From Gerris lacustris (Eukaryota > Arthropoda > Insecta > Hemiptera > Gerridae): DNA of 64,000 nucleotides. The number at the start of each line of letters is the position of its first letter. Within the stretch, counting starts at the first letter, position 1. The DNA lies in the NCBI GenBank assembly GCA_951217055.1, contig OX578279.1, positions 26,004,173 through 26,068,172 of the forward strand. Reading direction: 5' to 3'. Made by a program: the position numbers and the translations under genes. This document shows, piece after piece, positions 1 through 64,000 of this stretch. The notes under the pieces are model-generated. The model saw nothing but the letters and a program-made list of their open reading frames with translations. It was not told where the DNA came from and searched no databases.

Positions 1-60
1 TCGCCGTATCACTCTAAGCAATTTGTTCAAAGTAACTTCAAATCGCTTTATATTGAGTAT

Positions 61-329
61 ATGGGAATATTGATAACGATTAGTCCTTTAGAAGATTCGA
101 GGTGGGTGGACAACCTGGGTCCAGAGATAGGATTTACCCGGCTCACTTCAACCGTACCTTTCAAAAAGGAGCTGGCGCACTTCCCCCATGACCCAGCCTA
201 TCCCGGCGCACTTGGTGTACAGCGCACCTCTCAACTACAGGTCTTTGTAGATAGATCTCTTCAGTGCAATATGGATGTGTGATAACCAGTAACAAGCATA
301 ACAATAATTAACACTTATTGGACAGGCCC
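61..329. other. leading stretch, no gene recognised
   Basis: A 73-codon plus-strand frame (61-282) lies here in sequence of higher GC than its surroundings. I recognise no domain in it and it has no visible upstream context because the window starts at 1. It lies just upstream of a LINE remnant on the same strand and may be an unrelated or very decayed part of it. I do not call it a gene. Confidence 0.3.
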
Positions 330-595
330 CAATTGATCGACTCGACAGATCCCAAGAAAGAACATGGAGATGGCTGGGACACACCTTAAGGAACCCAGAT
401 AGAGCAACAGAGAAGGCTTTAAAGTGGAACCCATAGGATGTCAGGAGGAGGGGCGGCTGGCCGAAAGGGACGTAGCGAATGACAGTGCAAAATGAGGTTA
501 GACAAGTTGGGTAATTCTGAGGTGGACTCAGGAACCTGGAGATAGATCGAGATGAGTGCGGCGGATTCTCCTGGGAATCCGCCTAGGAATGGCAT
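330..595 (+). pseudogene. non-LTR retrotransposon C-terminal remnant
   Basis: Read in plus frames, this encodes the familiar end of many LINE reverse transcriptase proteins: an R-W-R-W-L-G-H-T-L-R-N-P block at about 359-395, then A-L-K-W-N-P, a stop codon where Q is usual, and R-R-R-G-G-W-P-K resembling the G-R-P-K signature, then Q-N-E-V-R-Q-V-G and a D-R-D-E-C block resembling the usual D-R-D-E-W. At least one in-frame stop and a frameshift show it is dead. An A-rich stretch follows at 610-640. The motif order is typical of RTE/CR1-like elements; the exact clade cannot be told from so short a piece. The reverse transcriptase and endonuclease domains are absent (5' truncation or decay). Confidence 0.7.
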
Positions 596-599
596 AGGA

Positions 600-3500
600 G
601 AATCACAATTTTTTATATTTATATAAAAAAAAAAACCATATGTGTGGACATTTTTTCATTAAAATGTTAAACAGTTAAAGAAGAACACGAACTAACAGAG
701 TCCTGCTCATTATCAAAATTAAAACCTTGACCGGATTTTTATAGTAAGAATACATTTAAGTTCTACTGAATTCAAGAAGCAAACTACGAAGAAATATTCT
801 TTCATCAGGCTTCCATTTACCTTGAATTGCTACGTTACTTCAATGGATAGAAAATTGATCGTAAACGAACCTCACCGTCATAATTATTGTAAAACATTTT
901 TAAACACATATTATTATTAATTTAATGTTCAAAACAAAAAAGGACTCGCCGAACAATATGATTCACATTTATATATATTAACTCGGAGAGGAAAATAATA
1001 CCGATATTTGCTGAAAGGAATGGTTGGCGGCACAATTATACAGAATCTTAAACCAATAAATCTGATCGTTTTCAAGGAGTACAAAGGCACCGCAGGTCCA
1101 TTTAACTTTTCTTTATAATAGCAACTCTTCCTGTTTGTCTGTGTGCGGCCTCGAACCACCTTCACCGAGCAATTGTCAACAAATTGTTTTAATTACATTT
1201 TATTAAAAGTGACTCTCGGAGAAATGACAATTATTATTTGTTAAAAATGAACAGGAGAAAAAGAAAAAGATTGAGTTTTGAAAAGCAACTAGAAAGAATT
1301 TAAAAATAATCTAGGCTTTCCGGTTGAGATGAAGACAGTTTTTCGAGAGATGAAACGTTACATTAATCTTAGCATTCTCAGGTATGTTGAGCATTGAACA
1401 ACATGGAGCAACTCCAGCCAACATCAAAGATAACTTGAATAACATTTTTGATAACACTTTGAATAGTAATGACGAGAGGTTAATTTTATCTGAACGATAT
1501 CTTAATACGCAACATTTAAAGGTAGCTTATCATTACGAAGAAGTGCTAATAAACACGTACCAAGTACCAATAGTTATTTATATTTTATATTACTTCTTGT
1601 GGTATTGCTTTTTTCTTATTTGTTTCTTTAATAGAAGAATAATAATTTTAAAACATACTTTAAAAAAAAAAAAAAAAAAAAATCCCCTATACTAGCTATC
1701 ATATTGTTTATATCAAATAAAGCAATACTACAACTTTTAATGCGTTCAAAGAGACCAATAAATCGACCCCATGTTTATTAGAATTAGATAAATTTGACTT
1801 TTCGACATTTTTACGCGAACAATAAACTTATAATGATACTTTATAAAAATTATAAAGAATACATTTTTCTTGAATTGTCGAAATTTGGTCCGGTTATCTC
1901 ATTACGATTTAAAAAAATTGTACCTTTTGGGTACGGTACAGAGTAAATTTTGAACAAAAAGTAATACTATAAAATCTTCTTCATTTAAGAACCAGCAGGA
2001 GATTTTAGGAAGAGTTATTTTTTCTTCAAAAAATGAATTTTCTTTGGCATTACACGTATTGACAACTCGATCCGGGGACACCCAGTATAAGCAAACTCAA
2101 AGACATAGTAAATAACTAGTTGTTGAACAAGCACCTTTAGTAACCATATACGATTTGTCGTATATAAATGAAAAAGTATGATTAGTAACTTATAGACTTA
2201 ACAAAACTGAAAGATCTAGTCTGAACCAGACCCAAAATAGTATAAGAGTGGTCTCGTACACTATAGATTGTCCCCACGAAGAAGTGATATTTTAATATCG
2301 TGAATCTCGGTAATGAATCGACATTTTGCTTTCAGACGTAGTATTTTCAAGAATGCGTACAGTCAAGGACGTTCAAGAAGGGAGTAAGGAAATTACTCAC
2401 CAGTATTTATCTACTGTGAAAATTATACAAGTTCAAGGCCCAAAGATAATTATCGGTATCAATTAAAGCATTTTAGGGGATTAATGAAGCTATACTAACC
2501 ATGCCTTAAGTCAATTATTCATCTGGCTATGCCACTTCGGCTAATCTTAAGTTAATGCTACGGTTGAGAATTAACTAGTATTAAGTAATACTATAATACT
2601 TAATTTTTGTTACACTTTGTCAAACACTACATTTGTATGATTTATGCATCAAAGAAATAATATAAGAGTGATTTGTAGATAGGAGAATTAATATCCCTTT
2701 GTCAAAAAATACGTAGCATTAAGTGAAGATTTACCACCACTTCAATCAATGCAGGAATATATATGTAAATATCCAAAAGGACACATTCTAGCTGAAAATT
2801 TTTAAAAAAATTATGAAAATAAACTTTGTTCACAAAAAGTATTAATGAAAAGCCCCTAAAGAGTAGATTAAGAATAGGTATAAACGTATATATTGATTTT
2901 AAATATTTTATATGGACAGTGAAATGTTGATATTAGTTAAACTAAATTAAAAGTTGATTTAAAAATAGTTATTTGTCTTAATAGTGTTGAGTTATCAGTA
3001 ATTATCATAAAGTAGAGGACTTTTTGAATGAAGGTGTATAATATCATTCTATACTTAAGATTAGCAGGATCTTTAAACCTTTTTACTGCAATTAATTATA
3101 TTGTATACTGAAGTCTTGTCCAGGTTTTAAAATGGAAACTTTTTTTTAAATTAAAAGAGAAATAATAAAGATATATTTTAAGGTATTTAATTGTATGACT
3201 TGTCATGTATGATATATAACAATACATATTTGTTGGCATTTGGAAATATTAAAGCCAACAACTTCTAGCATGAGCCCAGAACGATTCGCATGGTGAAGGC
3301 TATATGTAATTTAAATATTATGAAAATTATAATATTTTTAATTCATTAAAAATTCATTGTTAAATTTTTGTTAGTTAAAATCTATTAGAATTAAATAAAC
3401 AAAAAATTCTCTTATTATAATTATTTATAGAAATAACTTTATACTAAATTTTTTTACAAATAATATAAACCGGATTTTTCTCATTCATTAGAATAATTTA

Positions 3501-5565
3501 ATTAGTATAAAAAAAGAGAAATATTTACTTAATAAAAAAAAAGAATTAATTTATTTTTTGTCTGAATTCATAATAAAAGACTTGAGTCATAATCCTCTGA
3601 GGAACCACCCCAACCCCTTCTTCTTATACTTCCTTAAAAAGTTATTTAATCTTTTAATTTATTCTTTATCATTTAATAAAGAATGAAAAAAATATATATT
3701 TAAAAAAAAGGAAAATAATATCGAGTTATTTTTATTTAATTATTAAAACAATAGGGCAAGGCTGTGTAGACTACTCCCCCTCTCAATGGACCCCCCCCCC
3801 CCCCCAGGGTTTCAGAGTAAAAGGAAACTTGATTAAGAAAAGATGGGTCGAGTGTGATTCTACGATAAAACAATATAATGGTTTTTTAGTCTCAAGTAAA
3901 AATTAACATTTATTAAATTAAAATTAATATCTATTGTTTAGTAAGGGGTGGAAGATAAGGGTTAAGACGCTTTAAGGATAGCAGCAATATTCTTCTTAAA
4001 AAAAAAAAAAACAAAAAAAAAAAACGAAATAATATAAGAAAAAAAATTAAATATTCAAGAAATAAAGTTTTCTTCAAACGATAAGTTTAAAATCTATTTA
4101 TTCATATTATTTATTTATTTTAATTTGAAAATTAACATTTTTATTCTTATTTATTTTTTCTGATATAAATATTATAATTTTAGCATAACATTATTATATT
4201 AATAAAATATAATATACTTGATTGATTTAGTTTCTTTTTAAAAAATATATATTTTATCTTAAATTAATTTAAGATAAAATATAAAAAAATTAAGATAAAT
4301 ATCAGAGCAAATAAATAAACAAATAACTCTATAGCACCCTCTTCACCTAAATTCTTAAATATAATTGAGTAGTGTCCCGTGTGTGACGAACGCACACCTC
4401 GAAATGATTTGTTATTGCTAAGCAAAGGAAACCATATTTATTCTTGAGCTTTGATTCTAATTATTAGATATCTAAATTAATTTACTTAATTTTACTTTTT
4501 TTCTAAATATAAAATTAAGCCCGTTGCCACAGGCCTAAGGGCTCGTAATATATAAGTTGTAGTAGCCCCGCAGCAGCCGTTACCCAGTGAATTCACTGCT
4601 TGGACAGCCCTTTGTGGAGGTCAGGGTGTAGGGCACTACATTACATTTGAATTAAATTACAATATTTATTTAATATAGAACAAATACATAATTTAGTAAC
4701 ATAAAACTTTATTATGTTGTAGCTGTAATATAGGAAGGCGATTTTAATATTAATTAAGTAAAAATTAATAGTGACCATACCAAATAATTAGTAGGAATAT
4801 AAACTATTATAAAAATAACTCTTTATGACAAGATAGGCTTTTTCAATTTTAAGTGTAAATAAATGTATGTTAAAATGCATGCTATTTAGTCAGTTTTTAA
4901 ATATTGTTATACATAATTTAAATTTAAATTTTATAAATGTTTAGTATATGTAAAGAAATTTTGGAATAAAATCGTATATTATGTCGAGCTTGATTGATAT
5001 TTTAGGCTAGAATATGACCAGGACATGGTCGAAATATAGCCATTGTTAATAACTTAGATATTTTCAAATATTTGTAACCCTTATCACGACCAACAAAAGC
5101 AGAAGACTACTTGATAAAGAGGGACAAATTCTAGCAAACTACAAATACATTATCGTTTAAAATTGATAAATAAGAAAGTACGTTAACCTTAAAGCTCAAA
5201 AACAATATAGCTCATAACTCTAAAGTTCAAAAAGAATATTCGGTTTTACGGCGAGTAAAATAATAACAATCAACTTAATAATTTGCAATGTCGAAGATTT
5301 CAGAAATATAAATAAAACAACTACATATTAAATCATAAAAAAGTTAGAAGTAAACGTGAAATAAAAATTCGTTTGGCAGTTGTAGAGGGGAGAGGGTTTA
5401 GTGGGAGGTATCTCCTTCCTTTTCCTAACTGCTACATCATAACTCAAGAACTCCGTTCTTCCCTATAACGGGAAGGAGGGAGTTCTCTATCTCCTTCTAC
5501 TGCTATAGTTTAGTAAATGCGTCTCTTTCTTTCTTATTGAACTTGTTTACTTTCTTATATTCGAA
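600..5565. other. AT-rich stretch without recognisable gene
   Basis: Almost entirely AT-rich unique-looking sequence with homopolymers: a poly(A) run near 1663-1682, a poly(C) run near 3791-3805 and A-runs near 3998-4024. A 103-codon plus frame at 1384-1695 ends in the poly(A) run and shows no domain; it looks like a chance frame. A small GC-richer island at about 4510-4645 is unassigned. The segment 5380-5480 holds two related polypurine/polypyrimidine blocks around an inverted 'gaactccgttctt...gggagttc' type repeat. No splice-site-bounded exon could be supported. Confidence 0.4.
941..962. repeat. short match to the 45.3/46.4 kb direct repeat end
   Basis: About 20 bases here (ggactcgccgaacaatatga) closely resemble the right ends of the direct repeats ending at about 45332 and 46372. 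It may be an isolated end of the same repeat family. The match is short and could be chance. Confidence 0.25.
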
Positions 5566-5567
5566 GT

Positions 5568-6280
5568 ATATATAAAGAGAAAGTATTGTAATGGTGAAAA
5601 TTCGATTTTGAGATTTTGATGGACTAACACGTTTTGAGAACCCCTGAGTCCAAAAAAGTATTATTGAAGAAATGTTTGTCTGCTGTCTGTAGTCTGGTAA
5701 TCTTGGTAGACGCGCGGAGCCTTAACCACTGGCCGACTTTGATGAAATTTGGGAATTGTACCTTGGTGAATATTTAGAGGATGTTAGAGGTGGATAATGT
5801 TGGATGGTTAGGTTTTTGGATTAGAGCGGGAAAAATGGAGAGGGTGTGGGTGTGTTGCATATTGCGTGTGCATTTGTGTGTGCTGCATTTTGATTTCGAG
5901 TTTCAGCTAAATCTCGTAAACTAGATATTCTTGGAAAGACGACTTATTATCATATAATCTATTAGTACTATCATGTACTAATAGATTATTTTTACGAGTA
6001 TTGAGTTTTGGAGGTAGGACTCCCAAATTTATAGTTAATTTTCGCCTCGGGGTATGATTTTTCTGAACTTGGATGTACTCGGGGTATTTTTTTCTGAACA
6101 TGGATGACAAAGTTCATTGAAATCGGCCCAGTAGTTTAGGCTCCACGCGTCTGCACTCTACACAGGCTACAGACAAAAAAAATATTTTTTTTTGGCTCTG
6201 GGGACCTTAAAACGCGTAAAATCTCCCTATCAGATATTCGCTCCATTGCAATGTTTTCTCTCTCTATATATATATATACT
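5568..6280. mobile_element. foldback copy of a dispersed repeat
   Basis: The left arm (about 5568-5780) reads agagaaagtattgtaatgg, then a block ending ctgagtccaaaaaag, then a run of gtctg units. The right arm (about 6015-6280) carries the same sequence in reverse complement: ttgcaatgttttctctctc, the accttaaaacgcg block and the ggcccagtagtttaggctcc block. The arms therefore face each other, as in a foldback element. A perfect 15-bp hairpin (5954-5968/5975-5989) lies between them. Single copies of the same family occur at 24082-24530 (plus) and 37925-38140 (minus). Open frames of 63-67 codons on the minus strand are repeat sequence, not genes. Confidence 0.6.
5954..5989. repeat. perfect 15-bp hairpin
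   Basis: Arms ataatctattagtac and gtactaatagattat are perfect reverse complements around a 6-base loop. It sits between the two facing arms of the surrounding foldback repeat and may mark its centre. Confidence 0.7.
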
Positions 6281-6289
6281 AGGTACCTA

Positions 6290-7864
6290 CACGAAAAATT
6301 GAAAAAATAAATGTTTAAAATGCACACCTGTTTTAGATTCTATAAAGGAATATTATATAAATTTGATTTATTTTTTGTTTCATCCTTATCTAGATTTAAG
6401 AATATAATTTTTAAGTATTGACTAAATTATTATCTTGCCTGAGGGATTAATAGTGTACAATATATAAAAGTGTTTAAATTTATGTATTTAAAAGATTTTT
6501 GTTGACGTTAAATGTCGACCTGGGGCCAGAAACCTTTTAATTTCCATCCTATTTCTAACTTATGTATTAAAAAAATCGGTGTTGAAGATAAGTTCTGTGG
6601 AGACTGAGGCAGCAGGTGGCCACGGCTGGTCTAATAAAAGAAAGAACGGAGCAGAGAACTACAAGGCTTTGTAGCGTTAAGAACTAAAAAAATGTAAGTT
6701 TTAAAGAGAACCTACCGACAAGGAAGGGATAGCTTCTAGCAGATAAAGATTCTCCCTAGATACTTAATCGAGAACGAAGTTAGAGCCAACTATGCTATCT
6801 TTAAACCAATTGAGGTAGTTCGTTTAGATCCAAATTATGTACCAACCTCAAACAAATTTCAAGAAAAGGGTTAGATGCAGTGAAGGAAAAGTATGGATAT
6901 ATTTCAGATCATATTAGAAAAACAAGTAAAGCGCGCTTCACGTAAGTACGTGAGGCGATAATCACCGGTTTCTGTACGATTAAGTTAAAAATATTTAGTG
7001 TAAAATTTTAATAGTTAAATATTCTTGTTCTACACTTCAAGACCTTTAAATTAATGTATAACATGTCATGGTGACTAAAAACATTTTTTAGTCCATCTTG
7101 AAAATAATATTTTCAATATCCACAAATGCCGAGATGCATGTTCAATGTACATTTCCTGTGTGACGAATTTCATGTTCCTAGGTATTGTAGTTTATGAATT
7201 GAAACATGCTAACGGATAGACAGAGACAGACAGACAAACAGAGCTCACAGAAACCTAAAATGACTAGGTCAGATGGCTCTTCTTCCCAGCTAAGTCTACT
7301 AGACCATCAAGACATGCGAAGAGTCACGCCCCTCTCTCCTCTTTTTTAAGAAAAAGGACTAATATTAAATGTTTAATAATGATAAGAGTATCTTTCCCAC
7401 CCGTTGACAGCGTTGTACCGTCTTCTTAGACGCCTTATCAATTTCACAAACTCAGTTTCTGGTTCGATCTAAAGATTGCTTCAACTATTTCGTTTACAAG
7501 ACCGAAAATAAAAATGAGTGATAGAGAAGAGCGTTAAAATATGTATATGCAAATTAAGATAGGGTGTTCTTTCTAAAAAGACCCCGAGCATAATTTAGTG
7601 CTCGGGATATCACAAAAAAAAACCACCTTAACACAATTAAAATACCATAAAACAAAAAAAAATTAATTAAGTAATAGGACCTCGTTAAAAGCGATTTTGA
7701 TGTTGGTGATGATTGATTAGTTTTGGCGCTAGAAGGAGCAAAAAGAAGGAGATTACAGCACAGGTTTTAAAGAAACTATTGACAAATCATTACGTTTTTT
7801 GCTCGTTATATTTTCAGTTTCCTAGTACTTAAAACATGAAAAACAATCGGCGTAGTATAAAAGT
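6290..7864. other. stretch without recognisable gene
   Basis: AT-rich sequence with a short gacagacagacaaacagag run near 7217-7241, which resembles tails of other repeats in this window, and one compact hairpin (see 7583-7606). No coding signal seen. Confidence 0.4.
7583..7606. repeat. 8-bp GC-rich hairpin
   Basis: cccgagca and tgctcggg are perfect reverse complements separated by eight bases and are followed at a short distance by an A-run. It looks like a small stem-loop in AT-rich DNA. No function can be assigned. Confidence 0.5.
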
Positions 7865-8098
7865 CATCAGTTTGACTTAAAACTATAATATAAATAATAA
7901 TTATAACACACAGAGTAATCAGTGTTATAACAACATAGTAATCATTCAAATATTCGAGATAAATTCAATGAGATTGAATATTATTGAGATTCTCATTGAA
8001 TGTATCTCGAATATTTGGATGATTACTCTGTTGTCATAACACTGATTACTCTATGTGTTATAATTATTGTTACTATTGTAGTTTTAAACAAACTGATG
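7865..8098. mobile_element. MITE-like long hairpin, 108-bp arms
   Basis: The left arm (7865-7972) and the right arm (7992-8098) are reverse complements over about 107 positions with only around ten differences, separated by a 19-base centre. Outer ends read catcagtttgac and aactgatg. This is the structure of a foldback MITE or a locus giving a long hairpin RNA. A clear target-site duplication was not found. A minus-strand frame of 71 codons (8023-8238) starts inside the right arm and is an artefact. Confidence 0.75.
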
Positions 8099-8099
8099 A

Positions 8100-10603
8100 G
8101 TACCATCACGGTGGCAGCCGTTATATTACTTCGTTGAACTTCTATTACGCATGTTTTGTAATGGTCAATGGTGTCCATAACGAGCAGAAAATTAAATACC
8201 TGCGTTATTAGGGTAGTTACTAAATCTAAGAAATTCATTATTAATTATTAACCTTATATTAATAAGTAAACCTTATATTATTAAGTAAGATACTATTTTA
8301 AGGGAATTATAAAGCAAATTTCACTAAGTATGTTATCAACGATAAAGAATTGCTATTAAGTGAGCGGACTTCATAATGTAAATCACCAGTCAAACCTAAG
8401 ATAATAGTAGGTATATCTCACACTTTCCTCTACAATCTATTATTGTCAAATTTATTTCAATTTAACCCTGTTTTTTAAATCTATCAAAATTGTTTTGATT
8501 TTGACCTACCATCCAATTTTCATTAAAATAGGACGAGTAGTTTTTAAGTTATGTTGATTCACAAAAATTGAAATTTCCGTTACCTTCGGTAAAATCGGAA
8601 CCAAAAATCTATATTTATTTTAATTATATAATTCCAAATTTTATGAAATAACTTTTAATAAAAGAGAGGAGTCCCCATACTAATAAAAGTACACCATTTT
8701 AATGAGGAGACTTCCAGAAACTACTAAGAAAAAAAAATGAAATAAAGGCGTCACGATTCAATTTTGTATTTTTAAGGAGAGATCCAGATTTGATAATCAA
8801 AATAATTTTTTACGGAAAGCGTCTACATTCTATTAAAATAACACCTTTTTAACGAGGAAGCGTCCAGAATCTATTAATAATAACAAGCCCTAATTATATA
8901 AAATTTTCAACTGGGGTGTTAAAATTCTTTATAAAAAATGTAATATCATCTGAATTAGACATAAGTAAAAGCTGCTCGAATAACTAAGTATAAGCACTAC
9001 GACTTAATAATATCGTCCATAAATAATGTTTAACTTCACATTCAGAAAGAGGAAATACAGGTCAAAATGTTGTTTAGTATTTCGTTAAAGACAAAAATAT
9101 AATATTTTGTAAACAACACATATGATGTAGAAGAATTATATTTTCGAATCAAATTCAAAAATCTATTAATGCAACACGCAGCTGTGACAAGAAATACTTT
9201 TTGTAAACTGCATAAAATATCGAAAAGAACAAGTATATGAGTTGTTTGTATGTGTACTTATTTCATCATATTTTAAAAACGAAAACAAGGCATGTGGAGA
9301 ATAAAAGGGGGATATTGTATTTATAGCATTATTTTAATTGTACAACAATCATGCTCTATCATTTGTCTTTCTGTTTTTTAATCTAGATAAAATACAACCG
9401 TTTACGCGTTTCACCACCCTCTACTGCCAAACTATAAAGCATTTAGTTGCCAACATTTAAAAAAAAAAAAAAAGCGACAAAAACCTCCCAAAGCGAGAAA
9501 GAGTAGAATTTATGTACCTCCCTTCTTTAACTTGTTACAAAACTAGGAATATTAGGATGAAAAAAAATGAAAATGATACAAGCTTATGATCTATAGAGGC
9601 CGCGAATGCCAAGTAACGTATTGCGGTGTTATAAATATAATGCCACGTTATAATTTTCATTCATATTTACACTTAGTTACCACCCTAAAATACCATTACT
9701 GTGTGATATAATTTTTTTTTTTTTTTACACATATTTGTAAACAATATTAATGGGTTATAATAGATATCCTCTGTTTTAAAAAGGTCCATTAAGACTAATT
9801 TCAAAAGCGAAATTATAGCAATAAATTCAAGACAATATTAACTGTTTGTTTTGGTCGGAAAATGGCCCTTTTATAAAACTAATGTTATTGATTTCAATGA
9901 AAACAAATTAAACAATCTAATAGAGCAATATATTTGACTAACTAAATAAGCCAATATTAGGGCAATTACTACGCAGCTGATATATATATATATATATATA
10001 AAATTGAAAAAAAACCACTGACTCGTCAGGATGATATCTAAAACCACTAGATCTATGACCATGAGCTTTTGTACATAGGCTCCACATATCATTTAGGAGA
10101 AATCTGTTTTTGATAACTTTAGTTCAAGATTGGCATACATTTATATGGAAAATACGATATGACATCTCCGGAACTATCATCAGAAAACATTACACTGAAA
10201 CAACTTTTTAAAAAGATTATTTTAAAGCCATTTTGAATCAAAATGGTGATACGTATTTAAAACTAAGTCCCCTAACTAACATAAACATCCACTTGTTTAA
10301 AAAACGTGGATAAAGAAAGAAGATATACCTCTGCTTTTTTCAGAAACTTAATTTTATCCAGTAAGGTAGTATAAAATTACTAATTAGGAAACTACAGATT
10401 ATAATTGATCCCCAAGGTTAGAGCATTAAGAATATTGTTTCTTAGTAAAATAATGTTTCTTGGAGGTAAGTTATTAACACATTAAATAAACGAAACACTA
10501 AAAATAACACTATTTAGTGAAGCACGGGAATCCAGCTCGTATTATTATATAAAGATATGTTGAAAAAGAGAGCGTATGTACCTATAGTTAAATAAAGTTA
10601 AGC

Positions 10604-10687
<84 letters not shown>

Positions 10688-12204
10688 GCATACATATATA
10701 TTTGTCAACTTCCAGACTATCTCAGTACCCAGTAGAAATACTCGTAAACAACATATGGATGAAAACATAGAAGATTGAAAATGTAGAACAAAAAATGCAT
10801 GATAATTTCTTAAAATTAAAAAAAGGTGTACTAAAATCAAGTCCCCACTCTTAACTCAGCCTTTTCCCCTTTCTTTCTTACCCACCCTACTTCGTACTTG
10901 ATTTTTTTTCATTAAAACAGGAAGCGTTCCAAATGAGAAAGAAAAAAAATGTAACAGCTTTTACTGAATTATCAGAGAGGGGGTTGAGATAAAAAAAAAA
11001 GGCGAGATAATCATTGAAAAAAGTCATATTTAAGAAAAGTTGTTAGGTTAGGAGAGAAACAAACCTAGATTCTCGAGCCAAATGTCTGCCAATAAGTTAG
11101 AAGTCGTTGCTAATCAAACAAATAGGGAAATTGCCAAACTTCCCGTTCGCCTTCTTTTTTTTTCTCCTTTACTTATTTCTTTTTATTTTTTTCTTTATTA
11201 TCATCCCCGCTAAAGAATGGCTCTTGAAAGAAGAAAAAAAAAAATACAAGGAGTAGAGAGCAAGCTACAAGGGTGTTTATAATGTTAAGGGCGTTAACTA
11301 AAGCAAATTGCTACTGGGAGTGCTTTCATTTTTTTCTTATTCTTTTTTTTCACTCTTAAGGAAGTTGAGGGCTTCCTTTTTACCAAAGTCGCAATTCTTT
11401 TTTTTCTTTTTCTACTTCTCATTACTGAAGATGAAGATGGGTAAATTGTATAACTGCCTTAGTACAGTTTTTTTCCTACCCACAAAAAAATATTATTAGA
11501 TTTCTGAAAGAATTATATCTCTTATCTTTGATTAATATCCTAAGTGAAAAAGGTGGAGGGAAAATAGAATAATCAGTGGTAATGGAAAAAGGAAGAAAAG
11601 GTATATTGGGAAATAATTGTAAAAGTTAGATTTTGATTAAAACAATGATCAATTAATATATATTACCGGTTAGAAGAAACGTATTAATATTATTATTATT
11701 TTTCATATTTCGGACTTAAGTGCCTACTATTCTACCTAAGTAACTACAACTCTAATATGAAACGAAGTTCATTTACTGACATCTGTTAATGGTTCGAATT
11801 AATGTACTAGGTGTGCAATGCAGTTGACTCCTTGCAATATTGAGCTGAGCGTGCATTTTAATCTTAAAATTTATTCATGCGTTAAAATTCATATTACATT
11901 AATTATTTGCATCACGCCATGATCACATTTATCAAAACCTTGCACTACTGTTGTTGAAGGGAGATGTAACTCCGCATCGCTTTTTCTAAGAATCTGAATG
12001 TAATAGATTATTCTATTTGGCTCAAATAACTAAGTAAATAATTAAAACAATATCATTCAATGTTTTTATTAGCGAAATAATGCAGTACGCAGCATAAACG
12101 CAGTATACACTAAACAGCTGACAGTCAAAAATAAACATTTTTATTTATTAACAGCTGAAATCGGATCAAAAAATAGTAATATTTTTAATTAAAAATCATT
12201 TTTT
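8100..12204. other. stretch without recognisable gene, microsatellites
   Basis: AT-rich. It holds a short direct repeat at 8248-8286 (aaccttatatta...aagta twice) and two diverged copies of a block ending gaggaa/gcgtccagaa(t)cta at about 8692-8727 and 8843-8877. It also holds poly(T) near 9711-9726, (AT)n near 9979-10001 and a long (AT)n at 10606-10680. The frames here translate to homopolymer or (IY)n peptides or have no domain. Confidence 0.4.
10606..10681. repeat. (AT)n microsatellite, about 75 bp
   Basis: Uninterrupted AT dinucleotide run flanked by agcaca on the left and aatatatgcata on the right. The 80-codon minus frame over it is a Tyr-Ile repeat artefact. Confidence 0.95.
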
Positions 12205-12370
12205 CCTGTTTTTCTATTTTACCTCCCTCTTAAATGAAAATATGGCAAAAGAGAACATAACAACAATAACTGTACTCTTAAAGAGCTTTCCAACGACATG
12301 CATCATGAAGGGCATATACTATTTTAAATTTTGTTCCCCGGACCCATGTGTACCAATTTGGACAATTTCC
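12205..12370 (+). repeat. single partial copy of the 53-kb tandem repeat unit
   Basis: The order of blocks (taccccctcctaaat-like start, cataacaacaat, actcttaaagagctttcc, aacgacatgcatcatgaaggg, tgtgtaccaa) matches each monomer of the tandem block at 52969-53960. The match stops where the adjoining TIR element at 12378 begins, so the two families abut or one inserted in the other. Confidence 0.6.
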
Positions 12371-12377
12371 GATTTAT

Positions 12378-12940
12378 TACTACGTTTTTATTAGCTTGCT
12401 TTCTTGTTTGTTTGTTTGTCCGGTACAAATCTGGCAATCGATTTCTAACTAACTTCCCGAATAGCTAGATATTTGAAACTTTTAGCATAGCTCAGAACAA
12501 GATGACAATGCATTATTTTAATACTTTTAGCTATCTCTCAGCAGAATTTAATTGGTTTTCAGCAAATTTTGCTGTACGGAAAGTTAGTTCGGAAATAATC
12601 CGCAAGTTATTTTATTTGTTTTGCCATGTCCCATATTTACGCAATCTTCATTTTGACGGGTCTCAAATTTGTGATAGATAAACATTGACTGACAGCAAAA
12701 CAGGAAATATCGATTATATTACTTATCGATTATATTATTTATTATACTATTTCAAATATATCGATGGCACATTTAGATTTGGTGTTGGGGAGATCCGTTG
12801 TACAAAGATTTGTCCTTTTATAGGTTTAAGGTCAGCTCTCTTGATGGTTGTCATTTTTTTCACTAACATATATCATATAACAATAACAATTATATTATCA
12901 ACATTACATACGATTCAACAGAAAATTTAAAAACGTAGTA
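12378..12940 (+). mobile_element. TIR element copy 1 (13-bp TIR)
   Basis: Begins tactacgttttta and ends with the reverse complement taaaaacgtagta. The body includes gtttgtttgtttgtcc, a block around 12570-12670 (ggaaagttagttcgg, catgtcccatatttacg, attttgacgggtctcaaattt) and a block around 12775-12850. The whole is repeated in inverted orientation at 26371-27057. There is no transposase frame, so it is non-autonomous. The superfamily cannot be named from the 13-bp TIR alone. An 81-codon frame (12685-12930) lies wholly in the repeat. Confidence 0.65.
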
Positions 12941-12944
12941 TATA

Positions 12945-14346
12945 AAAAGTTTTTTTATCTTGAAATTATACCTTCCTGTGGTTGGTCACTAAGACCGTGC
13001 CGAATTTTTTGCGGATCGGTTCAGCCGTTCAGGAGTATGTGTCCAACCAAATGCAAAGTGTAGTATAAGTGGCCGATCTACTTCCATGTCTAATTTTATT
13101 ATTTTTACCCCCCCCCCCCCCCCCCCCCCGAAATTACACTAATGATTTTACTGTTATGACTTTGCCATAAGGAAATCAAGAAGGGGGAATAGGATGGTAG
13201 GGCGGCCTCAACTACCATACACCATACCTCTAACTTCACCTTGATCAAGAAAATATGGTATAAGGATAAACTTAAATATTTACCTCTTCTATAATGAAGG
13301 ACTTATTTAGAAGTAAACTTAACATTTTTTTCAGAAAGTACAGAAAGTATGGTCAAAAGAATTTTGCACAAAAAAAAACAACTTTATTAGTCATCATTTG
13401 TACAAATATTTTTATCTCTAAAAAAACAGAGTTATATTCAAAATGAATAAGAAAGAAAGCAAATAAAAAAATTACACTCGCATCCAGTGATATTATTTTT
13501 TAAACATATTATATTCTTAGCTTAGTACGAAGTAAGATATTTTTTCCTTCTAAATCCTATGAAAATTATTTATAGCCAAGGAAGGCAAAAAATTCAAACC
13601 ATAAATTATAAGATTAAATAAATTTATCCAATAATTATTGTTATGAAAACAGTAAAGCAAGACTGTAGATTTGTAAAGAAAAATTATGTTATATTATTTT
13701 CTCTCTTTTCATGCGAACTAGATTTTTTTATATTTACAAAAACAAATAAAAGCAGAAAAATGTATTGTAAACAAAGGCTTTGAAATTACAGAGACAGACG
13801 TCTATTGATTAAACCAATAAGTCACTCATAAAACTAAGTTTGATATAATATGAATCAATATTTCCCTTGAATTCAGATTGATTTTGAAGGTTGTTACATA
13901 ATAATGAGATATAATTCTAATTAGTTTGCCTCCGACTGTAATATTAAACAAAGGATAAACTGGACCGGGTGGACCTGACTCATTTCCTAAACAAGATTAT
14001 GTAAAATCAGTTATTATTCTAACGTGGTCCCAATCATCAATTCATTCTAAACCGTTTCTTAGATAAGAAAATCATTATTCTATTTGGTATTTTTTTTTTT
14101 AAATAACAAGTATGAATAAGAGTGTGATAAATTAGATAAAGTATCAATACAAAAATAAGTCACCTTTTAAACCAAAATAATTATTTTCTTATGAATATTG
14201 TCACATTATGATTAGAAAATCCTAAATAAATAAATAAATAATGTATGATTGTAAAAAAATGTAATTAAAATGAACAATTGGAGTTTAACTCAAGTCTCTA
14301 TTAAACATTTAGGTTGCGATGTTTGTGTGAGTAACAATGTATAGTA
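12945..14346. other. stretch without recognisable gene
   Basis: AT-rich. It includes cggttcagccgttcaggagtatg (12999-13040 region), wording often seen in dispersed arthropod repeats, and a poly(C) run of about 22 bases (13108-13129). No coding region or RNA gene was recognised. Confidence 0.4.
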
Positions 14347-14348
14347 TA

Positions 14349-14942
14349 TTAGATCTCGTCGTAGGCTTGTTTCTTGTCGGCTATTTCGAAGATTCTGTTT
14401 AGGTTGTGGTAGTCTTCCTCATCATCAACAATTAGGCGGGATAAATATTGGCTCCTAAAGTGGTCGTAGGTTTGGCATCTTAAAATTATATGGGCCCAGT
14501 TTTCATTTTGTTCCGAATGACATAAACTGCAGGTCTGCTCCTGGTCGAATTTGTAGAGGTTGTTATTGTGAAATATTCTTGCAGTAGATTCGCTAGAATT
14601 CCTTACCTGGGCGACAACCCTGACTACTTTGATAGCGATGGATAAACGCAAGTAGCTCTTTTCTTGAAGGTCCCATTTCCTATCTCTGAAGAGTTGATTG
14701 AATGTAGTTTTTTTGGCGCGGTCCATGTCATCCGAGAACAATTTATCTTCGAAATTTTTTAGGAAAGCTGGAATTAGGTTCTTTAATCGGTGTGGCGTTA
14801 ACAAATCCCTAGTATTATACACTGTGCTGGTTCGACCTAACATTTGAACTAACTGTGAGAACCAGTTGTACTTCGGCATGTTACCCTGTGAATCGTGCAG
14901 GTGTACTAATCGGTTCAAATAATAATTCGAAATAGCCGACAA
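14349..14942 (-). pseudogene. inverted LINE ORF2 C-terminal segment
   Basis: A 197-codon frame encodes the C-terminal region of a non-LTR retrotransposon polyprotein. Near residues 137-155 it carries a CxLC...H-x4-LRC pattern (C-S-L-C-H, N-W-A-H-I-I-L-R-C-Q-T-Y), the zinc-knuckle-like C-x2-C-x(n)-H-x4-C found downstream of the reverse transcriptase in several LINE clades. The first residues (M-S-A-I-S) are an artefact of the inversion junction. True coding starts around N-Y-Y-L-N-R-L. The last residues (D-E-I) are the target-site duplication; the natural continuation D-V-Y-N-F-V-T-N-A-L is on the plus strand at 14953-15013. The reverse transcriptase catalytic domain is missing. The frame is otherwise uninterrupted, so the insertion looks fairly young. 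A CR1/L2-type assignment is likely from the tandem tail but not proven. Confidence 0.8.
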
Positions 14943-15510
14943 GAAACAAGCCTACGATGTATACAACTTTGTAACTAACGCCTTGCAAATTAGATCTTTT
15001 ATATTAAATGAATAATAATAATAAATAAAAAATAGATAAGAAAATACCAAAAATGAAAAAAAAAAAGAATAATAATAATAATAAAATAAAAAAAAAATAA
15101 AAATAAAAATAAATAAATAAAAAAAAAATAAATAAAATAAAAATAAAAAATGAAGAAGGTAGAAATTGAGTTTAATTTATTATAAAGTTTTATTTTATTA
15201 CGGATTGATATTTTAATTTACTAAAAGAATAAGGAAATGTTTACATTTAATTATATATTACTTATAAATTAGCTATGTAAATATAAGTACGAGAAAATAT
15301 TTTATTACATTCATTATTATTTTACATATCTTAAATCAGTAGAGAAGAATTTATTTATTGTATTCGAATCTTTTTATAGTTCTATGTTTATTTAAATATG
15401 CTTATAATATTGTAATATGTATACAAACGTAAAATTATTGTAATGGAACTCCTTGTTACAAGAAGTGTATCTTCTGAAAACAATAAACATCTTATCTTAT
15501 CTTATCTTAT
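14926..15510 (+). mobile_element. sense 3' end of the same LINE
   Basis: Opens with F-E-I-A-D-K-K-Q-A-Y-D-V-Y-N-F in frame, continues to a stop near 15013, then about 490 bases of A/T-rich 3' UTR rich in aataaataaa units. It closes with ggaactccttgttacaagaa, caataaacat and four CTTAT-type units. Short tandem tails in place of poly(A) are typical of CR1-group elements. Confidence 0.8.
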
Positions 15511-15518
15511 TAGATCTC

Positions 15519-15705
15519 AGCTTAGTTGACAATCTAATCATTATTAAGAAGTCATATCATAGTAAAGAAATTTCGGTAATCATGCATCCAAAACGTTTTT
15601 GGGTTGAGGGTCAAAGGAGAATGGGACATCAACGCTCCTGAGAGAGATTATCAGCCAAAATAAGTGTAATATGTTTCCGATATTAGCGGCGTAAAGAAAA
15701 AGAGT
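15519..15705. other. short spacer between two elements
   Basis: About 190 bases with no recognisable feature between the LINE duplication and the left arm of the long-TIR element. Confidence 0.4.
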
Positions 15706-15819
15706 TTTTATCTACGATTGATACGAAATATAAAGTTTAGATGCGTACAAAGTGATTCTTTTCGTAGCTGTATGCATTGCGCCTGCGCGTTCATAATGAG
15801 GTGAAGAATTCCTCTTTTT

Positions 15820-15837
15820 GTCCGCGCTAGGGCGGAC
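15820..15837. repeat. hairpin gtccgc/gcggac in left TIR
   Basis: Six-base arms around gctagg. The equivalent position of the right TIR holds the longer perfect palindrome at 17779. Confidence 0.6.
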
Positions 15838-16089
15838 GCACCCGAGCGACTGCAAACTCCACACTCGCATGCAAAATGCTACTTTCCGCACTAAACGCGT
15901 AATGAATTTTTTTTTTTATTATTTGCATCTCTCACCTAAAAACACTTTGGTTTATATCGGACTTTAGGTGATACATTTAGGAACAGTTAAAAAACAAGAA
16001 AAAATTGGAAAGAAGATGAAAATTTTAAGATAGTGAAGAAGATAAAAAGAGTAAGATTTACGAAAAGGTCTACATTAATATTTGAGAAG

Positions 16090-16790
16090 TTCATGAAAAC
16101 AATATTGAATCAGCTATGAGCTGAGTTCTGTTAAGACAGAACAGGTTGAATGGGAAGTGTAAATAGCTCTGAAGGGCGCCAGCAGAAGCCGGGAATGGAA
16201 GACAAGGAGCCGGTTCTAACTAGCAGAAACCGAAATGCCTCGAAGGCATTCTACTTCGAGAAGTAGAGTCCAGAGCATTACAGGTAGCCAACACAGATTA
16301 TGATCTTTAAATTGTGAAGAAGACTTTCCATAGAAGCTTGCAACTCATGAACCCACGTACCTCTCTCTCATGAAGAGTTTTTTTTCTAAATCTAATAGCA
16401 CCCACATACAGATCCATTCAATGAATTTTTCATAGCATTCTGTACCTCTATATTGTATATAAAGGACTAGTGTTTACATCTCCGATATTAATAAGAAATT
16501 ACACATCGAGATGGCTCGGTGCCGGGGCCAGTGGACCCGGAGAGAACCTTATATTTATAAAACTTTATATCGGTTCTCTCATTCCAATCGTATATTATTC
16601 AAATGGTATTATAAGAAGGAACGGAAAGGTAGGGAGCGCTTTCAAATTACATGGAGAAAAAGGCAAGGAGAACTCTAGAGCCGTATCATTAGCTTTTAAT
16701 CAATATACAAGGGTACAGGGCCCACCTTCCAACGACTCCCAACTATATCAGATTTATTTATAATAAAATTATAATAAAATTACAACTTGG
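16090..16790. other. interior of the long-TIR element
   Basis: Contains a GC-richer block at 16140-16300 with two nested small hairpins (atgcctcgaaggcat and ctacttcgagaagtag) and a 97-codon plus frame at 16470-16763 that reads G-A-G-A-S-G-P-G near its start. No family recognised. The frame may be chance. Confidence 0.3.
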
Positions 16791-17778
16791 TTTGACCAAA
16801 AAGTTTCAGATCTTATCGTAAAATTAAAAATTCAAAAGTTTTTCTGAACGGCCCTCGGATTTAATTTGTATAATTGGATTACAACGTTTTTCTTATATTA
16901 TAACTTTCGCTTTGGTCTATTTTTTTGTGTTGTTTATTTCATGTGAAATTATTTAAATTGTAAGTTACAAGTGTTGAGCAATTCAAACTGCATGGAGATC
17001 TTTAGAAATGATTTTAAAAAATAATGTAGAAGATTATAAAGTTTTATTACTATTAATAATAATCTATGTGTTTAAAACTAAAAAATGGGTATTTATTTAT
17101 TAGCTTTAAGTCGCTTATTTTGTAATTATTGAATAATTCTAAACAAAAGAACAAGACTTGATCGAGATTTGGTGAAACATAGTCATTTTAAAGAGTAAAA
17201 TGCAAAAAACATCACTGTGACAGAACAACAAGAAAATTAGAATTTAACCAGTTTGAAATCATACAATTAAAATTTAGTATATTTCAATTGAAACGTACTT
17301 TAGCGACCACAAAAAAAAATATTATAAAAAAACTATTAAGAACACTCATTGAGTATTATTCAGATGTATTGGAAATTGAATTATTTAGTATGTTTCCTTG
17401 TTCTCTGTACATCAAACAGAATCAATATTTTAATATTTATGGATGCTTCATTTCACACCTAAACGTTTGACTTTTTATGGTGGAAAAACAAGTAGGATAA
17501 TAATACTAACGAATAAAAAAAAATAAAAATAAAAAATAAAAAAAGTAGCAATTTACATGCGAGTGTGGAGTTTGCACCCTAGGGTAATAAAACCACACGA
17601 GCAAATCAAAATGCAGTTTTCGAACGAGTTGCGTACAGTACTTTATCTACGGTTGTTGGATGTTAATAATAAATACAGAACAATAGTTACTTTATTTAAT
17701 TAAACAAACAGCAAATTAGTTTTGTTAAATGTAAACAAACACGCTAATCATGCGATAAAGTGAAGAATTATTTTTTAT

Positions 17779-17796
17779 TTCCGCACTAGTGCGGAA
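17779..17796. repeat. perfect 18-bp palindrome in right TIR
   Basis: ttccgcactagtgcggaa is fully self-complementary and GC-rich against an AT-rich background. The location inside a TIR suggests a binding site or a structural element of the transposon; this is inference. Confidence 0.7.
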
Positions 17797-17910
17797 AAAA
17801 GAGGAGTTATGAAACGCACATGCGCAATGAATACAACTACGGAAAGAATCAATTTCTACGCATCTAAACAGAGATAAAATGTTTATATTTCGTCTCAATC
17901 GTAGATAAAC

Positions 17911-19555
17911 TAAGTTTTACTATTAATCCTTTAAAATTATGCATTTTAGTTGGTGTGAGTCATCGGCAAGTTGCTTGTTTAAAAAATACTTTTTGAAAAA
18001 CTCAATAGAAGAAAAGTATCTACGCAAACAAATGTACCTATCATGTATCGAATAATAGTTGTTATGTATGGAATATATTGTTCATTCCGGTATAGCCTAT
18101 GAACATAAATATGATAGTCCCATTCTCCATCACAACATTTTCTCTCTATATTAACTTCCTATAACAATAAGTACAATTGATTTTTTCTAAATGGTAAATA
18201 ATTTGCGGTAAAGAACGTTGTTAGTGATGGCTCGCCACAGGTACCATACGATTACTTAATGGTTTAGGATTCTTCCTCTGCGTAAAATATTACTAGTTTA
18301 ATTATTGAAGCTGTTTTCGGCCTTTTTAACGTGGAAGCATATAAAGGCATAAAGGCTGAAGTGAAAAAAAGTGTTTTAAAACTTTTTTTATGGGACACAC
18401 TGAAGAAAATTTCCAGACCCTTATATTATTTCAAAAAGCTACTTGAGTGGTTTTTATGTACGTTTTCTTATGGGGTTTTGAAACAATTACTTTTCGCAAT
18501 TGGGACAAAAAGTAATACTCAAGGATAATATCTATAATGAGATAGTGCAATATAAGTTAAATTTTATATAAATTAAATATCACTGTTGTAAGTTGCGTTT
18601 TAAAAAGTCATAAAATACATCTGTAGGGGTTTTTTAACAACCACTGGGTTTACGTCATTATATAAAATGTGTTCATGTAGTCACGGACGGTGCTCATAGT
18701 AAACACAGTGCGGTACAAAGTGGAAATCTTTAAGAACAGTCCTTAAAATAAGAAAAAGAAAAATATTAAGTAGGCGTTACCAAACTAACGCTTTTCATCC
18801 CCGATCGGGTGTAGTCAAACTAAAATTTGTATAGAATACATTTATAGAATTCAATGATATTATTATTTATAAACAAAAGTACATATATCATAATAACTTG
18901 TTTATGATAGTCCACTCGTCGGCCGCTTTGTTTACCTATTCCCTACTATTTAGTGAGCTGATGGAAACGAAATATCAGTCACACGAACGCAATAGCTTTT
19001 TCGGTATTTGGTTCAAAGAAGAACACTACAGGCCTCTCGGACATACGATCTCAAAAGTCAAACTTTAGCGAATCCAAGATTTAATCACAGGTTATAAGCT
19101 CAACCCACGAATAATGCACTTACTTTATTAACGTACTTATTTTATTTCCGTTGCAGGAAAAATTTAAATCTGATGTGCATTAAGTCTCACACGCAATGTG
19201 GGACTTAATGCACATTTCCATTAAATTAAGCTGCTCATGATTAGGTCATTATCTTCAGACTATATAAGTTTTAAGAAATAATTACTCCTAATATGCAACT
19301 TATCCCTGCTATAAGGGCATGATGTGTCGGGATTTACACAATCTTAAACATGGTTATATGTAAACGATTTAAATTTTATTTTTTGTTCAGTCAATGTCTT
19401 TAACATATTAGTTAGAGGATATTTATTACTAATTGATATGATACACCCTAGTATTCTATAAGTATACATTTTCTTACTGACAGCGGATGAGGTGTAGAAA
19501 TAAAAACAGTAGGATACTAATTCATATTTGATACGTTTTAAACCATATTCAGTCT
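17911..19555. other. stretch without recognisable gene
   Basis: AT-rich unique-looking DNA. A 65-codon plus frame at 18331-18528 shows no domain. It holds one hairpin (19173-19215). Nothing else recognised. Confidence 0.4.
19173..19215. repeat. 14-bp-arm hairpin
   Basis: atgtgcattaagtc and gacttaatgcacat are exact reverse complements around a 15-base spacer that is itself partly complementary (cacac/gtg). A compact foldback with no visible TSD. Confidence 0.65.
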
Positions 19556-19675
19556 TATTGGTATATTTAATAGTCCACTAAGTAAAAACATCTAACTTCA
19601 AGGGGGAGTAAATAATTTAAGCATTATGTCTAAATTTTACCTGCTTTTGTACAGTCAATTTTTATTATTTTACTT

Positions 19676-19723
<48 letters not shown>

Positions 19724-19822
19724 AAAAAAAATCTTGATCTTGACAACTAGACACAGATTATTTTTCGCTCCCTCTTGGAGATAGATGTTTTTACTTAGAG
19801 TGGACTATTAAATAAATCAATA
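19556..19822. mobile_element. MITE-like inverted repeat with poly(A) core
   Basis: The left arm (19556-19617) includes tatttaatagtccact, aagtaaaaacatcta and an agggggag block. The right arm (about 19757-19822) repeats these in reverse complement. The 140-base centre contains an A-run of about 40 (19681-19721). Arms of about 60 bp are around 80-85 percent matched by eye. Non-autonomous; no duplication identified with certainty. Confidence 0.65.
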
Positions 19823-20673
19823 CGAATAAAGATGATTTATAAAAAAAACCCGAAAAGTATCGCAAATATGCACTAGTGTTAATTTCTACTTATTAAAAAT
19901 ATCTACATATTAACTAGCAAATTTCAAGAATACCGAAAAAGTCACATTTTACAATAGAGAATGCAGAAATGCTTTATAGTTAAAACTTCAATAAATCCCT
20001 AGTATTAGTTTTCACTATAATCCTAAGATGTAAGGCTACAGTAATCTAATTAAAAAAAGAAACGGAAAAACACCTATTAAAGATCCAACTTCGATATCTA
20101 TTGCCGGTCTACATTTAATGTCTCAATTAGACTCAATTTTTACCGACTAATTTTAATTTATCAAGATTTTTTTGAATAATTACAAAAAAATGGTTTTTTT
20201 TTTGGTAATGTATATCTAGTTTTTTTTAGAGCAGTGAATTGGAAATGAACAGGTACAAGCTATATTCTTAGATGATATAAGTTCAAAGAAAAGGTGTTCA
20301 TAGCGAGGCTAGTTAGTAACGACACAACTGAAATTATCTCCTTACAACAAAGACTAGTTCATAGTTTCATTAAAACTCTAAACCAACCATTAAGTATCTT
20401 ATTAGTAAAGCTTACACATCATGTTTCATTTACATCTGGTCTTCCGAATAACATTAGTAACTAATATTCATCAAACGATGTTTTTCTTTAAAAAAAGTAT
20501 GACCTTTATTAATAACATTCGTTTCCTTTTTTTTGTAAAATATATTCAACCTCTAACTACTTTCTATTTCAAAATAAAAAAGGGGTAAAAAACAGGATGT
20601 ACATTTAATAATTTTAGGAGTCGAAGAGAGAAATGGACACCATGAGTAATAATGGAACATTAACGCTATTGTA

Positions 20674-20722
<49 letters not shown>

Positions 20723-21599
20723 GAGTATACAGAGAATATTACAACTTAGTTCTAGAAATCGTAGACATTTTCTTTAGAAAATTCTTACTAGGGTAAGAAC
20801 TAATTTGAAGTCGACAGAGGGTACAACATTCGGTAAATTACATTAAGTTAAAAACATTTGGTACAATAGAAAATCAACTTAAAATTATTAAGTGAAAAAA
20901 TATCTAAATTGAATTAAGATTAGATATTTTAACAAATAAATAAAGAAATTTCAATACTTAATAACAATATAATTTAATATGACCATCAGGAAGAATTAAA
21001 CGATATTTGAACTATTTAAATTTTACTCTTGGTTTATTCTTTACCTCATAAGAAATAGTGAACATGGAAAAATAAAATTTTATTTTGTATAGTATAATAA
21101 ATAAATTAAATTAAATTAACACAAAGAATAGTTGAGAGTGTTGATCTTATGGTTTGCTGTAACAATATATTCAAATCTTCTGTAACAAGTTATTCTACAG
21201 AAGTTATACATCAAATCTATTCAACTAAACAGATTAGGTATTTATTTTATTTAGCCATGGTATAAAGATAAGGATTTTGAATTTTTGACTAATTGAAATG
21301 CTGGAAACTGTTTATATTCAACATTTTGCTTGTGTAGTCAAACAGTTAACTGATCTTTTAAGCTCTTTGACTTTGGTTGGCTAATTAAAATCAACCAAAT
21401 CTCGGTTGAACAACTTTGTTTTCAGCCTTGGAAGATTGAAAAAGTTATGTGTTAACACATCAACTATTCTCTTTAATAAGTAGAGTAAGACAATGAAATT
21501 AGGAGAAAAAAAAATTACATAGCCCTAGGCTTAGTCAAACATTGGTTAAGATGTCAATCAAGCATAATAATATGCTAATCCAGTTAAAAACAACATCAA
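19823..21599. other. stretch without recognisable gene
   Basis: AT-rich, including an (AT)n microsatellite at 20677-20719 flanked by the short inverted words tactcat and atgagta. No gene seen. Confidence 0.4.
20677..20719. repeat. (AT)n microsatellite, about 43 bp
   Basis: Uninterrupted AT run. The flanks gtactcat and atgagtatac are complementary, so the locus can extrude as one long hairpin. Confidence 0.95.
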
Positions 21600-21935
21600 T
21601 TTTTCACTGAAACAGTACAGCGGCGGGTAATGAAGATGGGGCTCACTCTACCTTGATGAACTTATCAAATAGCCTGAAGCAAATAATTAACCCCGTAATG
21701 AGTCGGACCTTAATCACGATCTCAAAAACTTTAAAGGGGTTTAATTATTTTAAATTTATTCGTGTCTAAGGGCGCCTTCAACGACACAACTAATAACTAC
21801 AATAAAGGCAATGGCGCTGGCCACGCAAAGATGACTTCCCTAATCTACACCATCTCGTTGCTCTCTCCACTCTCGTTTATAATTAAGAAAATGGCGCCGG
21901 GGCAATTGGAATCGAGAAGCGATATTATTACAGAC
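21600..21935. other. non-repetitive higher-GC island, candidate regulatory DNA
   Basis: A compact stretch of balanced composition in AT-rich DNA. It contains tggcgccggggcaattgg, caatggcgctggccacg, caaataattaacccc, ggtttaattattttaaa and acccc/ggggtt words, with several TAATTA/TTAATTA homeodomain-type core sites. It has no coding frame longer than 65 codons and no repeat structure. It resembles the islands at 35.2-36.0, 41.9-42.4 and 43.4-44.1 kb. Interpretation as a conserved non-coding element is inference. Confidence 0.35.
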
Positions 21936-24060
21936 ATATAAATGTTGTTTTTAAAAAAGAAATAAAGGGTTAGATATTTTTTAATTGATGCCGAGTCTGT
22001 TAAGATTATACAATAATAAGTATGTAAGAAACACAAGAGCATTAATAATATAAGCTTAATTAATAGTGGCCGGTTAATTTTAATTTTTTTTAAAAGGCGA
22101 TTTTTTCTATGGCTAACTTGTAATTTGTTTTATATTATTTCAGAAGAAAACATAATTTTTTTCCCAAGTTGTTTGAAATGTATAATTTGATTATGTTCAG
22201 CCTTCACCTGTAGCCTGTAGCAAGTACACTTGACTGCTTCTACATGCTCTACTGACCTCACATTATATTAGGTCAGTTTTACCACTTAATACAAACCTCA
22301 TATTTCTATTAAAACAGACTTGTTAATTTAATTGAAAACCACCTAGCTATGTATGTGTCATTTAACCTATTCGTTTGGTCCCAGTAGTGTAAGGCAAGCT
22401 AAGCCTATTTAAAAATAAACTTTTAAAGAAACACAATACACTCAAGAATATATAAGTCAAAGACAATATAGCACTAAGTCGTACCATAATAAATAAATAA
22501 ATAAAAACTAGTTTTGATTATATGTACTTTCATTTATGATTTATGGTTAATTAAAGATATTTATAAAACGGTCAATATTAATAATTTGTATATAAATTAG
22601 AAAATTCCCTATATTGCCTTTGTAAGCTGTGTCAGTTTGAGTAAAACAATCTCTATATAAAGTGATTAGTTTTGAGCAATCTCTAAGAGATCTTTAAGCA
22701 TTATAAGAGGGAACTTGAATGAATCCTTAGCTTAAATGCGCACTTTATCGTCCAGTTAAGTGCAGGGCACATTACAGTGCAAGACATCTTTAAAAAATGC
22801 CACCCAACATAAACTCTTTCTTTCTAAAGAAGTTTATCTAGAAAATAGATCTTAACGTCTAAATAAAAGAGGATGTAGTTACTCTACCTGCAGATATTTG
22901 CAAGAAATAACTATCAACATTAACGCGGTTTTTCATCATACCAATAATTAAAGCAATTATAAATAATTATAATACATTAGATATTATAAGAAATTAAAAA
23001 TATATTAAATAACAAGAAAATGAATACTTGGGTAATTTAACAATTAAATTATATAACATCATAACGATGAAACAGCTAAGTGTGTCTTTTAAGGGATTGG
23101 CGAAGTCATTAAGTTGTATTTGATTAAATTAATATAAGGTGTAATTATCTTCTTAGGTATAATATATTTACGAATAAGTAGTACCTAGTAGTATTTATAG
23201 GCAAAATAATGCGGATAATAACCGCAATCAATACAGCACATAATAATTTAATTTTACATGTATGAATAATAAAACATATTTTGTTTCATGTTCATTTATC
23301 TACCCGACGTTGCGGGTGGCCGTGTTCAGGTGAGTTCTCTTAAGTCTAAGGTTCTTCCACCCTTTAACAAATCTTCCGGAAAATCTATGGATATGAATTC
23401 ACACTCTCAAACGAGGACGTTTTATTATTAAGCCACTAAAATGATATAGGGAAAACATGATAAGATTTATTATATGATTATAAATTAAGGAGAAATTATT
23501 CAACATACAGCATAGTATAAAACGGATAAATTTATTCTTAAATAATAATTAAGTAAAAAAGAATGTTTTTAACAAAAAGGTAACAGAAGTTACAATGTAG
23601 TAACTCGTTAACAATAGAATGAGAATGATATCTATGATAGTTACTCCAATAGTGGTCCAAGTTTTCATTTAAATTGAAAGTGTTAAATTATAAAATAAAA
23701 TAATGAAAATCTAGATAAAAAAAAGGTTCGAAGACATCCAGGTATGGGCGAAATATGGTCGATATAATGATTTTTTTTTTTTTTTTAATTTTTCACTCCT
23801 AAAGGCTATCTAAAAGAAGAAACATAAAATTATAAGGGATCTACTGAAGAAGATAGACAAGTAAAAAAGAATGTATTTTACAAAAAGTTGACAGACGTTA
23901 CAACGTAGTATACTTTGATTTCTAGACTGTAGTTCCAAATTATCTTTATACTAAATCCACTCAGAACTCATGATAAGAAAAAAAAATATATAGGGATGCA
24001 CTAAGCCTTCCAGAATTAATACAACATTATTCGCCTAAAATACTACGAAAATAGTTATTC
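21936..24060. other. stretch without recognisable gene
   Basis: AT-rich. A paired motif occurs twice: aagtaaaaaagaatgt...acaaaaag...ttacaa.gtagta at about 23552-23602 and 23860-23910, a diverged direct repeat. Poly(T) near 23771-23786. No gene recognised. Confidence 0.4.
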
Positions 24061-24061
24061 A

Positions 24062-24530
24062 ATAGTTTTGACTTTCTCATATCAAGAGAAAGTATTGTAA
24101 TGGCGCGAAATTCGATTTTGATGGATTTACATGTTTTGAGGACCTTTGAGTCCAAAAAAGTTGTTTTTAAAAAATGCCTGTGTGTCGTCTGTCTGTGAAG
24201 ACGCCTGGAGCCCAAACTACTGGGCCATTTTTGACGAAATTAGTCATACGTGTTCTTGTAATTCACCACGTGGTGAAATCGAAAAATGAATTTTAGCTCC
24301 AAATTTGGGGGCAATGCCCCCAACAACTTTGAAAAAACATGAGAAAAAATTATTTCTCAAAAACGGTTCCGACAATTTTAATTTAAAATGTAGTCCATTT
24401 AAATACAGATCTAACGATATAAGTTTTCCAGGAAAAATCTAGTTCTTGAGAAAATAGCTTTAAACGCGGACGGGAGAGGCCGGATCCGATTCCCCGTCGA
24501 GAAGTTATTTTTATGATGCATTTTGACAAA
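24062..24530 (+). repeat. dispersed repeat, same family as 5.6-6.3 kb
   Basis: Starts agagaaagtattgtaatggc, followed by gagtccaaaaaagtt, the gtctgtctgtgaagacgcc block, actactgggccatttttgac and ggggcaatgcccccaac. These words match the arms at 5568-5780 and 6015-6280 (inverted) and the minus-strand copy at 37925-38140. This copy is the longest and shows the downstream part best (cggacgggagaggcc near 24458). A 62-codon frame on the other strand is an artefact. Confidence 0.65.
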
Positions 24531-25870
24531 ATGTTCAATAATAATTAAATGTACGTACGAAAACTATTAAATGGAAAACCCTAGGTTAAATTATTATGAA
24601 CTCGTATATGATAAAGTTTGTCTGAGATGTTTCGGACCGATTTTTCATTTTCTTAACCGTTTAGGATTAGAGTCTGGTCCTTTTTAATAAGAATAGAATG
24701 TCATGGTTTATTCACGCTCAAGAACCTGAATAGACACAAAATCAAAAAAATTTAATCGGTCGGAGAACGAATAGATGAAATAGTGCAATACGGTAAAATC
24801 AAAACTATAATCTTTTATTAAGTGAAGTTATCTTTATTTTTATATAGAGAATATGCGAGAACGGTGAAGTCGCGAATGTCAAGAATTAAGAAAGGTAAGA
24901 ATTGAATGTATTTAGAATAAAATGAACACAAAATCGCAGTAACAGTTTGAGTACTGTGCAATTAAGAGATACATTTTAAGGAAGGAAAAATGTTTTGTTT
25001 TTTTCTTATGGCTTTCTAAACCTAACTTTATCTCGATAAACAAGAATTATTCCAATGATTTCAGGAGTTGTAATAAAACAATTTTTAAAAAACAAAAACA
25101 AATAGGTACATAGTGCATTGTGCAATTGTGCGCAATTAAGATTTAGAAAAGTTTACACAAGAAATAATAAGAGGTTTGGAGATAAATGTTATACTACCTT
25201 CTCCATATTTCCATTTATATGAGTCAATATGAATAATAAATATTACCTTATATTTTTCCTCCCTATTTTTCTAAAAAAAAGGTTAATATTGACGTTTGCG
25301 AATAATATTTTTTAAAAGATTATAAGTCTTGCCTTGAGAGAGAAGCCTCAAAATCAAATACGTCTATTTGCCTTCGATATATGAGGAATATATATTGAAA
25401 ACTTCTACAAAGTTTATTAATAATACTTTATTTTTCAGACGTGTGTGTAAGCTATGGCCCCTGTTCCCTATTCCTTTCCATATTCTATCAGTAGGGGATC
25501 CATACGTTGAAAAAAATTTAACCCGACCTTTTTTTTAAGATAATATATTTTTTAATAACGATATTTACTTAAGAATATGTTTAATTTTCTCCCTGTTGAA
25601 TTCTACTTAGAGAAAATAAACTTTTTTTTCGGGTAAGTTTTATTTTAAATTTTCATAAAATTACTAAGAGAAGATATAATTGAAATTTCAGAATTAAAAA
25701 GGTTAAAATTATTCAATAGAAATAGTCAAATAACTTAAATATTCTCAAATGAAACAAATCATTATATTATAATTATTGAATCAATTATATTTATTTAAAA
25801 TACGATTGAAATGTTTAAAAACATCTACAGTTATTCTGGTTATTTAATTGTTCGAAAAAAATATTATTTT
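24531..25870. other. stretch without recognisable gene
   Basis: AT-rich sequence with scattered homopolymers. No repeats of note and no coding signal were seen. Confidence 0.4.
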
Positions 25871-25920
25871 AAATCAAATTATAATTATTATTACCAAGAA
25901 AAATACACTCCAGCGCCGGG

Positions 25921-26078
25921 ACTTGAACCACGGCAATTGAAATACCAAAAACAAATTCCAAAAACAAATTGAAAGCTTAATTCGGGACTAGGTATCGTTA
26001 CTTGAACCACGGCAATTGAAATACCAAAAACAAATTCCAAAAACAAATTGAAAGCTTAATTCGGGACTAGGTATCGTT
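25921..26078 (+). repeat. perfect 79-bp tandem duplication
   Basis: The 79-base unit at 25921-25999 is repeated without a visible difference at 26000-26078. The unit starts acttgaaccacggcaattga and ends gggactaggtatcgtt. Identity implies a recent event or an assembly duplication. Confidence 0.9.
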
Positions 26079-26097
26079 ACTGACAGAGGAAATTATT

Positions 26098-26171
26098 CCC
26101 AAAGTACTCAGTTGGTAGAGCGCTATTATACTGGAAATATAGAGGCCCGAGGTACAAGTCCCGGCGCTGGA
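26098..26171 (+). pseudogene. tRNA-like sequence, degenerate
   Basis: Shows a D-arm of canonical wording (ctcagttggtagagc), a 5-bp anticodon stem (ttata/tatag) around the 7-base loop ctggaaa with GGA in the anticodon position, and a T-arm region ggtacaagtccc in place of GGTTCAANTCC. The 7-bp acceptor stem is only partly complementary, the T-stem has an A-C mismatch and the T-loop TTC is altered to TAC, so it is not expected to be functional. GGA would read serine codons, yet the long variable arm of serine tRNAs is missing, which again argues for a tRNA-derived repeat. Confidence 0.5.
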
Positions 26172-26370
26172 GTCAATTTTTCTCTGTCTGTCTCCCTTTG
26201 TTAAAATAATTATAATTTGATTTAAATTAAAATTTAAACTTTCCGTAGCATGAATACTACCTAAAACTTAAAAAAAAATATTTGAAACTAGTTTTGTTAA
26301 ATTTAAAACACATGATGTATTTGTTCATTCAAAATACTTAATAATTTCAAGATAAAAAGATCTTTTTATA

Positions 26371-27057
26371 TACTACGTTTTTAAATTTTCTGTTGAATCG
26401 TATGTAATGTTGATAATATAATTGTCATTGTTATAATATAATGTTAGTGAAAAAAATAGTTCCGAATTTATTTACTTCACATAAATGACAACCATCTAGA
26501 GAGCTGATCTTAAACCTATAAAAGGACAAATCTTTGTACAACGGATCTCGCCAACACCGAATCTAAACCGTGCCATTGATATGCCCCCGTGTAGGGACAG
26601 TATGAGAAGAAAATGAAAAATGCGTACAAGTAAAGAAGTACAGATGCATAAAAATTAAACCGATACCTAGGACACAAGTATAAACCTGGTCGTCACACGT
26701 CAATTAAATTATTTCTTTGTCTACTTTTCTTTTTTCGCTGTCATTCAATGTTTATCTCTATAATAAAAAATCACAAATTTGAAACCCGTCAAAATGAAGA
26801 TTGTAAACTATGGGACATGTCAAAACAAATAAAATAACTTGTGGATTTTTTCCGAACTAACTTTCCATACAACAAAATTTGCTGAAAACTAATTAAATTC
26901 TGCTGAAAGGTGGTTAAAAGTATTAAAATATTGTTCTGAGCTATTTCAAAAGTTTCAAATGTCTAGCTACTCGGGAAGTTAGTTAAAAATCGATTGCAAG
27001 ATTTGTACTGGACAAACAAACAAACAAACAAGAAAGCAAGTTAATAAAAACGTAGTA
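26371..27057 (-). mobile_element. TIR element copy 2 (inverted relative to 12.4 kb)
   Basis: Ends tactacgttttta (26371-26383) and taaaaacgtagta (27045-27057). It matches the 12378-12940 copy over most of its length, including gacaaacaaacaaacaaac, aactaactttccatac and gacaaatctttgtacaacgg. It carries about 120 extra bases around 26580-26700 (gtagggacagtatgag to cgtcacacgtc). Non-autonomous; no transposase. Confidence 0.65.
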
Positions 27058-27059
27058 AA

Positions 27060-29724
27060 AAATATGTTTCATATAAAACAAAAATAAACCCTAACCTGTT
27101 AATTATTAGTCTTTAACGTTCGTTATCATTAATACCTCAAACTTTATGTAGTATAGCAAAGCGTATGATAAGGGGCAGTAGTATTCCGATGCAGTTTAAA
27201 CTATATTTATTCACTGCATTCTTGGAGTTATATTTATAAAGTATATATTCGGTTCCATTCAGTGTAAATCTAAATGCATCGCTAAACTGATTCTAGCCAA
27301 ATTTGCCAAGTAATTCCACAAAATCAAGAGGAAATCATTTTTACAAATTAAAACAACATAAATAATTTGGATAACATTGCATTATTTCACTAGCATTCAC
27401 AAGGTGCATTAAACCACTTCAGTGATATGGAATGAAGGAATGATACGACTCATTTTGCTTCCTGATATTTGTTTTTTAATGATATTTAGTTTTTTGATCT
27501 AATGGCTTATAATCGGTTAAGAGAGATTCAGCCATGCAACATTATTTATATTAAATGAAAATTAAAGTAGTATACATTAAAGTATATACATATATATTTT
27601 TTTGTATTTGCTAGAGAAAAGTATTAAACTATAATATAGATATAGATTTTTTTTGTGTATCCTTTCCTCTTGATTTAAATTAATAAAAAAAGAATGTTTC
27701 AAATATTTAAAAAAAAAATATTTTCGTTATAAAAATTAAATGGAAACGATGCAAATATCTTATAATCTTTTATTAAAAGAAGAGAAGGGAATGAATTTGT
27801 CTCGATTATATATTATTTACCACTAATTTAAATCTTGAAAATGTTGATGGCAGAGACAAAATAAAAAGCTAACCGAAAAAAAAAGAAAAAAATAATAATT
27901 TGAAGTAGTTACTTTTTAAATTCTCATCATGGAGATTTCCCATCCTTGGACTATAATCTAAAATAATATATATTTTCGATTGCCTTCCCATCTTTTTTGT
28001 TAGTAATTTAATTTTTTTTTGTTTATGACAAAAAAATAATATTATTTATTTTTTTATTTTCTTATTTAATGATTAGCTTGATGGGTTTTGGTAAAATGGA
28101 AGTAGATCGTTATTAAATGTATTCGGGTTGCCTCCCCGTACTAAGAAGTTTGAGGACTCATTAAAAACCTGTATTTCTATGTTTTCTAATTGACGAGTAA
28201 TTACGAAGCGAGCAGAGCGAACTGAGTGAGCAGGGACTCCTTTATTCGAGTCCTCTTCTGTAATGACTCAAGAAGGGCAATTAAAGAAACTAAATTGCTA
28301 TGTGTATGTTATTATATATTCCTTTAGCCCTAACTTCTTCTGTTGCTTTTTTCTCTCTATTTCTTTTTCTTTATTCGTCCGCCAGTATTTTTTATACTTA
28401 TAACACTGGAGAAAAAGAAAAAGTTGTACAGTGTCATTAGACTTTTTTTCTGAAACGCTTCTTAAACCCATCTACAACTCATTCTGTCTTCAAAGTGTTT
28501 AAAAAAAATTCTTTTTTACAGGAAAAAACAAGAATTCCTTTTTATATATTTATATATTTTTGTCTTTTTTTATTTTCTTTTATACATTTTTTTCTCTAAA
28601 GTAAAGTGAGCATTAATTTGTCAAAAGTTTGAATAATACAACTTACGGAATATTTCTGGAGAAAATACTTAAAGTTTTTTTTTTTTTCTGAAAAAAAGAT
28701 CTGAAGAGTTTAAAACCGTAAAGACCCTCTTCTCGTATGAAGTCGAGGATACAAAGAACCGGTGAGTTAAACTTGGTAGCATAAAAATCTCAACAACATA
28801 GCCCCTCTCCCTGCTCAACCTCCTCTATTCTAACTACATATTAAAGAAATATACTGCAAGGAGTCATGTATATTACTTATGAATAAAAAGAGTTCTCAAA
28901 TACAAAAGATCCAAAAAACTCCACCCTTCCACCGAAAGTTCAAAGTACTAAAATAATTCAAAAAGCAGAAACGAGTTCTTCAATGAGGTGCAAGTCCTTT
29001 TACTCCCCGTTGTCCTTCTTCTCCATACTTAACAACTCCTAAACGATGTTGATTTTTCAAAAAAAAGTTGAGAATTTAACAAAAAAATCCCTTCTTAACG
29101 TACTTTTTTTTTTACATATTTTTTGTTAAAAATGAGCTAATTAGTAATTATAAATAAAGGTTAACATACTCCGTGCTTCATTATTATAAACAACTCTTAT
29201 TTATGGATGACTGAATTCTAAATACATAAAGAAATTATTTATATTATATTCTAGATTATTCAGGGTTTTTTTTTTATTTATTTTATAAGAGCACTCAAAC
29301 TTTGAGGAGAATTAAAACAGAGGCTAATAACACTTCTGAATAATAAAAATTATATTAAAAACCTTCTTTTTACCTACACTTCAGATTACATAAACAAATA
29401 AAAAAATGTATTTTGTATTTTTTATTAAAATTAAGCCTAAGCTACAGATAAACAATACAATAATTACAAATAAACAAGTGAATTCGTATATTGTGTCAAG
29501 AAAAATCTGGAAGATTCTTGAGAAGTCTCCCCCAATTATTATTCATCCTTCGTAGTAGACTATCATTCTTTATATTCTATTGCAAAAGGAAGAGGAAAAT
29601 ACCAATATTCTCCTTAAGGAATATATTATGGACAATTCTATTCTCTGTCATTCTATTATAAATTAAAATTCTACGTTCTATTGAGGATAAACGGTCGTAT
29701 GAGTATACGCAAATATGAATTTCC
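27060..29724. other. stretch without recognisable gene
   Basis: AT-rich with T-runs. Around 28195-28270 there is a GC-richer patch with gaagcgagcagagcgaactg and a short hairpin ggactc/gagtcc (28231-28251). No gene or RNA recognised. Confidence 0.4.
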
Positions 29725-29945
29725 ACTGGGAATCTAAAGTTTATGTGTTTCGATTCCCAATGGTGTCACACTGATGTTTTAAGTAATTTTAAATTTAAAC
29801 AGACAGTTAAAGGCAACTTTCAACATCCAAAATTCTTCAAAGTAGGATGTTTACTTTTGAAGATATAGGCGTTAATAAAAACAAAGTTGTTGTTTTGATT
29901 GGGTTCGCACTTATTTAAGTGTGAACACCCAATGGGAATCTAATT
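29725..29945. repeat. cluster of small inverted repeats
   Basis: cactgggaatc and gattcccaatgg face each other (29738-29762), and a second hairpin gttcgcactta/taagtgtgaac lies at about 29903-29926, closed by a further copy of caatgggaatct. The three GGGAATC words give a foldback-prone region, perhaps a decayed MITE. Confidence 0.4.
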
Positions 29946-30076
29946 CAAGCAATATTAAATTTTCGTAGAAATAAAAATGGAACCAATAATCGGATAATTA
30001 TGACCTGCCTACAAAATAAGTGATTTTTAAGATACTGTGGTTCACAAAAACGACAGACCAACACGAAAACGAAACC

Positions 30077-30320
30077 ATATGGGTGATTCCAATTTAAAGT
30101 GCTATTTTGGAATCTAAAATTGGACTTAGACTGAAAATGTTGACTTTTTAAAAAAGTTTGTAGCGATTAAAATTAAGCGGCGCATTATTTTTTTTGCTTG
30201 GTTGTAGTTCTGTTAGCGTAATGAGTTACCCTGAAGAAAAATCCTGTTAATTATGTGAAAAACGCTCCAGTTATTCATCTAGGACATGAAAATTGCACTT
30301 TAAATTGGAATCACCCATAT
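30077..30320. mobile_element. MITE with perfect 22-bp TIR
   Basis: The TIR gggtgattccaatttaaag (extended by tgc) at 30081-30102 is perfectly inverted at 30295-30316. Both sides are flanked by ATAT (30077-30080, 30317-30320), a possible 4-bp target duplication. The 192-base interior is non-coding. The superfamily is not assigned; a 4-bp duplication would fit Chapaev-type elements, but AT-rich flanks make that weak. Confidence 0.65.
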
Positions 30321-30324
30321 ATGC

Positions 30325-32173
30325 TCTCTGATGTCTAACGTACTTCATTAATTTTATGCTTTTTTGTCTTATTTGTTTATTTGTTTCCCCCGTTTTTAAT
30401 CAGTCAAGATTGTTTTGATTTTTCACATGAATCAAAGTGTTAATTTAGTAAAAGAGCGCAGAAGGTTCGAATTAATCTGGGGCTATCTGCGGGTTACTTT
30501 CAATAAACTATAAACGTTTTATACAAATCAGATAAGTACTTTTGAAGCTATAGGTGTAAATAAATGTATGTTTGTGCGCATGTAGAAGAGAAACAATTTC
30601 TGTCTCGGAATTTTTGAAATCGGAGACATAAAATACTTTCGTTCTTCAGAACGATCACATAGCTTCCGTTACCTTAAGCTCGGAAGCAAAATTTGAATTC
30701 GGAAACTAAAAAGTGTGGTGCACAGACCGATCATAATACATCTGTTACCTTCGGTAAGGGCGCAAGCAAAAATTTTCTGAACCTCTATTTTACTATTTCT
30801 TATACGACTAATTTGTCTTTTGGTAACATCTCATGATCTAAATATTTTTCCCTCAATTTTCAGAGATTAAATAAAGGGGGAAAATAATCAGGTGTAAAGA
30901 TGTTTTAAAGAATGTGTGAGACAGATTTCATCTTTATGATACACAAACACAGCACATTGTGTCACTCGAAGGATAACAATAAAAACCCAAAGAACAGTAT
31001 AATAAAAACACAGCTGACTTAAAGCATTTTGACCAGCTTTAGGTACTATCATAATATACATTTCATAAGAAAAACTTCGTAAAACCAAAATATCTCTTTC
31101 GCATATCTTTAAAGATAAGTTCAAACTTATTCATAGAAATTTGATCGCACCTTATTCATCCTTCCCGTTCTAAAAAATTCAAATATCCCGGATCAGGTAT
31201 GAAATTACATAAGTTGCCATCAATTTCCAATGAGATCTAACACTTTTTTCTCTCTGCTTTTTTTTTACTTTCTTTCGATATATGTAAAATATATATCCGA
31301 AAGAGAGGAACATGTTTTCTTCATGAACTTAACTCTCTTTTACACAAACACTCATCTAAATTTTTTTCACATCTTTTTACGCATTCAAATTACATTCTGA
31401 ATCCGAATGATATGTATATATGATTTTTTTTTTTTTTTAATTTGATGAATTTGATTTTATCCTTATATAGGGTTTTTTTTTCATTACATATTAAATGAGT
31501 ATGAGAGAGTGGGAAAGAGCGTCTTCGTATAAATGTAAATTCTAAATTTATTCAAATACTTTATTTACATGTCTCTGTTATCTCACCAGGAAAAGAAATT
31601 TGTTTTGGGGCTCTTATAATATTCTCTGTCTATAGGGTGGGCACTTGTGAATACATTATCTAGGTTTAGCAAATAACCCGTAAAATAATAGTATGGTACA
31701 GTGAGCTTGCGATTAGTAAAACTATTAGATGATTATAAATTATGATTAAAAATATGAAAATAAAATATTATTTTTCCTGCAATGTTTCTCATTAAGGCGA
31801 GCACCGCAAGCTTGTAACATTTAACAAAATATGCACTTTGCCTTTTTGCTTGTTTATTTTTATTTATGACAGTAACGATTTCGACGATAACTTGAGAAAA
31901 AGGTGACCGATTTAGTTGAAGTTTATTATACTTGTTTCTTTTACCAATTCTCAGGATAAGTTCGTTAGACAGCAGTCAATGCGTTCGTCAAGGCTAGCGT
32001 AAACGTGAGCTTCAAGTTTATAACTTGGATTTTAGGAATAGTCGCTGGGTGACTATAGCTTGAGCGTCTATCGCTGGATTCGCGTCTAAGCACATACAGC
32101 TTTAATCTATTTAAAATTACAATTTTATTTTTCTAAAAACCAAGATAGACACCGCTATCAATTGACAAAGATC
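30325..32173. other. stretch without recognisable gene
   Basis: Contains two related blocks built from 'ccgttacctt(c/a)ggtaag' and 'cggaagcaaaa' words (30660-30700, 30735-30775) that also resemble 8575-8605, so an unassigned diverged repeat family is present. Poly(T) near 31424-31440. The 78-codon minus frame 30888-31124 shows no domain. Confidence 0.4.
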
Positions 32174-32245
32174 GCTAAATTTATAAATCGGATCTAAACG
32201 TATCTAATAGCTAAATTTATAAATAGGATCTAAACGTATCTAATA
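32174..32245 (+). repeat. 36-bp tandem duplication
   Basis: The unit starting gctaaatttataaat and ending cgtatctaata occurs at 32174-32209 and again at 32210-32245 with one difference (cgg/agg). Confidence 0.9.
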
Positions 32246-32439
32246 AGAGAAAACAAAGTTTTTACCAATATCTTACGCTATAACGAATTAATTTTAATAA
32301 AGCTTCACATACATCGTCACAATAAAGTACAATTGAAATGGGGATCTAAAATTTCAACTTGATAAAAGTAGAAGTTTTGTGAAGTGATGTGATACAATTA
32401 TAATAATAGTTGAAAAGGTGCAGGGCAGTTAAGATGTAG

Positions 32440-33165
32440 AGTAATGTAGGAGGTTAAAACTTCCTCTGATTCATTTATTAACCATTCCAAACTTACGATG
32501 GCGTTATAACGACTGGTACATACATATTTCTTCCAAATCCTTTAATGACAAAAAATTTACTTGTAGGACTAGCTCAATTCTTGGTGGCTACAAGCTATAA
32601 GTACGCTCCCTCAAAACGAATTTAGTGTTCAAAATGTAACAAATGTACGAAAAGGTGGCTCTATACTTTCACTATTCTTTTTAGATATAGAGCCAAGCCA
32701 AAATAATGAAGAAAACAATATTGATTATATCAAAAATTTGCCGTTGCAAGATTAAAATCAAAGAGCCCTATAGAAAACGGAAAATATTACAGTGTCAAAA
32801 CTCAATTAGCCAGCAGTATGGTCATTCCAAAAAATAATTGCAATCATACACCTCGGTTGCATCTAACTAAAGACTGCGTTAAAACATTGGGAGAGGCACC
32901 TAAATTTGCTTAGAGTACGGCCAACCACCCCGCCAATTGGGGCTGTTTTGCCCACAATGATCTCCTGAAGAGACTAAGAAAAAATATCAACAATTTTCCA
33001 GTATCAATAAAACTTAATTTTGCTCTTGTCACAAAAGCTTTAACCAATGCTCACGTCAACCTATCTATGACAGCCACACCAGAAATCAACCTACAAATAA
33101 CAATTCCTGAACAGCTGAATACTATTGTATTAGGTATTAGTTATGCTGCTGCCTGATCTATAAGA
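32440..33165 (+). pseudogene. Jockey-type LINE ORF1 remnant (PRE_C2HC + zinc knuckles)
   Basis: With frameshifts and stops, this encodes the layout of ORF1 proteins of Jockey-group LINEs. First comes a PRE_C2HC-like segment (R-K-G-G-S-I-L-S-L-F-F-L-D-I-E-P-S at about 32650-32700). Then follows the linker leading into Q-C-Q-N and Q-Q-Y-G-H-S-K-K-x-C-N-H-T-P-R-C, a CCHC knuckle at about 32793-32862. After it come L-T-K-D-C-V-K-T, N-H-P-A-N-W-G-C-F-A-H-N-D (second and third knuckles, with Cys residues lost) and a C-terminal stretch ending Y-A-A near 33155. In life the protein would bind its own RNA as a nucleocapsid-like factor. Many stops show long decay. It is followed in the same orientation by ORF2 remnants. 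Confidence 0.8.
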
Positions 33166-33374
33166 TTATTTTGTAACCTCCTCCTCAGCTAACCTTCACC
33201 TTACTGCTTCTGCATTTAGTCCTGTTCTTCTCTCACTATACCTAACCTCTTCCGAAATTCCTCCTAAATATAGACTCACTGACGGACATGATGACTGTAA
33301 CTTATTTCAAACCCTATTTGAAGCTTACGCGACCTTAGCATTTCACTAAAAAGACAGAACTACTGAATAATGCG
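33166..33374 (+). pseudogene. Jockey-type LINE ORF2 remnant, part 1
   Basis: P-V-L-L-S-L-Y-L-T-S-S-E-I-P-P-K-Y-R-L-T-D-G (from about 33220) is the end of the endonuclease domain (normally D-H-x-P-V-L-L-S-L) and the start of the linker. The rest of the endonuclease, several hundred bases, has been deleted between ORF1 and here. The Harbinger element at 33378 interrupts it; reading resumes at 34021. Confidence 0.75.
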
Positions 33375-34020
33375 TTAAGCCTAGTTTGCACGGGTCGAGT
33401 ATTTTAGTATTTAGTAGCCACGGTCGAGTAATATAAATTTAGTAAGTGTTTGCACGTCGTTGAATTTAGTGCATTAGTATGTCTTCACAGCATCGAAATA
33501 AATAGAGGACGAGGAATTAAATTTTAAAAAGAAATAATTGTGGTGCTTCTAATAATCTATTACGAGAACTGGTTGTAGAAGATCCCAAAGAATATTTTGC
33601 TGCATTGAGAATGTCTGAAACTAATTTTAATCAATTGTTAAACATAATAAAACAAGATGTACAGCGATGAGACACATCAATGAGGGAAGTCATCCCAGTT
33701 AAAATGAAATTGGAAGCAGTTATTTCCTTTTTAGAACTGTCAACAATGCAAAACTATCTACCTTTGCACCTCCGGAGAAAAACAATTCACAGCGTACCAA
33801 CATTACTAATGTACTCGATTAAATCAACATGTTCGACTAGAAGCTGAACTAGGTGGAGGGGTTAAGCAACTAAATTCTACTAAATTGCACACTCGACTAC
33901 AACTAAACAACTCGACTAATAACTAAATTACTCGACTAAAAACAAAGTGTCCAAACAAGTCGAGTACTAAATTACAAAACTACTCTACTAAAATACTTGA
34001 CCCGTGCAAACAAGGCTTTA
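33375..34020 (+). mobile_element. Harbinger/PIF-type DNA transposon, internally deleted
   Basis: A 640-bp insert (33378-34017) flanked by TTA on both sides (33375-33377, 34018-34020), the usual 3-bp target of PIF/Harbinger elements. The 32-bp TIRs start agcctagtttgcacgggtcg on the left and agccttgtttgcacgggtca on the right, with two mismatches. The right subterminal region repeats ctcgacta at least five times (33825-33975), a common arrangement of transposase-binding sites. The inside holds only the N-terminal part of a transposase, so it is non-autonomous. It sits inside a Jockey-type LINE and is therefore younger than that LINE. Confidence 0.85.
33479..33825 (+). pseudogene. Harbinger transposase N-terminal fragment
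   Basis: L-L-R-E-L-V-V-E-D-P-K-E-Y-F-A-A-L-R-M-S (from about 33554), then F-N-Q-L-L-N-I-I-K-Q-D-V-Q-R, a stop, S-M-R-E-V-I-P-V-K-M-K-L-E-A-V-I-S-F-L. This is the conserved N-terminal part of Harbinger (DDE_Tnp_4) transposases, upstream of the nuclease. Stops occur early and at the R-Q-D position, and the whole DDE catalytic domain is missing. No activity is possible. Confidence 0.8.
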
Positions 34021-34850
34021 CAGACTTCAATTTGGGACTAGACAATATCGTATGTTTATACAAGAAAGACTACGAACACTAATGTAACTAACGGGGCTAG
34101 GAACCCCTTGGCAAGAAACTCGACATCTATCAGGCAAACGAACTTTCAATACTAATTGTGGACAAGTAACCACCTTGCTGAAACGATTCAACGAGAATAA
34201 ATTTGCAGAATACACTTAAAAATTTACGGACAGAGACAGATCATTATGGAACGCGACCCGACGACTCCACTCCTACAAATCTACTCCTTTCCCACTCCTA
34301 AATCTCAAGAGCTCTTGGGCAAAGTAAGAAACTGAGAAGGTTTAAGTCTTTGCTCAGCACCTGACCGAAATTCCCCCCTCCCCCCCCCCCCCAATCCCAA
34401 TATAATAGACCCAGTTCATGCAAATCAAATAAATCTTGACCTTCATTCCCCTCTTCAGTTATCTTTCCCTCCAAAAGCCTATAATTCCTCCGGTGTTATC
34501 TTCACTATCGAAAAATTCAATCAAGAAAATCTCCTGACTGCGTCTTGATCAAATCTCAAATCCCCCTAATAACCCTCAACACCCTAATATCAAAGGCATT
34601 CTTTTCCTCACCCACGTCTTAAACTCGTTCTGAGAACTACACACTTTACACATAAAAAAATGTGTGATAAAGAAATGGATATTCGCCACCATGGTAATGA
34701 TACCTAAACCTCACCACTTACCTTCCTCCTATAGATTTATTGCCTTCTCCCTGTGATAGGTAAAATCTTAGCAAAACTTCTTCGAATACTGATCCCTATC
34801 CTCACAGATTTCTTTCAGCATTATTACAATGCTTACTTTGGTAAGAAAGA
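34021..34850 (+). pseudogene. Jockey-type LINE ORF2 remnant, part 2 (into reverse transcriptase)
   Basis: It resumes with Q-E-R-L-R-T-L-M, T-P-W-Q-E-T-R-H and D-R-D-R-S-L-W-N-A-T-R-R-L-H (about 34225-34270), the linker between endonuclease and reverse transcriptase. Further on come K-S-T-P-F-P-L-L, and near 34720-34790 the Y-R-F-I-(S/A)-L-L-P-V-I-G-K-I-(F/L)-A-K-L-L block of reverse transcriptase motif 1/2. It breaks off at about 34850, before the FADD-type catalytic motif, so the catalytic part is lost. There are several stops and frameshifts and a poly(C) run near 34376-34392. Confidence 0.75.
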
Positions 34851-35159
34851 AAGATATAGTTTAAAAACGAACCTGTTTAAATAATATAATCTCACAAACA
34901 GAAAGGCTAGAAGAGGAACGAAAAATTCACTGATATAATAAACTACGTAATAACAGAATAGAAATGTTAATAAGGAAAAAAGCAATATATGTGATAAAGT
35001 TAAAAGGAAAGATACTATAATAGTTAAAAGTTTATAGTCAAGGGAGGATTGTTTTTAAGTAGAAGACTGTCGGTAATTATCTGATTGGATTAGAGTGGAA
35101 GCACCACTCATTTCACCGTCACATTTTTATCAACTTGATTCCATATAACGACTTATTCA
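34851..35159. other. short stretch without recognisable gene
   Basis: AT-rich, beyond the truncated end of the LINE. Nothing recognised. Confidence 0.4.
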
Positions 35160-35960
35160 ACGCTGCTTTAAGAAGAGAAATTATTATAAACTTTGCTTTA
35201 GCCAGTAAAAGACATTAACTAAATTCAAGCCGCGAGTTAAACAATGTTTTCTTTCTACCGTCCCCGCCGAGTAAGATAAAATAATTAAATTCAACTTTAG
35301 GCGTTTAACTTGATTTACCGAGGAAAGGCCTTTAAAGCTCGAGAAATAATGACAGTTAAAGCAAAAAGTCTTTAATTGCACACTAGAAGGGGAAAGAGTG
35401 GGGGGAGATGTTTCCATAATAACTTATATGTTAATTTGAGATTAAGGAAAGGAGGAGGGTTAGCACTCTCGGGGTGCAGCGCGACATTACATTTACATTA
35501 AAGATACATTTACTAAAGTGTCTAGTTTTAGTCCTAATTAACTGTTAGGGGCTAAATCATCAAAACACTAGGTGCTGCCAAACTGCGCTCCAACTCTTTG
35601 GGAACGGAGCCTGGCGCTCCAAGCGGCAAGATCCCGCACAACTTTATACCATATTTCATTAAGTTTCCCCTTTGCTCTCTACACTTTAAACATTATTTGT
35701 ACAACCTGAACTTACCCCGGGTTCCTTTCTCTCTCTCCGGAACCTCCATTATGCCCGCACATCCAAACAACTAACTACTTATCTAGACAAACACCGTTCT
35801 AAATAACTTTTATGATGATTTAGAACAGTTATTTCATCCGGTAAAATTTGATTAAGGCCAGGAAGAAGGGAGCCGTAGGGGGAGGTAACCGCGAAATACT
35901 GCGCTACAGGGCCCTATATAAAACCGGTGAAAGCCCTTGAAACTTAACTAGACTCGAATA
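35160..35960. other. non-repetitive higher-GC island, candidate regulatory DNA
   Basis: Long for this window and balanced in composition. It includes cctaattaactgttagggg, a ctccaactctttggg/gcctggcgctccaagcg region, ccggttt/aaaccgg words and inverted words around gttctaaataactttta/tttagaacagttatt (35797-35832). There is no domain in the 77-codon minus frame (35184-35417) and no TIR. A tatataaaaccgg word at 35912 could be a TATA box but no transcript follows that I can identify. Conserved regulatory DNA is inference. Confidence 0.35.
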
Positions 35961-37924
35961 AATAAAAACTAGATTACTTGAAGAAGAAAAATAACGCCCT
36001 CGCAAAACTACAGCTATGATTCAACTCGTCTTATTGATCACGTGAAAATGTTAATATGCAACTTACTTTGTAACATACACATTAATTAACAAAAACTTCC
36101 AACATTGCTCTACAAACTATAAAATTCAATGCCTCTAACCCAAGCATATTTTCTCTCTAAACGAATGCAAAATAATACTGTTTTTAAATAATATTTTCTA
36201 CCCAGACTTTCTAGTACTAATCCAATTATTTACAGATATGGTTTCGCTGTAAAATGTAGATTGAATTTGGATTTCGTATTTACAAATTTAGTTGTTTGCA
36301 TTAAAAATAAATTAATCTCTCTTCAACTTTTCCCATAGGTCGGCTATTTCTTGTATGCAGCGTAGGATCAGTGGTTTAAATTCTAATTCTCAACCTCCAG
36401 GAAATAAATATATTCTAAGATATATACGCTTTAATTACATTAAGCTGGTAATTACATTACCATATTTCTATGCCTAATTATCGTTGTTGAACTATATGGT
36501 TACGAACAACAATTTAAGGCAAACACTATGAGAGTTTTGATGAGAGCAAACTAACTTCAAATTGAGAATTCTATTTATACATATAAAATGAAAAATAAAT
36601 TTAGTTGGAATAATTCCAACAAGTAATTATTTACATAAATATTCATTAAGAAATTATATTTAAAAAGATAAAAGAAAATATAATAAAATCTTTTCAGTGT
36701 GTATATTTAATTATCAATTTGTTAAAAGAATATTTATCTTATACATATGATTCTACAAGGAATAATTTAATATTCTTATTGCTCATATAAATTTCAGTTA
36801 ATTTATGGAGATTTAAGTATTTTTCCTAGTACTAAATCAATAATGAAATAAATATTAAACTATAATTAAATCAATGTTTTCATTTGCTTTATTGTTTTAC
36901 GACGAGTGTGGGAACGGACAGAAGGGCCTTATTGTCTCTAGGGATACCAACTGACTCCCACATTTAGTACCTTTGAAACCTCACGGAATAAAAGTAAAAG
37001 GTAACAAAGGAAGTAGAGGAAGAAAGTAAGTGAAAAGGATTTTGATGACAATAGTCAACCTAACCAGATTCATTATCACTTATTTTTTAGAAACTAAAAC
37101 AATCAACAGAGAAAAAAAAACAAAAAAAATATACAACTGAAAGTGAAAAAAAAAGAGGTCTTTTGAGAATTCAATAATAAAAGATATGATAATAAGGATA
37201 TAGTTACAAAACAAATTAATAAATTCGAACAAATACTCTAAATTAAACGCATAAAAATGCTTATTAAATGTAAACAAACGATATTTACGAGTAAATACAT
37301 AGTAAGCAAGTAACACTTTAAAATAGATATTGTTACATCTAACTCAAATTAAAGAACTACCAGCCAGGAAGTAAGATTTAAAACTTTTATCTACTTAGAA
37401 AAATGTATGAAACTTTCGTTTTAAGGTGGTATCGACCTATACAATCGGTCTAACACCATATAGTTAATACGTATTGAAAACGTTGTTGCATTCATTTGAA
37501 GTGAACTTTTATTTGATATTTTTCGCAAAAAAAATAAACCTTGAAAATATATATTTAATATCAAAACGTTTCTCGCGAGTATGATTGTGAATTAAATTCA
37601 ATCACGTTATAATGAAACTATACAACTCCCCGGGGAAAATCAAGCACAAACAGCGTATATCTGTTCTATACAACTCATAATAAACCTTCTCATATGCAAC
37701 TATATAATCACTTCGTCCAGAGTTTTCCATTTTTTAGTGGTTTCGGGTTATTGTTGTTAAACTTAATTATTATTGAACTTTTTACCAAAATTAAACATAA
37801 AATAATTCCTACCCGGCGAGGAATCGAACTTAACCTCACCCTTAGAAATTATATAAATGTTTAATTCTTACGTTAAGGGACTACAAAATTTAATTCGTTA
37901 ATAAAAATCGTCGTAAACATTTTT
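35961..37924. other. stretch without recognisable gene
   Basis: AT-rich. A 78-codon minus frame (37080-37316) is Phe/Ile-rich low-complexity. A degenerate tRNA B-box-like word (reverse complement of ggaatcgaac) lies at about 37821-37830. Nothing else. Confidence 0.4.
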
Positions 37925-38140
37925 TAGAAATAATTTCGTTTACCATTTTAAGAGTTTTTGGGAGGTAGCGCCCTCATATTTAGAGTTAAAATATTTTTTT
38001 TTCTCGATTTCGCTATGTATGACTGATTTCATTGTAATCGTAGTGTAAATTAGGCAACGGACATTTCTTTTAAAAACTACTTTTTGTACTCAAGGGACCT
38101 CCTTAAACGTGTAAATATATCTAAATCTCAAAATTGCCAA
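37925..38140 (-). repeat. dispersed repeat, same family as 5.6 and 24.1 kb
   Basis: Read on the minus strand: aaggaggtcccttgagtac, aaaaagtagtttttaaaag and aaatgtccgttgcc, then a gaaatcagtcatac block and gagggcgctacctcccaaa. These match the order of blocks in the 24.1-kb copy. Truncated at both ends. Confidence 0.6.
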
Positions 38141-38152
38141 AAAACTAATTTT

Positions 38153-38590
38153 TTGGAAGAAATTACTAATTTTAAATAAATTTAAACGGATAATTACTTT
38201 TAGATTTAATTACTAAGAGTAAGTTCCACAAAAACTTGGAAGAAATAACTAATTTTAAATAAATTTAAACAAATAAATACTTTGAGTTTTAATCACTTTA
38301 AATAAAGTTCCGCACAATATCAATAGGGATATCTTAGCTAATTTATTATTCTTTCCTTAGAAAAAGTTTTAATAAAACAAATTTATTCTCTTAAAGCGTT
38401 TTTAAGTAATTTTTTTAACAAACTACGCAAGAATCAGTCAAATTTTAGTTAAAATGAAAATAAAATTATACTCATATGTGAGAATTACTCGATATTATGA
38501 ATGAAAATCTTGAAAGCAACAACTAATTTTAGATAAATTTAAACAGAAAATTACTTTGAGATTTACTCAATACGAATAAGATTTACAAAA
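38153..38590 (+). repeat. three diverged copies of an 83-bp unit
   Basis: Units beginning ttggaagaaattactaa (38153) and ttggaagaaataactaa (38236) are in tandem with an 83-bp period. A third lies at about 38511-38590 (caactaattttagataaatt). Each contains taaatttaaac and attactttgagattta-like blocks. AT-rich minisatellite. Confidence 0.65.
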
Positions 38591-39290
38591 CAAATAAATA
38601 CTTATTAAAATAAAATTATTTGTATAAGAATATGATATAAAAAATAAAGTTTAATTTTTTTTTAAAAAAAATGTAACATTTAGTTTTATATTTTCATTGA
38701 AACGTAGCATGTATTTATAAACCTGGCAACATATTTTATTTCAAAAAAAGGAAAAACTATTTTTCTTTATCCATCAGGGCATTTTATTTATTTATTTTTT
38801 TAAATAGTTTTTTCAAGAGAAAATGTTTATTAAAATATTTAGTTTTAACTTTAGATGTTGATTCCAGAGATACAGTGATTAAGTTGCCTTTTATTAAAAG
38901 AAAAATACTGTATTCAGTATGAATTAACTTTTCTAAAAGGCATTTACATTTAAAATTAACAGTTGAGAGAGCAAGATAATTGAATAGTTATTATATCGTT
39001 GCTCATAATTACTTTAAAACATTACGCTGCTTAGTTCCACCCACCACATTCGGTAAACATAAAACAGACTAAGATTTATAATTAGTTAAACAATGCGACC
39101 TTCTCATGTACAAAAACTGTTTGCACTTTGTTAGAAGTTTCTATGGAATACCAATAAAGGTAACTAATACCACCTAAAGGTAACATGACGGCAAAATTTG
39201 TTGCTTCTACCGAGATTATTGGAACCTAATTATAGGTAAATGAAACTAATGGAGCAAATTTGATTGAGCAATTTGATAAAAAATACGGTA
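38591..39290. other. stretch without recognisable gene
   Basis: AT-rich with poly(T) and poly(A) runs. No gene seen. Confidence 0.4.
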
Positions 39291-39518
39291 CTTCTTTTGA
39301 TTGTTACTCCCCTATGTTGTTTTAGAATATAAATGACTTTGGCTAAATAAGTATATAAAGAAAAAGGGATGTTTAGTCCAATGTACTTTTGTACAAAGGA
39401 ATATCACACTTCTGTTTTTATAAGGGGGTAACAGTCTAAAGAAGAACATTCCGTACACCTTCTTTAGATTGTTACTCCTCTCTGTTTTTTTTATAAGGGG
39501 AGTTACAATCTAAAGAAG
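39291..39518. repeat. four alternating copies of a 17-bp motif
   Basis: gtaacagtctaaagaag (plus, 39428-39444), its near-complement cttctttagattgttac (39459-39475), gttacaatctaaagaag (plus, 39502-39518) and cttcttttgattgttac (39291-39307) alternate in orientation, each next to a run of four or five G (or C). The first two can form a stem-loop with a 14-base loop. Confidence 0.65.
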
Positions 39519-39964
39519 TCCCAAAAATACTTAGTTACTACTTAGTATACTTTTAGTCATTTCTTAATTACAAACGAACCCACAGTTGAATCTTGGATAA
39601 CACACAGGATCTACCTAATACATCTGGGACAAATGATTAATATTAAGCTATAGAAGATAGTCTTAAAATTCAAAAAGGCAATAACACCTAACAAACCAAA
39701 AAACAATAATAGTTTCAATGAGTATCATATAAATATTCCTTACAGCAAGCCAATGGGGTTAGGTCAGCCAAATGGCTTATGCAAACATAATATAAGTGCC
39801 TTGTAGTCCTGCACCTACAACATCTGAATAAATAAAGAAAATTTAAGTGTAATGAATAAGGTGGTTTGTCACTCCATCTGTTGTACAAACCGTATAATGG
39901 ACATTCGTAAAAGGATGGACGCCACTACATTAAAGTAGCTACCCATTCACACGATGCGAGATGA

Positions 39965-40042
39965 AACCTTTGCAGGAATCGAACCTGGATCCCCTACTTC
40001 TAAAGATCGAATGAAAGCAATGCTTCTAATGACACGAACATT
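39965..40042 (-). pseudogene. tRNA-like remnant (minus strand)
   Basis: The minus strand carries a B-box-type word ggttcgattcc, a 4-of-5 paired T-stem (ccagg/cctgc) and, about 45 bases upstream, gtgtcattagaagc resembling a D-arm. No acceptor stem pairs with the 3' aaaggtt. Best read as a tRNA-derived repeat or pseudogene. Confidence 0.35.
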
Positions 40043-40838
40043 AACACAAAACGCGTTTCTTTCTTTCATGTTTTAATATCAAGTTTCATTTTACATAAAT
40101 ACAACATTTACTCTATCAACCATTTAGAGGTGGTTCTTACATACTTTGTTCTTAATATGGAGGATTGCAAAAATAAATGTCTTTCTTTATTCCTAATTTA
40201 AGTTATTACGTACTATTAGTGATTTGAATAGAGTAGCTATTATTCGTATGATTGGTTTTATCGATGAAAGTTATAACCTTCACACACAACCTAAGTTAAA
40301 CACCCACCTAACCAATTCATTTTTTTATTGCTTTGCACAACTACAAATGTTTACATTGTAACAAGTGATATGGATAAAAATGATTTACACGGCGAAAGCA
40401 ATGAAGAAGAAGAAGTAGTCCAGTGACTTAATGTATTAATAAGTGGCATTTAATGTAGTAAATTAATTATAATTAAATAATGATAAAGTAGATTAATAAT
40501 GTATATAAGATTTGAGAAATAGATAATATATTGTACTAATAATATTTAATATAAGATATATTTTAAAGGAGTAAATCTCTAGGCATCTGCCTGTACCGTA
40601 GGTCCAAGCTGGCTTTAAAACTACATTATAGATCATCTATCTAAGCTTGTTGTTTAGAGAAATCATAGACCTACGATCTAGAAGGCCGAGCAGTGACTTG
40701 CTCTTTGTGTGATGTTAGTGCGTTTAGTTTTGGTGTATAGTTGCATTGTTAATCGACGGGCGAAGGTAAGGTCAAGTTATCAGTCAGAGTTGGACTAAGA
40801 AATGGGAACTTGATTAAGGATAAATATGGGGGAAAGGT

Positions 40839-40876
40839 GTCATGCAAGACACACAAGGTGAGTGTTGCATGACACC
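40839..40876. repeat. hairpin with near-perfect arms
   Basis: gtgtcatgcaagacac and gtgttgcatgacac face each other around a short acaaggtga spacer. It is a compact stem-loop in otherwise unstructured DNA. Confidence 0.55.
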
Positions 40877-41874
40877 ACAGCAAAGGTGACGGGCACACTT
40901 TTTTTTCGTTTATCTATATTCATCATTTCCTCAATCAAGGTTCCAGATGTAACAAGTGACTCGGTATTATCGGATACAAGCAAGTGGGTTTTATGGACTG
41001 AAAGGGTTGTTTTGGGATGTTGGGGGATGTCAAGTATATAGGGAGTAAAGGAGCTGAGGGCTGAGTAAAGGAGCTAGGGGGAGTAAAGAGTAAGGACTGA
41101 GGTACTTAGCACTTACAGAACTAAGGAAGATCACGGAAAAGGAAGATTCAAAATTTACACAAAAAAGAATCTAACCGTAAGGTGATACCTGAGGAATAGG
41201 TTTACGGTAGGATACACCTATTTTTATTAATTTTTAAAAAGAATTCCTTATACTAAACAGACTTGCTCTATTAACTCTCATTTTAAAGGTAAGGTAATTG
41301 TCACTGACAGCTGAAGATTGAAAGTAACAGCTATAGATTCTTGATCCTACATATGGTGGGAGTGAAAGAAAAAATTAGGTATGTACTTACATACATTAAA
41401 ACCACTTTCAATAAATTTTAAAAATGAGTTTTAAAAGGGGGAAAATGAGTTTATGGTAAAGAGACTCTAAGTTAATTCCAAAATTAAAAATTAACTGATT
41501 GTAAACATACAGTGTAGCATATTTGAAATTATAAACGACAAACATAAAATTAAACAAATTAATATCGATGAAACAAAAACTTATGCGAATTCAAGTAAAA
41601 TTAATAATGTATTTTTGCCAACAACCGAATAATTTATTAATAAAAAAATGTTAACATGGTAATTAAAGTCAAATGTAGAAATGAATTCTGTTGAATATAA
41701 TTGAACTTTTCAACGATTTCCAGCACAAATATGAAAACGAACTTTCGCATTCAAATGCGTTCAAAACATAATAAATCTCTTTTAGGAATAAACAAACAGA
41801 TCGTCAGCATAAAGCCGACCAGCATTTCATTAATTATAAATTCTCTAAAAACTTAATAATTCCATAGAGTGAGA

Positions 41875-42370
41875 GAAGAGGCGGGTAAAGTAGAGGAGGG
41901 GGGACATTTACAATCGGTTGATATTTACATAGGGCTAGTACTTAATTCATTACAAACAACATTTTGATAAAATTTATAACAACATTAATAACGCAGATTT
42001 TCCCGCATATTCGGCCTAATTGGCAATTTTGGAGGGGGTAGGTTCTAGGAGAAGGGGGCGCCCCGATCCAAACTGCAATTTGCAATGTGGAAATAATTTC
42101 AATTAATTAATGAACTAAGCAGGGAGAAGGCCGGGTGGAGGTGGGATCCTGTTATATAATAACATTTGTGATCCAATCTCTCCAATAACTCAGGACCTGC
42201 GAGAGCACATCATGAGGAACCCAGAGCTTGCTTTGCTCCGGCTGCATAAAATTGTGTCCCACCACCCTCTTCGTCTAACTAATTACCCTACAAATTAGTC
42301 TATGAATTAGTATACAAATTAGATCTGTGAGGGGGTGGCGCCCTCTACACTCAATGGCCTTTTTTTATCC
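41875..42370. other. non-repetitive higher-GC island, candidate regulatory DNA
   Basis: Includes cattcggcctaattggcaa-like and aatttcaattaattaatgaa blocks, gaggaggggggacattt, gggggcgccccgatcc and tctccaataactcagg. Several TAATTA/TTAATTAA sites fall within about 150 bases (41940-42120). A triplet of attagtcta/attagtata/attagatct-like words follows at 42290-42325. No coding frame. The enhancer reading is inference. Confidence 0.35.
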
Positions 42371-43329
42371 CTCGTCTACTGTCCCAATTCTTATTAACAT
42401 TGTAAATATCCAGCATAAATTGCTGCATCGCTTTTTAGAATAAAATTGTTTTTTATTGTGCTTTAACAGTATCATTATCACTTACAACAACAAAATCAGT
42501 ATTATCGCAGAGGCTAAATAACCAGAAACATGTTAAAATGACAAAAAAAATAAAAGAAATAAGGGAATTTACATATGATGATATCAAATTTTGGTTTAAA
42601 TAATAATAAATTATTAGTCAAAAGTATTAAAATTTCAAGAAACATTTTCATAAGAATAAAAGAGCGATTGAATTATCTTGAAACAATATTGCCGAAGAAT
42701 GTTTTTCTGTGAGTGCCCTCATTACTGTACATCCCTGAGCACTATTATCTTAGAAATAAGATTTTTTTACGGGAAAGCGAACATCCTAATTAGAAAATAT
42801 TTTATTTTTAAATATCAAAAGCGTCGGTACCTAATAACAACGTTACCTACACCTTGTTGTAGAAGACTGTCTCCATATATAGGGAAACATTTATTTATCA
42901 ATTTAGCCTCAAAATCGGCATGACTCTATATTAGATATTTAGAATACATCATCGAAATCAATTAAGAAAGTAGGGTAAGCACCACGTTTCATTACAGACC
43001 AAAGAAAACTTTAAAGAAATATTTTTTCTGACTTACAAACCTAAATCTAATATATGCGCCAACACAATCATTTAACATAAATATTACATACCTACTGTTT
43101 GAGAATAAAAAATAAAACTTAAACGGAGTCATTACATAATTCATTAACACTTTTAAACAATTAATACCTTTAAAATTAGGCCATGACATAAGGGTAAACA
43201 AAAAAATATTATATTACAATTTAATCTGTCGTTGAAATTGTCAATTAAAACTAACTTCTTTTACTTTTTCATCAAAAAGGATGCAATTTCACATTTATAC
43301 ATTTTTAATTTATTAATTCTGTTTTCACA
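42371..43329. other. stretch without recognisable gene
   Basis: AT-rich. Frames of 81 codons (42678-42923, plus) and 69 codons (42992-43201, minus) show no domain and no good splice or start context. Confidence 0.4.
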
Positions 43330-44110
43330 TTAAATATGACAGCAAACAGTGTTAAACGATATTAAATAGATAGATATTAATTGAAAATCGGCTGAAAACA
43401 GTGAAATAAGCCTGTGTTTAGCCCAGGGGACGTTATTAATAAGGGGGTTGGGGGTCGGAGGAAATAGGGATTTATGATATGATTGAGCGCATTTATACAA
43501 GGAGTGATAATTGATATCTCTCGATATATAATACAAGCGCCGTTGTAGCGTTACAGGATTACAGGCATCAGTGACAGATTGTCCACCAAAATCAGAGAGA
43601 AAAACCAGATAGGGTAGGAGTGGGGGGAATTTCAAATATGAAAATAAATAAAATAAATTCTCCCCTAAAATTCGTCTCACGGTTTTATACTCAAAAAAGC
43701 TAAAGCTTGAGTAGAATGGGGGGGGGGGGGATTTGAATGGCACTCAACAAATTGTTCGGCTCATTTCATACCCCCCTCTCGGTGTCCTTTAAACTCCAGT
43801 ATGAAAAAGTCCTGGAAAACATATCATGGAGAGCCCCCCTTGTGTGCACAACTTTTCACCGAATGCTAATTAATTCAATGGGCCAGGTTAATTTCCCTGA
43901 AAACATTATTTAATTTGATGTAATTAAACGAGAGGAACACAGAACCGAGTAGTAGGGGGTTAGGGAGGCTCGCGTGTCCGGCGCCATGTTTTATTTCCGC
44001 GTTTTAACTTTTAATAACATCACGCCAAACAATTAAAATGTTTAATCACACTTTGCTTTTTAATCGACTCGAATCACAGGTTTTTTTTCAGATGTGCTCC
44101 AGTTTGTTAT
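43330..44110. other. non-repetitive higher-GC island, candidate regulatory DNA
   Basis: It contains gagcgcatttatacaagga, a gcgccgttgtagcgttacag block, aatgctaattaattcaatgg, gatgtaattaaacgagag, gtccggcgccatgttttatt and atcacgccaaacaattaaa. Homeodomain-type TAATTA cores and a TTTATT/TTTATAC Hox-like wording are concentrated here. The 137-codon minus frame (43330-43743) is the longest in the area but begins in poly(G/C) and shows no domain. It would be unusual for a host exon, though I cannot exclude it. Confidence 0.35.
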
Positions 44111-44719
44111 TGACTCTGGTTGGTTTTTTATCACAAAGAATTATTTTAATCTAATTAAAAGTGTTTTTTTTTTTTTTTTCTTTTTTTTTCCTTCCTAAAT
44201 TTACTTAACCATTAAATTAAAACTATGCTTATGATGTTTTTTTAATAGATACGGATTAAATGAGAAGTTAGAAGATTAATTTATGATTATGTACAAAGAT
44301 AAATCACATAATAATAATGGATTATTTTTTTTAATACAGAGAATAAATGTAATTTATAGATATAGCTATCAAAGGAAGAGAGTCAATGACTTATGATTCA
44401 CTTCTTCTTCCCGGCTTAACATTTAAAAATTGCATAGAGTTGAAGGAATTCAAATAAAACAAGACTTTTTTTCCCCCTGCCATCTAAAATACCAATATAG
44501 GATGTGGGTATTGGCGAGGTCAAACGGACAATACCATTTGCCCCTATCTTGTGGAAATAGTTCGTTCTAATAGAGAGAAGGGAGTTCAGGCACCCCTTGG
44601 GACCCAAGGTCTTACTGAAAGAAAGGAAATCAAAACTACATTTACTTAATATATGCTGAAAATAATCAGTCCACCGAGATTTTATAGAATTTGCTTAAAC
44701 AAATTAAATATTAGACAAT
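44111..44719. other. stretch without recognisable gene
   Basis: Poly(T) tracts (44163-44189) and AT-rich sequence. A 63-codon minus frame has no domain. Confidence 0.4.
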
Positions 44720-45068
44720 TTGAAAGAAAAGTCTCCCCACGTAAAAATATATTTAATAATTTTCCAAGCAGTTTTCAGCCACTATAGGGCCATCATCAGT
44801 GCCGAAAAGTGAAAAATGTTAATTAAAACGTTGAAATGATGGGATAGTAGTGACATGCCAAACCAGCAACTCAGAATAAGGCAGAATTGCTTTTAACCGG
44901 TGGAGTCTCATACCGGTTGCTGGTTTGGCATGACTCACTACACTTCCATCTTTTCAACGGGTTAATTAACATTTTTCACTTTTTGGCACTGATGATGGCC
45001 CTATAGTGGCTGAAAACCGCTTTGAAATTTATTAAATACATTTTTACGGGGAAAGACTTTCCTTTCAA
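44720..45068. mobile_element. foldback element, about 150-bp arms
   Basis: The left arm (44720-44868) and right arm (about 44917-45068) are reverse complements with modest divergence. Conserved blocks are cagccactatagggccatca, aaaagtgaaaaatgttaatt and catgccaaaccagcaac. The 45-base centre carries a further small hairpin (aaccggtgg...ccggtt). Each arm has a tgatgatggccctatagtgg stem-loop followed by ctgaaaacc. Non-coding and non-autonomous; probable MITE or foldback transposon. Confidence 0.8.
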
Positions 45069-45153
45069 CATTTCGTGATGAATTCCACTAACGCTTTACA
45101 TTTTAACTAAATATTAGACGTTAATGAAATTAATATTGTGATATAAAGGAACA
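45069..45153. other. short spacer
   Basis: Nothing recognised between the foldback element and the following direct repeat. Confidence 0.3.
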
Positions 45154-45332
45154 AACCAAAAACATCTGTAGCAAAAATTGGTTGAAATTATAACAAATTC
45201 ACATGGTAGCCCGACTCAGGTTATTTCCTGCATCAGGCAAGTTAAAGAAGTGAAGCAAAATTAACAAAATAGTATACCAAAAAAGGCGAATTATACAAAA
45301 AAACGAATAAAGACTTGGCGAACAATATGACA
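45154..45332 (+). repeat. direct repeat copy 1
   Basis: Blocks aaccaaaaac, gactcaggttatttcctgca, gcaaaattaacaaa, ttataccaaaaaa and gcgaacaatatga are shared in the same order with 46161-46372. The copies are about 1 kb apart and in the same orientation, like a pair of long terminal repeats or two insertions of one family. The segment between (45333-46160) has no coding frame. Confidence 0.6.
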
Positions 45333-46160
45333 TTATTTATTGTTAAACTTAGAATATTTTAGACTAATCCTAATCAAATAAAAAAAAAAAAATAAAAAAT
45401 TGTGTGCTAGAGAGTTAAATAATTGAGGGTTGAATTAAAAAAATTTCAATTTTTAATTTAAAAAAATGAAAAATCTAATCTGGCCTTTAAATAATAAAAT
45501 TGAATGTGATGTTACATTACCAAGTTACGGAGATAGCTAACTCAATGTTTAGTTTAGTTCAGCTTACCTAAAACAGAAAATAATTATAATATTATTAATA
45601 AATATATAAAAAAAAATTAAAATTGAAGTAGTTAAAGCAGTTGTAGCCTCAACGAGGAAAACTCATGAACAAACCCTGACAAAGCTATTATTATCTTTGA
45701 AGAATAGTCATCAAATAAAATAATCACCCCTCTGGTGAAACAAAAAACATACTGGCTTAAATACTAATTAATAATACTATTTCATGCTGTACTAATTTAG
45801 TTACTAATATTAATTAATATTTTTAGATAAAAGAAAGAATGGCTTGAGTGGCGCTGCAACTTATGCGTAGCCAAGCCAACTGTAGCGATGAAGTCGTGGA
45901 TGACAGGAGGTCAGAGTCCCATCAGTCTTAATATCTAAAGGCGCAAATCCTGAAAAAAATAAAAAGTCTTAACAGAACGATCGTCACTTTATTTATGAAG
46001 ATCTTAAGTCAGAGTAGTAGTAATAAGGTCCTAGTACTAGAACTAGACGGGTAGGCCGAAACACTTGATCGAACCTAGCAATTAGGTAATTTCTTAGTTT
46101 TCTTAGACCCATTTTACTAGCCCCGTGGTAGAGACTTCCAGCCACTTCACACGGTTTTGA
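45333..46160. other. sequence between the two direct repeats
   Basis: Mostly AT-rich. A GC-richer part at 45840-46080 (ggcttgagtggcgctgc, ggatgacaggaggtcagagt, ggtcctagtactagaac) is unassigned. If the flanks were LTRs this would be the internal region, but no gag/pol motifs, primer-binding site or polypurine tract could be seen. Confidence 0.35.
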
Positions 46161-46372
46161 AACCAAAAACAACCATGATAAAAATTAGTTGACATCATAA
46201 AAAAAAAATGCATATGATAGCACGACTCAGGTTATTTCCTACATCGGGCAAGCACTGTCTGTCCAAATTAAATCCAAGTTAACAGGTGATGCAAAATTAA
46301 CAAATTATTATACCAAAAAACTAATTATACCAAACAAAAATAATGAAATAAAAACTTCGCGACCAATATGAA
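46161..46372 (+). repeat. direct repeat copy 2
   Basis: Same order of blocks as 45154-45332 with about 33 additional bases (gcactgtctgtccaaattaa region). Ends cgcgaccaatatgaaatga. Confidence 0.6.
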
Positions 46373-47795
46373 ATGATCATACATCATACCTCAAAGGTAG
46401 GGTACCTCAATACAATGTACCGCCGAAGCGAGTATGGGGTGATCATTAGTGAGCTATATAAATCAGAGCATCGCGGCCTTGTACCACCCTTGATTCATTG
46501 ATGGCCGAGCAGTCGTGGTACGTAATTTAATCGACACGGCCACGCTGGCTCCCTAAGTCAGAGTAAGGTGAAGACCAAGACTCTATATATGATAAGAACT
46601 ACTACTATTAAAGAAAATTCCTTTTTAATATAAAAAACTTTGAGAGAGTAATAAGATTTAGAGTTTTGATTTTCCAGTGTTAAGAGGTAAGCTAAACAGA
46701 GACGGTGTTAATGTTAACTAGAATATATGTTGGTATAATTAAGACTCCTCGAGTCAAATAGAAAACCAAGGACCATTTGCACACACGATTCCCTCTTCCT
46801 TTATGTATAAAATATTAAGATTCTCTAAGAAGGTGACCGAGCATACAAAGGCTTCTGCAGGTCTTAATATAGTTCAGCATTATCCATGGCCACAATGAAA
46901 CCTACACCTACCCAAGCCGTATAAAATAATATTAGTGCCATGTTACAATGGACCTTGTTGACGTCACCTAGGTTTAATAATAATATATGAAGGAAGGCTT
47001 CAGTCGGTCTATTGTAATACATGTTTCCCATCGTTTTAACAGAGCTAGGATGTTAGTTCCGCGGTGTACTGGGCGAGGGCGCTTCAGGTTTTTATCCTGT
47101 GTAAATGCAATCGACTGAGGGCCCAAAGGATGCTTGATTGATCCTGCGGGCTCGAGACTCGGCCGAGACCACCGTAATAGAATCCTATCATCCTCTACCT
47201 TATCCCGAGTCATTACTTACTATTTTTGTACACTTGCATATCTCGCGACAACGACCTTTTTAATATTTAATCCAATGTCTACATGACAAGGCCCATTTTT
47301 CATCAACCATTAATCAGTAAAAAAAAATTCTTATTGGAAAACCCATTAGAACATACTAACAGATTATATAAAATTTTCCTATAAGAATAGAAATTAAATT
47401 CAGCGTGCTTACCTTACCTACTACACATGTTACTATACATTATTAAGAACTAGCACAAAAATCTCCGACACTAGAGCATGTAAACCCATCGAATTCCATA
47501 TTCCATGCCATTGAAAGTGAAAACAAATGCCTAGTTTACTTTAAATAATAAATTACTTTCATTAAAATATGCTAGATTATTCTTCACACGAATATAATTG
47601 GTAACTACATCAATTAAAACTGATTTTAATCATCAGTTTAGTTTACACTTAGACAAATCGTATTTAACATCAACATTTTATCGAAATAGAGCTTTTTATT
47701 GGTGCCCCAAAATATCTATACCATCTTTCTCTGTCTTTTAATTTTACATTTATAGTTAATCGGAATATAAAAAATCGGGTACGGGGTACCTCGGA
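46373..47795. other. stretch without recognisable gene, GC-richer patches
   Basis: Patches at 46400-46580 (gccgaagcgagtatggggtg, gagctatataaatcagagc, ggccacgctggctccctaag) and 46985-47215. The second has a 79-codon minus frame of good composition that I cannot assign. The tatataaatcagagc word could be a TATA box of a retroelement. Several words recur at 40575-40790. No confident gene. Confidence 0.35.
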
Positions 47796-47811
47796 ACTTT
47801 TCCTCACTTCA

Positions 47812-47853
47812 GAGGCCACTAAAGTGGCCTCTCCTGCTGCTCCGCAGCAGGAG
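47812..47853. repeat. two adjacent perfect hairpins
   Basis: gaggccact/agtggcctc with a two-base loop, immediately followed by ctcctgctg/cagcaggag around ctccg. Back-to-back stems just inside a TIR imply a structured transcript or a recognition structure. Confidence 0.75.
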
Positions 47854-47895
47854 GAAGCAGCATTGGACGTGGTCAGTACTTGGATGGGTGACCGT
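47853..47895 (+). pseudogene. 5S rRNA-like 3' segment
   Basis: aagcagcattggacgtggtc, then agtacttggatgggtgaccg, follow the order and spacing of 5S rRNA residues of about 65-105 (AAGCAGCG..GGGC..GGTTAGTACTTGGATGGG.GACCG). The 5' half of the gene and the terminal stem are absent, so this is not a functional 5S gene. Confidence 0.6.
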
Positions 47896-48465
47896 TCTGA
47901 ACTAACTGATTTATTATCATTTTTACAAAAAAAAAACCTTTATTTTTAATACCTATATTTTATTTTATTATTTGAAGTTTGGCGGTATTTTGACAGATGT
48001 AAACAAACTTTGACGTCATCAAAATTATCGCACTAAGAAATAATTATATTCGCCTTTAACTCTTAAACTAATTAATGGAATTTCATTGGTTTTTTTTATA
48101 TTTGTTCCTTAATTTTTTCCGGTTCCAACGATATGCGATAAGTCAAAAACCTATATGAAATTTCAGTATTATTAACCGTCAAAGTTTAAAAATTTATAAC
48201 TTCAAAATGGCGGCCAAAATCAAAATGAAATTTAGAGGGGTTGTTTGTCATACAGAGAGGTACATTCGAGCCAAATTTCAACTCGATCAGGACCATTTTC
48301 GATTTATTACGATTTTTTTAAATTTTTGTTGACTCAGCAAACTGGGTTCAAGATGGCGGTAAAAGTTGATTTTCCGGACGGCACAACTACAGGTTAAGAC
48401 TGATTTTTCTGCCAAGTTTCAACTCTCTAGGTTAAATACCTTGGGCGCTACGATGATAACACACA

Positions 48466-48517
48466 TACATACACACACACACACATACATACACACATAC
48501 ACACACACATACATACG
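48466..48517. repeat. (AC)n/(CATA)n microsatellite
   Basis: Mixed acacac and catacata units within the TIR element. The 66-codon frame over it is an artefact. Confidence 0.9.
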
Positions 48518-48659
48518 TCATGCTGAAAACCACTCAGGAGGTCTTAAAAACACCCAAAACCGATAATTCCGTTGAAATCACGAAAAAAAATTTTTTGGTG
48601 AAAACAATACTTTTCCTACTATCCTACAATCCTATACTTAGTAGTGAGGAAAAGTAAAA

Positions 48660-50160
48660 AACAAAAATAATAATAAATTTGTTTTTTACTCATTATAAAA
48701 TGTTACTACCATTGTTCGAACATGGATGTATTAAAAGTCTTATTATCAATGTATTATCAGAGAAATTAACCGTCTTTCATTCCTCGTTAAAAAGAATCAG
48801 AAGGTGATTTTCAATTAATGTACCATTTGTTGTGATAAGTTCCTAAACTACTTCCTTTTTCCCTTGATATTTTGACTATAAAGGGATACTGCACTTTGGT
48901 TGACCATAACAAGCATGTAGATAAGTGAAAAGGGTTTTAAGACGAAACTCAAAAAGACGATTTGACACGGATCAAAACCCTTAGTAGACAATATGCACAG
49001 GATAATAGACATATAATTAGAAGCATTCTGAGGAAGGATTCGAACGAGAGAAGTCAAACCTTTATTGCACATGACATATCCTTTATCCATTTTCACATGA
49101 GGGTCAAAACTTAATTGAAAGGGTTGCTTTGAGTCCAAGTTGGTCGCTTGATGTTTCCTTGCAAGTGGTTAAGGGATGATGTTTGCTTCTCTCGGTGAGG
49201 ATGTGGCTCCTCGTCCCATTACTCCTCCTATAGGTAAATGTTATAGATACGTCATACGCACTCTGACGTACAATTGTCAGCCTCATTGCTTCCAATATCC
49301 CCCGTCTCCCTTTCTCTATATATCTGATCTCTAGTTATGCTTCCCTTCCATATAATATATCCTCCCTTTAGTGTCTCTATAACGCTCCATTGGTTACAAC
49401 TATATATGTATATTATGGTTATAGAGACATTCAAATATACACATATATAGTTATATACATAAACACATATACTCAGAGATAGAACTTGACCACACTTCCC
49501 CCCTCCCTAATCCCTACTTGTTCCACTCTTTCCACACCATTTAAACATACATCTTTAGTACAAAAACAATTTAACAAGTATTGTTAAAGCTTTATTCCCA
49601 GAAAATAATATTCCTACAAGGTAATAAAGCATTCTTAAAAAATACTTAAAATAACTTTTTAAAATACTTTCTCTATGCTAGAAGATACAAACAAATATAA
49701 AACCACTTGCAACTAAATCAAGAAAATACTAATTTGGTGTTAAAATTATTTCTAAATGGAGGAAACATGTTTATGTATAATTAGATAATATAACTACTGC
49801 AGAAATATTTTTTGTCAATATTAGATTTTATCGGAAGTCAAAATATTATCTTCGCTAGACAGAACAAGACAGAAATATACACTTATAATAAAATAAATTT
49901 CTTACATTAATTTAGCAGAATAAACCTTATATATAACTCAAAGACAAGAAAAGATATAAAAATTATTAAAAGATATTGAAGAGAGATCATAAGGAAAATG
50001 AAAATTCTTGAAACAATGTATCAAAAATAAAATGCAATTGAGATATGCAACCGATATTAATAATTAAAAAATTGGTGTTGTTCAAAAGATTGCATTAGAA
50101 AGGGGAACAAAGAAACTAACTACTACATAGATTTATCCATATCTATGTGTAAGGAGTGGG
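48660..50160. other. stretch without recognisable gene
   Basis: Frames of 60-96 codons on the minus strand overlap at 48848-49434 but show no domain, and one runs through the tRNA-like piece. Short tatatat words near 49318-49460. Nothing else recognised. Confidence 0.4.
49029..49105 (-). pseudogene. tRNA-like remnant (minus strand)
   Basis: On the minus strand an A-box-like gtgaaaatggataaagg is followed after about 35 bases by a B-box gttcgaatcc, then ttcctca. Spacing and wording (aatggataa) resemble arginine-type tRNAs. Neither acceptor stem nor anticodon stem pairs convincingly, so it is a pseudogene or a tRNA-derived repeat at best. Confidence 0.35.
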
Positions 50161-50236
50161 AGGGAGGGGAGGGGAGAGAGAAGTCGTGCACGGCTTAGAG
50201 ATCAGTAAATGGTGAGATGAGGAGGAAGATCTAAGA

Positions 50237-50237
50237 C

Positions 50238-50286
<49 letters not shown>

Positions 50287-50390
50287 TATTTGTCTTTAAA
50301 GCACAAGCTTTACACAAAGGGGGTTTACAATTGTCTTATAATTTTCTTATATCCTTTTTTTTTGGTAGATCTAAGACTAAGAAGCAGGCT
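50237..50390 (-). mobile_element. LINE 3' end with (ATT)n tail
   Basis: On the minus strand: ...ttgtaaacccccttt, gtgtaaagcttgtgcttta, aagacaaatat, then (ATT)n over 50240-50286. The wording 'cttgtgctttaaagacaaata' followed by a trinucleotide tail is the 3' end seen in many CR1/L2-type LINEs. Only the terminal about 150 bases are visible. Confidence 0.6.
50240..50286. repeat. (AAT)n microsatellite, tail of a LINE
   Basis: About 15 perfect AAT units at the end of the LINE 3' UTR on the minus strand. Confidence 0.9.
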
Positions 50391-51664
50391 ACAGGAGGCG
50401 TCATTAGGTGAGGTTAAAGACGAATAGAAAAACTAAGACCAGAAAGATCGTTTATTCGTTAGTATCAAAAAATGATCAAGTTTCAATTTATAAAGGATAA
50501 AAAAAATCGGCTAGTCAAGTGAATAGCCGTATTAAAAGCTTAGCATTAAGATAAACTGTCTGCTTTCAATTAAAAAAAAAAAAATAAGAATAATTAATTT
50601 TGCAATAATACAAATTTGCATTTCTAACAACAATATTTATTTTAATTTTTATTATTTTAAAAAAATAACTAAAATCCCTCTGGGTGCTGTAAAGACGGTA
50701 AAAAATAAAATATAATAAAAATAAAAAGTTCATTCATAACATTATAATGATTAAGGAAAATTTAGATTTACGGCCTGTCTAAAAAAAAAAGAGGCTATGA
50801 AAGAGAAGGGTGAGGGAGGTAGCGGGGGCAGAGATTTAAGAAAGAAGAAAATATATATGGGAGGCAGGGATCCGGGGGACCCATCCCTGTGGAGGCATTA
50901 GTTACAACTTTTAGACTTAATAATTATATATATACTTTCTCACCAAGAGTAAGAAGAGGGGAAAGCAGTGTACATTACATCCTATGTGGTATATCTCTGT
51001 ACATAGCAAGGTCCATACTAAGAGTACCTTATATATATGTCACTAACTTTACTATGTAATGGGTGAGATAGAGTGAAAATGAGATACAACATACAACTTT
51101 CTATGTCACTTTGTTAGAGTGAGTGAGATAGGCCCAAACATACATCTCCCTAATGCAAAATAATAGGTACCCCTCCCTCCCCTTACCAACCTTCAACTCG
51201 GCGTAATAGCTCCCAGGACGACGGAGAGCACAAAAAAAAATATATTTATATATATTATCCTTAGTGCAATAAAAAGATATATAATATATATTTATTGCAA
51301 CACTGATTTATCTTCTTCCACTTTTTAGTACTTAAAATAAAAAAAAAAAGTATTTCACATCCTTCATACAATTTTTTTATACTTATACATATATAACAAA
51401 AACAAATGTATAATTTGTATAAAATAAATTTTAATACTAAAGTTATAAATTCATGTTTATGTGACTTTAAAAATATATTATTATATTGGTTTTTATATAC
51501 AATTCATATTATACATATGTATATTGCATATATACTAAAGTCGTAGAGAATTGGGAAAGAAGTAATAAAAAGTATAATATAAAACTGAGATACCTTTATA
51601 TTATTGATCGTTAAAATAAACATTATCGTTCTTAGAACTTGTTTTCCACGACTTAAGCCTATAA

Positions 51665-51669
<5 letters not shown>

Positions 51670-51733
<64 letters not shown>
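51670..51733. repeat. (TA)n microsatellite, about 64 bp
   Basis: Uninterrupted TA run, closed by tatgtatata. Confidence 0.95.
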
Positions 51734-51740
<7 letters not shown>

Positions 51741-52435
51741 AAATGTTGAATGTCTCATTCCTTCAAGTGTAATAGGTAATTTCTAATGGTTTTAAAAGGC
51801 TTCAAGTAAGTAAAATAATGCGTAATTTTAAGTTATTGCCTTTTCCTTTAGCGTAATAAAAATAAAAGGAAATAATGACTTTGATAACTTAAACGCTTGT
51901 AAAGTCCTTAAAAAAAACTTTATTTTAATCTTTGTTTTATGTTAATCCTTTCCCCCCAAGTATAAAATTAATAGTTATTGCCGAGACTTCTCCAGAAAAC
52001 AGACTATTTTCGCCTTTGTTTCTGAATTTGTTAGAAGAGCTATAATAAGTGTTCAACAAAATTTGGTAAAATCGTTAGTTGTCATGTATAAAAAGAAAAA
52101 AAAAATACTCATGGATGCAGATATAAGGGAGGATAAAAAAAAAAAAAAATCTTATAAATTTAATTTTAATAAAAAAACAAACTTAATAATATACCAAATT
52201 AAGGATAGAAATGGAGGCAGTAAATACAGTGAGTATTTGCACACGGCCAAGGGCACGGCCGGGGCAGTATAGGGTTGCCAAATTTATAGCTTACAGGTTT
52301 TTTACAGCCCATCTAAGTATGATTATGTAAATTATTGATGAGTTGAGTAATGATGGAAATTTAAGGTGTGTGAAGGGAATAACGCATTAATATTTTTATT
52401 TTTTTAATATTAGGTATATTAATTTTGAAGTGTTT

Positions 52436-52470
52436 CGACCCTTCCTAAGGTCGTCTTCAAACTGTTCCTC
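52436..52470 (-). repeat. stem-loop motif GACGACC...GGGTCGAAAC
   Basis: On the minus strand tgaagacgacc, ttaggaa and gggtcgaaac form a short stem (gacc/ggtc) with a GAAAC tail. This is a wording that recurs in many animal repeat elements. Related motifs occur in the foldback elements at 44.7 and 60.7 kb. Confidence 0.5.
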
Positions 52471-52797
52471 TTTCATTAATCAGTGATGTCTTAAGTCATT
52501 GTTTATATAATTGAAGTTAAAAGTTGAAATTTAAAATACATTATTTCTCAATGAGAGATCGCCAAATTTGTCAAAAAAGTTATGAAAGAATGTGCGGTAT
52601 AAAATTATTTAAAAAAATATTAACAGTTAAGTACACAATAACAGTTAATGGTTAATGGTTACTGGTCTGAGTGATTTAATCTTAATTTATATTTATAAAT
52701 ATTTATGTTGTTTTGAGATACTGGGTACTTGACTGTTACTATTATTAACTACTATATACTATAGAGTAATAATACCTCACTTCGCTCGTTTTATTAA

Positions 52798-53970
<1,173 letters not shown>

Positions 53971-55059
53971 ATTATCACAAAATGTCTTTCAAGAGGACCA
54001 ATTTTTTTACAACATTAAGGCACGAAATATAGCCAAATAAATTGAAATAATCTTCAACACTTAATGACCCAACACCTATAAGCAACAATAACTAATTAAG
54101 AAAGTTACTAGTAGAAAATCAGATGAAGAGGGAAGCTAAATGTAAAAAATAACTAGATAGAAAATTTGTTAGTTTAAAAATATGAAATGCATAAACAAAT
54201 CCTTTCAGAAGAGAGGAGAGTAAGCTGGCTTATTTTTCTATGCGACACCAGCACCTGTTCCAAGTCATGTGAGGTCGTTGCAAGGTACATTAACGTGAGA
54301 ATAGGCCTTCTCAGGTAGTTCTCAATGGCCATAATAATTTGTTATTCTGTCAAGTCGAAATAGTAAAACTGTTAACCGGGGTAAGGTTGAGACAAGCTGA
54401 TACATTTTAATGAGCGATTCTAATGCATTGAAAAAACAAGTGGAACTGGTATAGAAAAGGTATCGAGTCTTCACTTCACAAACACTTAGAAGAATTTTAG
54501 TTTATTGGCTCAAACAGAGCACAATAATCGTGCCAAATTTAAAATTACGGGCTGTTTTAATTTCTTCTGCATAAATTGTTCAAAGACTGACCAATAAGAC
54601 TGAAGCAATAGTAAAAGCTAAACAATACGTGTTGAAACTTAAAAGCACATTATAGTTGAAATAATAATAATTTACTTTAACAGGGACAGAAGAAAAAAAA
54701 GTCAGTTGGTTAATTTAAAAACCCGTCCAAAAAAAAAAAAAAAAAAGAAAATGAAATGTGCTATCTGACTCATTTCAATTAGAAGGTCTAAACAAGGGTC
54801 TACCAGGAGTAGGTGCAAGGCCGGCTATTATAAAGAGAGATGGGGAACAACCCCGTGACCTAATCAGTGAAAGACCTGTTATAGTTGGCAAATTGGTGCA
54901 CATGAAACGAGAAAAATCATTTACACTTTTTTCGATAGTCCTGAACAAAAACCGATTCTGTGATAGTCCCCATTTTCTTATTTGTAAGCTTTTATCTCGA
55001 AAAATTGGAAGCGCATTATTGGGTAGAGTTAATTAGTATTAAAATGCATAACCTGCATC
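53971..55059. other. stretch without recognisable gene
   Basis: A-run near 54730-54746. The 92-codon plus frame at 54758-55036 (reading L-E-G-L-N-K-G-L-P-G-V-G-A-R-P near its start) has no recognised domain and I leave it uncalled. A small GC-richer part at 54225-54330 is unassigned. Confidence 0.35.
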
Positions 55060-55097
55060 AAAATTGTCGAAATAGTCCAGGAGATAGCATGCAAAAA

Positions 55098-55597
55098 AGT
55101 GTCTGACTAACATTAATCAAGATTTAGTGTAGACATTAATATTTTGGTGCCTAATTAGAATATTCAGTCGGCTAAGTTCGTCTGCGGGGCATAGCTTGGC
55201 AATATGCATTTGAAAAAAACAAACCGGTGGAGAGCGGCCATCTTGGTGCACAATGTAATTTTCATGATCCTGAGTACAAAATTAGTTAGTAGACCAAAAT
55301 TCAAGTTGACATTAGATTTTCACTTGATAGGTGACCACATTGATTTTGAGTATTATTTGAATAACTAACCTATCAATTATCATCAACTAAATGTTTTGTC
55401 TACTAACTAATTTTGTACTCAGGATCATTAAAATCACATAGTCTACCAAAATGGGCGGGCCATTAAAGCCCTCCACCGGATTTTTCTGTCAAATGCCTAT
55501 TTCCAAGCTATTGCCCGCAGCCGACCACATATTCTTAAAAGGCACTAAAAGATTAACTTATATAAAAAATTCCAGCTTGATATTAGACAGACAAATC
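55098..55597. mobile_element. foldback element, about 140-bp arms
   Basis: The left arm (about 55098-55290) and right arm (about 55395-55597) are reverse complements with blocks gtcggctaagttcgtctgcg/cgcagccgac, gcatagcttgg, aaccggtggag and, innermost, gatcctgagtacaaaattag + ttagtagac (29 matching bases). The centre is about 100 bases. No coding capacity. Confidence 0.75.
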
Positions 55598-55599
55598 TC

Positions 55600-55867
55600 C
55601 AGAGCTAAAACCTTATAAAGAAAAAAAATGCTATTAGGTGTATTTGATGGGAGCAACGCTCCCCTCCGTGTTTTCCAAATTTGTAGTTTTATGTTAATAA
55701 CCCTTTACGTTCTAATACTCCACACCATCAGGTTTATTAGATGACAGAAGATAGACCACTATACTCATGTAATTGATCAACAGTATAAAACACACCTCAC
55801 CTTTGTGATATGTACCAGACATTTCTGTATTTTGATCAAAGTTTCTGGCGAGTTGCGAGAAAAAAAA
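55600..55867. other. spacer between foldback element and its extra arm
   Basis: Includes a small hairpin gggagcaacgctccc (55649-55663). Nothing else recognised. The 100-codon minus frame at 55712-56014 begins in the repeat arm and shows no domain. Confidence 0.35.
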
Positions 55868-56025
55868 TGTCCAAGAGATAGCGAAATAGTCCAGTAGATA
55901 GCGTGCAAAAAAGTGCCTGACTAACATAAAGCTAGAATTTAGTGTATAAATTAATCTTTTGAGAATATGCGGTCGGCTAAGTTCGTCTGCGGGGCATAGC
56001 TTAGCAATAAGCATGTGAAAGAGAG
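55868..56025 (+). repeat. third, solitary arm of the same foldback family
   Basis: gcaaaaaagtgcctgactaa, tcggctaagttcgtctgcgg and ggcatagcttagcaat repeat the left arm of 55062-55220 in the same orientation. Upstream gatagcgaaatagtccag also matches 55066-55090. Either a partial second copy or one end of a larger composite element. Confidence 0.7.
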
Positions 56026-58775
<2,750 letters not shown>

Positions 58776-58789
58776 ATTTGTGTAGTAGT

Positions 58790-58819
58790 CCTATGTGCCA
58801 CGCAAGCGTGACACATAGG
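58790..58819. repeat. 14-bp-arm hairpin within the unit
   Basis: cctatgtgccacgc and gcgtgacacatagg pair around a two-base loop with a single mismatch. The second unit keeps the inner part (59101-59122). It would be a stable arm of the unit RNA. Confidence 0.7.
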
Positions 58820-58880
58820 AACTGTTCCAACATTAGACTATACGTCACAAAGATGTTGGCTCGGCATTACGCCATGTCCT

Positions 58881-58923
58881 GCATCGTTTCGTCGCGTCCG
58901 ACTCATCAGGGGCCCGACGATGC
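58881..58923 (-). ncRNA. hammerhead ribozyme, copy 1
   Basis: Read on the minus strand from 58923 down: stem III 5' strand gcatcg (58923-58918), U16.1 and C17 (58917-58916), cleavage site between 58916 and 58915, helix I gggccc (58915-58910), ctgatga (58909-58903), stem II gtcg (58902-58899), loop gacg, stem II cgac (58894-58891), gaaa (58890-58887), stem III 3' strand cgatgc (58886-58881). All invariant core residues (C3 U4 G5 A6, G8 A9, G12 A13 A14, A15.1-U16.1, H17 as C) are present; stem II is 4 bp and stem III 6 bp plus A-U, with no mismatch. The order (open end at stem III) is type III. Helix I is only the palindrome gggccc with practically no loop, which is unusual. Activity is predicted, not shown. 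Confidence 0.8.
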
Positions 58924-59187
58924 CCACCCAACTCTGGACCTATACCAACTCAAGAAGATCAGGTATAGGCTTTATCAGAGACGAGCGTGCTCTCACACCG
59001 CCATTCTTGCTTGGCTGGCAAAACAAATCAGCAATGTAATACCGTGTTTTTGCACACTGCAATAAGGTACACAATTTGTGTAGTGAGAGACACCAAGGGA
59101 TGTGCCACGCAAGCGTGACACATAGGAACTGTTCCAACATTAGACTATACATCACAAAGATGTTGGCTCGGCATTACGCCATGTCCT

Positions 59188-59230
59188 GCATCGTTTCGTC
59201 GCGTCCGACTCATCAGGGGCCCGACGATGC
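59188..59230 (-). ncRNA. hammerhead ribozyme, copy 2
   Basis: Identical over all 43 positions to the copy at 58881-58923, 307 bases away. Predicted cleavage lies between 59223 and 59222. Together the two sites would release an RNA from 59222 to 58916 of 307 nt with a complete unit in it. Preservation of both cores next to other differences between the units fits selection on, or recent origin of, the ribozyme. Confidence 0.8.
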
Positions 59231-59411
59231 CCACCCAACTCTGGACCTATACCAACTCAAGAAGATCAGGTATAGGCTTTATCAGAGACGAGCGTGCTCT
59301 CACACCGCCATTCTTGCTTGGCGGTGTGAGAGCACGCTCGTCTCTGATAAAGCCTATACCTGATCTTCTTGAGTTGGTATAGGTCCAGAGTTGGGTGGGC
59401 ATCGTCGGGCC
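59218..59411. repeat. perfect 92-bp inverted repeat, 10-base loop
   Basis: 59218-59309 and 59320-59411 are exact reverse complements around attcttgctt. The outer edge of the right arm is gtcgggcc, five bases beyond the position equivalent to the hammerhead cleavage site (59406/59407). A 5' inversion during insertion or an assembly fold-back could give this structure. Confidence 0.9.
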
Positions 59412-60142
59412 TAGATATAAAAGGATTTATTATAATTTAATAAAATAAAAGAGTGGCCAATTTATTTAATTGCCCTTTTAAAAAGCGATATAGTATAGTC
59501 ACATAGTGGAGTAGTTTTTATTCTAAATTGTATAACCTTTCCTTACAGCCAACTTTGAGTGAAGTGGCAAGACCTTTCTAATATGAATCCTTGATTCTGG
59601 ATTCACCCTTTAGTATAACAAGACCTGCCCCCCCCCCCCCCGCACAGATATGTTTGTTTCCCTTTGAATGTTTTATTATTAAACCGGAATTCCAGCTTTA
59701 TAGCAATGTATGCCGGGATTCAAATGCAAGTAGCACTCCTATGTCGTCTCATATAATTAATCCCGATTGTTTAATTTGATCTTTAAACATCAACATATCT
59801 TTCATACATTTAGCAATGTGACAAGAAAGTACAAGATACCACAATAAAGGAAGACCACCAAATAACTAAAATACAACTTCCCTTAATTAGTGAGAATCGA
59901 TACTGCTAATTAAAACTCGAGAATGTTCATCTGAAGATTTATGATTGAGTTAGAACATGAATGACTGCCATGTCAATGTCACTTATGGCTAATTACTCTT
60001 AATACAAACAAGAATGCCCTGGTAAAAGCGGAAGTAACAACATATTAATATGGAAAGACATAACTTGTAGATCACGGAATATCTTCAAGTTCTTGGTATG
60101 CTTTCGACAAGTTAGTAGAATGTGTTCCTTGTGGTTTTCAAT
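59412..60142. other. stretch without recognisable gene
   Basis: Ordinary AT-rich sequence with a poly(C) run of about 14 at 59627-59641. No gene recognised. Confidence 0.4.
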
Positions 60143-60832
60143 TCTTTAGAAGTTGGGTCAATAAAGAAATAAAAGCCTCACTTTTGCAATACTTCGATCC
60201 CTTCTTGGATCATTCTCAAGCTGACTGTCTAGACGATGACATCGTGAGGGTTATTTTTACTGGTCTTATATTACTTTGCTTTGTAAGTTTCATCGCACAT
60301 TTCCGTTTCCCCAATTTTGAACCTTTTCCCGTGATTTAATCTTCCCCAAATGTTGCACATAGATACAACTAAGGTAAAGAATACAGAAACCAAAAAAAAA
60401 AAAAAAAAAAGATTGAAAATAAGACCAGTTTGGAAAAATGGCATTTTTATATTAATTATTATTATTATTTATTTATTTATTTATTTTTTTTAATCATGGT
60501 GATTCTCATCATTTACCTGAAAAAAAGGTTATGTTTTTGTTCACTATTAGTTTTAACTAAATAAATCGTTGAAAGAACGCATTTGTATTTTTTTTATTTT
60601 ACCTTTCCCTCTTTTACTATTTTAACTATATAATTGAACTCTAGTAGTTCAATGATAATCACAATGATTCAAACAAAAAAAAATTAACGTTCAAACAATA
60701 ATTTTTAATAATAACCATCACGATGTAATCGTCTAGACTCTAGACAGTCAACTTGAGAATGATCCAAGGAGGGATCGAAATATTGCAAAAGTGAGGCTTT
60801 TATTTCCTTAATTGACCCAATTTCTAAAAGAA
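60143..60832. mobile_element. foldback/TIR element, about 115-bp arms
   Basis: The left arm (60143-60255) and right arm (60718-60832) are reverse complements. Shared blocks are gttgggtcaat, aaataaaagcctcacttttg, caatactt/atttcgatccc, ttggatcattctcaag, tgactgtctaga and acatcgtga.ggttatt. The 460-base interior has poly(A) (60393-60410) and ATT-rich low-complexity sequence and no coding frame. Non-autonomous. No duplication was identified with confidence. Confidence 0.8.
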
Positions 60833-61391
60833 AAAAGTAGGCTTTCTATATAATAGAAAATATTAAATTATTTTTATTGTAAAAATCAGTAACAAGACGA
60901 TATTCTAAAATAATACAAAATAAATTGTCTTGCAATTTGTCTGCTCGCGTCCTATTTATGGATGAATGGTCAAAGGTATCTGTTTCGATTCTTAGTGGGG
61001 TCACATTGAGTATTTTTTAGATCTACCCACCGAGGAAGAAGCAAACAAAACAGACTAAAAAAAAGTTATTCTTTCGATTTAAACTGGTATTGACGTTTTA
61101 TCAAACTAGAATTGTAAAATTTACAATAGTAGTGTATTAATTAAATAAATTAGCAGTGTATTAATTAAATTAATACAGAAAAATAAAGTGAAAAAAATAC
61201 GAAAAAGGATCGAATGAGATTTGTAGTAAATCAGGCTGACAAACAAGAAGAGCCCTATCTCTAAAAAAAAAAGAGTAAAAGCACACTACGTTGACAGCGA
61301 TTAGCGCAGACAAAAAAACTTAAAATGTCTCTTTGTATTAGCCCTTCCTTTCAGGAAGAAACGGATCATAACTAAAAATAAAAAATTGACC

Positions 61392-61427
<36 letters not shown>

Positions 61428-64000
61428 ACGCAAAAGGGGCTAGGGTGAAATCAGACACGAGACAAACAATAACTCAAAAATAAAATTAATGTGTAAAAAA
61501 ATCGCTAAAAGAAAAAAAATATAACTACGAAAGGAAAACCATCAGAGAGATTAAATTAGATCTGAGGTAAACATCATTATTCGACTGATTTACACTTGAC
61601 CTGCAAGGTTTTAGTTTTTTTTATCCGAGGGAACAAAATTATTGAAGCGAAAGCTTCATCAATCACTGAAAGAAAACAATTCTTTCACTTTTTTCCCCCT
61701 CTTCCTGTGATGTGATTAAACTTAAAAGAGAATAAATCGGCGGAGGCTTCGACCAGGCAAAACAGAAAAAAATCAAAAATAAGTTGTTTTTATTTTTGTA
61801 AGAGAGGAAATATCGTAAGAGAAGAAAAAAATAGAGTCAACAATGATTTAAATCATGCAAATAAAAGATTTATGAAAAATTGGGATTTAATTATTTTTTT
61901 ATTCTTGGATCAGTTATGATTTTTTTCAATTGAGAAAACAAAACCAAACCAAAAAAAGAAGTCTCAATTTTAATGTGAAGCTAATTTTAATGAATGTTTG
62001 GGTATTACAATGTAGAACTATGGGAAACACAAAAGAAAATTTAACATTTTCATTCATATCAATACGACTAAATTTACTCTTCTTGAAATTGAATTCGTCA
62101 ATCAAAATAATTTCGATATTATCAATCGTCAATAGAATTTTATTTTCTTTTTATCACATTTTTGGTCTCAATGCAACTTAAAATAAACAAACGCCAATTC
62201 TAAGAAGTGTAAAAATAGGTTATCTTTTAAGCACTTAATCATTAACATACTTGATGCTAATAAAACCATAAATTTTAAGAAGTATTTGACATTTTAAATA
62301 TATTACATATATTTCATTTGTTTTTTGGTTGAAAAATACCAACAGTATATAAAGGTTATATTACTAAGGTCAACTACTTTAATTATGAGAATAACATTTC
62401 TACCCTCCAACTGGAATAATAACTTTTTATTAAATATATTGCGCTAAATTAAACAGAAATAATTAATGTATCATTTTAAAGTGGTAAGGTATTATGTATT
62501 TATATATTCTTCCTAGAATCAATATATTGAAGGTTACAATGTGTAGAAGGTAGTATTTGGAATAAATGTGCAGCATAATTCAATTATTATTAATATGAGG
62601 TGAATATTGAGGTTATTATTATATTAGAAAGACAAATAAATAATGAGTAACACATTTCTTTATATTTGAATATTATTTATCAAAATAGATTTACCATTAT
62701 TTTTTTTTTTTTTTTGAATTTAAATTGCTTAAGTAATAAAATTGCAAAATTAAATAAAAAAAAGTGAAATCATGGAACTAGATTAACATTACAGGATAAA
62801 CTGATTTCCCAAAGAAAAGTTGATCAATGATGCACTAAATCTTAAATATTATTATTCCATCAGCTCAACTTCACAGTCTACTTTATGATCGTCGAAGAAA
62901 ATATGGTAATAGAAAAGAAGTGTTGATAATATAATGGTACAAAATAAAGTTTAGAAGCAACTACTCTAGACTCACAAAGAGTTTATCATTTATTTTCTGT
63001 CACATAATATTAATATCGATATAATATAAATGGCCGAATTAAGTAAAAAGTTTCTATTAAAAATATATTTTTTTAAATTATGACAAGCACTACTAGCGCT
63101 ACCTAGTACAGAACATAAAATCTCATAAATAGAATTTATGAAAAAAAATAAGTAAAGTCTCGCGTAAAAAGTTGTGACATCATAGGCTTAGCCAAGTCAT
63201 CCCCTGTCCAAGTAAGTTCTGCAAGGTCTAATTCATCGTCCATCCAGTACAAGTAAATGATGTTTGTCAGCAGAAAAACATTTTCTAAGTTAGTAATAAT
63301 GCAGCACGAGGATACAGTCAGAAAATGTTTTTAAATTTAAACGAATTGAGTCACTTTGGAAAAAAAGTGTTGGAGTTTGTGAGGGACAGAGAATAGAGAA
63401 GGGGCAATGTTTTTGTTGGGATTAGACTATGTCAAAACAACAAATAAGAAAATTAAGTAAAAAACATTCACTGGCCCCACTCTTTACAAGTTTTCAACAC
63501 AATGCAATGTTTACAAATAAGAATGCATAAATAATCTCTAAATCGCATCTACGACACTCCCGTACGGATAACTTTGAAGGTAGACAAAAGTTAGGACATT
63601 GCGAAATCGAAGTTACAATAAGTAAAAAAACAACGAGGAGGTGTGCAGCTCAAGCTATTCCCCTGTTGGCATTCCTGAGTGGCTGCGTAGAAGCTGGATA
63701 TGATGCAGTTTCGTCCTCCATACCTTGCAGCTCTAATGGGTATAAGTGGCTAATGGAGCGAACCAATAGGCTATCATCGGCTAGCCGCACAACCTAAAAC
63801 TTTCATCTTTGATAGGAATTAGATCTATTAATTTAGCTAGCTTCCATCTTAATTGGGGGATTTCCTTTTACCTAAAATACAGGGGTTTAGCAAAACTTAG
63901 GGTGCAATGTCTGAAAATAACGTCAACAACTTGCAGTTAATTGTAATTTAGCTCAACATTGTACGACCCTTACCCTTGGTGTCCCAGCTAAATCCCTACT
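60833..64000. other. stretch without recognisable gene
   Basis: AT-rich with a poly(A) run of about 27 at 61398-61424, a small hairpin tgaagc/gcttca (61644-61659) and poly(T) 62700-62716. Two opposite frames at 61926-62181 are low-complexity. A minus-strand frame of about 50 codons near 63140-63290 reads W-M-D-D-E-L-D-L-A-E-L-T-W-T-G-D-D-L and is protein-like but unassigned. A GC-richer end at 63640-63800 is also unassigned. Confidence 0.4.

What the first reader, a model, noticed from the sequence alone, without database searches (positions are those of the whole stretch)
58881..59230. Two identical hammerhead ribozymes 307 nt apart in a tandem repeat: retrozyme-like element
Seen: on the minus strand, 58923-58881 and 59230-59188 each contain GUC, GGGCCC, CUGAUGA, a GUCG/CGAC stem II with a GACG loop, GAAA and a perfect 6-bp stem III, identical in both copies, within direct repeats of about 300 bp. 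Known: natural hammerheads need exactly these core residues. Small tandem repeats with hammerheads (retrozymes) give circular RNAs and are spread by other retroelements' enzymes; plant ones are type III and metazoan ones mostly type I. Inferred: a transcript through both units would self-cleave to a 307-nt RNA that could be ligated into a circle. A type III animal retrozyme with almost no helix I would be unusual.
Basis: partly seen in the sequence, partly recalled or inferred. Interest (0 to 1): 0.92.

Follow-up and report, generated by a model that had tools for sequence, protein, structure and literature searches.

The report
Paired hammerhead ribozymes in mobile element
This is a small, non-coding jumping element carrying RNA-cutting hammerhead motifs that seem built to work only in pairs, and the way it sits in the genome looks like the work of Penelope-type retroelements.

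Summary
Two identical 43-nt hammerhead motifs lie on the minus strand, 307 nt apart. Rfam's type III model matches each at 42.6 bits (E 6.2e-6 for the window), under its gathering score of 48.5. Helix I is GGGCCC, too short to close as a proper hairpin. But it is self-complementary: the predicted best fold of two motifs, in trans or in the 350-nt A-to-B RNA, is exactly a double hammerhead sharing helix I. With longer flanks that fold loses its lead, and the foldback arm would block hammerhead A. The double hammerheads whose joining helix I could read fuse through helix III.

One independent copy from the same genome, with 22 changes in 252 sites outside the ribozyme and 0 in 43 inside, has the same features. 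Published Penelope-like insertions look like this. Best reading: a non-autonomous, Penelope-type retrozyme with a re-permuted hammerhead that works as a dimer. Cleavage, circular RNA and the helper enzyme are untested.

The parts
59188..59230 (-). Hammerhead A; predicted cut between 59223 and 59222 (GUC|GGG)
58881..58923 (-). Hammerhead B, identical to A; predicted cut between 58916 and 58915
59217..59222 (-). Helix I palindrome GGGCCC of A, proposed to pair with that of B
   Evidence: two-strand and 350-nt folds
58910..58915 (-). Helix I palindrome GGGCCC of B
59100..59322 (-). Unit A, part shared with unit B (223 nt)
58793..59015 (-). Unit B, part shared with unit A (223 nt, one difference seen)
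59016..59099 (-). Rest of the 307-nt unit between the shared parts; holds the internal tail
59069..59084 (-). Internal copy of the tail (ACACAAATTGTGT hairpin)
   Evidence: direct repeat D3
58771..58786 (-). 3' tail of the insertion, proposed start site of reverse transcription
   Evidence: same tail at the 3' end of L007
59319..59411 (+). Inverted arm, 93 nt, perfect reverse complement of 59218-59310, 8 nt apart; ends 5 nt past the cut site of its own sequence
58653..58769 (.). (AT)n tract, presumed target; present on this side only, the other flank is AT-rich but not (AT)n

Best explanation
A non-autonomous retroelement that works like a metazoan retrozyme but was inserted in the manner of a Penelope-like element (PLE). 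Shown in sequence: non-coding ~300-nt units in tandem, each with one hammerhead, a fixed 3' tail hairpin next to (AT)n, and a variable 5' end bearing a head-to-head inverted copy of part of the unit. [quoted passage not shown] These are ligated into circles by a host ligase, or the uncut multimer is used. A PLE reverse transcriptase, supplied in trans, starts inside the RNA at the tail hairpin on a nicked (TA)n target, copies more than one unit, and ends by self-priming or a template jump, which makes the inverted arm.
For: Motif and spacing. Pairing: two-strand MFE -39.1 against 2 x -13.7 for single motifs, with the double hammerhead as the pairing found; the 350-nt A-to-B RNA has the double hammerhead as its MFE (-130.9, against -118.4 with A formed alone). 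Mobility: independent copy L007:6947-7326, ribozyme identical, 22 of 252 other aligned sites changed. Both of 2 insertions have the same tail next to (AT)n, an inverted arm (93 and 66 nt, each 100% to its own unit, with different end points) and more than one unit length. (AT) tracts of 20 nt or more: 17 in 281 kb, some of them at L007 itself. PLE literature: inverted pLTR head to head at the 5' end, explained by self-priming, and AT-rich targets (PMC3846280); reverse transcription starting inside the RNA in an AC-rich stem loop 111-118 nt into an ORF that begins at hammerhead stem II (PMC11167929). Here the tail spans 123-136 (window) or 128-140 nt (L007) after the matching ATG.
Against: No PLE reverse transcriptase was found, and the genome-wide search did not complete, so the helper is inferred. 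PLE hammerheads in the papers read are minimal type I; this is the other topology. The double form is the MFE only for the short A-to-B RNA: it is 1.0 kcal/mol above the MFE with 30-nt flanks, 4.1 above for two units without the arm (there no better than A alone, -204.1 against -204.2), and 23.4 above for the whole insertion, where the arm pairs with A. In a control with the 20 orders of GGGCCC, the natural one ranked second in energy gained on pairing, a third is within 0.4, and eleven others gain 9.6; their dimer folds were not inspected. L007 has one hammerhead, so it could act only in trans, and its single form lies 5.5 above the MFE. No insertion end falls on the cut site. Ribozyme conservation is only modestly significant (p 0.027). 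Only two independent insertions are known. In the anole PLE, cleavage was not needed for insertion in vitro.
Confidence: 0.6

Rival explanations
1. The two insertions are ORF-less or truncated copies (tandem pseudo-LTRs) of an ordinary autonomous PLE in this genome, not a separate non-autonomous family. The hammerhead is that PLE's own variant and the 307-nt unit has no life cycle of its own.
For: Same architecture as PLE pseudo-LTRs; hammerhead-ATG-tail order and distance similar to the anole PLE; 5' truncation and tandem ends are usual for PLEs (PMC8969392 passages).
Against: Both insertions are joined unit to unit (or unit to tail repeat) without any ORF remnant between, and neither is a mere 5' truncation of a longer element as far as seen.
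Confidence: 0.22
2. A retrozyme copied from circular RNA and inserted by a LINE-type enzyme; the inverted arm comes from twin priming and the (AT)n site from chance or target preference.
For: More than one unit length in 2 of 2 insertions fits a circular template; LINE-like proteins exist in the genome.
Against: No poly(A) and no target-site duplication recognised by eye (in L007 the repeats hide any); the arm is made of the same sequence as the direct unit, as in PLEs.
Confidence: 0.1
3. A dispersed repeat that carries a dead or neutral hammerhead; the motif is kept only because the copies are young.
For: Conservation p is only 0.027 and a 72-nt identical run goes beyond the motif; the single motif folds otherwise.
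Against: All core residues and both stems intact in the copies seen; palindrome intact.
Confidence: 0.08

Closest known systems
Metazoan non-LTR retrozymes (PMC7229834: abstract, parts 1 and 3 of the text and passages; PMC7761336: abstract, sections headed 6 and 7, figure legends)
   Same: Tandem non-coding units of about 150-450 bp with one hammerhead each and GC below 50% (48.9% here); axolotl ones cut much better as dimers, and one family has a one-pair helix capped by a palindromic tetraloop
   Different: Theirs are type I and the weak palindromic helix is III; here the topology is type III and the weak palindromic helix is I. I saw no mention of inverted arms in the parts read.
Penelope-like elements (PMC11167929: abstract and main text; PMC3846280: discussion and passages; PMC8969392: passages; the 2014 paper on PLE hammerheads is not held)
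   Same: Tandem pseudo-LTRs, head-to-head inverted pseudo-LTR at the 5' end, AT-rich target, start of reverse transcription in a stem loop downstream of hammerhead and ATG
   Different: No reverse transcriptase/endonuclease ORF in the insertions; PLE hammerheads are described as minimal type I, in the anole cutting 26 nt after the start codon, while this one would cut 9 nt before the matching ATG
Double hammerheads of avocado sunblotch viroid, newt satellite, satRPV and others (passages of PMC6466107, PMC6155905, PMC3088659, PMC2837043)
   Same: Two weak hammerheads fuse through a self-complementary helix into an active pair
   Different: Where the helix is named in the passages it is stem III; here it would be stem I. 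For the cave-cricket double hammerhead (PMC2837043) the passages did not name the helix.
Plant LTR retrozymes (PMC4918200: abstract, one section, passages)
   Same: Type III hammerhead in repeated ends
   Different: 600-1000 bp between the ribozymes and LTRs with 4-bp duplications there; 307-nt spacing here
Type III hammerheads of delta-like agents and flies (PMC7936874: passages)
   Same: Type III topology in animals
   Different: Those have a longer than usual helix I; here it is three G and three C without a loop

Membership tests
Hammerhead ribozyme, type III | Core CUGANGA, GAAA, A15.1-U16.1, H17, with stems II and III and helix III open | tested here: met
Hammerhead ribozyme, type III | Reaches the RF00008 gathering score (48.5) | tested here: not met
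   42.6 bits. The alignment shows the loop of helix I missing
Hammerhead ribozyme, type III | Closed helix I with a loop that can touch loop 2 | tested here: not met
   GGGCCC leaves no such loop in the single motif
Hammerhead ribozyme, type III | Self-cleavage | not testable with these tools
   needs in vitro transcription
Metazoan non-LTR retrozyme | Tandem non-coding units of about 150-450 bp, GC below 50% | tested here: met
   307 nt and 48.9% GC; in L007 one unit with tail repeats 301 nt apart
Metazoan non-LTR retrozyme | Type I hammerhead | tested here: not met
   type III topology
Metazoan non-LTR retrozyme | Circular RNA in tissues | not testable with these tools
   no RNA data at hand
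Penelope-like element | ORF with telomerase-like reverse transcriptase, usually with GIY-YIG endonuclease | tested here: not met
   the insertions are too short and hold no such ORF
Penelope-like element | Tandem pseudo-LTRs with a head-to-head inverted pseudo-LTR | tested here: met
   inverted arm in 2 of 2 insertions; full tandem only in the window, one unit plus a 16-nt tail repeat in L007
Penelope-like element | AT-rich target | tested here: met
   (AT)n at the 3' end in 2 of 2, on both sides in L007
Penelope-like element | Reverse transcription starts in an AC-rich stem loop inside the RNA | tested here: inconclusive
   fixed tail ACACAA(A/G)TTGTGT ends both insertions; its role is inferred
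Penelope-like element | Minimal type I hammerhead in the pseudo-LTR | tested here: not met
   type III topology
Penelope-like element | Autonomous partner with the same pseudo-LTR in the genome | not tested
   The genome search gave no answer in 19 tries; the 296.5 kb sample holds no further copy but is far too small to tell
Plant LTR retrozyme | 600-1000 bp between two ribozyme-bearing LTRs | tested here: not met
   307-nt spacing
Plant LTR retrozyme | 4-bp target duplication, tRNA primer site, polypurine tract | not tested
   ends looked at by eye only

The most novel reading that the evidence does not exclude
A family of animal retrozymes, moved by Penelope-like machinery, whose hammerhead has switched topology: helix III is long, helix I is a bare palindrome, and the ribozyme can cut only as a pair fused through helix I. 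Tandem arrangement is then a requirement for cutting, so that only RNAs holding two units are processed. The insertion scars would be direct sequence evidence for the proposed but unproven link between retrozymes and PLEs.
Probability: 0.42. Interest if true: 0.75.

Novelty: new variant of a known kind. Interest (0 to 1): 0.6.

Why it matters
PMC7761336 (section read) calls PLEs only 'likely candidates' for moving animal retrozymes. Here a retrozyme-like unit carries PLE-like insertion scars in 2 of 2 independent insertions, which makes the link testable by one genome search. A double hammerhead fused through helix I, if real, would show that either closed helix can carry the dimer switch, and it would tie RNA cutting to having two units in one RNA.

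Tried and rejected
Chance motif: rejected on the expected count and the independent copy with an identical motif. Plant LTR retrozyme: rejected on size. Pre-miRNA: Rfam lists MIR156, mir-26, mir-4891 and others on the foldback, all below gathering; taken as effects of a perfect hairpin. Pol III boxes: the loose patterns in the script gave none. Rod-like circle: the 307-nt circle folds better than 99 of 100 shuffles (-101.5; shuffled mean -87.4), but its paired fraction, 0.645, equals the shuffled mean, 0.644, so unusual self-pairing is not shown. Exact patterns in viral contigs and bacterial and archaeal genomes: 0 matches, as expected for a eukaryotic element, and those collections would not show eukaryotic relatives. 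The second L007 copy in L030 lies in a 6,571-bp tandem duplication and is not counted as an insertion. Host naming failed: Pfam gave retroelement-type or weak matches only.

Not answered or not held: the genome search 19 times; paper searches; paper look-ups failed. Two of these papers then opened under another id; the other three are not held, among them the 2014 paper on PLE hammerheads. Statements on what is not in print rest on the six answered searches, and on the passages read.

Full report
What is there. On the minus strand, 59230-59188 and 58923-58881 are the same 43 bases. They hold the core residues of a hammerhead, a 4-bp stem II with loop GACG, and a 7-bp stem III counting the A15.1-U16.1 pair. 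Rfam's type III model scores each 42.6 bits, E 7.8e-8 for 801 bases and 6.2e-6 for the window. This is below the curated cut-off of 48.5, and the default scan lists nothing. The alignment shows the loop of helix I missing. About 3e-4 such motifs are expected by chance in a window of this composition.

Anatomy. Read 5' to 3' on the minus strand, the insertion is: a 93-nt inverted arm (59411-59319), 8 nt, unit A, its tail, unit B, its tail, then (AT)n. The units share 223 nt; one search shows one difference. The arm is a perfect reverse complement of 59218-59310 and runs to 5 nt past the cut site of its own sequence. The 307-nt unit has 48.9% GC in a 30.7% GC window. The flank beyond the arm is AT-rich but not (AT)n.

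A second insertion. I read 31 stretches of the same genome, 296.5 kb in all, and compared all of them with the element. One independent copy turned up, L007:6947-7326; other matches had E of 1.8 or more. L030 and L022 were picked because they lie near L007, and the L030 copy belongs to a 6,571-bp tandem duplication, so the fair count is 1 in 281 kb. By simple arithmetic this scales to about 1,900 in the 535 Mb of the five contigs seen, with a Poisson range of roughly 50 to 10,600. L007 has (AT)n on both sides, one unit with the 16-nt tail at both ends (301 nt apart), and a 66-nt inverted arm, 100% complementary to its own unit, with 73 nt between the arms; up to four of the 66 may be target TA. 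Against the window it has 22 substitutions in 252 aligned sites outside the ribozyme and none in 43 inside (Fisher p 0.027), plus 9 gap columns. The arms match their own units and end in different places, so I take each to have arisen at its own insertion.

How the ribozyme could work. Helix I is GGGCCC. As a hairpin it allows one pair over a four-base loop, and adding that pair costs energy (-11.4 to -9.2). The single motif prefers another fold (-13.7). But GGGCCC is self-complementary. Two motifs together fold, without constraint, into a double hammerhead: a shared 6-bp helix I, two stems II, and two stems III that exchange strands (-39.1). The 350-nt RNA from A to B has this as its best fold, 12.5 kcal/mol better than the best fold with A formed alone. 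With 30 more bases on each side it lies 1.0 above the best fold. With two units and no arm it lies 4.1 above, level with A alone (-204.1 and -204.2). With the inverted arm it lies 23.4 above, because the arm pairs with A's cleavage strand. In a control with all 20 orders of three G and three C, the natural order ranks second for energy gained on pairing, a third order is within 0.4 and eleven gain 9.6 against 11.7; I did not inspect the folds of those dimers. So the energy argument supports the idea and does not decide it. Cleavage itself is untested.

How it could move. The PLE papers read here describe tandem copies with pseudo-LTRs, often with an inverted pseudo-LTR head to head at the 5' end, explained by self-priming, and simple AT-rich targets (PMC3846280; PMC8969392 passages). 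In the anole element, reverse transcription starts inside the RNA at an AC-rich stem loop 111-118 nt into an ORF that begins at the hammerhead's stem II (PMC11167929). Here the tail ACACAA(A/G)TTGTGT lies 123-140 nt after the ATG of CTGATGAG and abuts (AT)n in 2 of 2 insertions. The frame from that ATG stops after 22 codons in the window and stays open into the (AT)n in L007, so I claim no protein. By inference, a PLE reverse transcriptase in trans nicks (TA)n, starts at the tail, copies a multimeric or circular RNA for more than one unit, and ends by snapping back. No insertion end falls on the cut site, so the insertions do not show that cleavage took place; in the anole element cleavage was not needed for insertion in vitro.

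Against what is known. Animal retrozymes are described with type I hammerheads; an axolotl family has a helix III of one pair with a palindromic tetraloop and cuts far better in dimeric constructs (PMC7229834). PLE hammerheads are described as minimal type I that may act as dimers (PMC7761336). Double hammerheads are described as fused through stem III (PMC6466107; PMC3088659 legend; PMC6155905); for the cave cricket one the passages did not name the helix (PMC2837043). Type III hammerheads in animals are known from delta-like agents and flies, with a long helix I (PMC7936874). I found no helix I double hammerhead in searches, but the 2014 paper on PLE hammerheads is not held. I do not file this as a metazoan retrozyme (type I not met) or as an autonomous PLE (no ORF). 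It works like the first and was inserted like the second.

Host. Unnamed. Contigs of 161.8, 117.7, 93.9, 85.5 and 76.4 Mb make it a eukaryote with a long-contig assembly. Nine open frames picked from the sample gave LINE-like, gypsy-like and other or no matches. An arthropod would fit, from general knowledge; it is not shown.

Noticed in passing
59218-59411: A transcript through the foldback would be a 93-bp perfect hairpin, a likely Dicer substrate and so a possible source of small RNAs against the family; Rfam's sub-threshold miRNA matches sit here.
   Followed up: partly
44720-44853 and 44935-45068: A 134-nt inverted repeat (89%, 81 nt between the arms) whose arms each carry CTGATGATGGCCCTATAGTGGCTGAAAAC, reminiscent of a decayed minimal hammerhead in a head-to-head pair.
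   Followed up: partly
L002 + strand near 1725; L007 and L030 minus strand: CTGAAGA, a 6-pair stem after a bulged T, then GAAACGTC: candidate minimal type I hammerheads of the PLE kind in the same genome.
   Followed up: partly
L007:766 to about L030:3900: A 6,571-bp tandem duplication, identical in the compared stretches, with its breaks in (AT)n, carrying the element; a recent duplication or an assembly artefact.
   Followed up: partly
14349-14951 (-): Possible LINE C-terminal remnant with a weak zf-RVT match (E 0.0058, below cut-off).
   Followed up: partly
25921-26081: Tandem duplication of a 79-bp unit, 100% matches.
   Followed up: no
58784-58821 against 59082-59128: Next to the tail, unit B can close a TCCTATGTG/CACATAGGA stem, while unit A and L007 have CCCTTGGTGTCTCTCA there: a local replacement beside the proposed start of reverse transcription.
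   Followed up: no
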